IMG/VR virus record: IMGVR_UViG_3300021963_000242
Span: 1 to 43,197 of that record
DNA length: 43,197 nucleotides
From: a virus
Strand: one strand, 5' to 3'
In this document: piece by piece, positions 1 to 43,197 of the stretch
Layout: every line of letters starts with the position of its first letter
How positions within the stretch are numbered: the stretch's first letter is position 1
Notes under the pieces: generated by a model
The model's database searches: none
Seen by the model: the letters and a program-made list of their open reading frames with translations, nothing else
Told to the model about the DNA's origin: nothing
Made by a program: the position numbers and the translations under genes

Positions 1-49
1 GACTGTCAAGTCCTTGGGGTGCTGCGTATAACGCCTTATCAATAGCCAT
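1..49 (-). CDS. Start of a late gene cut by the window edge (possibly portal)
   Basis: An ATG on the minus strand at 47-49, just after the terminase stop, opens a frame that reads MAIDKALYAAPQGLDS and runs off the left edge. Only 16 residues are visible. The minus strand upstream of it reads GATAAATC, so there is no clear ribosome site, but the gene follows the terminase without a gap, as expected for the next late gene. In many tailed phages the portal gene follows the large terminase. That position, not sequence proof, is the only reason to suggest portal. Confidence 0.55.
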   Translation of the reverse strand, partial: MAIDKALYAAPQGLDS

Positions 50-52
50 GAT

Positions 53-1594
53 TTATCCTAAGTAATAACCGCGTTTTTGCCCACGGAAACCTCGAAAATA
101 ACGTACATCATCTGGTTCATCGCTTGGGAGGCGTAAGAACCCACCGTTTCTAAAACGTGCTAATGCTAACGTAGACGCATCCACATAGTCATCATGCTCC
201 CCCGCAGGGAAGGCTGCAACCTCATCGATTAACTCTTCGGCCCATCTGGTATTAGGCACCCACACTCGCCCTGACTGAATGATGTCAGATACAGCATTGA
301 GTCTCGTTATCTTGTCATTACCTTTGCTAGGAGTAAACTCCGATACTGGCACACCCATCCGACGCAGTTCTTGGTACAGCGATATACCTGATACCTTCTT
401 TTCAACAATTAGTGCATCAGGTTCATACTCTCTATATAGCTCAAGCACCCGCTGTTTTAACTGGAAAAACTCCATACGAGCTTTCCATGCGTCTAAAAGA
501 ATAATATTTGTCTGACCTTCCTCAGTTGTCCACACCCCCCACGTAGTACACGCAGAATAGTCCGAACGATTAGTCGTTTCGTACGCCGTATCCCACGACT
601 GAATGATAAAATCACATTTTGGCGGGTCATCTTTCTCCCATACCTTCCACCATTCGCGCTTGACGATGGCACCTTCTTCAGAAGTTGGCTGTTGTTGGTA
701 CTGAGCTTGCCATTTACTATTAGGAAGTTCCTCTTTTAAGGCAGAAAGCTCATCTAACGACCAAAATTCAGGCCAAAGTGGGTTCCCAGAAGGCAAAATT
801 GCAGGAAATTCAATTACTTCCCACTCATCACCACCCCTTTGCAGCGAATTTTTGACAACTTGACCCGTTAGATCACGCAAACCCCAGCGAGTCATCACAA
901 TTACGATGGCTCCCCCCGGCTGTAGACGCTGCCGAGGCCCGGATGTGTACCACTCGTACACCTTATCGTAGATTTCTGGGTTAGTTGCAGCTAATGCAGC
1001 CTCTTGTTCTGAGTGTGGATCATCAATAATAAGCAAATCCGCACCTTTTCCCGTGACCGCACCGCCTACACCAATAGCAAAATACTCCCCACCTTTGTTT
1101 GTGTTCCATCTACCAGCAGCTTTTGAATCAGCTTGCAGTGATACGCCGGGGAAAATAGTCGAATAAACATCAGAATCCACAAGATTTCGCACTTTTCGGC
1201 CAAAACCGACCGATAATTCTGCTGTATGCGCTGTTTGAATTACTTTTTTATTGGGGAATTTTCCCAAGAACCACGATGGGAGTAAGTATGAAGCAAATTC
1301 GCTTTTGGTATGGCGAGGTGGCATATTAATAATAAGGCGTTTAGATTCGCCTCTAGCAACCCTTTCAAAAGCCGCAGCCATTCTAAGGTGATGTCTACCA
1401 TCTACAAATGTAGGCCAAACTTTTTTAACAAACTTAATAAACCGTTCTCTACATACTTCTTGATTTTTTAATTGTTCAAGTTTTTGCAGTCTTATATTTA
1501 AATCACGTAGGTCACCTTCAGACAACCCAGAAATATTATTTAATAGCGCGTTTAAACTAGCTGGGTCTATTTGAGATGCAGCAGTTATGGTCAT
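53..1594 (-). CDS. terL: Terminase large subunit (DNA-packaging ATPase/nuclease)
   Basis: This is the motor that pumps DNA into the prohead and cuts concatemers. The 513-residue protein has the usual two-domain plan. The N-terminal ATPase has a Walker A-like MPPRHTKSE at about 91-99 and Walker B LLIIDDPHSE with the acidic pair at 191-192. The C-terminal RNase H-like nuclease has the first acidic residue in IIQSWDTAYE (D335), a second in LIVEKKVSG (E398) and the last in HDDYVDAST (about 468-472). Length is normal for the family (terminase_6 type). Its ATG overlaps the stop of the upstream gene (ATGA at 1591-1594), so the two are probably translated together. Confidence 0.95.
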   Translation of the reverse strand: MTITAASQIDPASLNALLNNISGLSEGDLRDLNIRLQKLEQLKNQEVCRERFIKFVKKVWPTFVDGRHHLRMAAAFERVARGESKRLIINMPPRHTKSEFASYLLPSWFLGKFPNKKVIQTAHTAELSVGFGRKVRNLVDSDVYSTIFPGVSLQADSKAAGRWNTNKGGEYFAIGVGGAVTGKGADLLIIDDPHSEQEAALAATNPEIYDKVYEWYTSGPRQRLQPGGAIVIVMTRWGLRDLTGQVVKNSLQRGGDEWEVIEFPAILPSGNPLWPEFWSLDELSALKEELPNSKWQAQYQQQPTSEEGAIVKREWWKVWEKDDPPKCDFIIQSWDTAYETTNRSDYSACTTWGVWTTEEGQTNIILLDAWKARMEFFQLKQRVLELYREYEPDALIVEKKVSGISLYQELRRMGVPVSEFTPSKGNDKITRLNAVSDIIQSGRVWVPNTRWAEELIDEVAAFPAGEHDDYVDASTLALARFRNGGFLRLPSDEPDDVRYFRGFRGQKRGYYLG

Positions 1595-2268
1595 TCTAAT
1601 TCTAACTCTTCAAGCGAAGCTGATGTAGGCGGTGGCGGGGGTTCTGCTACCCCAAGCTCTTCATCTATATCCGTCATAGGCACTATTTCTACGTCGGTAG
1701 CACCACCTACTAATAAACGTTTAATACGTTCTTTTATCTCTGCTTCTAAGTCAGCAGAATTTTTATGGGTAATAGTAATTTCACTACGCTCAGTAAATAC
1801 ACCAATATCGCTGTGTTTACCCAAAAGTTCTAAAGCTTTAATCTCAATTTTAGTATCTCCGCACGTTGCAAGCTCTACTAGTTTGGCAGTAATGAACTGC
1901 CGTGCCTGAACAATATCGGCAAATACTGGGGAATCATACTTAGAAATAATAGTTCGCAGGGTTGCAGCGACGCCACCCTTCATAAGTTCTTTGTTTACTT
2001 TACGCACAGGTAGCACTTTACCTGCTTGTCTAAATAACTCTTCAGCTTTGGCTTGGTCATTGGGGTCCATCTCTAATGGCATCCCCATCTCGTGAAGGAG
2101 CAACGCCGTATCCCCCGCGACAATCATTTTCTCTTTTATATGGTCGGGGGTCTCTGAGGAGAGATCGAAAGGTACGGGCTGTGTAAATGTTGGCTCTATA
2201 TTAATCACGGGAATAAGGGCACCGAGATTGGGATGGCTGAATGTATATGTAAATAATATTTTTTGCAA
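1591..2268 (-). CDS. Probable terminase small subunit
   Basis: The gene lies directly upstream of the large terminase and overlaps it by four bases, the usual place for the DNA-recognition subunit of the packaging machine. The 225-residue product has a helical middle part (ALELLGKHSDIGVFTE, about 163-178) followed by a charged helix and a proline-rich, acidic tail (PPPPPTSASLEELELE). The ALELLGKH...GLFTE-type segment is typical of small terminases of aquatic phages as I remember them. The frame opens at a TTG (2268) with no good ribosome site; GTG at 2208 or the ATG for residue 48 are possible real starts. Function rests on context plus this motif. Confidence 0.7.
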   Translation of the reverse strand: MQKILFTYTFSHPNLGALIPVINIEPTFTQPVPFDLSSETPDHIKEKMIVAGDTALLLHEMGMPLEMDPNDQAKAEELFRQAGKVLPVRKVNKELMKGGVAATLRTIISKYDSPVFADIVQARQFITAKLVELATCGDTKIEIKALELLGKHSDIGVFTERSEITITHKNSADLEAEIKERIKRLLVGGATDVEIVPMTDIDEELGVAEPPPPPTSASLEELELE

Positions 2269-2845
2269 GTAGGAGGTTGGGACTCCTTACCGGGGGGGTG
2301 TTTCTATATAGAAGGGGGTGGGGGTGTAAGGAAAAATTTAAATGGGGGGGTGGGATGTGTGGAACAGTATGTATGGGCGTGGCGGGGCCGTCAAGCTGGA
2401 TCTGGGGGGGTCGGGGTACGGTGGGGTTACGGATAGCAAAATTACAGTATACGGATTCTGGGTCAAATCGTGGTTCAATCTGTTAAGCTAGGCGCAAGCC
2501 GAGCGAAAGCGGAGCGAGCAACGGAAAACCTCCCGCCAACGCGAAACAACGTCAAAGGGGAGGGGAGAGGGGAGCCTTGCTCTAGGTGGTAACCGATCGC
2601 TGTACGTTGGTACGGTTAAGGTTTAAGCCTAGGGGGGTGCACAACGCGACAGGAACGACCGAAATTCCCCCTTCGCAAATAGCGATACGCCAACGAAACG
2701 CGCAAGCGTTGATCGGGCCGGATCGAAAGTTGCACCCCCTTGTGACTGAGGGGATTGGACGCAAACCTTGGCAAATGGCAATAAGACCATGCAAGGGAAA
2801 CTGCTGATCCAAGCAAAAAAATTGCTGTCGAATTACCCGTTGCCA

Positions 2846-2901
2846 ATCCGCGCAGGCAAAGCTACTAGGTCAAACCTCGGTAGCCCATAACCTGCGCGGG
2901 T
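2846..2901 (+). other. Long two-tier hairpin ahead of the first rightward gene
   Basis: A perfect 9-bp outer stem, CCGCGCAGG (2848-2856) with CCTGCGCGG (2891-2899), encloses an inner stem GCTAC (2861-2865) with GTAGC (2880-2884), topped by AGGT/ACCT (2867-2870 with 2874-2877) and a CAA loop. It sits about 45 bases upstream of the ATG at 2945 and is not followed by a T-run, so a leader or regulatory element fits better than a terminator. The right arm is followed at once by the 18-bp inverted-repeat copy at 2901. Confidence 0.7.
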
Positions 2902-2918
2902 CTTACATTAGCAGTCTA
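2901..2918 (+). repeat. 18-bp inverted repeat, left copy
   Basis: TCTTACATTAGCAGTCTA is the exact reverse complement of 3525-3542. The two copies bracket the gene at 2945-3463, 606 bases apart. The copy contains a CTTACA word that recurs many times to the right of the gene. Confidence 0.9.
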
Positions 2919-2944
2919 CCCACTACTAACTTAAGGAAATTATC

Positions 2945-3463
2945 ATGGCACTCAAATCTACCGCAATCCTTACCAAGGAAATCGCATCAATCGGTCGCGC
3001 AGGGGTCAAGTTGACCCGCATGATTCAAGACGCGGCAGTCAACGCGATTGGCTACTCTTTGGTGCATGGCGACATCACAATCGGTCAGCGTCTCTTTGAG
3101 GCTTGCCCCAAGGGTGTTCGTCGTAACTCACTAGTAGCATTCCTTGAAAAGTTCGGAGCATTCCAATGGGATGCTAAGAGCAAGAGCCTCAGACATCGTA
3201 AGACTGAGATCGAGTTTACCGAACAATATCAACAAGATCTTATGAACACCCCTTGGGACGAAGCTAAGCCTGAGCCTGAGATTGTAAGTGTTTTCGATGT
3301 ACAAAAAGAGTTCGACAAGTTCGTCGCACGTATGGAAAAACTTCGCAAAGATGCACAAATTACATTGCACCACAAGGCTTTGTTAGATTCCCTACAAGAA
3401 ACATCTTCGCAGTACAACGCACGCCTAGTGTTAGGCGAAGCAGCAGACAAAGCAGTATTGTAA
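2945..3463 (+). CDS. Unknown protein, first gene of the rightward arm
   Basis: A 172-residue soluble protein that I do not recognise. It starts at ATG 2945 after an AAGGAA ribosome site (about 2934-2939). The N-terminal half (about 1-75) is mostly helical and basic, with a segment IGQRLFEACPKGVRRNSLVAF that could be a small DNA-binding or helical bundle fold. The C-terminal half is charged and helix-forming. It stands alone between two gene-free stretches, bracketed by an exact 18-bp inverted repeat and next to a dense CTTACA cluster. That setting is what one expects of a regulator or replication initiator acting on nearby sites, but nothing in the sequence proves it. Confidence 0.85.
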   Translation: MALKSTAILTKEIASIGRAGVKLTRMIQDAAVNAIGYSLVHGDITIGQRLFEACPKGVRRNSLVAFLEKFGAFQWDAKSKSLRHRKTEIEFTEQYQQDLMNTPWDEAKPEPEIVSVFDVQKEFDKFVARMEKLRKDAQITLHHKALLDSLQETSSQYNARLVLGEAADKAVL

Positions 3464-3524
3464 GAGTACGGGAGGGAGTCTTACACTCCCTCTTACACTA
3501 TGTTCTCTTTTAAAATCAATGAGT

Positions 3525-3542
3525 TAGACTGCTAATGTAAGA
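3525..3542 (-). repeat. 18-bp inverted repeat, right copy
   Basis: TAGACTGCTAATGTAAGA matches 2901-2918 exactly in reverse complement. It lies 61 bases after the stop of the bracketed gene, and TGTAAG is repeated immediately to its right (3543-3548). Confidence 0.9.
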
Positions 3543-3826
3543 TGTAAGCGATTTTTCGGAAATATGAGGGAGTCTGAGGGTTCGCACCTCTCAGCAAGTG
3601 CTTATTTTCAACTGACTTAACAGCAAGAAAAATCCTGCAATCCCTATATAATACCTTTAAAATACTTACTTACTTACACTACGCTTGCAACTTCTTGATT
3701 TTAAACAGGAAACTTTCGTAGAAACCTGATATTTTTTATCACGTATCTCTTACAAAAGGGGGTTTTTTCTTACACCCTGCCTTACACTACGACTTAACAA
3801 CTTCTTACATTACTAATATTACATCG

Positions 3827-3835
3827 TGGTATAAT
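3827..3835 (+). promoter_or_regulatory. Extended -10 promoter
   Basis: TGG followed by a perfect TATAAT (3830-3835) forms an extended -10 element 20 bases before the ATG at 3855. No good -35 box is present at 17 bases; CTTACA at 3804 is too far (20-base gap). Extended -10 promoters often lack a -35 box. It would drive the small membrane gene, the zinc-ribbon gene and the ATPase operon. Confidence 0.6.
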
Positions 3836-3854
3836 GTAATCTTTTGGAGGCACT

Positions 3855-3938
3855 ATGATCGACGACGATTTTGTTGGTGGATTCGTTGTGGCTATGTTGT
3901 TAATCACAATAGTTCTTACATTAACAGGAGTGATTTAG
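3855..3938 (+). CDS. 27-residue single-pass membrane peptide
   Basis: A short frame, MIDDDFVGGFVVAMLLITIV followed by LTLTGVI, starts at ATG 3855 behind a strong GGAGG site (3846-3850) and a promoter. Three aspartates precede about 19 hydrophobic residues, so the product would be a one-helix membrane peptide with an acidic head. Its TAG stop is directly followed by the next gene's ATG (3939). The good ribosome site and tight packing support a real gene. Such peptides in phage early regions often alter host membrane proteins, but the target here is unknown. Confidence 0.6.
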   Translation: MIDDDFVGGFVVAMLLITIVLTLTGVI

Positions 3939-4160
3939 ATGGTACGTTTCTTACACTGCCGAGATTGTGGCGACGAGTTGCATGATCCTATGCACACCCT
4001 AGCGGGTTACTGTTGGGACTGCCGCGAGCAAGCTGCAATCGAGGCGCGAAAGGGGTGGTGTGTGCTGACCCCACACAAGCAAGGTGCAATGTTCTTCACT
4101 GCCGAATACGCGAGAGAAGCAGCAGTCGGTATAAATAGTAAGGGGGGAATAGTGCGATGA
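3939..4160 (+). CDS. Small zinc-ribbon protein
   Basis: The 73-residue product has two CxxC pairs, CRDC at about 7-10 and CWDC at about 25-28, about 14 residues apart, the pattern of a small zinc ribbon. The rest is short and basic with no other domain. Phage zinc ribbons often bind nucleic acid or host enzymes; which applies here is not visible. The gene begins right at the stop of the upstream membrane peptide, so it is probably translated by coupling, and ends in an ATGA overlap with a 15-codon frame. Confidence 0.75.
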   Translation: MVRFLHCRDCGDELHDPMHTLAGYCWDCREQAAIEARKGWCVLTPHKQGAMFFTAEYAREAAVGINSKGGIVR

Positions 4161-4204
4161 GACTAGGCGTATTTACACCCAAGCAGTTAGAGATATACAT
4201 ATAG
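4157..4204 (+). CDS. Possible 15-residue leader or coupling peptide
   Basis: ATG at 4157 overlaps the previous stop (ATGA) and reads MRLGVFTPKQLEIYI before TAG at 4202-4204. It ends 10 bases ahead of the ATPase start, overlapping its ribosome site (AGGAG, 4203-4207). It may only keep ribosomes on the message between genes. A chance frame is possible. Confidence 0.3.
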   Translation: MRLGVFTPKQLEIYI

Positions 4205-4214
4205 GAGCAACAGT

Positions 4215-5294
4215 ATGAACGAGCAGCAAGTCAAACAACAGCGTGAAGTCACACTGCAAGAAGCGGCAGACCTCATCGCAACAATCCCACAAAACCGATT
4301 CTTAATCCAAGGTGAACCTGGGATCGGCAAGTCCTCTGTGCTTAACCTCTTAGAAGCAAACCTGTCTGCGGACGAGTACGACTTCGTCTATGTAGACTGT
4401 GCAAGCCTAGACCTTGGCGACACTGCCGCACCTATCCCGAACCGAGACGCTAGAGTCTTGGAGTATTACCCCAATGGTGCGTTCAAACTGCACACTGATA
4501 AGAAGGTAGTCATCTGCCTCGACGAGTTCAGCAAGGGTGCTGATCCAGTAAAGAACATGCTGCACCCACTACTCGAAGAGAACAAACCGAGGATGGCAGA
4601 TAAGTTCCTCAAGGATGGCAGTATCGTATTCCTTACAGGCAACCTCGCAACCGATGGCGTAGGTGACTCACTCAAAGCGCATACCATTCAGCGAGTAACA
4701 AGAGTGGATGTACGCAAGCCCTCTGCTGACATCTGGCTACCTTGGGCTACTGCTAACAACATCGCACCAGAGGTACGGTCATGGGTGAACGGACACCCTG
4801 ACTGTCTAGCATCCTACCGAGACCCTGGGCAGGAGAACAACCCCTACCCATACAACCCACGCAAACCGCATCTCTCTTGCGTCTCACCTCGCACACTGTC
4901 TCGTGCATCTAACATCGTCAAGCAACGACACAACAACACGCACAACGCAGTACACGTAGCACTTGCAGGTACGGCGGGGGATGCCTTCGCGGATTCGTTC
5001 ATGGCATATCTACAGTTCAGCGATCAGTTGCCAACACGTGAAGCAATACGCACTGACCCCAAGGGTTGCCGTGTCCCTACCGAGTCAGGTGCTCAGGGTA
5101 TCTTGGTCTATGGTCTCATGGACTCAGTAGCTAAAGACAACATCGACGCTTACATGCAGTACATCGTGAGACTTAACCCTGATTGGACTGCATGCTTCTG
5201 CATATCAGTAGCTAAAGATCCCATCAAGCAACGCATTGCCTTCAGTAGCCCACTGTTCAGTACGTGGTGTGCTGAGAACCAAGACATCCTCTAA
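4215..5294 (+). CDS. AAA+ ATPase, MoxR-like
   Basis: A 359-residue cytoplasmic ATPase. Walker A is GEPGIGKS at 33-40, Walker B is VVICLDEF at about 98-105 and a sensor-1 region IVFLTGN lies at about 137-143. The order and spacing fit the AAA_5/MoxR branch, whose members act as chaperone-like remodelling machines together with a von Willebrand A (VWA) partner. Such a partner is encoded two genes downstream (6188-7456), with one unknown gene between, so the three probably work together. The start is ATG 4215 after AGGAGCAACAGT. The substrate is unknown. A replication or anti-host role is possible, but the pairing is stronger evidence than either. Confidence 0.85.
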   Translation: MNEQQVKQQREVTLQEAADLIATIPQNRFLIQGEPGIGKSSVLNLLEANLSADEYDFVYVDCASLDLGDTAAPIPNRDARVLEYYPNGAFKLHTDKKVVICLDEFSKGADPVKNMLHPLLEENKPRMADKFLKDGSIVFLTGNLATDGVGDSLKAHTIQRVTRVDVRKPSADIWLPWATANNIAPEVRSWVNGHPDCLASYRDPGQENNPYPYNPRKPHLSCVSPRTLSRASNIVKQRHNNTHNAVHVALAGTAGDAFADSFMAYLQFSDQLPTREAIRTDPKGCRVPTESGAQGILVYGLMDSVAKDNIDAYMQYIVRLNPDWTACFCISVAKDPIKQRIAFSSPLFSTWCAENQDIL

Positions 5295-5315
5295 CTAAAC
5301 CAAGGAGAAAACAGC

Positions 5316-6179
5316 ATGACTATCCTTTCTAACGCAGTGCTTGTTGAACTCAACATCAGTACGTGGACAGCGTACAAGTTGGACAAGCAGCAATCCGCTA
5401 AGGTTGTTGCAGATAACAACGCAACAGAGAGTGACGCTGCCCGCGTCAATAAGAACCTCATGGCAGGCACTTCCCTGCTCAAGAACATCAACGACTACGT
5501 TGCGAAGGTTCGCGTCTGGCACATAGCGCAGACCCTCCCGTGGGCAGAGAAGGGACCGAGACTGCTGCCGATGAAGAACTTCTTCAACTACAAGCAGCAA
5601 CTGAATCAGATGGAGGCTAACACTGCTGCACTCGTGCGGACATTCTGTGATGCTTACCCTAACCTCGTGTCAGTAGCAGCATTCAAGCTAGGTAACTTCT
5701 TCAACCGCGAAGAGTATCCCGATGTGAGTGAGGTGCTTCGCAAGTTCAGCTTCAGGTATGCGTTCACTCCAGTGCCGCAAGCAGGGCACTTCATACTCGA
5801 TGCACATAACGAAGTAATGCAAGAGCTAGCGCAGAGCTACGAGGCCGAGGCTAACCGCAGGGTAGGTGAGGCTATGAAGGATGCGTGGGGAAGACTTCAC
5901 GAGACACTGAAGCACCTCTCAGAGCGTATGACCGATGCACCTGCTGAAGATGACAAGAAGAAACGGTATCACGACAGCATGCTCACTAATGCACACGAGC
6001 TATGCGGGTTGCTTACTGCGTTCAACATAACATCAGACCCTAAGCTTGAGCAGGCTAGGCGAGACTTGGAGTGTGCCTTGGCAGGTGTACGCATCGATGA
6101 CATCAAGGAGAGTGCCTCAGTTCGCAAGGGTATCAAGGCTAAGGTGGATAACATTCTGGCAGTTAACGATTGGATATAG
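5316..6179 (+). CDS. Unknown helical protein in the ATPase-VWA set
   Basis: A 287-residue soluble protein with no motif that I recognise. It is rich in predicted helix, with long charged segments around residues 165-230 (for example RVGEAMKDAWGRLHETLKHL) and no cysteine pairs or membrane segments. The start is ATG 5316 after AAGGAGAAAACAGC. It lies between the MoxR-like ATPase and the zincin/VWA gene in one transcription unit, with 21 bases before it and 8 bases to the next ATG. The position suggests an adaptor, substrate or structural subunit of that set. Confidence 0.85.
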   Translation: MTILSNAVLVELNISTWTAYKLDKQQSAKVVADNNATESDAARVNKNLMAGTSLLKNINDYVAKVRVWHIAQTLPWAEKGPRLLPMKNFFNYKQQLNQMEANTAALVRTFCDAYPNLVSVAAFKLGNFFNREEYPDVSEVLRKFSFRYAFTPVPQAGHFILDAHNEVMQELAQSYEAEANRRVGEAMKDAWGRLHETLKHLSERMTDAPAEDDKKKRYHDSMLTNAHELCGLLTAFNITSDPKLEQARRDLECALAGVRIDDIKESASVRKGIKAKVDNILAVNDWI

Positions 6180-6187
6180 GAGGTTAT

Positions 6188-7456
6188 ATGTTTGCACAAG
6201 CATTGGCGGATACAGTAGAGCAACGCCTAGCTGCACAGACTAGGCGCATGACCAAGATCAACATCGCAATCATGCGAGACAGTAAGTTCGCACTGTGGTC
6301 TGGGTTCTTATCGCTAGGCAGTATCAAGATTCTTGATAAGGACTTCACAGCAAGAACCAACGGCATCGATGAAGAGTACAGTCTAAGCTTTATCGAGACC
6401 CTTACCGATAAGGAGTTAGCCTTTGTCAGGCTACACGAGATGCTGCACAAAGCCTTCAAGCATCTCAAGATATATCAGAAGCTATACAAGGAGGACGCAC
6501 ACTGTGCTAACAAGGCATGCGACTACTTGATCAACTATCTGCTATGGGAAGCAGATCAACAAGGGCAAACCATCACCATGCCCAAAATCGCACTGTTCGA
6601 CATCCAGTACAAGGGTATGAACAGCAAGCAGATCTATGACCTGCTACGCAAGCAGAAGCAACAGCAACAGCAACAGCAAGGACAAGGCACACCACAGCAG
6701 GGACAAGGTCAAGCGCAAGGTCAGCAGTCACTAGATGAGCACATGTGGGAAGAAGCAGAGGGCATGTCCGACGATGATAAGAAGAAGATAGAAGAGCAGG
6801 TAGATGCTGCGATCAGGCAGGGCATCATTGCACATAACAAGAAGAACAAAGGCAAGGACGCAGGGAATATGTACCGCACCCTGCAAGAGGTGCTCATGCC
6901 GCAAGTCGATTGGCGTGAGCAGTTGCGAGAGTTTGTTAAGCAAGCGTGTCCAACCAAGAGCAAGACATCGTGGCGCAAGCTTAATCGTCGCATGCTTGAG
7001 TTCGATGTGTACATGCCGATACTTGTCGGCGAGAAGATGAAGGACTTGGTGGTTGCAGTGGATACGTCAGGATCTATTGGTGATAAGGAGCTAGGTGCAT
7101 TCCTTGCAGAGATCAAGTCTATCTGTGACGAGGTGCAACCAAGCAATCTGCATCTGCTCTATTGGGACACACGCATCGCTAACCACGAGACTTACACAGA
7201 GTCTAACCTCAGCTTGCTAACAACATCGACTAGACCGAAGGGTGGGGGCGGCACTAGCCCTAGCTGCATCGCTAGATATATGAAGGAGAAGCACATCGAT
7301 GCTGAACTATGTATCGTGTTTACTGACGGACATGTCGGCACTAGTTGGGGTGGTCCGGCGGGAGATTGGGTATCACCTGTCTTGTGGGCAATCGTGGATA
7401 ACAAGGATGCGGTTCCGGCTTTTGGGACAGCTATACACATTACATCTGATAAGTGA
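6188..7456 (+). CDS. Zincin-like plus VWA-like protein (DUF2201 type)
   Basis: The 422-residue product has two parts. The N-terminal part carries HEMLH at 83-87, an HExxH zinc-protease motif, inside a region like the putative metallopeptidase domain of DUF2201 proteins. After a glutamine/glycine-rich linker (about 155-181) comes a VWA-like domain with the metal-site motif DTSGS (about 292-296) and TDG (about 378-380). ATG 6188 is chosen because AGGAGG stands at 6178-6183; the in-frame ATG at 6170 would place that site inside the gene. It probably partners the AAA+ ATPase at 4215. Whether the HExxH site is active cannot be told. Confidence 0.85.
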   Translation: MFAQALADTVEQRLAAQTRRMTKINIAIMRDSKFALWSGFLSLGSIKILDKDFTARTNGIDEEYSLSFIETLTDKELAFVRLHEMLHKAFKHLKIYQKLYKEDAHCANKACDYLINYLLWEADQQGQTITMPKIALFDIQYKGMNSKQIYDLLRKQKQQQQQQQGQGTPQQGQGQAQGQQSLDEHMWEEAEGMSDDDKKKIEEQVDAAIRQGIIAHNKKNKGKDAGNMYRTLQEVLMPQVDWREQLREFVKQACPTKSKTSWRKLNRRMLEFDVYMPILVGEKMKDLVVAVDTSGSIGDKELGAFLAEIKSICDEVQPSNLHLLYWDTRIANHETYTESNLSLLTTSTRPKGGGGTSPSCIARYMKEKHIDAELCIVFTDGHVGTSWGGPAGDWVSPVLWAIVDNKDAVPAFGTAIHITSDK

Positions 7457-7466
7457 GAGGTGGGTC

Positions 7467-7718
7467 ATGGACAATACTAAAGCATTACTTCAGTTCAAAG
7501 GAGATTTCGTTCTCCCTATTGATAGAGCAGTAGAGATTATGAAGTTGCTACACGACGCCGAGACTTATGAGCGCAAGTGGAACAGTGGCAGGGACGGTGG
7601 GTCTAGCTTTTATACGCACCATATCTATTCGCCCAAAGAGAGCAGCTTGTCGTTCAGTCTCATGACTAACGGATCGTATGCAATGTTCAAAGCAGCAGGT
7701 AACCCAAACGAGGATTAA
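7467..7718 (+). CDS. Unknown small protein
   Basis: An 83-residue product starting at ATG 7467 after GAGAGGTGGG, ten bases past the VWA gene. A longer in-frame start at 7299 would overlap the VWA gene by over 150 bases and is unlikely. The N-terminus FKGDFVLPIDRAVEIMKLLH is followed by a short sheet-like part (YSPKESSLSFSLMTNGSYAM). No known motif is seen. Co-transcription with the ATPase-VWA set is likely. Confidence 0.75.
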   Translation: MDNTKALLQFKGDFVLPIDRAVEIMKLLHDAETYERKWNSGRDGGSSFYTHHIYSPKESSLSFSLMTNGSYAMFKAAGNPNED

Positions 7719-7719
7719 T

Positions 7720-8718
7720 ATGACTACATACAACGACGCAACGGTTATGCCCATCCCTCCCCGCGAGGATAATTCTATACGCACCAATATAGATCCTAAC
7801 TTCGTTCTGCCTGACGTTCATCCTGTGTTCAAGAACATAACACTTAGAACACCGAAGATAGAGAATGAACTCATCGAGCATAACCAAAAAATACAACAAC
7901 GCATGCGAGCATGTAACGAAGCATATAAACCTACGACGCTAAGCATAAGACATGGCATGTTGCAGTTGGTCGAGGCACTCGCACTTAAGCGTCCGCTATG
8001 GAGCTTCGTAGCTATAGATTTTAATTCCAGTGGCTTCGTCAGTGGCTTTTATGTATTCGATAAAAGCGAAGAGTTAGGTAAGCTTAGGCACGGGCTTGAT
8101 TACACAAGTAATCGCGCATCAAAAACAGATGTGTTCAAGATCTTTAACCATCGTATCAACAGCAAGTTAGATCGGAAGGATCACAGGACTACGACTAACA
8201 TTGACATAGCCATACGCACTGTACTTAAGGAGTTCGGTGCAAAGAACTTATCGGAGATAGTTGCTAGCGCAAAGGAAGCTGTTACTAAAACTGCCAAAGA
8301 CTTCGACGTTAATGCAGAGCGCAAAGCACGAGACGCTCAGTGGAATGTACGAGCATCCCTTATGGATACGTTGATAGCTAAACCTTATTTGTTTGAGGAG
8401 TGCAGTTGGTACGAAAAGCTAGGTGCACCTTGCGTAGAGCACACGCGGTATTCAAACATGATAGCCAATATGAAATCTGATGTAGAAAATCTTGTGGGAG
8501 GCAAACTTATAATTCAACGCGACGATACGTATATAGTTGTTGACAATGTCAATAACGCGAGTTATACTCACCAAACACTACCCCATGAACTACGGTCTAA
8601 GCTTGGCATGCTTAAGCTTGTTGAGCCTGATCAGTTGGTAGATGGTATAGGTTTCAAATCAAATCAAGAATGTTTCTTTATCTTTACAAGTGCAGAGCAA
8701 CAACATAACGAGGAGTAG
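7720..8718 (+). CDS. Unknown protein, 332 residues
   Basis: ATG 7720 sits two bases past the upstream stop with GAGGA just before it; an ATG at 7678 in frame would overlap the previous gene and is less likely. The product has a helical middle (about 135-215) with many Lys/Arg and a C-terminal mixed part. No Walker, zinc or nuclease motif was found. It ends two bases before the DUF3310 gene, so it belongs to the same transcript. Confidence 0.8.
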   Translation: MTTYNDATVMPIPPREDNSIRTNIDPNFVLPDVHPVFKNITLRTPKIENELIEHNQKIQQRMRACNEAYKPTTLSIRHGMLQLVEALALKRPLWSFVAIDFNSSGFVSGFYVFDKSEELGKLRHGLDYTSNRASKTDVFKIFNHRINSKLDRKDHRTTTNIDIAIRTVLKEFGAKNLSEIVASAKEAVTKTAKDFDVNAERKARDAQWNVRASLMDTLIAKPYLFEECSWYEKLGAPCVEHTRYSNMIANMKSDVENLVGGKLIIQRDDTYIVVDNVNNASYTHQTLPHELRSKLGMLKLVEPDQLVDGIGFKSNQECFFIFTSAEQQHNEE

Positions 8719-8720
8719 TA

Positions 8721-9011
8721 ATGGTCAAAGCAAAACGCAGGGGTCGTCCCGTTGGCGTTAAAAATAAAGTGGTATCCATTGATCGCGCAGACGATAAGCA
8801 GATAGGTGGTAGTCACTACAAAGAGATGGGCGTACAACCTTGGGAAGCTATGGAGTCCTTGCTTACATTCGAGGAGTTCGTAGGGTTCCTCAAGGGCAAC
8901 ATGATTAAGTACGCTATGCGTCAAGGTCTCAAAGATCCGCACGATGCCGATAAGTTCAGGCATTACAGGCAGAAGTATCTTGAGATGCTTATCCCTAAGC
9001 CACTAGACTGA
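8721..9011 (+). CDS. DUF3310 family protein
   Basis: The 96-residue product has the DUF3310 hallmark GGSHYKEMGVQPWEAM (29-44), then a helix with GNMIKYAMR (59-67) and the closing DADKFRHYRQKYLEML (75-90). DUF3310 proteins are common in phages, and T7 gene 1.7 product is often placed near them, but the domain's exact job is unsettled. The first 16 residues are strongly basic (KRRGRPVGVKNK), like an AT-hook, so DNA binding is possible. The stop overlaps the next ATG by one base. Confidence 0.85.
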   Translation: MVKAKRRGRPVGVKNKVVSIDRADDKQIGGSHYKEMGVQPWEAMESLLTFEEFVGFLKGNMIKYAMRQGLKDPHDADKFRHYRQKYLEMLIPKPLD

Positions 9012-9211
9012 TGCAAGTCGGGGACCGAGTGCGGTTCCCCAACAAGGACATAGGCACAGTGGTGAAGATGGATGGGGATGACCTAGTTGTCATCATACCC
9101 CAAACGCCTTGGCCGTTTCCACGTTGGGTTCACTGCACAAGACAAAGCGTCAAGCTAGTGCGTACTAGCAAGAAAGACCAACTCAATGACATGGAGGAGG
9201 CTCTGTTCTAA
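9011..9211 (+). CDS. Small SH3/KOW-like protein of unknown role
   Basis: The 66-residue product begins MQVGDRVRFPNKDIGTVVKM, a pattern of a small beta-barrel (KOW or SH3-like), followed by a short acidic tail. The likeness is by eye only. One-base overlaps with the genes on both sides (9011 and 9211) show translational coupling in the operon. Confidence 0.7.
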   Translation: MQVGDRVRFPNKDIGTVVKMDGDDLVVIIPQTPWPFPRWVHCTRQSVKLVRTSKKDQLNDMEEALF

Positions 9212-9426
9212 TGACCGAAGATGAGCTACAAACAATGGAACGCTACATCAAGCTGTGGAAGTCTGGCTCTGATGTAATGGCTGTGTGGAAGAAGCAACCA
9301 GTTCCCGAAGATAAGAGGAGGGACATGCCGCACCCTGCTCCTATGTGGACACCCCCAAGCGAAGACCCGTACTACTTACGCAAGTGGGCGTTCTACAAAT
9401 CCCTGTCGGCAAAAACAAACGAGTGA
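9211..9426 (+). CDS. Unknown small protein
   Basis: A 71-residue product with many Trp and Pro (for example HPAPMWTPPSEDPYYLRKW) and no known motif. Its start shares one base with the previous stop (TAATG) and a GGAGG lies at 9194-9198, inside the upstream gene. It is followed within 8 bases by the 254-residue gene. No function can be proposed. Confidence 0.7.
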   Translation: MTEDELQTMERYIKLWKSGSDVMAVWKKQPVPEDKRRDMPHPAPMWTPPSEDPYYLRKWAFYKSLSAKTNE

Positions 9427-9433
9427 GGAAATC

Positions 9434-10198
9434 ATGGCTACAAAGAAAGTAACAGAAGATACGATTCAAATCATCGAGATGGAAACGCAGACGGTTACGT
9501 TTCATGTGATCGGAACTACACCTAAAATCTGCAACCGTATGCCTGAGAAGGCGTGGCAACAGTTGTTGCTTCCCTCTGGTCGCAAGACTGCTGCTGAGAA
9601 AGCAGGATCAATGAAGCACGATCCGCTGGTTGAGTATCGCTCATCGCCTTACCGCATGTCATCAGGTGCTGTAACCGAGTTGGCTGTTCTTGCTACGCAG
9701 TTCAAAGGTGCGCTACGCAACGCTGCACTAGATATGCCAGGAGCTAAGAAGTCTCAGATTGGTCGGTTAACTTATGTAGAGGGTGAGCGCATCGAGCTAT
9801 ATGGTGTTCCTAAGATCTTCTCAAGTATCACTCGATCAGCAGACATCAACAAAACCCCTGACGTTCGCACTCGTGCCATTCTTCCTAAGTGGGCATGCAA
9901 GGTTGATATTACTTATGTGCGTCCGGTATTGAACCATACCGTTATCTCTAACCTCTTCGCTACAGCAGGTATTACGATGGGCGTAGGTGATTGGAGACCT
10001 GAGAAAGGTTCAGGCAACTATGGTCGTTGGAAGATTGTTGATGCTGATGATCCTGAGTTCTTAGATATTATTAAGAACGGTGGGCGTGACGCGCAGCTTG
10101 AGGCACTTGAGAATCCTGAAGCATACGACGATGAGACCGAGGAGCTGTTGTCTTGGTTCAATGCCGAGACCAAGCGCCGTGGATTGAAGGTAGCCTGA
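9434..10198 (+). CDS. Unknown conserved-looking protein, possibly RAMP-like fold
   Basis: A 254-residue protein with the start ATG 9434 after GAGGAAATC. Two segments stand out: FKGALRNAA at 90-98, and the glycine-rich GVGDWRPEKGSGNYGRW at 183-199. Together they resemble the layout of RAMP/Cas7-type RNA-binding proteins, where a KGALR segment in the first half is followed by a glycine-rich loop near the end. This is a guess from pattern only. The C-terminus (about 205-245) is acidic. It is co-transcribed with the next gene (one base apart), and a long pentamer array follows that gene. Confidence 0.8.
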   Translation: MATKKVTEDTIQIIEMETQTVTFHVIGTTPKICNRMPEKAWQQLLLPSGRKTAAEKAGSMKHDPLVEYRSSPYRMSSGAVTELAVLATQFKGALRNAALDMPGAKKSQIGRLTYVEGERIELYGVPKIFSSITRSADINKTPDVRTRAILPKWACKVDITYVRPVLNHTVISNLFATAGITMGVGDWRPEKGSGNYGRWKIVDADDPEFLDIIKNGGRDAQLEALENPEAYDDETEELLSWFNAETKRRGLKVA

Positions 10199-10199
10199 T

Positions 10200-10661
10200 A
10201 TGGACAGAGCCGCAATCGCTAAGAGGTTAGAAGAGATTGCGGCCCTCCACGGAGGGTCGCTTACACCCGACATCGTAGTAGCAGACGCTAAGAATCCAGG
10301 TAGCCCTCTGCATGAATACTTTGATTGGGATAAAGAGTCAGCATCCTACAAACATTGGTTAGACACTGCACGTAACCTCATTGCATCTGTTCGGGTTGTC
10401 ATAACGACAGAGAAGGTTGTGATCAAAGCACCTGTTTACCTGAGAGATCCTACCAAGAAGGGCAACGAGCAGGGCTATACCACACTGACTAAAGTTCGCA
10501 GTGATCGAGACATGGCAGCGGAGGTTATTAACCACGAGGTCGCTCTGATTATTGCTGCATTGCGTCGCGCCAAGAACGTAGCGCAAGCCCTTGACATGGT
10601 GGATGAGATGGAGAACCTGTTGGGGCAGGTCTTAGCACTAAGAAGTAAGGTGGAGACTTAG
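10200..10661 (+). CDS. Unknown phage protein
   Basis: A 153-residue soluble protein starting at ATG 10200, one base after the previous stop. The N-terminal part (LTPDIVVADAKNPGSPLHEY, about 21-40) is a segment I have seen in other phage proteins of unknown role. The middle is beta-rich, and the C-terminal half is a long helix. No catalytic motif is visible. It is the last gene before the 500-base GGYNN array. Confidence 0.8.
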   Translation: MDRAAIAKRLEEIAALHGGSLTPDIVVADAKNPGSPLHEYFDWDKESASYKHWLDTARNLIASVRVVITTEKVVIKAPVYLRDPTKKGNEQGYTTLTKVRSDRDMAAEVINHEVALIIAALRRAKNVAQALDMVDEMENLLGQVLALRSKVET

Positions 10662-11160
10662 GCAGGTGAGGTGGGGTAATACTTGGTGGGGTAAGGTTTG
10701 GTCCGGCAGGTCAGGCGCGGTGGGGTAACGCAGGTAGGGTTATGTATGGTCAGGCGCGGTCTGGTGCGGATGGGTTCGGTAAGGTGTGGCAGGTATTGCA
10801 AAGTGTTATGGGGTCTGGCGCGGTCAGGCGCGGATAGGTTGGGCAGGTAAGGTGGGATGAGAATTGGTAAGGTGAGGTGAGGACTGATGAGGCAGGTAGG
10901 GTTGGGTGTGGTACGAAGGGGTGTGGTATGGAGTGGAGTGGTTAAATAAGGCAGGTCTGGTCTTGTGCGACTAGGTTGGGAGCGGTGTTTGAGGTGTGGT
11001 CGGGCATGGTACGGCAGGCGTGGTGGTATTCGGTTAGTTGGGGTTAGGTAAGGTAACGTCAGGCAGGTTAGGTGAGGTCGGGATAGGTGTCTTATGACAA
11101 TTCTGGCAGGTTAGGTGACGTACGGTCGTATTGGTGTGGTGAGTTTCTGTATGGCAGGTA
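10662..11160 (+). repeat. Degenerate pentanucleotide array (GGYNN)n, non-coding
   Basis: About 500 bases in which GG followed by T or C recurs every five bases, with the other two positions free, for example GGTAA GGTTT GGTCC. Phase slips of one base occur. Longer exact copies are embedded: GGTCAGGCGCGG at 10709, 10748 and 10822. The plus strand is very rich in G and T and poor in C and A. A five-base period is not a coding period, and stops are scattered in all frames. The array ends just before the AGGAGG site of the gene at 11177. Origin, RNA element or protein-binding array are all possible. Confidence 0.8.
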
Positions 11161-11176
11161 ATTTATAGGAGGTTAT

Positions 11177-11377
11177 ATGGAAGATTTTGATGCGGAACGT
11201 GAACACTTTAGACAGCAGATGTTGTCTGATCTTAGAGATGATTTTGCTATGGCAGCGATCACAGGAATCCTTTCAGGTAAGTGGGGACAAATGCCCCAAT
11301 TCAAACCGGAAGAAGCTTTCGCAGATTTTGCATACCGGGTAGCAGACGAAATGATTAAACGGAGAGGAAAGCAGTGA
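11177..11377 (+). CDS. Unknown small protein
   Basis: A 66-residue, mostly helical product (DAEREHFRQQMLSDLRDDFA at the start). The start is firm: AGGAGG at 11167-11172 before ATG 11177. The 16 bases TATAGGAGGTTATATG at this start are the same as those at the zincin/VWA gene start (6188). It overlaps the next gene by GTGA. This little acidic-then-basic protein has no recognised motif. Confidence 0.75.
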   Translation: MEDFDAEREHFRQQMLSDLRDDFAMAAITGILSGKWGQMPQFKPEEAFADFAYRVADEMIKRRGKQ

Positions 11378-11607
11378 GTGCTATGAACTTAAACAAACCC
11401 GCAGAGACTGTGTTGCAACCCGTGTTCTATCTTAAAGGTGTGCTTCATATTCCTCACTACTCAACTAAACATATGTGGGTAGGCCCAGGACGCAACGCTC
11501 CTTTGTTATCTACAACTAGTTTAGTAGAGCAGGGGGCAAGACTCAGTGTAATGGCTCTGTGGAGTAGATACTGGACAGATGAGGTGAAAGGATGGAAGGA
11601 ACTTTAA
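11374..11607 (+). CDS. Unknown small protein
   Basis: A 77-residue product that probably starts at GTG 11374, overlapping the previous stop (GTGA) with GGAGAGG at 11361-11367; ATG 11383 is an alternative. It has several aromatic and basic residues (HIPHYSTKHMWVGPGR) but no known motif. It overlaps the start of the small membrane protein at 11592 by 16 bases. Confidence 0.65.
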   Translation: MSAMNLNKPAETVLQPVFYLKGVLHIPHYSTKHMWVGPGRNAPLLSTTSLVEQGARLSVMALWSRYWTDEVKGWKEL

Positions 11608-11735
11608 ATTTAGTTATTGGCGTAGTGATAGGACTTCTAATAGGTAATGTGCATGGAAGACTAAGTGTTATTAAAGAAGCCCAAGCCCTTGTAGCTGAAG
11701 CAATCATGGAGATAAGAGATAAATATGAAATTTAA
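11592..11735 (+). CDS. 47-residue membrane protein
   Basis: The frame starts at ATG 11592 after GGTGAAAGG and reads MEGTLNLVIGVVIGLLIGNV, then a charged helix ending RDKYEI. It has one membrane segment (about residues 5-20) with GxxxG spacing, and a cytoplasmic helix rich in Ala and Glu. It overlaps genes on both sides (11607 and 11725), as real genes do in this operon. One-pass proteins of this kind can be spanin-, holin- or superinfection-related; none is shown. Confidence 0.6.
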   Translation: MEGTLNLVIGVVIGLLIGNVHGRLSVIKEAQALVAEAIMEIRDKYEI

Positions 11736-11931
11736 TAACCTAACAGATAAGCAATACATCGAACTACTTGAGAAGAAGTTAGCTGTATACGAAAAGCTTG
11801 AGCAAAAAACTAAGTGGCAAGACTTAGCCAACACAACAATTTTTGCAGAGTCCATGCGGTGGGTTAATTCTTCTATGTTTACAGCAGGCGCGAACTGGGC
11901 GCAGCGTAGGTTAAAGGAGTTAAACGGATGA
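11725..11931 (+). CDS. Unknown small helical protein
   Basis: A 68-residue product starting at ATG 11725, inside the end of the previous frame. It has a charged coiled-coil-like first half (KQYIELLEKKLAVYEKLEQK) and a tryptophan-bearing second half. No motif is recognised. Its stop overlaps the next ATG (ATGA at 11928-11931). Confidence 0.7.
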   Translation: MKFNNLTDKQYIELLEKKLAVYEKLEQKTKWQDLANTTIFAESMRWVNSSMFTAGANWAQRRLKELNG

Positions 11932-12296
11932 ACAATGAACATGTGCTGACCCCCTTGCAACTGAATTGCATTAACTATGTGAGGGGGTGCGAGAAACCTC
12001 CTAACCGCAAAGAGGTTGCACTTTATTTGTCTATTTCTCCCGAAGCTGCTAACGGACTACTAGCAAGACTTGAGTTTTATGGGTATCTAAAAAGCTTTAC
12101 AGAACGTGGTAAGTCAAAGCAGATGGAAAGGTTCTATGTGTTTGTAAGTATGAAGCGGACTAAGTTTCAATCTGCGGAAAAGCGTAAGAACACTTTAAAG
12201 ATTAACTTTATGTACAACGATCCGTTTAATTTGTCAGGAGCTAGAGCATGCCGTGAGATTGCGCGATTAGTTAAGACTAACAACAGCCTTTTATGA
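11928..12296 (+). CDS. Winged-helix DNA-binding protein
   Basis: The first 60 residues of this 122-residue protein form a winged helix: LTPLQLNCINYV, then the recognition-helix region NRKEVALYLSISPEAANGLL (about 26-45) and the wing. It resembles LexA/MarR-type N-terminal domains. The basic C-terminal tail ends in a segment NFMYNDPFNLSG, which resembles the end of the second winged-helix protein at 15129. It probably binds phage DNA as a regulator. It is coupled to its neighbours by four-base overlaps on both sides. Confidence 0.75.
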   Translation: MNNEHVLTPLQLNCINYVRGCEKPPNRKEVALYLSISPEAANGLLARLEFYGYLKSFTERGKSKQMERFYVFVSMKRTKFQSAEKRKNTLKINFMYNDPFNLSGARACREIARLVKTNNSLL

Positions 12297-13048
12297 AAGA
12301 CTTAGTTTCAATCATCATGCTTTCGTACAACGGGGTTACTTACATAAAGGAAGCTATCGACAGTATAAAAGCACAAACCTACCCAAACTGGGAATTAATA
12401 ATTAGTGATGATGGTTCTAATGATGGGACTTATGAGCTTTCTTTGGTTCTTGCTAAGGACGAACCTAGAATAAAAGTAGTACAGACCCCAAAAAGATTGG
12501 GCATTCCTAAAAATCGTAAGTTTGCGTTTGGTCATACTACGGGTAACAAGATTTGCCATGTTGACGGAGACGATGCTTTGTTCCCGCACTCTATAGAGTA
12601 CATGCTTAAAGGCATGAAAGATTTTGATTTAGCTTTTTCTGATCTTGCTTGGATGGATAAAAACTCAAATATTTTTCAGTATCATGCAAATGTAGATACA
12701 GAACTAAAAAATTTAGGTTGGCGACATTTGTCTATGTACACAAGAAAGGCTTACGAAAACACGAATGGTTATAACGACAATCTCATAAGTGCTTGCGAAG
12801 ACGGTGATTTGTTTATGCAGATAGCAGAAAAGTATAAATATGTGCGTGTACAACACGCATTATATAAATATCGTATGCACGACAACAACGCCAGCGTTAA
12901 CAACAAAAAATGCGAAACATGTACAGAAAAACCTATATGTAACTACATAAGAGTTTGGGGTAAAGAAAATAACTGGGACCCAATTAATTGGGTTCCTAAA
13001 ACACCTTTAAATTTATTTGTTAGTGGAGTTAAAAATAATCATGACTAG
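12293..13048 (+). CDS. Family 2 glycosyltransferase
   Basis: A 251-residue GT-A enzyme that moves a sugar from a nucleotide sugar. It has the family 2 opening VSIIMLSYNGVTYIKEAIDS (5-24), the first acidic pair IISDDGSNDGT (about 37-45) and the metal-binding HVDGDDAL at about 90-97. The C-terminal part has four cysteines in CETCTEKPIC (about 205-215), unusual for the family and possibly a metal site. It is placed among small early genes, not with the late or tail genes, so host-surface change, DNA base glycosylation or protein glycosylation are all open. Start ATG 12293 overlaps the previous stop. Confidence 0.85.
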   Translation: MKDLVSIIMLSYNGVTYIKEAIDSIKAQTYPNWELIISDDGSNDGTYELSLVLAKDEPRIKVVQTPKRLGIPKNRKFAFGHTTGNKICHVDGDDALFPHSIEYMLKGMKDFDLAFSDLAWMDKNSNIFQYHANVDTELKNLGWRHLSMYTRKAYENTNGYNDNLISACEDGDLFMQIAEKYKYVRVQHALYKYRMHDNNASVNNKKCETCTEKPICNYIRVWGKENNWDPINWVPKTPLNLFVSGVKNNHD

Positions 13049-13229
13049 CCCCCCGTGGAAGTTTGCCATGCTAGCCGCGTGGCTTGATGGTTACAGCGAC
13101 GGTCTGCCTGATTACTGTGAGACTGAAAAGGCTAAGACAAAGGAAGCATCAGCGTTGCTGATGGAAGTGTATGAAAACCACATGAAGGAAAGCGAGAAAT
13201 GGAAACAAGAGATGACGGATCAAGCGTGA
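13041..13229 (+). CDS. Unknown small protein
   Basis: A 62-residue product if ATG 13041 is used (a TTG at 13017 in frame is the alternative). GGAG lies 12 bases upstream of ATG 13041, so the start is not certain. It has a tryptophan/tyrosine-rich front (AAWLDGYSDGLPDYCE) and a charged helix at the end. It overlaps the glycosyltransferase end by eight bases and the next gene by 31 bases. Confidence 0.55.
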   Translation: MTSPPWKFAMLAAWLDGYSDGLPDYCETEKAKTKEASALLMEVYENHMKESEKWKQEMTDQA

Positions 13230-13729
13230 AGTGCAACCCGCACCCCGATGCACCGCACGGTTTTCTGCGTAACGCATCACATAACGAGGGCCGTTATGTT
13301 TGTGAGTGTGAGTTTTGGGAGCCTCCGGAAGAAAAGCAAAAACCTGTGGGATATGTATCGGGGTTTTATGGTGGTTATTGCGTCATCCAACCAACCGACC
13401 CTGCTGTTGTTTTACCTGTTGGCACGGCCCTGTACCGCGCACCGACAGAGGAACACATGAGCGACAAAGAAAAACTAGCGCAATGGATGATCGAGAAGGG
13501 CTACGCAACCGGCCACGGCGACACGATTGAAGACCTGCTGCAAGAACTGGAGTGGCAGATTGCCGAAAAGCAGGAGCCGGTGGCGCGGGTTTGTTACGGC
13601 CACTTTACCCTCACACAGACCGGCGTAGGCATAGGAGAACGGGGAATGCAGGCATACGAAGAGGCTAAAAAGCGTGGATGGGTAGGCATATCTGACGAGA
13701 TGGAAATGCCAAAACAGGAACCCAAATAA
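13199..13729 (+). CDS. Accessory protein with EPVA-type segments
   Basis: A 176-residue product with higher GC and different codon use from the genes on either side, a sign of recent gain. It holds two segments of a kind scattered through proteobacterial phage and prophage proteins: QKPVGYVSGFYGGYCVIQ (about 47-64) with VLPVGTALYRAP, and KQEPVARVCYG (about 127-137). The middle (MSDKEKLAQWMIEKGYATGH) is a helical module. The N-terminal part has cysteines and histidines (CNPHPDAPH, CECEFW) that could bind zinc. Function is unknown. The start ATG 13199 lies inside the previous gene; the later ATG 13457 would leave only the C-terminal module. Confidence 0.65.
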   Translation: METRDDGSSVKCNPHPDAPHGFLRNASHNEGRYVCECEFWEPPEEKQKPVGYVSGFYGGYCVIQPTDPAVVLPVGTALYRAPTEEHMSDKEKLAQWMIEKGYATGHGDTIEDLLQELEWQIAEKQEPVARVCYGHFTLTQTGVGIGERGMQAYEEAKKRGWVGISDEMEMPKQEPK

Positions 13730-13737
13730 AGTTGGTT

Positions 13738-13893
13738 ATGTTTGAGCGAATTGGTGGATTTCTTGACAGTTGTTTAGCAGTTGGATTGCTATTGCTGTTT
13801 GTATTGCCAGTAATGGCAATCGGTGCGGTCGTAGTGTTTATTCAGCAGGTTTTTGTTAAGGTACTTGGAAAAGAAAAACCCCCCGAGGGTTAG
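13738..13893 (+). CDS. 51-residue membrane protein
   Basis: MFERIGGFLDSCLAVGLLLL opens the frame, followed by a second hydrophobic stretch (FVLPVMAIGAVVVFI). This is one long or two short membrane segments with a basic tail (KVLGKEK). The TAG stop lies in the loop of the terminator hairpin at 13879-13901, so the last codons double as terminator. The ribosome site is weak (AAATAAAGTTGGTT). The coding sense is clear from the composition, but the start could be any nearby ATG/TTG. Confidence 0.5.
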   Translation: MFERIGGFLDSCLAVGLLLLFVLPVMAIGAVVVFIQQVFVKVLGKEKPPEG

Positions 13894-13901
13894 TCGGGGG
13901 G
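13874..13901 (-). terminator. Rho-independent terminator for the leftward island
   Basis: CCCCCCGA (13879-13886) pairs perfectly with TCGGGGGG (13894-13901) around a 7-base loop, and AAAAA at 13874-13878 gives a U-run on the minus-strand RNA. It ends transcription from the genes at 13928-15063. On the plus strand no T-run follows directly, so rightward readthrough may continue. Confidence 0.85.
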
Positions 13902-13927
13902 CCTGACTTTGAAGTAATGCAATTGCC

Positions 13928-14098
13928 TTACTCTTCGTCTTCTACCTCTTCAGCTTCTGCATCACGTGCTTCAACAGCAGTCAACAGTTTGTTGTACAGA
14001 TCGCTCAAACCGGAAGCAATTTCCTGCTCACCAAGCCACTCAAGCAGCTCGTCATATTCAAATTCGGTCAAATCAACGCTTACAAAGATCTCATCCAT
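13928..14098 (-). CDS. 56-residue acidic protein
   Basis: The minus-strand frame starts at ATG 14098 after a good GAAAGGATGAATC ribosome site and reads MDEIFVSVDLTEFEYDELLE..., ending in AEAEEVEDEE. About a third of its residues are Asp or Glu with very few basic ones. It begins 11 bases after the metallophosphoesterase stop in the same leftward unit and ends just before the terminator. Small acidic phage proteins often mimic DNA or bind host enzymes; here that is only a possibility. Confidence 0.7.
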   Translation of the reverse strand: MDEIFVSVDLTEFEYDELLEWLGEQEIASGLSDLYNKLLTAVEARDAEAEEVEDEE

Positions 14099-14109
14099 GA
14101 TTCATCCTT

Positions 14110-15063
14110 TCAGATTGCAGCACCACGAAAAAAGGCCGTCCCTTCGATTACTTCGCACAACTCAGGTGGAAGCAATCTGCCAGTATTATCGTAGCTTAAG
14201 ATTGCAAATCCACTACACCAAGGCAGGGGGTTGTCTTCCGTGTAATCAAATGCCTGACTCTTTGGATCAGCAAGCATCCCTGTAGATACACCGTATCTAC
14301 GTCCCCGATAATCACCCCACGGTCTGACTTCTAATAAATGCGTATGACCCGTTACAGAACTTATACCGGATTTAAGAACGTTGTTATAACCGCTATGAAT
14401 GCCAGAATGCTGCATCCGGTGTTTTATCATCGTATTGTTATTAACCATGACCGACCAACTAACCGTCCATTCCGGAATGTGGTCTGATAGTTTAGTGCCG
14501 CTGATGTCGCGGTATTCAGGAACAACACCCGCCAACCTTTTATCAAATCTTATATCATGGTTACCAATTGTTCTATGAAGTATTGTTCCAAGCCCCTTGC
14601 AAGCTTTATGGATTTGATCCATGTGCCATTGGACACTTTCCAACTCTTGTTTCAAGGTGGGCTTAGCTTGCCAGCCTTCCGGCCCGTATTTACTTATCTG
14701 ACCGCCATCTAAAATGTCACCATTCGCAATCACGATCTGTGGTCTTACCTTTTTTATAACTTTAATCAGAGCATTGAAAGCAGTGGAGGTTTCGTTGGGC
14801 ATGAAGTGTGCATCAGAAAACACAACAACGGCCCCTTTAACATCTGCAATAGAACGGATCTTGTTCTCTGAATGCATAATGTGTCGGTTGAACCGCTGGT
14901 CATTATGAGCGTGCAAGCTTATGTTTAGTTTTGATTCAATTAAGCTGCGCCGGTGCATGACAGTGCGTTCGGTCAGGCCGAGTTTCCGAGATACAAGAGT
15001 CGCAGAACCTAGCTCATTCCAAGCTGCAATAAAGTCTTCATCAGTGACTATTTGCTTAGGCAT
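14110..15063 (-). CDS. Calcineurin-like metallophosphoesterase with N-terminal HTH
   Basis: The 317-residue enzyme has the metallophosphoesterase motif set: D84-x-H86 in VVVFSDAHFMPN, GD at 115-116 (ANGDILDGG), GNHD at 167-170 and the late SVTGHTHL. These bind two metals and cleave phosphoester bonds. The first 50 residues look like a helix-turn-helix (SRKLGLTERTVMHRRSLIE), suggesting the enzyme is brought to DNA. It is transcribed against all its neighbours from its own promoter, together with the small acidic protein, and so looks like an added cassette. The substrate (DNA, RNA or small phosphodiester) is not known. Confidence 0.85.
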   Translation of the reverse strand: MPKQIVTDEDFIAAWNELGSATLVSRKLGLTERTVMHRRSLIESKLNISLHAHNDQRFNRHIMHSENKIRSIADVKGAVVVFSDAHFMPNETSTAFNALIKVIKKVRPQIVIANGDILDGGQISKYGPEGWQAKPTLKQELESVQWHMDQIHKACKGLGTILHRTIGNHDIRFDKRLAGVVPEYRDISGTKLSDHIPEWTVSWSVMVNNNTMIKHRMQHSGIHSGYNNVLKSGISSVTGHTHLLEVRPWGDYRGRRYGVSTGMLADPKSQAFDYTEDNPLPWCSGFAILSYDNTGRLLPPELCEVIEGTAFFRGAAI

Positions 15064-15091
15064 GATCGCTCCAACATGTAGATACTAGCGG

Positions 15092-15119
15092 TTTATACCA
15101 TAACTATTTAACAAATCAA
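15092..15119 (-). promoter_or_regulatory. Promoter of the leftward island
   Basis: On the minus strand TTGATT (15114-15119) is followed after 16 bases by TGG-TATAAA (-10 at 15092-15097), an extended -10 sigma70-type promoter. It stands about 29 bases before the metallophosphoesterase start. The TGGTATAA core is shared with the promoter at 3827. Confidence 0.65.
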
Positions 15120-15128
15120 GGACATATA

Positions 15129-15461
15129 GTGAGTATGAGTATCCATAAGTTAAGAATTAAAACCAAAGCAGACCGAGGGGATATATGTCTCAAGTATATG
15201 CAAACTAGAACATCCCCCGTAACGCTAAAAGAACTAGCTAATAAACTGGGTGTGACCACTAAATCCGTATCAAACTCACTCATGCCGTTACTTGAGCAGG
15301 GCAAGGTGCAGCGTGAACTTATGCTGCGCCAGTCTGTTATCTGTAACAAGTTAGGGTGGGCTTACGGTTACTACGCTACAGAAAGGAAAGACAAGGTAAA
15401 GAAAACCAGAGTACCTAAGTTTCAATTCCATAATCCGTTCAATATAGGTGTAGGCCAATGA
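15129..15461 (+). CDS. Winged-helix DNA-binding protein
   Basis: A 110-residue basic protein. Residues 18-60 form a winged helix (TSPVTLKELANKLGVTTKSV followed by a second helix and wing). The end, PKFQFHNPFNIGVGQ, resembles the tail of the winged-helix protein at 11928. The likely start is GTG 15129 behind AAGGAC (15118-15123), though ATG 15135 is possible. It opens the next rightward set after the leftward island, with its promoter region shared back-to-back, so it may regulate that divergent site. Confidence 0.7.
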   Translation: MSMSIHKLRIKTKADRGDICLKYMQTRTSPVTLKELANKLGVTTKSVSNSLMPLLEQGKVQRELMLRQSVICNKLGWAYGYYATERKDKVKKTRVPKFQFHNPFNIGVGQ

Positions 15462-15679
15462 CCGAAAAAAGAAAACGAGGGCCAAATAAAAACCCAACCT
15501 TAATCCATACCAACATACGATACCCAAGAGAAGTTATTGAATACTTCACACACAACGGAGTTGGAGCTTCGTGCTACATACGTATGCGTAACGCATTGAT
15601 TGAATATGTAAAGGAGAAGACTTATGACACCCGAATCGAAAGTAAAGAAGAAAGTAGTGGACCTACTGAAACAGCATGA
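15458..15679 (+). CDS. Small basic protein, perhaps ribbon-helix-helix
   Basis: A 73-residue product with a basic front (EKRKRGPNKNP), a short strand-like segment (HTNIRYPREVIEYF) and a helix (ASCYIRMRNALIEYVKEK). The order strand-helix-helix resembles ribbon-helix-helix repressors such as Arc, but no family can be named. The end overlaps the VRR-NUC gene by 56 bases in another frame, and the start overlaps the previous stop by four bases. Confidence 0.6.
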   Translation: MTEKRKRGPNKNPTLIHTNIRYPREVIEYFTHNGVGASCYIRMRNALIEYVKEKTYDTRIESKEESSGPTETA

Positions 15680-15917
15680 GGTTTATTATTTTTTTCCTGC
15701 TACTCATGGTTATGGTCGTTCAGGTATACCTGACATTGTTTGTTGCGCTAGAGGTAAATTCCTTGCTATCGAATGTAAAGCAGGAACGAACAAGCCCACC
15801 GCCCTACAGCTACGAGAAATAGCCCTGATACAAAAGGCTAAAGGTTATGCTTTTGTTGTTAACGAAGACAACATCGAAGAACTACACACCACCATCAAAG
15901 AGATACTGCGTACATGA
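15624..15917 (+). CDS. VRR-NUC nuclease
   Basis: The 97-residue protein is a stand-alone VRR-NUC domain of the PD-(D/E)XK superfamily. Catalytic residues are D37 in GIPDIV, E50 and K52 in AIECKAG, and Q62 in TALQLREI. Such phage enzymes act on branched DNA and may resolve Holliday junctions. ATG 15624 follows AAGGAGAAG, an excellent site, although it lies inside the upstream gene. The stop overlaps the DNA polymerase start (ATGA at 15914). Confidence 0.9.
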   Translation: MTPESKVKKKVVDLLKQHEVYYFFPATHGYGRSGIPDIVCCARGKFLAIECKAGTNKPTALQLREIALIQKAKGYAFVVNEDNIEELHTTIKEILRT

Positions 15918-17728
15918 GCATATTAACTATAGATTTTGAAACGTACTATGACCGTGAGTTTTCTTTATCTAAGATGACAACGGAAGAGTACATACGCAGC
16001 CCCAACTTTGAGGTGATTGGTGTAGCAGTTAAAGTTGGGGGGGAGGATACTGAATGGTTTACTGGTACGCATGAACAAACAAAGAAATTTCTACAGAAAT
16101 TTGAATGGCGAGAGTCTCTTGCAATTGCTCATAACGCTATGTTTGATGCCGCTATTCTTACTTGGCATTTTGGTATTAAGCCTCGTGGATGGATTGATAC
16201 ACTTAGCATGGCACGGGCAATACATGGCACAGAAGTGGGGGGTAGCTTGGCGACGTTGGCGAAGTACTACCACCTCGGAAATAAAGGGACAGAAGTCCTC
16301 GATGCGCTAGGCAAGCGCAGACTAGATTTCTCTCAAGAGGAGATTGACAGATACGGAGATTACTGCATCAACGACGTTGACCTGACGTATAACTTATCGA
16401 AGTGCTTGACCGAAGGGTTCCCGCACATGGAGATGCGGCTAATCGACCTGACTATTAAGATGTACTCAGAGCCTGTGCTCGTGCTAGACAAGCCTGTACT
16501 AGAAGAACATCTAACAAATGTTAGGAAGAAAAAAGAAGAGCTGATGTCTAAGGTCACCGTAGATAAGGCTACGCTGATGAGCAACCCCCAGTTCGCAGAT
16601 ACGCTAACAAGCCTTGGTGTTACGCCACCTACAAAAATCAGCCCGACGACCGGTAAAGAAACACTAGCCTTAGCTAAGAATGATGAAGAATTTAAGGCGC
16701 TGGCAGAACATGAGAACCCCGAAGTGCAAGCTCTAGTCGCTGCAAGGCTTGGCACTAAGTCAACCTTAGAAGAGACTAGGACAGAACGTTTTATCGGGAT
16801 CGCAAAGCGTGGGCGCATGCCCGTGCCACTCAAATATTACGCAGCACACACAGGCAGGTGGGGCGGTGCGGATAACCTTAACCTACAGAACCTACCAAGA
16901 AAGTCTTTGCTTAAGCATGCGATTCGCGCACCCCAAGGTTACGTGATGATCGACTCAGATTCATCGCAGATCGAAGCGCGAACGCTTGCGTGGTTAGCAG
17001 GGCAGTGGGACTTGGTCGATGCCTTCACCCGTGGGGAGGATGTGTATAGGATCATGGCATCTGCTATATACGGTAAGGCTGTGGATGAGATAACAGACTC
17101 TGAACGCTTTGTCGGTAAGACGACAATCTTAGGTGCAGGGTATGGCATGGGGGCTAAGAAGTTCCAAGCTCAGCTTAAGAACTTTGGTGTAACGCTGCCA
17201 GAGGCAGAAGCGCAGCGCATCATTACGGTATATAGGGAGACTTACCCTAAGATCCCCCTGCTGTGGAGAGAGTGCCAAAAAACACTTGTTGCTGTGATGC
17301 TAAATCAACTAACTATGTTAGGAATGTTAGCTGTAGAAGGGAGCAACGGTATCAAATTACCCAACGGGTTATATCTTAAATACCCTAACCTACGCCTACA
17401 GGTTACGCCTGAAGGTAAAGAAGAGTTCGTGTACGACACAAAGAAAGGCAAAGCAGTTATACCTAATCGTATATACGGCGGGAAAGTAACCGAGAATGTT
17501 TGCCAAGCTTTAGCTAGAATCATCATAGGCGAGCAGATGCTACTGATCGCTAGGCGGTATCGAGTGGTCATGACCGTACACGATGCTATTGCTTGTATTG
17601 CACCAAAACAAGAAGCCGAAATAGCTAAGAGATTTGTCGAACAGTGCATGAGAATGCGCCCTGATTGGTGTGAGAAGCTACCATTAAACTGTGAAGCAGG
17701 TTACGGAGAAACTTATGGAAGTTGTTGA
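15914..17728 (+). CDS. Family A DNA polymerase with 3'-5' exonuclease
   Basis: The replicative polymerase of the phage, 604 residues. The exonuclease domain has motif I DFETY (7-11), NAMFD (about 74-78) and a YxxxD-type third motif near 150. The polymerase domain has motif A IDSDSSQIEAR (about 346-356, with DSSQIE where many have DYSQIE), a motif B region FVGKTTILGAGYGMG and motif C VHDAI (about 555-559). No 5'-3' exonuclease domain is present. Length and domain order match the phage Pol I subgroup. A Ser in place of the usual Tyr in motif A is mildly unusual. Confidence 0.95.
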   Translation: MSILTIDFETYYDREFSLSKMTTEEYIRSPNFEVIGVAVKVGGEDTEWFTGTHEQTKKFLQKFEWRESLAIAHNAMFDAAILTWHFGIKPRGWIDTLSMARAIHGTEVGGSLATLAKYYHLGNKGTEVLDALGKRRLDFSQEEIDRYGDYCINDVDLTYNLSKCLTEGFPHMEMRLIDLTIKMYSEPVLVLDKPVLEEHLTNVRKKKEELMSKVTVDKATLMSNPQFADTLTSLGVTPPTKISPTTGKETLALAKNDEEFKALAEHENPEVQALVAARLGTKSTLEETRTERFIGIAKRGRMPVPLKYYAAHTGRWGGADNLNLQNLPRKSLLKHAIRAPQGYVMIDSDSSQIEARTLAWLAGQWDLVDAFTRGEDVYRIMASAIYGKAVDEITDSERFVGKTTILGAGYGMGAKKFQAQLKNFGVTLPEAEAQRIITVYRETYPKIPLLWRECQKTLVAVMLNQLTMLGMLAVEGSNGIKLPNGLYLKYPNLRLQVTPEGKEEFVYDTKKGKAVIPNRIYGGKVTENVCQALARIIIGEQMLLIARRYRVVMTVHDAIACIAPKQEAEIAKRFVEQCMRMRPDWCEKLPLNCEAGYGETYGSC

Positions 17729-17951
17729 TTTTGTTGATTATTCTGAGAGTATGATTAGGGTTGAAAAAACACTTGCACAATTGCACAATCTGTTGCTTAA
17801 TAGGAAGTTTCAGGAAGCCGCAGAGCTTTGTCCGGTTCTAACCACAGAAGCTAAGCTGCTTGTTAATAGCGTAAAAATTGCGAACCAAAACAATGAAGCC
17901 TATCAGTTGGTCTTACAGCAGCCTAAAAACATTCCAGCAATGCCCACGTAA
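17715..17951 (+). CDS. Unknown small helical protein
   Basis: A 78-residue product starting at ATG 17715 behind GGAGA (17705-17709), inside the last codons of the polymerase. It is largely helical (TLAQLHNLLLNRKFQEAAEL) with no known motif. It overlaps the next nuclease gene by about 59 bases. Because it sits between polymerase and nuclease it may be a replisome accessory protein. Confidence 0.65.
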   Translation: MEVVDFVDYSESMIRVEKTLAQLHNLLLNRKFQEAAELCPVLTTEAKLLVNSVKIANQNNEAYQLVLQQPKNIPAMPT

Positions 17952-18573
17952 GTACTACCATCTTAAGATCAAGAAGGATGTACAGGATAAGGGTAGTGAA
18001 GCGACGCTGTACGGCAAGGAAGTACATAAAGCAGCCGAGGACTACATCAGAGATGGTGTAGCACTACCCGAACAGTTTGCGTTTATCAAAGGCATGCTTG
18101 ACTCGCTGAACCGGATCGAGGGTACGAAGCACTGCGAGTATGAGATGGGGTTGCGGTATAAGGAGGGAGAGATCACTCCTTGTGGGTTTAACGATAAAGG
18201 GTTTTGGTGGAGGGGTATTGCTGACTTACTGATCGTTAATGAGGAGAAAGGTGTGGCGCACCTCGTTGACTACAAGACAGGCAGGAACGCCAAGTACGCA
18301 GATACACAACAGCTAGACGTATTGGCAGCGGCAACCTTTATCCACTTTCCTAAGATACATACGATCAAGTCTGCGTTGTTATTCGTTGTTAGTAACGAGT
18401 TTATACAAAAGAAACACACCTCTGACATGATTGAAATTTATCTAGCACCACAACAACAGCAACTTGCGCGGCTGGTAGCAGCAATCGAAAACGATACGTG
18501 GAACCCAGTGGCTAGCGCCCTATGCCGATTCTGTCCGGTGACTAGCTGTGAGCACAATACTAAGGAGAACTAA
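17893..18573 (+). CDS. PD-(D/E)XK nuclease, RecB/Cas4-like with Fe-S cysteines
   Basis: The 226-residue enzyme belongs to the RecB/AddB/Cas4-type nucleases that trim DNA ends. A first Cys in FQQCPRKYY (C17) and three near the end in CRFCPVTSC (about 214-222) form the layout of a 4Fe-4S cluster. The catalytic core has D in GIADLLI (about 111), and D and K in VDYKTG (about 124-129), followed by a QLDVLAAA helix (the Q motif). ATG 17893 is taken over an in-frame TTG at 17878. It is likely used in recombination or end processing with the neighbouring helicase. Confidence 0.85.
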   Translation: MKPISWSYSSLKTFQQCPRKYYHLKIKKDVQDKGSEATLYGKEVHKAAEDYIRDGVALPEQFAFIKGMLDSLNRIEGTKHCEYEMGLRYKEGEITPCGFNDKGFWWRGIADLLIVNEEKGVAHLVDYKTGRNAKYADTQQLDVLAAATFIHFPKIHTIKSALLFVVSNEFIQKKHTSDMIEIYLAPQQQQLARLVAAIENDTWNPVASALCRFCPVTSCEHNTKEN

Positions 18574-18575
18574 TA

Positions 18576-18869
18576 ATGCCTTATGTTAACAAGCCCAGAC
18601 CGTACAAAAAAGAATATCAGCAACAACTAGCAAGAGGAGAAAAGGACGAGCGCAGGGTGCGCGAAAGAGCAAGAGATCTTGTTGATCGAAATGGCAAAGA
18701 TGCTAATGGTAACGGTAAGGCTGATGTACGCGAAGGCAAAGACATAGACCACAAACGACCGATTACCAAGGGTGGTGGCAACAGTAGAAAAAATCTTCGC
18801 ATCACTACAGCAAGTGCTAATAGATCATTTAGCCGCAACAGCAATCATACTATAAAGAAGAACGACTAA
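18576..18869 (+). CDS. Small protein with EF-hand loop and HNH-like motif
   Basis: The 97-residue basic protein carries DANGNGKADVRE at 42-53, which fits the canonical 12-residue EF-hand calcium loop (acids at positions 1, 9 and 12, Asn at 3 and 5, Gly at 6). It is followed at once by IDHKRPITKGG (57-67) and NLRITTASANRSF (73-85), an HNH-like metal and DNA-cutting pattern. It is probably a nuclease, perhaps calcium-aware. It lies two bases after the Cas4-like nuclease and one base before the helicase, so it belongs to the replication/recombination set. Confidence 0.7.
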   Translation: MPYVNKPRPYKKEYQQQLARGEKDERRVRERARDLVDRNGKDANGNGKADVREGKDIDHKRPITKGGGNSRKNLRITTASANRSFSRNSNHTIKKND

Positions 18870-18870
18870 C

Positions 18871-20427
18871 ATGGAAGTGATTGATAATAAAGCATTGTTG
18901 GTTAGGACTAAATATCCTGATCGCATAACAGCAGCTATAGAAAAGAGCAAGGTAGTAGGGCAAGAAAATGGTGTGTATGAAGTTGCAGTTAAGTGGGGGC
19001 TGAACGAAGCCCAATTACTTAACCAATTCATCAAGGGTGTCCCCTCTCCAATATCAAAGAAGTACGATTGGCCTGGACAATTCAAGCCGTTTGATCATCA
19101 AAAAACTACGGCAGAGTTCTTAACCCTAAACCGTAAAGCGTTCTGCTTCAACGAGCAAGGCACAGGCAAAACTGCATCCGTTATATGGGCTACAGACTAC
19201 TTAATGAAACTAGGTCTTGTGCGTAGGGTGTTGGTTGTATGCCCATTGTCTATTATGAAGTCGGCATGGCAAGAAGATATGTTTAAGTTTGCAGTGCACC
19301 GCACATGCAACGTAGCCTACGGAACTCCCGCGCAAAGAATAAAGGTAGTGAACAGTTGCGCTGAGTTTGTTATTACAAACTTTGAAGGTGTAGAGATCAT
19401 AGAAGACGCGCTGACTAACGACGGTAAGTTTGACTTGATCGTAGTTGACGAATGTTCTGCTTATAAAAATATCAGTACTAAAAGATGGAAAGTCATGAAG
19501 CGTGTGTCAGATCGTGCTAAATGGTTATGGATGTTGACAGGTACGCCCGCAGCACAATCGCCTGTTGATGCTTATGGTCTAGCGAAACTAGTCAATCCCG
19601 ATAACACTCCAAAGTTTCTCGGTGCGTTCCGCGACAAAGTTATGCAAAAGATAACCCAGTTCAAGTGGACCCCAAGACCAAACGCAGAAGCTGTAGTGCA
19701 TCAAGTACTTCAACCCGCGATTAGATTTGAAAAGAAAGATTGTTTAGATTTACCGGATGTTATGTACGTAGAGCGCGAGGCACCTCTAACAGCACAACAG
19801 CGCAAATACTATAAGATACTCAAAGATCAGATGATGATCTCGGCGGACGGGGAAGAGGTTACTTCTGTTAACGCAGCAACAAGCTTAAACAAACTGCTTC
19901 AGATCTCCGGTGGCGCGGTCTATACGGATACTAAAGAAGTTATAGAATTTGATGTATCCAATAGGCTAAAAGTGATTGAGGAAGTGATCGAAGAGGCAAG
20001 CCATAAGGTTCTAGTCTTTGTACCTTTTACGCATACTATTGAACTATTGCAAGCCCATTTAACTAAAGCAGGCATCACATCCGACATCATTAACGGTTCA
20101 GTGTCAGTTAACCGTCGGGCTGTGGTCATCAAAAACTTCCAAGAGCAATCCAACCCAAGAGTGCTTATCATTCAACCGCAAGCGGCATCACATGGGCTGA
20201 CACTAACCGCTGCCAACGTGGTGGTTTGGTACGCCCCCATGACTTCTGTAGAAACTTACCTGCAAGCCAATGCGAGGATCAATAGACCAGGGCAAAAGAA
20301 TACTATGACCATAGTACACATAGCGGGTAGCCCTGTAGAGCGCAAGCTTTATAGCATGCTCAGAAGTAACATAAACACTCACACCCGCATCGTTGATTTG
20401 TACGCTCAAGAACTAAAAGAAACTTGA
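18871..20427 (+). CDS. SNF2-family DNA helicase/translocase
   Basis: A 518-residue superfamily 2 ATPase. It has Walker A EQGTGKT (about 95-101), motif II DECSAYKN (about 193-200), motif III LTGTPA (about 226-231) and, in the second RecA domain, HGLTLTAANVVVWY then QANARINRPGQ (about 463-473), the SNF2 signature ending. Such phage proteins move along double-stranded DNA and aid replication or recombination. The stop codon at 20425-20427 overlaps the -35 box of a promoter for the next gene. Confidence 0.9.
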   Translation: MEVIDNKALLVRTKYPDRITAAIEKSKVVGQENGVYEVAVKWGLNEAQLLNQFIKGVPSPISKKYDWPGQFKPFDHQKTTAEFLTLNRKAFCFNEQGTGKTASVIWATDYLMKLGLVRRVLVVCPLSIMKSAWQEDMFKFAVHRTCNVAYGTPAQRIKVVNSCAEFVITNFEGVEIIEDALTNDGKFDLIVVDECSAYKNISTKRWKVMKRVSDRAKWLWMLTGTPAAQSPVDAYGLAKLVNPDNTPKFLGAFRDKVMQKITQFKWTPRPNAEAVVHQVLQPAIRFEKKDCLDLPDVMYVEREAPLTAQQRKYYKILKDQMMISADGEEVTSVNAATSLNKLLQISGGAVYTDTKEVIEFDVSNRLKVIEEVIEEASHKVLVFVPFTHTIELLQAHLTKAGITSDIINGSVSVNRRAVVIKNFQEQSNPRVLIIQPQAASHGLTLTAANVVVWYAPMTSVETYLQANARINRPGQKNTMTIVHIAGSPVERKLYSMLRSNINTHTRIVDLYAQELKET

Positions 20428-20452
20428 CAAAGTCAAATTAGTGTTTTATAGT
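20424..20452 (+). promoter_or_regulatory. Near-consensus sigma70 promoter
   Basis: TTGACA (20424-20429), a 17-base spacer, then TATAGT (20447-20452), only one base from full consensus. It stands 31 bases before the ATG at 20483. A host sigma70 polymerase could start here and give extra mRNA for the coiled-coil, ssDNA-binding, HTH and primase genes. Confidence 0.8.
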
Positions 20453-20482
20453 TAGACCTCAAAACAACCAAAAGGAGCTAGT

Positions 20483-20917
20483 ATGGATGATCTCATCCAA
20501 GACCTTGTGCCCCCTGAAGAAAGCCAAGCAATCCCTGTAGATAAGCTTGCGGGTATCTATATCAAGATTCGAGACGCTCGCGCAAAACTAAAGTCTGATT
20601 ACGAAGCTCAGGATACTGAGTTAGAAGAACAGATGGCAGTCATTGAAGAGCAGCTTCTTGAAGCTTGCAAAGTAATAGGCGCTGATAGTATTCGCACCCC
20701 TGCGGGTACTGTGATTCGTAGTATCAAAAACCGCTACTGGACCAATGATTGGGACAGTATGTATAACTTTGTTCGCCAGTACGATGCGTTTGGATTATTA
20801 GAACGTCGTATACATCAAACCAATATGAAGCAATTCATAGATGAAAACCCCAATCTGTTGCCGATGGGTCTGAACACCGACAGTCGCTACAGTATCGTTG
20901 TCCGTCGTAGTAAGTAA
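20483..20917 (+). CDS. Coiled-coil phage protein of unknown role
   Basis: A 144-residue product with a coiled coil in residues 22-65 (for example YEAQDTELEEQMAVIEEQLL), then a compact C-terminal part ending in SRYSIVVRRSK. I recognise this type from other phage replication regions but not its function; a Gam-like nuclease inhibitor is one idea. The start ATG 20483 follows AAAAGGAGCTAGT, and a strong promoter lies just upstream. The next gene, a probable ssDNA-binding protein, follows in 13 bases. Confidence 0.75.
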   Translation: MDDLIQDLVPPEESQAIPVDKLAGIYIKIRDARAKLKSDYEAQDTELEEQMAVIEEQLLEACKVIGADSIRTPAGTVIRSIKNRYWTNDWDSMYNFVRQYDAFGLLERRIHQTNMKQFIDENPNLLPMGLNTDSRYSIVVRRSK

Positions 20918-20930
20918 CCAAGAGGAACCT

Positions 20931-21797
20931 ATGTCAAACGTAACAGTATTCCAACAAGATCTGCCTGACTTTCTCAAAAATACTGAGGTTGATGAGCTAA
21001 CTAAAGCTCTTGCAGGCGGCACTCAAAACCGTCGTATCTCCATTCGTGGAGGTCGATTTCGTCTTGTCATTAACGGCGAGGAAGTGAGCAAAACTGACAA
21101 GCCTGAACTTGATGTGGTTGTAGCGGCAGGGCGTAAAGAGAACTCACGAATTTTCTACGCTAAAGCTTATAACCCAAAAGATATAACACCGCCTGATTGT
21201 TGGTCAGATGATGGTATTACTCCGCATTCTAAAGCCGAGAACCGTCAAGCAGATAGCTGTGCTAATTGTCCACAGAATATAGCAGGGTCAGGGTCTAATG
21301 GTACTCGTGCTTGTCGTTATCAGAAACGTCTGGCAGTGGTGCTTGCTAACGATCCGGCCAATGGTCTGTTCCAGTTAACACTACCTTCGCAGTCTATTTT
21401 CGCTAAGGGCGATATGGATTCGATGGGGTTTGATCAGTACGCTAAATACATAGCAGGTAACGGTAAAAACATTAATATGGTCGTGACCCGTATGTCCTTC
21501 GATGGCGATAGTGATGTGCCTGTTCTTAAGTTCCGTGCAGTAGGGTATGTGAACCGTGAGCAGTATGAATCAGCAGTGGAAGGTGGTAAGTCACCTGAAG
21601 CGCAACGCATGCTGTCATCTACCGTAGCACAGATAGACAACGTAAAAACTTTTCCTAAAGCGGCACCCGTACCTGCACCTGCGGCACAACCCGAAGAACC
21701 TGTAAAACGTCCAAGCAAGAAAACTGAACCTGTTGATATTGCTGAGAAAAAACGCGACCTTTCCGCAGTGTTAGATGCGTGGGGCGACGATAACTAA
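20931..21797 (+). CDS. Probable single-stranded DNA-binding protein
   Basis: A 288-residue protein whose layout suits a phage SSB. The core is beta-rich; a cysteine cluster (CANCPQN then RACRY, about 108-128) may bind zinc. A flexible Ala/Pro linker (about 243-265) leads to an acidic end, AWGDDN, typical of SSB tails that recruit partner proteins. No exact family was recognised, so the call is by shape and context (between helicase and primase). ATG 20931 after AGAGGAACCT is used rather than the in-frame ATG 20898, which overlaps the previous gene. Confidence 0.65.
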   Translation: MSNVTVFQQDLPDFLKNTEVDELTKALAGGTQNRRISIRGGRFRLVINGEEVSKTDKPELDVVVAAGRKENSRIFYAKAYNPKDITPPDCWSDDGITPHSKAENRQADSCANCPQNIAGSGSNGTRACRYQKRLAVVLANDPANGLFQLTLPSQSIFAKGDMDSMGFDQYAKYIAGNGKNINMVVTRMSFDGDSDVPVLKFRAVGYVNREQYESAVEGGKSPEAQRMLSSTVAQIDNVKTFPKAAPVPAPAAQPEEPVKRPSKKTEPVDIAEKKRDLSAVLDAWGDDN

Positions 21798-22025
21798 ATG
21801 GCTATCGGATACAGTCAGCAACTTATCAATGACAATAAACTCGCAGACAAACGAAAGATTGGAGTTTTACTTGGTAGGGTGTGCATCAAGCACAACATTT
21901 CTGTAGCTGACGTATCAGCGTACTTCGGTGTCAGTAGGCAAACTGTCTACAACTGGTTTAGAGGCACTGAAGTACGCCCTTACTACAGAGAATTAATGAC
22001 TCGACTCATTAATAGTTACCAATGA
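21798..22025 (+). CDS. Helix-turn-helix protein (Cro/CI type)
   Basis: A 75-residue protein with a clear HTH in ISVADVSAYFGVSRQTVYNW (about 35-54). It starts right after the previous stop (21795-21797). It is like an XRE-type regulator but has no dimer or cleavage domain, so a small repressor or replication regulator is possible. Confidence 0.8.
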   Translation: MAIGYSQQLINDNKLADKRKIGVLLGRVCIKHNISVADVSAYFGVSRQTVYNWFRGTEVRPYYRELMTRLINSYQ

Positions 22026-22044
22026 TTGCCAGGAGATTCCTAGT

Positions 22045-24852
22045 ATGTCGGCGCTTGAGTTGTTATCTGCGGTGCATGCACCGGACGGGTGGCGCTGTGT
22101 AGTAGGCATAAAAAATAAAAGAGTCATCAAGAAATTTGTTGAGTCTGCTGAAGAAGTTGTACAGGCGGCACAGCAGTTAGTTGACGATGGGTTTAATGCT
22201 TATTTTGCCTGCGCTACGTTTGAGCAACCAACAACAAGATCGGGAGATAACACAAAGGAGTTCCGCGCTTTATGGCTAGATATAGATTGTGGAGAAGACA
22301 AACCTTATACAGATCAACGGCAAGGTATAGCTGCTCTTAAGGAGTTTTGTAAATCAACTTCTTTACCTAGACCAACTCTTGTTAATAGTGGGCGGGGCAT
22401 TCACGCATACTGGACATTTAAAACTCCAGTAACTCCTGCGTTGTGGCAACCTGCTGCTAACAGATTAAAAACTTTATGTGAAGAGGAGTTTCTTAGCGCA
22501 GACCATGCGTGTACAGCAGACAAAGCACGGATATTGCGTTTACCAGATACTAAGAATTTTAAAGACCCAAGTGATCCTCTTGACGTAGAACTTCTTTATA
22601 CAGGAGAGCCTGTAGATTTTTTTGAATTGCGACAAGCACTTGGTGTTCTTGTTTTTAAGGAAGAAATACCAGACTTCATAACGCGCCAAGTAAATGAGCT
22701 AACTAAAGCACTTGCAAACAATCGCGAATATCATTTCAAGAACATTTTAGTTAAGACAGATATTGGTGTTGGTTGTAAGCAAATAAAGTTTTTATCAGAG
22801 AATCAAAAAGATGTAAGCGAAACTTTATGGAGGGCGGGTTTATCAATTGCTCAGTACTGTGTAGACAGAGATGTAGCGATACACGCCATATCAAAAGACC
22901 ACGATGAATATGACTTTAGTTCGACAGAAAAGAAAGCTAATCGTATTAAGGGTCCGTATCAATGCGTGACGTTTGAGAAGTTTAATCCCGGCGGGTGTGA
23001 TGAATGCCCCCATAAAGGCAAACTCAAGTCACCCATCTTGTTAGGTTTAGAGATTGCCGAGGCTATTAGCAATGAAATTGTAGAAGAGGCTGAAGAGGAT
23101 GAGTATCCGGTTGTTTACTCCGTACCCGAATACCCATTCCCCTACTTTAGGGGGAAGCACGGGGGTGTTTATAAGCGTCCGGTCACGGAGGAGGAAGAGG
23201 CGCAGCTTGTATACGAACACGATCTTTATATCATCCGAAGGATGGTGCACCCAATTGAAGGGGAAATGGTCGTATTTAGGCTTCATCTACCCCAAGATGG
23301 GATGAAAGAGTTTTCAGTACCTCTTACTGCTGTAGTAGTTAAAGAAAAGTTGAGGGAAGCGTTAGCAGAAAAGGGTGTAGCAGCCACACCAAAACAACAA
23401 GATTCCCTTCTTAGTTACATAACCACTTTTGTTAAAGAACTTCAAGCAAGTAAAAAGGCAGATAAAATGAGAACACAATTCGGATGGTGCGACAGCGATA
23501 GTAAGTTTATCGTTGGGGATAGAGAAATATCAGCAGCGGGTATTCATTACAGCCCACCCTCAAGCGCAACTGATCATTTCGCCCCACACATGATTGCTAT
23601 GGGGGACTTTGATAAGTGGAAGGAATGCTTCAATATTTACGCGAAGGAAGGTTTGGAACCCTATGCGTATGCTGCGCTAACAGGATTTGGTAGCCCCTTA
23701 CTAAAGTTTACAGGGATTCGTGGTGCTGCTATTAATTTAATCAGTGGAGACTCTGGGCCTGGAAAGTCCACGATACTTCGTGTGATCAACAGTATTATCG
23801 GTAAACCTACAGAGCTTATGTCCATGTGGAAAGACACACAGAACTCAGTGTCTCGTAAGCTAGCAATCTTTAATAACTTATGCCATACCTACGATGAGAT
23901 CACTAAAGTTCCTGCTGAAGACATGGGGTCGCACCTGTATCAAGTAACCCAAGGCCGTGATAAAGAAAGAGCGCAGGCTAGTGTTAATCAATTACGGTCA
24001 AATAACGATAGGTGGGAGCTTATTGAGATTATGACTTCTAATGCTAGTTTGTACGACAAGTTGCAAATTGCCCGTGATTCAGTAGATGGCGAGATGATGC
24101 GGGTCTTTGAATACGTTATCTACAGTAGCGGTATTGATGAGCAATATGCTAAAAAGATGTTTGATGTACAGTTAGAACAAAACTACGGACATGCAGCAGA
24201 TATTTATTTTTCGTATTTAGTCAACAACCTTGACTATGCTGTGAACACTGTACGCACCGTCCAAGCCAAAATTGATAAAGAGCTTAAGCTAAGTTCTCGT
24301 GAGCGATTTTGGTCCGCACTTGTGGCTTGTAATCTTGCAGGTGGGATATTAGCAAAAGAGGTGGGGCTGCACGACTACAGCCTTAAGAACATATATAACT
24401 GGGTTACACAGCAGATACTACAGTTGCGAGAGCATGTGAGACCGCCTTTAGCTAATGCTGCCGGAGTGGTTGGCGACTACATCAATAGGCATATGCAAAA
24501 TATTTTAGTTGTTAACGCTGAGATAGACGCACGGACTAATATGTCATCTGCCCCCATAATGGAACCCAAAGGCCCGCTGTATATACGCTATGAACCGGAC
24601 ACAAAAAAGATGTTTATTAACTCTAAACATTTTCGGTCAGATTGCGCTAAAGCCCAAATAACTTACAGGGAACTTTCACGTAAGCTAGAGACAGATAAAG
24701 TTTTGTTAGGTACTGAAGTAAAGCGTATTACAAAAGGTATGAAAGTCACAGCGCCACCTGTGTACTGCCTAGTGTTTGATTGCGCCAATAGCAACTTCTT
24801 CGACATAGAAGAACTAATGAATATACCCGACGATGCTAGTGCATCAAGTTAA
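22045..24852 (+). CDS. AEP primase fused to DUF927-type helicase
   Basis: A 935-residue fusion that can prime and unwind DNA. The N-terminal archaeo-eukaryotic primase has WLDIDCGED (about 77-85; catalytic D-x-D), SGRGIHAYW (about 115-123) and ARILRLPDTKNF (about 155-166). A zinc-like C..CDEC (about 308-319) separates this from the C-terminal ATPase. The ATPase is of DUF927 type, with Walker A GDSGPGKST (about 569-577) and YDEITK (about 614-619) as a probable Walker B. It ends the replication block; the last codons overlap the small gene at 24833. ATG 22045 follows AGGAGATTCCTAGT. Confidence 0.9.
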   Translation: MSALELLSAVHAPDGWRCVVGIKNKRVIKKFVESAEEVVQAAQQLVDDGFNAYFACATFEQPTTRSGDNTKEFRALWLDIDCGEDKPYTDQRQGIAALKEFCKSTSLPRPTLVNSGRGIHAYWTFKTPVTPALWQPAANRLKTLCEEEFLSADHACTADKARILRLPDTKNFKDPSDPLDVELLYTGEPVDFFELRQALGVLVFKEEIPDFITRQVNELTKALANNREYHFKNILVKTDIGVGCKQIKFLSENQKDVSETLWRAGLSIAQYCVDRDVAIHAISKDHDEYDFSSTEKKANRIKGPYQCVTFEKFNPGGCDECPHKGKLKSPILLGLEIAEAISNEIVEEAEEDEYPVVYSVPEYPFPYFRGKHGGVYKRPVTEEEEAQLVYEHDLYIIRRMVHPIEGEMVVFRLHLPQDGMKEFSVPLTAVVVKEKLREALAEKGVAATPKQQDSLLSYITTFVKELQASKKADKMRTQFGWCDSDSKFIVGDREISAAGIHYSPPSSATDHFAPHMIAMGDFDKWKECFNIYAKEGLEPYAYAALTGFGSPLLKFTGIRGAAINLISGDSGPGKSTILRVINSIIGKPTELMSMWKDTQNSVSRKLAIFNNLCHTYDEITKVPAEDMGSHLYQVTQGRDKERAQASVNQLRSNNDRWELIEIMTSNASLYDKLQIARDSVDGEMMRVFEYVIYSSGIDEQYAKKMFDVQLEQNYGHAADIYFSYLVNNLDYAVNTVRTVQAKIDKELKLSSRERFWSALVACNLAGGILAKEVGLHDYSLKNIYNWVTQQILQLREHVRPPLANAAGVVGDYINRHMQNILVVNAEIDARTNMSSAPIMEPKGPLYIRYEPDTKKMFINSKHFRSDCAKAQITYRELSRKLETDKVLLGTEVKRITKGMKVTAPPVYCLVFDCANSNFFDIEELMNIPDDASASS

Positions 24853-25027
24853 TTTCAATATTAACTGGCGCAAGTTTGTGAAAGGTAGTTCGTTTTTTAT
24901 ACCTTGCTTAGACTGCACAGCCGCTAAAGAAGTAGTCAGAAAAGAGACTAGACGGTTAAAGTTTAAAGTAGTTATTAAGACAGTTATAGAAGAAGGTATT
25001 CAGGGTATTCGCGTTTGGAGAGTTTAG
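24833..25027 (+). CDS. Small basic protein ending the rightward arm
   Basis: A 64-residue basic product (VNFNINWRKFVKGSSFFIPC, then LDCTAAKEVVRKETRRLKFK). It starts at ATG 24833 inside the primase end. I have the impression of similar small proteins in other phages, with an FFIPCxD/E core. The function is unknown. It is the last gene before the terminator at 25087. Confidence 0.65.
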   Translation: MLVHQVNFNINWRKFVKGSSFFIPCLDCTAAKEVVRKETRRLKFKVVIKTVIEEGIQGIRVWRV

Positions 25028-25086
25028 CTGTATACTGCGAATTGCAGTGTCCATGCTGCCTCCTCGACTCACGACGAGTCCTTCAT

Positions 25087-25111
25087 CCCCGCATCATGCG
25101 GGGATTTTTTT
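25087..25111 (+). terminator. Rho-independent terminator of the rightward arm
   Basis: CCCCGCA (25087-25093), a TCA loop and TGCGGGG (25097-25103), then a run of seven T (25105-25111). The T-run overlaps the stop codon of the convergent late gene. Two further small hairpins precede it: ACTGC/GCAGT at 25034-25048 and GACTC/GAGTC at 25066-25080. Confidence 0.9.
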
Positions 25112-28100
25112 ACTCTTTAGCTCTAAGTTCTAAGAGTTCGCGGCGGTTCATCGGGTTAGCAATATACAACCCTTGATCAACAACCCGCTCCTGCCTACGC
25201 CGTGCTTGGTCAGATTGGATGATGTTGTTAGGTAGGATGCGACGGTTGGGAAACTTCTTATTGTATTTCTGGATGTCTTCCATCACATCATCAAAGTCTT
25301 CATCGGATATACCGCGCCGTGCATAGACTGCACGTTTTAATAGATCAGTGCGCTCTTCTTCACGCTCCTGCTCAAGCTTCTTAAGTTTGTAGTTTTCAGT
25401 TTGTTTTGCGGATACTTTGATTGGTGCAAAGCCAATACTCTGCATCGCAATGTCCATCCAATCGAGGTCTTCCTTAGCGACAACCTCGTATCCTTTCGGA
25501 GTCTTTACTCCTTCTTCGCTAAAGCGATATGCCTTAACCGGTTGGCGTATGAATGAAGGTAGCATCGTCTCAATGGCACGTTCTGTCTGACCCTCTTTGA
25601 ACCTATCGTACGCACGTTGGGCATTTTCATACATACCGAAGCTTGGACCAAGCAACCCCTTGAACTCCCAATCTGGGAAGAATAGATCGTTGAGTTTGAC
25701 CCGTGCGTTGAAGTCTGCGCCTGTTAGTCCAGTGACCGGGCCTAATGCTACGTAGGTTGCTATATTGGCACCAAAGTTTTCAGACAGATATTTTTTAAAC
25801 CAGAGATCAAATCCGTACTTACGGATCTGGAAGGCTGCACTATCTTCGTCATCGTCATCATCACCATAAGCAGAAAGAGCTTTCTCTAATACAGAAGTAA
25901 TAACCGTATACAACGGGAAGCCTGTCACCCCTGCAAACATACCTGTCATACCCAAAGTGCCGAAGAGTTTAATAACAGCTTGGTTACGCAATGCAGGATC
26001 TTTCCAATGTTTTATGATGTTTATGCCGTTAGTCGCAAGATAAAACGCTGTGTTCTGGGCAAACTTCTTAAATTGAAAGAGCGTACGACCAACAGGCCCA
26101 CGGAAATACCGTGGTGTATCAAAGAGCGAGTAGTCGTACATCGCATCGTGCGTTATATCCAAAGCTTTCTTAGTAGCATTTTGATGAGAAAGACCTTGCT
26201 GCCGTCCGATACGATACGCAGTCATTGCCATCATCTCTCGTGGGAGTTGTTCGGTAAAGCTAAACAACTTAGAGATAGCATCGGCTGGGACTTGCACTAC
26301 ACGTTTAACTATATTGGGGTTCGTAGCCTGTTCAGACGGAGATTGCACAACATTAAGAAGGTCCATCGAGCGGTTAAACGTGAATAAGTTGTCAGCTGCA
26401 AACTCATCGTAGGCTTTGATTTCATCTGCGTTAGTCAGAGCGTTACGTATAGAAGGCATAACGTATTCTGTTTTACCGTTGACTTTGCGACGGAACCCAA
26501 CCTCTTTGTACACATTCATAAACCGCAATAGTTCTGTATGCACAGCCTTAGCACCACCAGGAGTTGTTCCGTATTCAGCAAGTAGTGTGGGGTAGCCAAA
26601 CACAGGTAAAGAAGTCATGTTCGTCAGTGCTGACGAGATCGAACTCATGTAGTAGAAGAAGTTAAACGTCGAGAGTCCGTTGGCTGCAAAGTTTAGGATT
26701 GAGTTTTCGTTCTTAGGATTAACGACAGCGTCAAAGTCCTCTGCTACTTCTTCGATATAGGTTCTGTATTTGGCAGAGTCTGGATTGTCTTTAATTGAAT
26801 CCCGCGCTTCGCTTAGTCCGTTAATGATCTGAGGCTGGAACTCCAACTTTGCTAGTTGGTTAGACATACGGAAGCCCGCAGTGCCAAAGTTACGCAACGC
26901 ATCTGCACTAAAACCTGCTGTATTTTTACGATGGATAAACTGTTTGCGGAAACTCTTCTCTGGCAGTGTCAGTAAGTACATCTGATAGATCTCGTCTTTG
27001 ACCGCAGTCTTATCAGTGTCGGTGCCCAACTTGTCTACTGCCTTGAGAACTTCTTTTAACTTTGTTGTATCAGCAAACCCTTCTTCCATCATGCCGCTTA
27101 ACTGATCACCACGCTTAAAGGTCTGGTCATCATATAAATCTTTAGTAGACTTACCCATCTCCTTAGCCCTGCGGATGGCGAACCGATTGCGCTCCGAAGC
27201 AGACTCAAACATATAGAACTCCATGTCTTTGCCTTTGCCTACACGCAACCAGTTTTCTCCATATCTCATGAGAGGAAAATAAGGATAAGCAACCTTGTCT
27301 GTCTCAAATTCTTTTTTGAGCAGCTCCATAAATTTAGTTTTTTCTGCGTCTTCTATGCCCATTACTTCAATACGTTTCTTTAGCAGCTCTTTGTATTGCT
27401 CATATTGTTTGGCGTAATAGTCACGCACATCGACATAGATCTTGCGCCCAGGTTCGCCAAGCTTTTCCCACAGATCATCCAGAGTATCTGACTGAGGCGT
27501 AGACGCAAGACGATCTTTACCAGGAATGCTTGGGTCTATACCGTTAACCGTAGCCAAGTGCATGATCGTGGCAAGCAACTGACTTTGTTCTCTGTCGTTG
27601 CGCTGAAGCTTTAGCCAAGGCTTCATGATGCCTTTCATCTCATCAAGGTACTGCTGACGCTTAGCGTTGAACTTCCTACCAAGATCCACGACACGGGTAA
27701 GCGCAGGGACTTTATCTTTAACAAGTTTGGCAATCTGGCTTGGGGTAAGTGCACCGATAAGATGTTTACGCGAGGCAGACATACCACCTTCGATAACAGC
27801 ACCAGCAAGTTCAGCCTGACTAGATACATCCATGCCGTTAGCAATAGCTTGATCGAGGAGCGATACGTTCGGGCCTTGGTTGCGTGGGGTGCGGATTACA
27901 TCGTTGGCGTATTTAACTTGTACTTGTGCAGCATCTTTTACGTCTTGCTTTTGGCTAAGAGCTTCTACCGTCTGAACAGCAGCGGCTGTATCAGGCTTAA
28001 AGTCTAAGAGCGTATTTGTAACATCAATTAAACCAGCAAGAGTAGATTCATCATTTTTGTTTAATCCAAACAACTGGCGAATAGTAGCTACAAAACCTTT

Positions 28101-31100
28101 GGATACAGTTGTCTTTTCAAACGGTATAGTTCTTAGGAATGCTTGAAAATCTGGATCTGTCATGCCATAGGCAAGAAACTCGTTTACATCTAATAACGCT
28201 TTGCCTTTAGTAAAAACTCTTTCTAAAGATTTTGCAAGGTATGCTTCAACAGAATCAGGTGCGCCTTTTTCTAGTTTATCTACAGCTTTTCTAGTGGCAT
28301 CCATTAACCGTATCAGTTTGCGATACGCAAGCACTCTGGGGTCTGTAGATTTAGGATCATTTGCTAGAATTTCTTTGCCCTGCGCTATCTTCATAGCAGT
28401 AGCCGCATGCAACAACTCATGCAAAACAGTCTGATTATTTACTCCTTGTTCACTACCTATGTCGCTACCCGCTACATAAACATGAGGAACTCTAAGCAAG
28501 TTTTTGGGTAATTCCCCACGTTCCAAAGCTGCCATATCTGCCTGATTTAAAGGCATACTTGTTTGGGGGAAGAACAGCCCCTTACTCTTGCGACTCTTAA
28601 ACGCGTTTAAAAGAGCAGAATTAGATGCAGCATCTACAATCACAAAACGAACTGCGCCTAATACAGATGCTAGTTTCTGCGCTAATGTCTTTTCAAATGG
28701 GGTGCTGTTACGGTCATTAGCAATAAGTTGGGCGGCTTCTCTTCCATTCTTTGGCTTACGCTTTTCAAAGTTCGTATTGACTTCGACACTTGTAGAATCT
28801 TCCCCTATCTCTACTTGGCTTAGCGGTGCAGTCGGGCCTTCTGGCTTCTCAAGCACACGCTTTTTCTTTTTAACAGTAACAACGGGCGCAGGGCCAGTAG
28901 GCTGTTCTGTTTGCACAGGTGGCGCTTCTTCTGCTAACTCAGTAATCTTTTGCTCAATGTCAGGAGCAGGTGCAGCCCTAGCACCTTCAACTCTAGTCTT
29001 TATGAGGTTTCTTATATCTACAGGCGCACGGTTGAATTGCGCTTCAGCCATCCCTTTAATGCGAGTAGTTGCAAGCTGAGGTCTCGTACTGAGGTCATAT
29101 AGAACTTCCAGCGCAGGGTAAATGCTCTCATAAAAGTTTTTACGCAAAACAGCCAACGCTTCGGGGTTAGATGTTTTTGACTTAAGAATATTGTCGAGCG
29201 TCCGCTCTTCAAACAGAGTCTGGTAGGTTTTTCTTGGACCTTCGGGCGTTTCAGGTCTTGGACCAAAGAACCTATCAAGTTGAACAGCAAGACCTTCCTC
29301 ACCAGTATCAACGCGCTTCTTAGTAGAGGTAATCATACGCTCTAAGAAATTAAGAACGCTAGTCCAATCTTTTTTCTCTGCGGCTTTAGTAGCTCTTTCT
29401 TCTTCAGTCAGCTTAGGCTTAGGACCACGTTTAGCAAGAGGCTCGGCTGCAACTCCAGTGACGCTAGCAATAGCATCTCGTAGCGTCTTACCTACAGGCG
29501 TTACTACACCGTCATCTTCCCGCACCCACATATTGTCTCTGCGGATGATTTGAACCTTATCACCGTTAGAGAGTTCTAAAGTCTTTACGCTTTCTCCGGC
29601 TGCATTCTTACCACTAGGCTGCTTGACAACTTTAGGGGGTTCGGTTGTTGTGGCAAATTCTGCCACTTCTGTTCCTTCAACAGGCGCTGCTGCTCCCTCT
29701 TCTTTTGCTTGGACGGTTTCGGTGGGCGTAGTGACACTGGGGGTTTCCTTTTGAGGTACGACTATATATTCACGACCATTAGTAGTTGTAAAAGTTACAC
29801 CATCGTATCCTTGGTCTCTAGCAGCATTAACAACATCTGCCATAGTTTTGTCTTTGCTAAGACCTAATGATGTTTTAGCGTCAGCCCATGTAGGTGTATC
29901 TAATAAGTTATTAAAAGTAACTTTTTCTTCTTTTACATTACCGTCTTTACCAGCATATGTTTCCGCAACTTTTCGGTCAGGAGACATAAACAACCCACCA
30001 CCAACAGTAGGTTCAGCTTCTTTACCTGCTTGTATACCCCTGTATAGCGTTACGGTTGTTGGTTCTACTGTACCGGATGGTACTTCCTCTCCTCGTACAG
30101 GTTCTTCAGCAGCAGGTGCAGGGCGTTCCACTCGCTTGGTGACAGGTGGCTCAACTCCTCCGGTGGGTACTGCTCCAGCGGGTTCGCTAGGAATTGGAAC
30201 GCTTTCTCCACCTGACTGTTCGATAGTTTTAGCAACATCCCCGGCCTCCTTCGCGGCTTCGGCTTGAACTTTAGCAATCTCGGCTTGTGCTTGTTCGACT
30301 TCTCGGTCATTTTTTTCCTCTTCCGCTACTTGTGCAGCAGCTTGAATTTTGGCTTTATCAGGTTCTACACCTGCGGCTATATATTCATTAGTAAGCTCAT
30401 CAACCCGTGATGTCATAGCATCAACTTCAGCAGAAGCTTCAGCGACTTTTTGTGCAGGGGTTTCAGGAGCAGGAGGTGGCGCAGCGGGGGTTTCAGGAGC
30501 AGGAGGTGGTTGTTTTGCTAGTTGCTCTGCGTCAATCCTATCTTGGAGTTGTCTAATTTGTTCATCGCTAGCACCAGAGTCACGGGCTATGCGAACGGCT
30601 TGACGTAAAGATAACCCGCCACCCACTACAGAACCAGCAATACCTTCCATCGTACCCGCAGAAATCACACCGCGCATTGTTGGCGTTTCAGCCATTGCCT
30701 TTATATTTTGTTCTTCTCCTGCGCGTTGTAACGCAATATTTTCTGCGGCTTTTGCTTGCGCGGCTTGCAGTACTTCAGGTATGCCTTCAGCTCCTGCACT
30801 TTTAATTACAGTTTTTGCAGCGGCTTTAGCTCCAGTTTTAGGGGCTTCTGCTACTGTTTGTTTAGCAGCAGATTCAGCAGCTTCTTTTGCAACGGTTCGA
30901 CTTACAATTTTTTTAATAAAATCTTTTTCAGCCCCTGTACCCCCTGCAAATACCCCTAACCCCCCACCAAGAGCAATCATGTCAAGGTTTTTGCCGCCAT
31001 ATTCTTGCGCTTCAATAGCAAGTTTTTCTGCTCTATCTTCTGATACACCATTTTCTTTAAGGGCTTTTTTTACTTCGCTATATATGGCACCTTTAATCTC

Positions 31101-31607
31101 ACCAGCACCCATAGCGCCGCCAACTACTCTAGATCCTATAAGCGCACCAGGAGGACCGCCAAGCAAAAATCCAGTTAGTGCGCCTATTGCTTGTACCCCT
31201 AGTGATCCAACAGCAGAAGAAATTGTATCAACTGGAGCAACCGCTAAAGCTTTAAGCGCCCCTTGTACTTGATCCATTGCCCCTTTATCTTCAACTTCTT
31301 TTAAGATTCTTGCCTGTTCTTTTTCATCTTTTTTAGCAGTAGCAGACATAAGAGCACCAAGATATTCCTTAGCGCCCCGTAGAGATTTAGCAGCGTCACT
31401 GTCTGGTCTATAGGTATTAGCAACATTTTCTAACCCACCAACAAAAGACCGCGCCATTCCTACCGGAACATCAGCAACTTGACGAAAGATTGACTCTTCT
31501 TCTACTACGGGAGGACGACCATCCTTAGAAGGGGATGGAGCTTTAAATTGATTCCACGGCCCACTAACTTCGGGTTGCTTGGCAAATTGTTCCCAAGGTC
31601 CAGACAT
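25110..31607 (-). CDS. Giant polyvalent / PLxRFG-type virion or ejection protein
   Basis: The 2165-residue product is a chain of modules. The N-terminus repeats SGPW(E/N)QF (2-25); a hydrophobic glycine-rich stretch follows (about 118-160). A proline-rich linker lies near 367-390. An ADP-ribosyltransferase-like module has TVTLYRGIQAG then GGGLFMSPDRKVAETYA (about 515-560). A zincin-like VLHELLHAA (HExxH near 1062) is typical of polyvalent proteins. PLMRYG (about 1444-1450) marks the PLxRFG-type region, followed by helical and membrane-like segments with an acidic DDDDDED tract near 1915. Proteins of this type are thought to be injected with the DNA. It is the last gene of the leftward late arm. 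Confidence 0.85.
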   Translation of the reverse strand: MSGPWEQFAKQPEVSGPWNQFKAPSPSKDGRPPVVEEESIFRQVADVPVGMARSFVGGLENVANTYRPDSDAAKSLRGAKEYLGALMSATAKKDEKEQARILKEVEDKGAMDQVQGALKALAVAPVDTISSAVGSLGVQAIGALTGFLLGGPPGALIGSRVVGGAMGAGEIKGAIYSEVKKALKENGVSEDRAEKLAIEAQEYGGKNLDMIALGGGLGVFAGGTGAEKDFIKKIVSRTVAKEAAESAAKQTVAEAPKTGAKAAAKTVIKSAGAEGIPEVLQAAQAKAAENIALQRAGEEQNIKAMAETPTMRGVISAGTMEGIAGSVVGGGLSLRQAVRIARDSGASDEQIRQLQDRIDAEQLAKQPPPAPETPAAPPPAPETPAQKVAEASAEVDAMTSRVDELTNEYIAAGVEPDKAKIQAAAQVAEEEKNDREVEQAQAEIAKVQAEAAKEAGDVAKTIEQSGGESVPIPSEPAGAVPTGGVEPPVTKRVERPAPAAEEPVRGEEVPSGTVEPTTVTLYRGIQAGKEAEPTVGGGLFMSPDRKVAETYAGKDGNVKEEKVTFNNLLDTPTWADAKTSLGLSKDKTMADVVNAARDQGYDGVTFTTTNGREYIVVPQKETPSVTTPTETVQAKEEGAAAPVEGTEVAEFATTTEPPKVVKQPSGKNAAGESVKTLELSNGDKVQIIRRDNMWVREDDGVVTPVGKTLRDAIASVTGVAAEPLAKRGPKPKLTEEERATKAAEKKDWTSVLNFLERMITSTKKRVDTGEEGLAVQLDRFFGPRPETPEGPRKTYQTLFEERTLDNILKSKTSNPEALAVLRKNFYESIYPALEVLYDLSTRPQLATTRIKGMAEAQFNRAPVDIRNLIKTRVEGARAAPAPDIEQKITELAEEAPPVQTEQPTGPAPVVTVKKKKRVLEKPEGPTAPLSQVEIGEDSTSVEVNTNFEKRKPKNGREAAQLIANDRNSTPFEKTLAQKLASVLGAVRFVIVDAASNSALLNAFKSRKSKGLFFPQTSMPLNQADMAALERGELPKNLLRVPHVYVAGSDIGSEQGVNNQTVLHELLHAATAMKIAQGKEILANDPKSTDPRVLAYRKLIRLMDATRKAVDKLEKGAPDSVEAYLAKSLERVFTKGKALLDVNEFLAYGMTDPDFQAFLRTIPFEKTTVSKGFVATIRQLFGLNKNDESTLAGLIDVTNTLLDFKPDTAAAVQTVEALSQKQDVKDAAQVQVKYANDVIRTPRNQGPNVSLLDQAIANGMDVSSQAELAGAVIEGGMSASRKHLIGALTPSQIAKLVKDKVPALTRVVDLGRKFNAKRQQYLDEMKGIMKPWLKLQRNDREQSQLLATIMHLATVNGIDPSIPGKDRLASTPQSDTLDDLWEKLGEPGRKIYVDVRDYYAKQYEQYKELLKKRIEVMGIEDAEKTKFMELLKKEFETDKVAYPYFPLMRYGENWLRVGKGKDMEFYMFESASERNRFAIRRAKEMGKSTKDLYDDQTFKRGDQLSGMMEEGFADTTKLKEVLKAVDKLGTDTDKTAVKDEIYQMYLLTLPEKSFRKQFIHRKNTAGFSADALRNFGTAGFRMSNQLAKLEFQPQIINGLSEARDSIKDNPDSAKYRTYIEEVAEDFDAVVNPKNENSILNFAANGLSTFNFFYYMSSISSALTNMTSLPVFGYPTLLAEYGTTPGGAKAVHTELLRFMNVYKEVGFRRKVNGKTEYVMPSIRNALTNADEIKAYDEFAADNLFTFNRSMDLLNVVQSPSEQATNPNIVKRVVQVPADAISKLFSFTEQLPREMMAMTAYRIGRQQGLSHQNATKKALDITHDAMYDYSLFDTPRYFRGPVGRTLFQFKKFAQNTAFYLATNGINIIKHWKDPALRNQAVIKLFGTLGMTGMFAGVTGFPLYTVITSVLEKALSAYGDDDDDEDSAAFQIRKYGFDLWFKKYLSENFGANIATYVALGPVTGLTGADFNARVKLNDLFFPDWEFKGLLGPSFGMYENAQRAYDRFKEGQTERAIETMLPSFIRQPVKAYRFSEEGVKTPKGYEVVAKEDLDWMDIAMQSIGFAPIKVSAKQTENYKLKKLEQEREEERTDLLKRAVYARRGISDEDFDDVMEDIQKYNKKFPNRRILPNNIIQSDQARRRQERVVDQGLYIANPMNRRELLELRAKE

Positions 31608-31616
31608 TATGCGCCC

Positions 31617-33230
31617 TTAAACTTTTTCCCAACTATTTTTATTGGATGGATCGCCACCTTTGAATTTATACCCATCTATAACTGTGCCTACGGCGGGAGG
31701 GGGTTTGACACTTGGGGTGGCGGCACCAGGGGCTGCACCTGACCTTGGACTCAGTCCATACTCAACCATGAGGTCTTTTTTGATTGTCTCTTGTTGAGTT
31801 TGTAGCTTAGTTAATTCTTCATTTTCTTTGGGTGTCAAAGAAGGTTTCTTCATTAACTGAGAAATTCTAAAGGCGTTATTTTGGAACGTAGGATCATTCT
31901 GCAAATCTTCTCTCATCCTTCCTCTTGCAGAAGACTGCGCTTGTAACGCGCTTGACTGCGCTGCTAATGCTGCATTTTGAGCAGATAAAGCTCTAAGTTC
32001 TGCGGTAACTCCAGCCATCTGTGCCTGAGCTTGCATCTGGTTGATACGTCCTTGAGCTAAAGCTTCATTGATAGAGAGTTGTTGTTGCTTTAACTCTAGT
32101 GCACGTTCTCTTAGCGCGGCTTGAGATGCGGCTTTATCCCTACCAGACAAATAAGTAGCGCCAGCTTTAGCAGCTTCGGTAGACAGGGCTGCAACATCTT
32201 TTTCCCTGCTGTACGCTTTATCAAGCAACGCTTGCGCTTCATCTACTGCTTTCTTAGCAAGATCATCTCTGCCGCGCATCTCAGCAAAATCTGCTTCAGC
32301 TTGTTTACGTTTAGCCGCTGCAAGATACTTAGCAGCTTCTTGTTCACGCGATTCTTCTTTAGCAACCTCACCCATGTATCCTTTTGCAATACTTGCAATC
32401 CCTGTGCCTAAGCGCATACCTCTTGTATCTGTGGGTAGCCCCGCAGCAAGTTTTTGTAGCATACTAGTGGGCTTCCCACGAATAGCAGCGGCGGTTTCTT
32501 CATCTAAACCGCCAATACCTTCTTTATATCTTTTATATTGTTCTTCCAATTCTTTTATCCGTTCTTCTTTTTTTCTATCTCTTTCCTCTTTAGTAAGCGT
32601 GGATATTTTAGAGAAATCAGCTAGTTGTTCAGCAGGACTTAGCAGCCTAGCAAGCATATCCTCTTCTTCTAAATCATCTTTTGACTTTTTAGGGGCGCTA
32701 GCAGGTACTGAAAAAGAAGGGCGGTCTTCATTAAATACACCCAAATCAGGCGTCACTAACCCACGACTAGCATAGCCTTGTACTCCTCCACCCCTATTAA
32801 ACACAACCCCGCCGTTCATGGCGGTAAATATATTCTGAGGTAGGGATAGTGCTGCGATACCTTGTTCACGAGCTTGGAGATCTTGGGCTTTTTTTGCCAT
32901 TAGTGCGCCAACAACACCAAGCTGTTGCTCTTTCTGCTGCATTTGTTGCTGCATTGCAGCAAGTTGCTGAGCTTTTTGTTGTAGCTCCATGTCCTTCTGT
33001 TGAAAAACTGTAGGGCTATTTTGCGGGTTATTTTGCATCGCCGACTGTCGAGAGGCAGCTTGTCGCTGTGCGTTACGAATAGTTAATTCGTTTGCAGCCA
33101 TTGGTGGCGGCACTTGTCCCGTAGGTTGTTGCCCTTGCGCGTACTGTTGCAACCGCTGATCAGGAAACCGAGCGGGATTTTGTAATGCCGCTTGAACCTG
33201 CGGACCACCTGGAGGAAAAGGAATTGCCAT
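31617..33230 (-). CDS. Gln/Ala-rich coiled-coil virion protein
   Basis: A 537-residue late protein of low complexity. Residues 60-130 are glutamine-rich (for example ELQQKAQQLAAMQQQMQQKE), with long Ala/Gln/Glu coiled coils at about 265-400, and a short glycine motif GGVVFNRGGGVQGYASRG (about 137-154). The layout resembles internal/ejection proteins of short-tailed phages, but no single family is recognised. The gene is ten bases from the giant gene downstream and four from the 974-residue gene upstream, within one transcription unit. Confidence 0.7.
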   Translation of the reverse strand: MAIPFPPGGPQVQAALQNPARFPDQRLQQYAQGQQPTGQVPPPMAANELTIRNAQRQAASRQSAMQNNPQNSPTVFQQKDMELQQKAQQLAAMQQQMQQKEQQLGVVGALMAKKAQDLQAREQGIAALSLPQNIFTAMNGGVVFNRGGGVQGYASRGLVTPDLGVFNEDRPSFSVPASAPKKSKDDLEEEDMLARLLSPAEQLADFSKISTLTKEERDRKKEERIKELEEQYKRYKEGIGGLDEETAAAIRGKPTSMLQKLAAGLPTDTRGMRLGTGIASIAKGYMGEVAKEESREQEAAKYLAAAKRKQAEADFAEMRGRDDLAKKAVDEAQALLDKAYSREKDVAALSTEAAKAGATYLSGRDKAASQAALRERALELKQQQLSINEALAQGRINQMQAQAQMAGVTAELRALSAQNAALAAQSSALQAQSSARGRMREDLQNDPTFQNNAFRISQLMKKPSLTPKENEELTKLQTQQETIKKDLMVEYGLSPRSGAAPGAATPSVKPPPAVGTVIDGYKFKGGDPSNKNSWEKV

Positions 33231-33233
33231 AAT

Positions 33234-36158
33234 TTATGTCCCCGGTTTTACTATACCGCTAAGCCCAAGCCCTGCTAATAAAGCTTGTAAAGAAGCACTA
33301 TCCCCCGCAGCCCCCGCAGCAATTGGAAGCCCACTAAGGGCTTGGCTTGCGTACATAAGTTCACGGAACGGATCTAAGTAAGTGTCTCTAGCCTGTTGAT
33401 ACTCAAACCCACGAGTAGCCTCTGCCGCACGTTGTGCTTCTTGGAGTTGTTGTAATGCTAATGTAGCACCAAACTGATCGCCTCTAGCTTGAGCTTCTTC
33501 GGCCTGTTGTTGTAACTGCCGCGCTGCTTGTTCGTATTGTGCAGCAGTTTGTGCCGATTGTAATCCATAATTAGCAGCAAACTGCCTAGATTGTTCGCTT
33601 AACTGTGACCCTTGTAACCCTAATTGAGCAGCAATTTGTGCAGCATTAATAGCTTGTTGACCCGCAGCTTGTCTAGCTGCTTCTTGAGCTATTTGCCCTC
33701 TTTGAGATAATTCCGCTCCGGTAGTTGCAGCAGTTAGTGCTTGTTGACCAGCAGCTTGTCTAGCTGCTTCTTGGGCAGTCTGCCCCCTTAACCCTAACTC
33801 AGCCGCAGTTTGAGCCGCTGAAAGTGCCTGTTGACCAGCAGCTTGTCTAGCAGCTTCTTGTGCTGTTTGTGCTTGTAATCCTAACTGACCTGCTGTTTGA
33901 GCTGCGCTTAGAGCCTGTGCACCTGCTGCTTGCCTAGCTGCTTCTTGGGCAGTCTGCCCTTGTAGGGCTAATTGCGCTCTTGTTTGTGCTTCACTTAAAC
34001 CTTGCCGACCTGCTTCTTGTCTTGCGGCTTCAGTAGCAGTAGAGGCTTGTAATTTGCGCCCTTGTTCGGCTTCAAATGCACGAAGTGCAGCATCGTAAGC
34101 TTCTTTTTGCCCAGTACCATAAATTGTGCCAAGTTGGGTACCTAAGTTACGTGCAAGTTCTGACTCCATAATGGCTTGGCGTGAACCGCCAAATGCACCA
34201 GCTTTTGCCATACGAGCAGCTTGAGCTTGTCTTGTAATTTCAGCTTGTCTACGAGCCTCTTCAAGTTGAGGGTTAACAACTCCTGATGTGTAGGGGTTCA
34301 TTAAACGCTGCATCGCAGCGGCATCAAAAGTGTCTGTAGATATGCCTGTACCCGGACCCGTATACGATTTTGTAACCGGATCGTAGGTAGAACCTATATT
34401 CCCAGCAGAATATAAGTTTGTTGGAGTTGTAAATGTAGACTTTATTTCATCCGTTCCAGTAGGGGTCTTGTATATGCCTGCTTTAGTTTGATCAAATGTA
34501 GACCCAATAGTTCCCGGAGAATATAAATTCGGAGTTGTAAATGTAGAAGCTATTTCTTTACCTGCGGCTGGAGCGGTATATGCACCTGCTTTATTTTGGT
34601 CAAATGTAGACCCAATAGTCCCTGCTTGGTAAGTTCCTGGTGCGACAGACCCCATTGTTGCTGAGTTATAAGTAGCTTGCTGGTATCCGCCTGTTGGTGG
34701 AGTAAATGTTGAAGGTACGGTTTGACCCCCAACTAAATCTCCTTCAGCAAATTTTTCAACCCCCAACGACATAAGCCCACCTTGCGCTGCTGTTTTCTTT
34801 TTTGCAAACGAATATTGATAGGGTTGATATGCTCCTGTTCCCATCGCTTTTTCGCGTTGGGTTTGAAGATCTTTTAAAGCTTTTAATGTATCAGTACCGT
34901 AACCGCCTACACCTGTATCACCAAATTGTAAACCCGCATACATGGGTTTATTTGTTTTAGGGTCTATATCCCGCCTTGCAAGAAGTCCAGCCATACGTTC
35001 CAAATAATCTTGGACATAATCGGCATACCCTTCACGAAGTCCAGATTCGCCTTGGATTTTAACGCCCGTTTTACCCACACCAAAAGAAGATCCAGCAGGA
35101 TTAAGAGCATTTAATAAATCGACAAAGTTAGTAGAACTAATGCTAGAAGAAGGAGTTCCTAAATCTAAAAAATCTGAGATTTGTTTTTCTGTTCTTTGAT
35201 TATTTGGATTTTGGGCGTTCCACTGTGAGGTAATAATTGGAACAAGTTGCGCTTTAGAAAGCCCAAATATACCTGCGGTTCTAAGTAAATTAGTTGCTAT
35301 AGTGGCGTCAGATTGTTTACTGTCAACCCCAAATGTAAATATATCGTATAAAGTACTATACAAAAGATTTGTACCTTGGGCAGTGGGTCTAGGTGTAGGT
35401 GTAGGTGTAGGTGTAGGTGTAGGTGTAGGTGTAGGTGTAGGTGTAGGTGTAGGTGTAGGTGTAGGTGTAGGTGTAGGTGTAGGTGTAGGTGTAGGTGTAG
35501 GTGTAGGTGTAGGTCTAGTTGTAGGTGCAGTTGTAGGTGTAGGCGAAAGACCTAAAAACTCTAGTACTGTTTTTAAGTCATATCCTGTAGCTGATGAAAT
35601 TCTGGATGGATCTACACTATATTCAAAAGCAGTATTGTTAATTTTTGCTACTTTATCTGCAACCGAAATAGTTGGGTCTGCTAAAACCGCATTAATAAAA
35701 TCTCTAATTTCAGTGTCTGTTACTTGTGGCGGCGCTGTATTTGCTAATGGTGTACTATAATAATCATTAAAATTGTAGGAAGTTGCAGGGGTTGTATCTA
35801 CAAATGTTGACCCTCCACCTGTGTTTACTGGCGCAGAATAAGGAGTTGCAAGAGTTGTATCTACAAATGTTGACCCTCCACCTGTGTTTACTGGCGCAAT
35901 ATAAGAATTTACTGGGGTTGTATTTATAAGTGTTGATACCCCTCCCGTATTCACGGGGGCGGCAGAAACCGGCCCAAGATAAGAATTTACTAAATCTAAA
36001 CCATACCCTGTAGCATTAGAGATTTGATCTCTACTAACCCCATACTGTTCGGCAGCGGCGTTGATAGTGCTAGCTCTTTGTGCATCTGTAAGGCTAGGAT
36101 TTTGTAGTATTGAGTTTATATAGTCATTAATTTGTTGGTTTGAAACAGACGTAGCCAT
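33234..36158 (-). CDS. Modular repetitive virion protein with Thr-Pro array
   Basis: A 974-residue late protein built from repeats. A 50-residue helical module occurs at about 12-62 and again at about 155-205 (both end NATGYxLxxVxxxLG / SATGYxL-like). Between them a VNTGG(G/V)ST unit is repeated about three times. A (TP)n tract of about 20 units spans about 215-256. Later GTIGSTFDQ(N/T)KAG repeats (about 500-600) precede MNPYTSGVVNPQLEEARRQ (about 619-637) and GAFGGSR (about 656), a pair I know from tail/ejection proteins of aquatic phages. The C-terminus (about 690-860) is an AQEAARQAAG repeat coiled coil. Internal virion or ejection protein is likely. Confidence 0.75.
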   Translation of the reverse strand: MATSVSNQQINDYINSILQNPSLTDAQRASTINAAAEQYGVSRDQISNATGYGLDLVNSYLGPVSAAPVNTGGVSTLINTTPVNSYIAPVNTGGGSTFVDTTLATPYSAPVNTGGGSTFVDTTPATSYNFNDYYSTPLANTAPPQVTDTEIRDFINAVLADPTISVADKVAKINNTAFEYSVDPSRISSATGYDLKTVLEFLGLSPTPTTAPTTRPTPTPTPTPTPTPTPTPTPTPTPTPTPTPTPTPTPTPTPTPRPTAQGTNLLYSTLYDIFTFGVDSKQSDATIATNLLRTAGIFGLSKAQLVPIITSQWNAQNPNNQRTEKQISDFLDLGTPSSSISSTNFVDLLNALNPAGSSFGVGKTGVKIQGESGLREGYADYVQDYLERMAGLLARRDIDPKTNKPMYAGLQFGDTGVGGYGTDTLKALKDLQTQREKAMGTGAYQPYQYSFAKKKTAAQGGLMSLGVEKFAEGDLVGGQTVPSTFTPPTGGYQQATYNSATMGSVAPGTYQAGTIGSTFDQNKAGAYTAPAAGKEIASTFTTPNLYSPGTIGSTFDQTKAGIYKTPTGTDEIKSTFTTPTNLYSAGNIGSTYDPVTKSYTGPGTGISTDTFDAAAMQRLMNPYTSGVVNPQLEEARRQAEITRQAQAARMAKAGAFGGSRQAIMESELARNLGTQLGTIYGTGQKEAYDAALRAFEAEQGRKLQASTATEAARQEAGRQGLSEAQTRAQLALQGQTAQEAARQAAGAQALSAAQTAGQLGLQAQTAQEAARQAAGQQALSAAQTAAELGLRGQTAQEAARQAAGQQALTAATTGAELSQRGQIAQEAARQAAGQQAINAAQIAAQLGLQGSQLSEQSRQFAANYGLQSAQTAAQYEQAARQLQQQAEEAQARGDQFGATLALQQLQEAQRAAEATRGFEYQQARDTYLDPFRELMYASQALSGLPIAAGAAGDSASLQALLAGLGLSGIVKPGT
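35391..35513. repeat. Hexanucleotide microsatellite coding for (TP)n
   Basis: About 20 head-to-tail copies of AGGTGT with almost no change. On the minus strand they code for alternating Thr-Pro inside the 974-residue virion protein. Such a uniform array is liable to slip in steps of two residues without breaking the frame. Confidence 0.95.
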
Positions 36159-36160
36159 AA

Positions 36161-37705
36161 TTACCTCGGCATAAATTTGTTGGGGTTAATTTGAATACCC
36201 TGCTCACGGTTTCCTGTTCGGGCTTCGCGAATATCATCCATCATTTTATAAAGGCGCCGCGCTCCAGCGTTTGAATTGCCGTTACCCAAGTGGCTAACAA
36301 CGTCGGCGGGGATTACAAATTCACCATCACTTAACGCAGCGGGGCGTTTGTTGTCTATATGTGCGGGTACTTGATCTGCCATACCGTCAGTAGGCCCACC
36401 AAGATAGAAAGGCTGTCTTTGGTTTAAACCTGCCACACCACCTGTAGCATAAGCTGACATTTCGTAATTAAGGTCTCTATTTAAACCGCCCCCAGCACCC
36501 CCACCACCACGTATAAAACCTTCATTGTAATTAGAAGGGTTATACCCTTCAAAAAAAGTACGAGAAGTATTTGGGTCAGATAAGTTTAAGAGATCCCCAA
36601 CTAGGCGATTAATATTAGGTGAGTTTGCAACATCAGCCAAAGGGAACACAATGTCAGGATTATATGGAATGTTGTCATTCCCAAACCCTTCTGCTGTTCT
36701 TAATGGAGCTTCGTTTAATCTATAATCAACAAATTCTTTAGCTTCCGAGGGTGCAACCCGAAGTTGATTTATAAACTCTGCAAATTCTTCCGGCGCGTTT
36801 TGGCGTATGTTACGTAAAGTTTCTTGTGCATCTATAGTACCTGCCTGCCCACCAGGAACAAAAACCGCATCACGTAATTGCTGGTATATTTGATTTTCTG
36901 CCGCTATATTTTCAGGATTATTATAATACTCCCTCATTGCGTTACGTTCACTTTGATTTGTTTCCTCCTCAGTCATAGAACGCAAATAAGGGTCCGGCAT
37001 AATCATGTTACCGTATATATCGTATTGAGTGGCTTCACCCGCAGGTGTATTAATATCTAAAAAATTGTCATCAACTTCTCCACCCCCAGCAAGGCTCATC
37101 ACTCCACCTTGGGCTGCTCTTCTAAATCCCGTTACCCCGCCCGGACCTGTTACGGCACTAATTCCAGAACTTGATTTAAAAGGTGTGCCTTTAGCTTCTT
37201 TTCTTGCTCGTTCGGCGTCATCATAAGCCATTTTCATAGCTGCAATAATGGCAGCGTATTTGGCTGCATCAAGACCTTTAATACCTGTCAAATCCTCTAT
37301 AACCTTGCCAAACTGCTGTAATACTCCTTTAACGCCGGTTGCAGGCACACTACCAAAAGGAGTTGTAAGTATTTTATTTTTTTCTGCGTCAGTTAATTTT
37401 GATATATCCGACCCAGTTGTATTTGTGCCTCTAGTTTCTGATTCTGCGGATTCACCAGAATCAGAAGGAGTATATAAAGGATCTACTAAACCTTTTAATA
37501 ACGCAGCGTCTTCTGGATAAAGAGTAGCAAAAGCTGTTAAAAGTTCTGGGTCGTTAATTAAATCAACTGTACTAAGCATGTTACCTTGATTTAATTGCGA
37601 TAAATCAAGATTAGATAAATCAACGCTTCCCGAATTAAATATAGTATTGCCTGAATCTCCGCCACCATCAGATCCATCGTCGTCGTCATCAAACGGAAAT
37701 CCCAT
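36161..37705 (-). CDS. Virion protein with LSDGEFVIPADVV motif
   Basis: A 514-residue late protein. Its acidic, glycine-rich front (DDDDDGSDGGGDSGN) is followed by a helical middle with AAQGGVMSLAGGGEVDDN (about 195-212), and the end has LSDGEFVIPADVVSHLGNG (about 457-475) and RRLYKMMDDIREART. The SDGEFVIPADVVSxLG segment is a mark of a family of tail/internal proteins in aquatic short-tailed phages in my experience. AAQGG(V/L)MSL is shared with the neighbouring 974-residue protein. A structural role is likely; details are unknown. Confidence 0.7.
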   Translation of the reverse strand: MGFPFDDDDDGSDGGGDSGNTIFNSGSVDLSNLDLSQLNQGNMLSTVDLINDPELLTAFATLYPEDAALLKGLVDPLYTPSDSGESAESETRGTNTTGSDISKLTDAEKNKILTTPFGSVPATGVKGVLQQFGKVIEDLTGIKGLDAAKYAAIIAAMKMAYDDAERARKEAKGTPFKSSSGISAVTGPGGVTGFRRAAQGGVMSLAGGGEVDDNFLDINTPAGEATQYDIYGNMIMPDPYLRSMTEEETNQSERNAMREYYNNPENIAAENQIYQQLRDAVFVPGGQAGTIDAQETLRNIRQNAPEEFAEFINQLRVAPSEAKEFVDYRLNEAPLRTAEGFGNDNIPYNPDIVFPLADVANSPNINRLVGDLLNLSDPNTSRTFFEGYNPSNYNEGFIRGGGGAGGGLNRDLNYEMSAYATGGVAGLNQRQPFYLGGPTDGMADQVPAHIDNKRPAALSDGEFVIPADVVSHLGNGNSNAGARRLYKMMDDIREARTGNREQGIQINPNKFMPR

Positions 37706-37714
37706 TTCAACCCC

Positions 37715-38872
37715 CTACGGCTTGCGTTTTTGCGCTGCAATCATTGGCGCAGCAAATTTGTAAAATTTCATTAATGCAGCTTGTTGTTTAGGATCAATTC
37801 CTAAAGCTGCGCCGCCTTCCCCAATTGCTTGATTTAATCCGTAATTAATAGCAGCACCTTTAACGGCTTGCCCTACGTCAAATGGACGACCTGATAGCAA
37901 AGACGTAACACCAGAAGTAGCTAAAGATTTAGCAGGAGCATACATCGACCCGAGGCTTTTATCCAGCCCATAGGCTGCGCCTAGTTGATTAACTCCCGCA
38001 CCCACCCCACCAGAAAGCGCACCAGATCTAAAGCCTTTGCCAAATCCTTGTCCTGTTAATGAACCTATCCCACCTTGAACTGCACCGGATACAAGCGCGT
38101 TAGCACCAATGTTAGCCAAAGCAGGGGAAAGCCCCATACTAGCTAGCCCCCCCGCTAAACCTGAACCCCCTGTTAAAGCCGCTTGAGAAAGCGCACCTTC
38201 CACTCCCGCAGTAGCAAGCCCCGACCCAATCGCTCCAGCAGTTCCAGTTATATTACCCAGCAACCCACCGACCCCACCAAATGGCAAAGTTGCCATCATC
38301 AAAAGAGGCATTATTTTACCGGCATCGCTGGTGTCTTTCCCAACTGTGTAGAACTTACCGGTTTTTTCATCGTAACCGTAATGCGTTCCACCTTTACCTG
38401 CATAAGTACTACCAAACCCAGGACTAAATTCTTTTTTTGTTTCTGGATCTATGTATTTTGTCATCCTAGTTTCTACTGGGGAACCCTCCCCTTCAGATAC
38501 TTCAGTGACTTTCGTGGGCTTAAACTTTTTAATATCCGAAATATCCGAAATGCCTTGGGAAGCAAGCCCTCTTGCCATATCCAGAATGACCATTTCTGAT
38601 GCTGTGGGTAGCCGACCTAAAAGCTTTTTTGCTTCAGCGGCACTAAACCCCATTTGTGTGCCTTCGTCTACCCCCACACCAAAAGCCCCGCCACTAAGCT
38701 TAGACGTATCAAGGTTTTGGCTAATTTGCCCAGCCAATCTGGCAATTACATCCCCACCATAAGTCTTACCCGCATCATCAGTAAGTGTGGGTATTTCTTT
38801 TTGTTGTTGCTGTGCAAAAGCCTGAAACTTTTGCAAGGCTGCGGTTTGTTGGGGAGTTAAAGAAGTACTCAC
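37715..38872 (-). CDS. Glycine-zipper virion protein
   Basis: A 385-residue late protein. Residues about 195-320 are Gly/Ala-rich with many GxxxG steps (for example GGVGGLLGNITGTAGAIGSG), a pattern of membrane-inserting ejection or internal core proteins. The first 90 residues are helical and polar (QQTAALQKFQAFAQQQQ). No family motif was seen. It may form part of a DNA-ejection channel with its neighbours; this is inference from composition and position. Confidence 0.65.
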   Translation of the reverse strand: MSTSLTPQQTAALQKFQAFAQQQQKEIPTLTDDAGKTYGGDVIARLAGQISQNLDTSKLSGGAFGVGVDEGTQMGFSAAEAKKLLGRLPTASEMVILDMARGLASQGISDISDIKKFKPTKVTEVSEGEGSPVETRMTKYIDPETKKEFSPGFGSTYAGKGGTHYGYDEKTGKFYTVGKDTSDAGKIMPLLMMATLPFGGVGGLLGNITGTAGAIGSGLATAGVEGALSQAALTGGSGLAGGLASMGLSPALANIGANALVSGAVQGGIGSLTGQGFGKGFRSGALSGGVGAGVNQLGAAYGLDKSLGSMYAPAKSLATSGVTSLLSGRPFDVGQAVKGAAINYGLNQAIGEGGAALGIDPKQQAALMKFYKFAAPMIAAQKRKP

Positions 38873-38875
38873 CGC

Positions 38876-39511
38876 TTACTCCGGAATAGAAGACACAAAA
38901 GACATGGTCGCTATGACTGATGGTGTTGCGGGTCTGGTTGGTGATGAGCCTGCTGAGAGATACTCGACACTAACTGCGGTGTTTGTAGTATGCCAATACA
39001 GTTCCACATAATCACCTGCTTGCATGGTTAAAAACAAATTAAGCGCAGCAATCAAATGCCCATCAACACCACCATGTCTATTGGGAACAGAAAACCTTGA
39101 GTTGCTATTTGCTATATTCGTGCCATTAATTGCAGCCCATACATCTACGTCGTGAATCTGTGTATCCGTATTTACAAACTGAATACTAAATTGTAAGTTG
39201 TAAATGCCGGGATAGGTTGTGTTTAAACGCGAACTATTGCTAAGAAAAACACTATCACTTATATCTGTATTGCTATAGGTCACCGCATAAGCCACTGTCG
39301 TACTTGCTGCGGTTTGATCCACTTCACTAGAAAAAGCCCCAAAGGGGTTACTAAGAAACCTACCCCCATCAGGACCAAATAAACTTTGTAAATTAGTGCT
39401 TAGTTGATTAAAATATAGGCGCAATACGTTAGTGAGTGCTTCGTTGTAAAAACGTTGGTATTGATCTGGCGCAATTGGCAGATTAGGTGGAGGGGGTTGC
39501 CGGAGAAACAT
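38876..39511 (-). CDS. Jelly-roll-like virion surface protein
   Basis: A 211-residue late protein. After a proline-rich front (QPPPPNLPIAPDQ) and a helix, residues about 75-205 form a beta-rich domain. IYNLQFSIQFVNTDTQIHDV and VPNRHGGVDGHLIAALNLFL are the core segments, followed by GDYVELYWHT. This pattern matches C1q/TNF-like jelly rolls found in phage head or tail decorations as I know them. The start ATG (39509-39511) abuts the stop of the tail gene upstream, with no spacing. Confidence 0.7.
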   Translation of the reverse strand: MFLRQPPPPNLPIAPDQYQRFYNEALTNVLRLYFNQLSTNLQSLFGPDGGRFLSNPFGAFSSEVDQTAASTTVAYAVTYSNTDISDSVFLSNSSRLNTTYPGIYNLQFSIQFVNTDTQIHDVDVWAAINGTNIANSNSRFSVPNRHGGVDGHLIAALNLFLTMQAGDYVELYWHTTNTAVSVEYLSAGSSPTRPATPSVIATMSFVSSIPE

Positions 39512-41620
39512 TTATCTTTCTCCATCAGGTCGAATATCAATTCGCGGTGCACCAAGCTGCCACGTTACCCCAAGCTGGTCGGACTGCACTTTCATAATCA
39601 TCTGCCGCCCGCGTATACGAGTATAAATAATATTGGTAAATTGTTCAATCGTTACTGTAGATGTGCGTGTGACGTTTTTAGAAGTTTCCATTTGAAACCC
39701 AGAGCCAGATCCGTTCATGCCATATAACGTCATTGTTAGCTGTGGGGAAGCAGCCGTAGACCCTTGAAATGTTAGATCCGGCACCATGCGCCATACAAAC
39801 CCAAAGTTCTGACCATCCTCAATATCAAACTCGGCGGACTCAATATAAGCGGTAATTGGTGTTGGTGTATCCGTTTCGTTATCGTCAACCCCAAATTCTT
39901 GATTAACTATGTTGTAACTATATGTAGCTGCCTGTGGATAATCACGTAACCCCGAGTCACTCCAAGCTGTACGTCCAAGGGTGCCATAGTGCCAGATGTC
40001 TTCAACGTAGTTGTACACCACATACTGATCAATAACCGTAGAATCTGCCGAACAGTAAAACCACCAAATTTCATTGAACCCTTCATTAGTCCCCGCAAAA
40101 ATTTGCTGGTTTTGAGCAATATTAATATTACTAAATACATGCCGCCGCAAATCGCAACGTAATGTTTCCACTCGCCCACTGTAACGGTAAAACTTATCTA
40201 CGCCCATCCAGTAAGTAATACCTGAAGCAACTGCGGTAGCGTTTGTCCCTGCAATTGAAATGTTATCACCTAAAAGTTGAGCGCTCCATACGTCGGGCGG
40301 TCCAAGATATTGAATAGAATAAAGCGAAGTATCTGTCCATACTAAAATTTCTTGGCGAGTTTGTTGCGCTGCAATAATTTCAGAGCCGTGGGATAGGGGT
40401 AAAGAACCTGCTTGGTTTGTTGCAGAAGGCGTCCAATCAACCACCGACTCCTGATCTGACCAACGAATGAGCAATGGATTTAGTACGTTAGAACCTATAT
40501 CGTTTACCCCCATGCAAAAGACAAAACGATAAATATCAGAAACAAAAATTAAATTTTGTTTAGTCGGTACTCCTGATGCACCAGCTAATGTCACAACATT
40601 AACGCCACGGGTAGTGAAGCCACTAGTAACGTCCCAGTAGTATAAGCCCCCACCACGAGGGCCAAAGACAAGATCTTCACCAAAGTTCTGGAGTGACCAC
40701 AAGCGCAGCGCATCATCTGAAGTACCCCCAACCCCCCAGACACCGCTACCCCATGTACCACCACCCCAGCCAGTAAGCGGGCCTTGGATAGCAGGGCCGA
40801 TGTTAATTTGATAGGAAGCCAAGACTGCCGAACCGCCACCCGTAGTTGTACTGCTTGCCGTACCTGAAGCTGTGATGGAGTATGTGTTTGATGTAAGGTA
40901 AGTAAGTTGGAATTCGCCGTTTAGCGTTAACCCTGCCACAGCGGTAGCACCGCTAAAAGTTACGAAATCCCCGTTTATTGCCCCGTGTGAGTTAGCAGTA
41001 ACGACAACTGTAGAAGATCCGTTAGTTGTAGCAAAAGGATCAGTACCAAGAAGATAAGTATTAATGTAATACTCGGCAGAGACTGATGCACCCCCGCCAC
41101 CTGTAACTGTTGACGTCGCTGCTGTAGTGACTGTGATTACATAAGCGTTTGCATTTGTTACGGATGTGATGACATGTCTGGTATTTAACTCTGCCGCAGG
41201 TATACCCCCAACGGCTGACGCACCGGAGAAATAAACTAAATCCCCAGCCTGTGCACCGTGCGCGGTGTCGTTAACTGTGACTGCATTAGAAGCATTGATT
41301 GTATCAAAAGGGTTAGATAGCGTAGTGGTGTAATTTCGCTGCCGGATAGGGGTTATATCGTTATATGCACCGCCTCGCTCAATATAGACTTTAAGATTAG
41401 TTCCTAAAGCCATGATGTTTTCAAAGCCAAGCGTTACCCAATTCCATAATGACCGACATACACCAAGAAACGTATTCCCAGAAATACGCGCCCAGCCTCC
41501 AATTTTTTCGGGGGTGCCTTGGCGAAACCGCACTTTATCTGAGATATACCAACCGTTCTCGTTTGTATAACGAGTATTTTCTTTATTTACCCCAGGACGG
41601 AGTTGAATACGTTTTAGCAT
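39512..41620 (-). CDS. Beta-propeller-like tail protein (P22 gp10-like role)
   Basis: A 702-residue late protein. The start LRPGVNKENTRYTNENGWYI and repeated WD-like strands (for example ILVWTDTSLYSIQYLGPPDV, YWMGVDKFYRYSG, NEGFNEIWWFY, YNYVEDIWHYG) suggest a beta-propeller of the kind used by tail-hub or DNA-stabilising proteins such as P22 gp10. The middle (about 90-270) has two long immunoglobulin-like repeats with INASNAVTVNDTAHGAQAGD and TTNGSSTVVVTANSHGAING, each about 80 residues, inserted into the propeller. Family membership is inferred, not proven. Confidence 0.75.
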   Translation of the reverse strand: MLKRIQLRPGVNKENTRYTNENGWYISDKVRFRQGTPEKIGGWARISGNTFLGVCRSLWNWVTLGFENIMALGTNLKVYIERGGAYNDITPIRQRNYTTTLSNPFDTINASNAVTVNDTAHGAQAGDLVYFSGASAVGGIPAAELNTRHVITSVTNANAYVITVTTAATSTVTGGGGASVSAEYYINTYLLGTDPFATTNGSSTVVVTANSHGAINGDFVTFSGATAVAGLTLNGEFQLTYLTSNTYSITASGTASSTTTGGGSAVLASYQINIGPAIQGPLTGWGGGTWGSGVWGVGGTSDDALRLWSLQNFGEDLVFGPRGGGLYYWDVTSGFTTRGVNVVTLAGASGVPTKQNLIFVSDIYRFVFCMGVNDIGSNVLNPLLIRWSDQESVVDWTPSATNQAGSLPLSHGSEIIAAQQTRQEILVWTDTSLYSIQYLGPPDVWSAQLLGDNISIAGTNATAVASGITYWMGVDKFYRYSGRVETLRCDLRRHVFSNINIAQNQQIFAGTNEGFNEIWWFYCSADSTVIDQYVVYNYVEDIWHYGTLGRTAWSDSGLRDYPQAATYSYNIVNQEFGVDDNETDTPTPITAYIESAEFDIEDGQNFGFVWRMVPDLTFQGSTAASPQLTMTLYGMNGSGSGFQMETSKNVTRTSTVTIEQFTNIIYTRIRGRQMIMKVQSDQLGVTWQLGAPRIDIRPDGER

Positions 41621-41652
41621 TGTGCTATCCTATCATTTTTAAGGAAAACACC

Positions 41653-42495
41653 ATGTATGTATACATTTGGAAAGACCTCGCTAACGTGCCGTTTTATGTT
41701 GGGTTTACTAAACGCGCAAGGCGCACAGACCCATCAAATAGTGGAGGAAGGAATTGGCTTACCCAACAAAAACTTGATGAGATTGGACCAAAAAACGTCA
41801 TTGTTGAAATTCGACATGTATCTTCGCTAGAAGAAGGGCAGGCATTAGAAAAAAATTTAATTTTAGAAATTGGGCGCATACAGTTAAAAACAGGGCCACT
41901 CACTAATTTACGAGAAGGGGGGGAAGGCACACACTCACCGACTGAAGAACACAGAGAAAAACTTCGCCAACTTATGCTAGATCCAAACCATCCTTGTCGT
42001 AGTTTAGAAGCTAGAAACCGGCAACGGCAGCGAATGTTAGATCCTAGTGTAAAAGAAAAATTTAGTGGTGAAAATAACCCAGCAAAACGGCCTGAAGTCC
42101 GTGAAAAAATAAAACTCAAATGGCAGGACCAAGAATTTCGCAACATGATGTCCGCCAAAAAAACTGGCGTACCTAAAAATTTTTCTGAGGAAGATTTAGC
42201 AAGACGTGCCTTAGCAGTAATTAATAATCCTGACATGAAATCTTGGGAAGAGCGCAACGGCAAAGACCCTGAGTTTGATGCAAAACGCATAGCCGGGATT
42301 CGTGCCGCACAAGACAAACGGCGTGAAAAGATGTCTGACCCAGTAGCTCTTGCCCAACGCAAAGAACGCCTTAAAGCTACACTTGCATCTCCCGAATATG
42401 CCGCAAAACGCGCCGCCTTTGATACTCCTGAATACCGCGCCAAACTTTCGGCGGCTAAGAAAGCATACTGGGATAAGCGCAAAGGACTCATATAA
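41653..42495 (+). CDS. GIY-YIG homing endonuclease, free-standing
   Basis: A 280-residue endonuclease gene set against the late operon. The N-terminal GIY-YIG core has YVYIWKD...PFYVGFTK (2-20), an arginine-bearing stretch (RARR) and E in SLEEGQALEKNLI (about 56-68). Behind it lie NUMOD3-like and minor-groove-binding repeats (for example SGENNPAKRPEVREKIK, EFDAKRIAGIRAAQDKRR), which are DNA-reading parts of homing enzymes. ATG 41653 follows AAGGAAAACACC. Its stop is one base from the lysozyme stop. It is a mobile element and not needed by the phage. Confidence 0.9.
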   Translation: MYVYIWKDLANVPFYVGFTKRARRTDPSNSGGRNWLTQQKLDEIGPKNVIVEIRHVSSLEEGQALEKNLILEIGRIQLKTGPLTNLREGGEGTHSPTEEHREKLRQLMLDPNHPCRSLEARNRQRQRMLDPSVKEKFSGENNPAKRPEVREKIKLKWQDQEFRNMMSAKKTGVPKNFSEEDLARRALAVINNPDMKSWEERNGKDPEFDAKRIAGIRAAQDKRREKMSDPVALAQRKERLKATLASPEYAAKRAAFDTPEYRAKLSAAKKAYWDKRKGLI

Positions 42496-43008
42496 TCACC
42501 TCATCAATGCAGCTTCAGCCGCACGGCGGCGGGTAAGACCGGGGAGGATTCTGCCGTTTGCTTTATTCCATTTAACGCATTCGGTAGCTGCACCATCCCA
42601 ATCTCCCGCGTCAACACGTCGTTTAAACGTCGATACCCTGTAATTTCCTAATCCGCAATTGTATGCCCAGCTTACTGTTGCAGCAATGCGTCTCGGGGAG
42701 GCGCTTGGAAACGTCAAACTAAGTTTGCAAAGTCCTACATAAAAGTATTCAATGTGATGATCCAAGGCATCCTCACACTGCTTCATTGTCCAAATAGTTC
42801 CCGGCTGGATGTCAGGGCCAGTAGACCCATAGCCAATTGTCCAAGGATGTCCCTTGGTTCCGGGGTCGGGATAAGAGGTTATGTTTCCATCAGGCAGAAG
42901 CCTAGCTAGCCCTTCAAAGGGCTTGATGAGTACATCTCTAGCTAGCGCTTTTGCCTCTTCATTCACACTTTTATACTGTTCTATATTTTTCCAAGGGCCT
43001 ACCAACAA
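42496..43008 (-). CDS. Endolysin, GH24 lysozyme
   Basis: The 170-residue enzyme cuts the sugar backbone of the cell wall at lysis. The GH24 (T4 lysozyme-type) catalytic set is present: E32 in KPFEGLARL, D48 in SYPDPGT and T57 in WTIGYGST; the rest of the fold (PGTIWTMKQCEDALDHHI and SWAYNCGLGNYR) fits. No signal peptide is seen, so a holin is required. The gene starts at TTG 43008: a TGA lies four codons upstream and there is no ATG before the catalytic E. It overlaps the holin-like gene by 38 bases. Confidence 0.9.
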   Translation of the reverse strand: MLVGPWKNIEQYKSVNEEAKALARDVLIKPFEGLARLLPDGNITSYPDPGTKGHPWTIGYGSTGPDIQPGTIWTMKQCEDALDHHIEYFYVGLCKLSLTFPSASPRRIAATVSWAYNCGLGNYRVSTFKRRVDAGDWDGAATECVKWNKANGRILPGLTRRRAAEAALMR

Positions 43009-43197
43009 AGTAGAAACTCACCACCATCATAAACAAACCAAAATCATCTTCATTCCAATTGGCTTTTAAAACTTCGTACCACGGTGCATCCGATAAGAAC
43101 GCCATATAGATAGCGCAAGCTTTAACGGCTGCATACATACCGAACAAGCACCATGTAATCCCCGGACGAACAAGTGCCGAGATTGCAGATACGAACC
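42971..43197 (-). CDS. Holin-like membrane protein, 5' end missing
   Basis: Reading leftward from the edge, a frame of 74 residues ends at the TAA at 42971-42973. Its sequence includes ALVRPGITWCLFGMYAAVKA, then a polar turn (WNEDD) and a second hydrophobic segment (FGLFMMVVSFYFVGRPLEK). The VRPxxT segment between membrane helices is that of the three-helix holins (GTA_holin_3TM type). The missing upstream part should hold the first helix. It overlaps the lysozyme by 38 bases, which is a normal lysis-cassette order, and would make the membrane holes that let lysozyme out. Confidence 0.7.
   Translation of the reverse strand, partial: FVSAISALVRPGITWCLFGMYAAVKACAIYMAFLSDAPWYEVLKANWNEDDFGLFMMVVSFYFVGRPLEKYRTV

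Follow-up and report, generated by a model that had tools for sequence, protein, structure and literature searches.

Organization of the locus

The window analyzed in this study, which denotes the entire stretch of 43,197 bases of an IMG/VR record classed as linear, contains genes for a terminase, a DNA polymerase, a helicase and a primase-like protein, with the terminase being closest to that of a phage of a gammaproteobacterium (57%), followed by those of pelagiphages (about 50%). The region of interest, located on the + strand, encompasses a gene coding for a protein of 254 amino acids (9434-10198), a gene directly 3' of it coding for a protein of 153 amino acids (10200-10661) and an array of GGYNN units (10661-11158), which begins at the stop codon of the gene preceding it and ends with the final GGCAGG sequence. 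The first gene 3' of the array (11177-11377, + strand, 66 amino acids) apparently does not belong to the system described below, and a glycosyltransferase-like protein with a weak match to a GtrB-like PHROG is encoded directly past the region (12293-13048). Upstream, a gene row at 4215-7456 codes for an AAA (MoxR-like) ATPase, a DUF3150-like protein and a DUF2201 metallopeptidase/VWA protein, a MoxR-VWA-like set. Beside the terminase region, a long non-coding stretch (2269-2940) contains tracts of 6-7 G as well as repeats rich in G/C and is not a GGYNN array; a second array called by the detector at 2227-2493 was rejected as it consists of G-runs only (z=1.3).

Within the tract, GG recurs every five bases, as reflected in an autocorrelation of r=0.41 at lag 5, 0.30 at lag 10 and 0.31 at lag 15. 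We counted 53 GG pairs at lag 5, compared to 19.9+/-3.9 in 1000 dinucleotide-preserving shuffles with a maximum of 36 (z=8.5), and a control pattern read backwards has no match in the window. The regular spacing proposed in an initial annotation of this DNA is thus borne out, as are the three copies of the 12-mer GGTCAGGCGCGG starting at 10709, 10748 and 10822, and the description of the tract as non-coding sequence that is not a clean tandem repeat, with the five-base spacing being conserved in relatives. The same annotation had assigned a continuous period to positions 10662-11160. The continuity does not hold, since at intervals of about 50 bases a 4-base unit (GGCA, once CGCA) introduces a phase shift of -1. 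Consequently, no one phase dominates the entire tract, while each single module is in register. Promoter and terminator scans did not exceed the number of sites found in shuffles, and in the vicinity of the array they returned none on the + strand.

If cut at the GGCA junctions, the array falls into modules of the form [GGYNN]n + GGCA, each about 50 bases long and followed by the GGY of its successor. Ten modules, one of them short, constitute the array of the window, and GGCAGG is the only constant sequence between them. The modules hold 7-11 GGYNN units between junctions, except for the short one with four NN. Across the array family, typical junction spacings are 49, 54, 59, 64 and 44 bases, or 48, 53, 43, 58 and 63 where a second 4-base unit sits inside a module. 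On the + strand, module 1 (10661-10704) carries the NN chain GA GG AA TT GG AA TT CC and is followed by the short module 2a (10705-10728; CA GC GG AA), which is closed by CGCA and split at CGCAGG from module 2b (10729-10787; AG TA AT CA GC CT GC TG TC AA GT). Next in order are module 3 (10788-10841; AT AA GT GG CT GC CA GC TA TG), module 4 (10842-10890; AA GG GA TT AA GA GA CT GA), module 5 (10891-10949; AG TG GT AC GG GT AT GT GT TA AA), module 6 (10950-11012), which has a 4-base unit inside and is also present in the relatives L003 and L016, module 7 (11013-11061; GT GG TC TA GG TA AA AA CA), module 8 (11062-11104; TA GA CG TA GT AT AA) and finally module 9 (11105-11152), which again includes an internal 4-base unit.

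The neighboring genes encode a Vipr homologue and a presumed accessory protein

Arrays of alternating GGY and NN have been described in a 2026 preprint as part of the Viral Interference Programmable Repeat (VIPR) system, a relative of CRISPR in which RNAs of this composition act together with the phage RAMP protein Vipr, and where only two in each group of five guide bases serve to read the target DNA (PMC13142463). As described there, the NN bases pair with DNA, leaving one base unread between consecutive dinucleotides, and targets in competing phages are silenced. The system is divided into seven types and is proposed to predate CRISPR (PMC13142463).

The gene at 9434-10198 provides the link to this system. 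A profile of its family with 61 members, searched against the PDB, retrieved a single strong chain, 36pp, annotated as 'SUSP1 Vipr protein' (E=3.8e-44), whereas the sequence from the window alone found no match in the PDB with phmmer. All 61 aligned members match phrog_4652, a family of unknown function. The AlphaFold2 model of the protein has a pLDDT of 91.9, and its top matches in Foldseek are RAMPs of the Csm3/Cas7 type (best E 4.1e-6, prob 1.00), with 36pp being absent among the structural matches listed. Based on its profile and predicted fold, the product of 9434-10198 is a homologue of the Vipr RAMP protein, and we thus refer to the gene as vipr.

The adjacent gene at 10200-10661 (phrog_15946) is presumed to encode a vipr-accessory (vap) protein. 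Its homologues were identified at 41 loci, every one of which also contains a match to vipr. The AlphaFold2 model (pLDDT 92.7) has no significant match in the PDB and only weak matches to winged-helix (FoxO-like) proteins (E 0.4-0.6).

Linkage of the array to vipr

We turned to related loci to investigate how tightly array and genes are associated. The presence of the array at the same place in close relatives had been chosen beforehand as a test of the initial annotation, and it was found in all 14 relatives identified via the accessory gene, each with intact vipr and accessory genes. Independently of any gene, a scan of IMG/VR with the bare pattern (GGYNN)x7 retrieved 120 contigs, which agrees with the statement in the initial annotation that other phages contain similar tracts. 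A Vipr homologue is found in 80 of these contigs, typically adjoining the array, and a few of the retrieved contigs merely contain simple tandem repeats. As control, 1.0 Mb from other viral loci gave no match to the Vipr profile. The array is linked to the gene of this RNA-binding RAMP across 94 loci. Conversely, the array pattern is found in none of 14 long records sharing a structural gene with the window, and the system hence looks like an accessory locus.

Several features of these contigs are recorded here as separate observations. Depending on the clade, vipr is flanked by arrays on one side or on both (L022, L065, L089, L102, L131 and others). Two very long arrays are found beside Vipr outside of the clade of the window, one at L098:7505-9256 on the - strand (about 1.7 kb, 102 overlapping perfect 7-unit matches) and the other at L040:6202-7130 on the + strand (about 0.9 kb, 69 overlapping perfect 7-unit matches). 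In 41 of the scanned sequences no Vipr could be detected, and several of these sequences represent the end of a contig or a simple repeat.

A tree calculated for 89 Vipr proteins contains one clade of 44 rows with a support of 100/97, which groups every locus with at least two GGCA junctions as well as all loci with the accessory gene, whereas outside of this clade there is no accessory gene and, except for one single junction, no array with GGCA junctions. This clade presumably corresponds to one of the seven types of the preprint and perhaps, as a guess, to the one with 'staggered' arrays.

Conservation of NN positions and turnover of modules

The initial annotation had regarded the two NN positions as nearly free to vary, which turned out to be the reverse of what is observed. 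In homologous modules of relatives, GGY columns differ in 45 of 504 cases and NN columns in only 14 of 336 (Fisher p=0.0085). The distinction is illustrated in module 3, where all 10 NN are identical in the window and in L003, L004 and L016 despite several differences in GGY. Across the array family, departures from GGY are frequent, with the first base not being G in 139 and the second in 223 of 1041 units. Such conservation suggests that NN carries the message while GGY provides a drifting scaffold, which is the pattern expected of guides.

At the same time, relatives with Vipr proteins of 98% identity, as measured between the window and L003, differ by gain, loss and reordering of entire modules. 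A module related to module 8 is found in all 11 other relatives with parsed arrays, and in L016 the equivalent of module 9 precedes that of module 8, opposite to the order in the window. From this reordering and from the preference for NN over GGY in conservation, we tentatively consider a scenario, plausible without being the favored outcome, in which the GGCAGG junction would serve both as guide boundary and as joint where whole guides are swapped by recombination. If so, related phages would draw on a shared and shuffling pool of guides, used in the phage of the window against rivals and maintained without spacer-acquisition machinery.

Search for targets

Guides of the window family did not reveal a target in 1.2 Mb of the collected loci, and in DNA of related phages (1.0, 0.8 and 1.6 Mb) their matches did not exceed those of shuffled guides. 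The exact target pattern of module 3 has no match in either IMG/VR or GTDB, and that of module 2b none in GTDB. Several candidates were rejected. The one exact match of module 5 in IMG/VR is at chance level and is not extended by the next unit. The guide TA GA CG TA GT AT AG TT, which is present in most relatives, has 24 matches that reduce to about six sequence families, again at chance level, with most of them residing in one conserved gene (GPVGDK). For the guide AC GG TA AA AA GT GG TT GA, a single independent 18/18 site (L161/L162) is about what chance would provide. A mild excess of matches with a skip of one base in relatives was lost once non-redundant guides and a larger number of shuffles were used (6 vs 3.8+/-1.7). 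The skipped base tends to fall on the codon wobble position in guide matches, which is not counted as evidence as shuffled guides show the same tendency. The negative outcome may be due to the restriction of scans to exact matches, to unsampled rivals or to old guides.

A different result was obtained for cultured phages. By tblastn, the pair of vipr and accessory genes was located in Mycobacterium cheoctoviruses and Gordonia phages, hosts that are not mentioned in the main text of the preprint (PMC13142463). The same architecture is found in the phages Saal, James, Pippy, ByChance, Florinda, ODay, Ecliptus and UmaThurman, whose sequences clearly display arrays and GGCAGG junctions. Vipr of Florinda is product 60 of this phage (YP_009206778.1). 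In Saal (L163, 3830-3860), the last module continues into a GGCTGG-GCAA-CCAGCC stem, which is perhaps a terminator or an array tail.

Altogether, 21 guides from cultured phages were compared with the phages Che8, Giles, TM4, Tweety and Bxb1 and with phage segments. The Florinda guide AATTATTTTTATGCCCTCAT (AA TT AT TT TT AT GC CC TC AT) matches 19 of 20 bases at positions 10431-10460 of Che8 with a skip of one base, on the opposite strand of the tape-measure gene 14. With skips of 0 and 2-5, the best match is 17 or less, and none of 1500 unit shuffles of the guide scored above 17. In Wachhund, Squirty and Minnie, all 19 bases of the site are kept, with differences to Che8 confined to skipped bases. 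Within the first 34.9 kb of Florinda itself, the best match is 14/20, and one of two such tied matches is located in its own tape-measure gene. Tweety likewise does not exceed 14/20. We thus regard the tape-measure gene of Che8 as a predicted natural target of the Florinda guide with a skip of one base, for which the sequence evidence is good, albeit from a single case. A 14/14 match of an UmaThurman guide in Che8 was discarded for being too short to trust, and guide 3 of Saal has no match in IMG/VR.

Interpretation of the array

We conclude that the tract is very probably an array of guide RNAs (vrRNAs) of a phage VIPR system, which likely serves to silence genes of other phages competing within the same host. 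The array would be transcribed together with vipr and the accessory gene and processed at GGCAGG, with each module of about 50 bases between GGCA junctions serving as one guide, in which case the phage of the window would possess about nine or ten guides. Vipr (9434-10198) would coat the RNA by gripping each GGY while leaving each NN free, so that the NN of a module, amounting to 14-22 bases in 7-11 units, could read double-stranded DNA while skipping one base after each dinucleotide, and the target DNA bound by the guide would be silenced. The evidence for binding of vrRNA by Vipr, for one-base-skip pairing and for the repression of transcription originates from other VIPR types (PMC13142463).

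Several alternatives were weighed against this interpretation. It appears improbable that a VIPR-derived array would be directed at the genes of its own phage or act as an incompatibility or immunity tag instead of targeting rivals. Such use would agree with the lack of an outside target for guides of the window family, and the experimentally characterized cases in the preprint belong to other VIPR types (PMC13142463), but there is no convincing guide match in the DNA of the window or its relatives either, and the Florinda guide, which is of the same type, fits the tape-measure gene of rivals and not its own. We find it quite unlikely that the locus is inactive and its guides drift in a decayed array. 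Although the many units off GGY and the targets not found would be compatible with decay, conserved NN next to drifting GGY is the reverse of a neutral process, and the turnover of modules between close relatives and the intact genes in all of them equally oppose it.

There is very little room for the proposal of the initial annotation that the tract is a DNA element for replication or packaging, or a binding array for a protein reading one face every half turn. The tract is non-coding and strand-biased and its period equals half a helical turn. However, its neighbor is a gene for an RNA-binding protein with linkage over many loci, GGY/NN arrays have been described as VIPR guides (PMC13142463), NN is better kept than GGY, and the four-base slips would spoil any helical register. 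Moreover, the array is missing from the 14 long records with a shared structural gene and is hence not a site on which the phage group depends. The second proposal of that annotation, an RNA sponge for ribosomes or CsrA/RsmA, would suit a G-rich RNA with many AGG and GGAG words, but it merits hardly any credence in light of the rarity of GGA, a CsrA motif disfavored by the pyrimidine at the third unit base (94% T or C across the units of the array family, A in 53/1041), of an RNA without excess structure (fold z=0.30) or Rfam family even at relaxed threshold, and of the conservation of NN that it leaves unexplained.

The VIPR mechanism is the discovery of the authors of the preprint (PMC13142463), to which our study adds one further VIPR locus. 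Its near-identical phages offer a natural series for the comparison of guide arrays module by module, and the information content of NN is now backed by sequence evidence that is independent of the original VIPR experiments. The arrays in Mycobacterium and Gordonia phages, together with the predicted target of Florinda in Che8, make phage-on-phage interference testable in Mycobacterium smegmatis.

Comparison with known systems

The characterized representatives of VIPR type II are found in phage SUSP1 and in a Pseudomonas fulva prophage, with PDB 36pp as structure (PMC13142463). With the SUSP1 system, the locus shares the gene for the Vipr RAMP, a small and presumably accessory gene, the location in a phage and non-coding GGY/NN repeats on the same strand adjoining vipr, in which NN varies between guides. 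In addition, one natural target with a skip of one base is predicted for Florinda, whose array is of the same type. The described vrRNAs contain 9-16 repeats in about 100 nt and, in the SUSP1 clade, an invariant structured 3' tail (PMC13142463). In contrast, the array of the window consists of abutting modules of about half this length with GGCA at their junctions and fewer repeats (7-11) per module, it lacks the structured 3' tail, and its presumed accessory protein has no relative of solved structure. The missing tail is compatible with membership in VIPR, since it is a trait of the characterized clade and the preprint reports other array forms. Among these are 'staggered arrays with overlapping vrRNAs' (PMC13142463, fig. 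S18), whose close packing could fit the -1 slip at GGCA, a likeness that is a guess from their description.

With Class 1 CRISPR-Cas systems and their Csm3/Cas7 RAMPs, the locus shares the RAMP fold, as judged by the Vipr model, the guide array beside the gene and a turnover of modules resembling that of spacers. It differs from them in the absence of CRISPR repeats and of any constant repeat beyond GGCAGG, and no other cas genes were seen among the neighbors of the array. Finally, the period is five instead of six bases, and guide bases are interspersed with bases of the scaffold.
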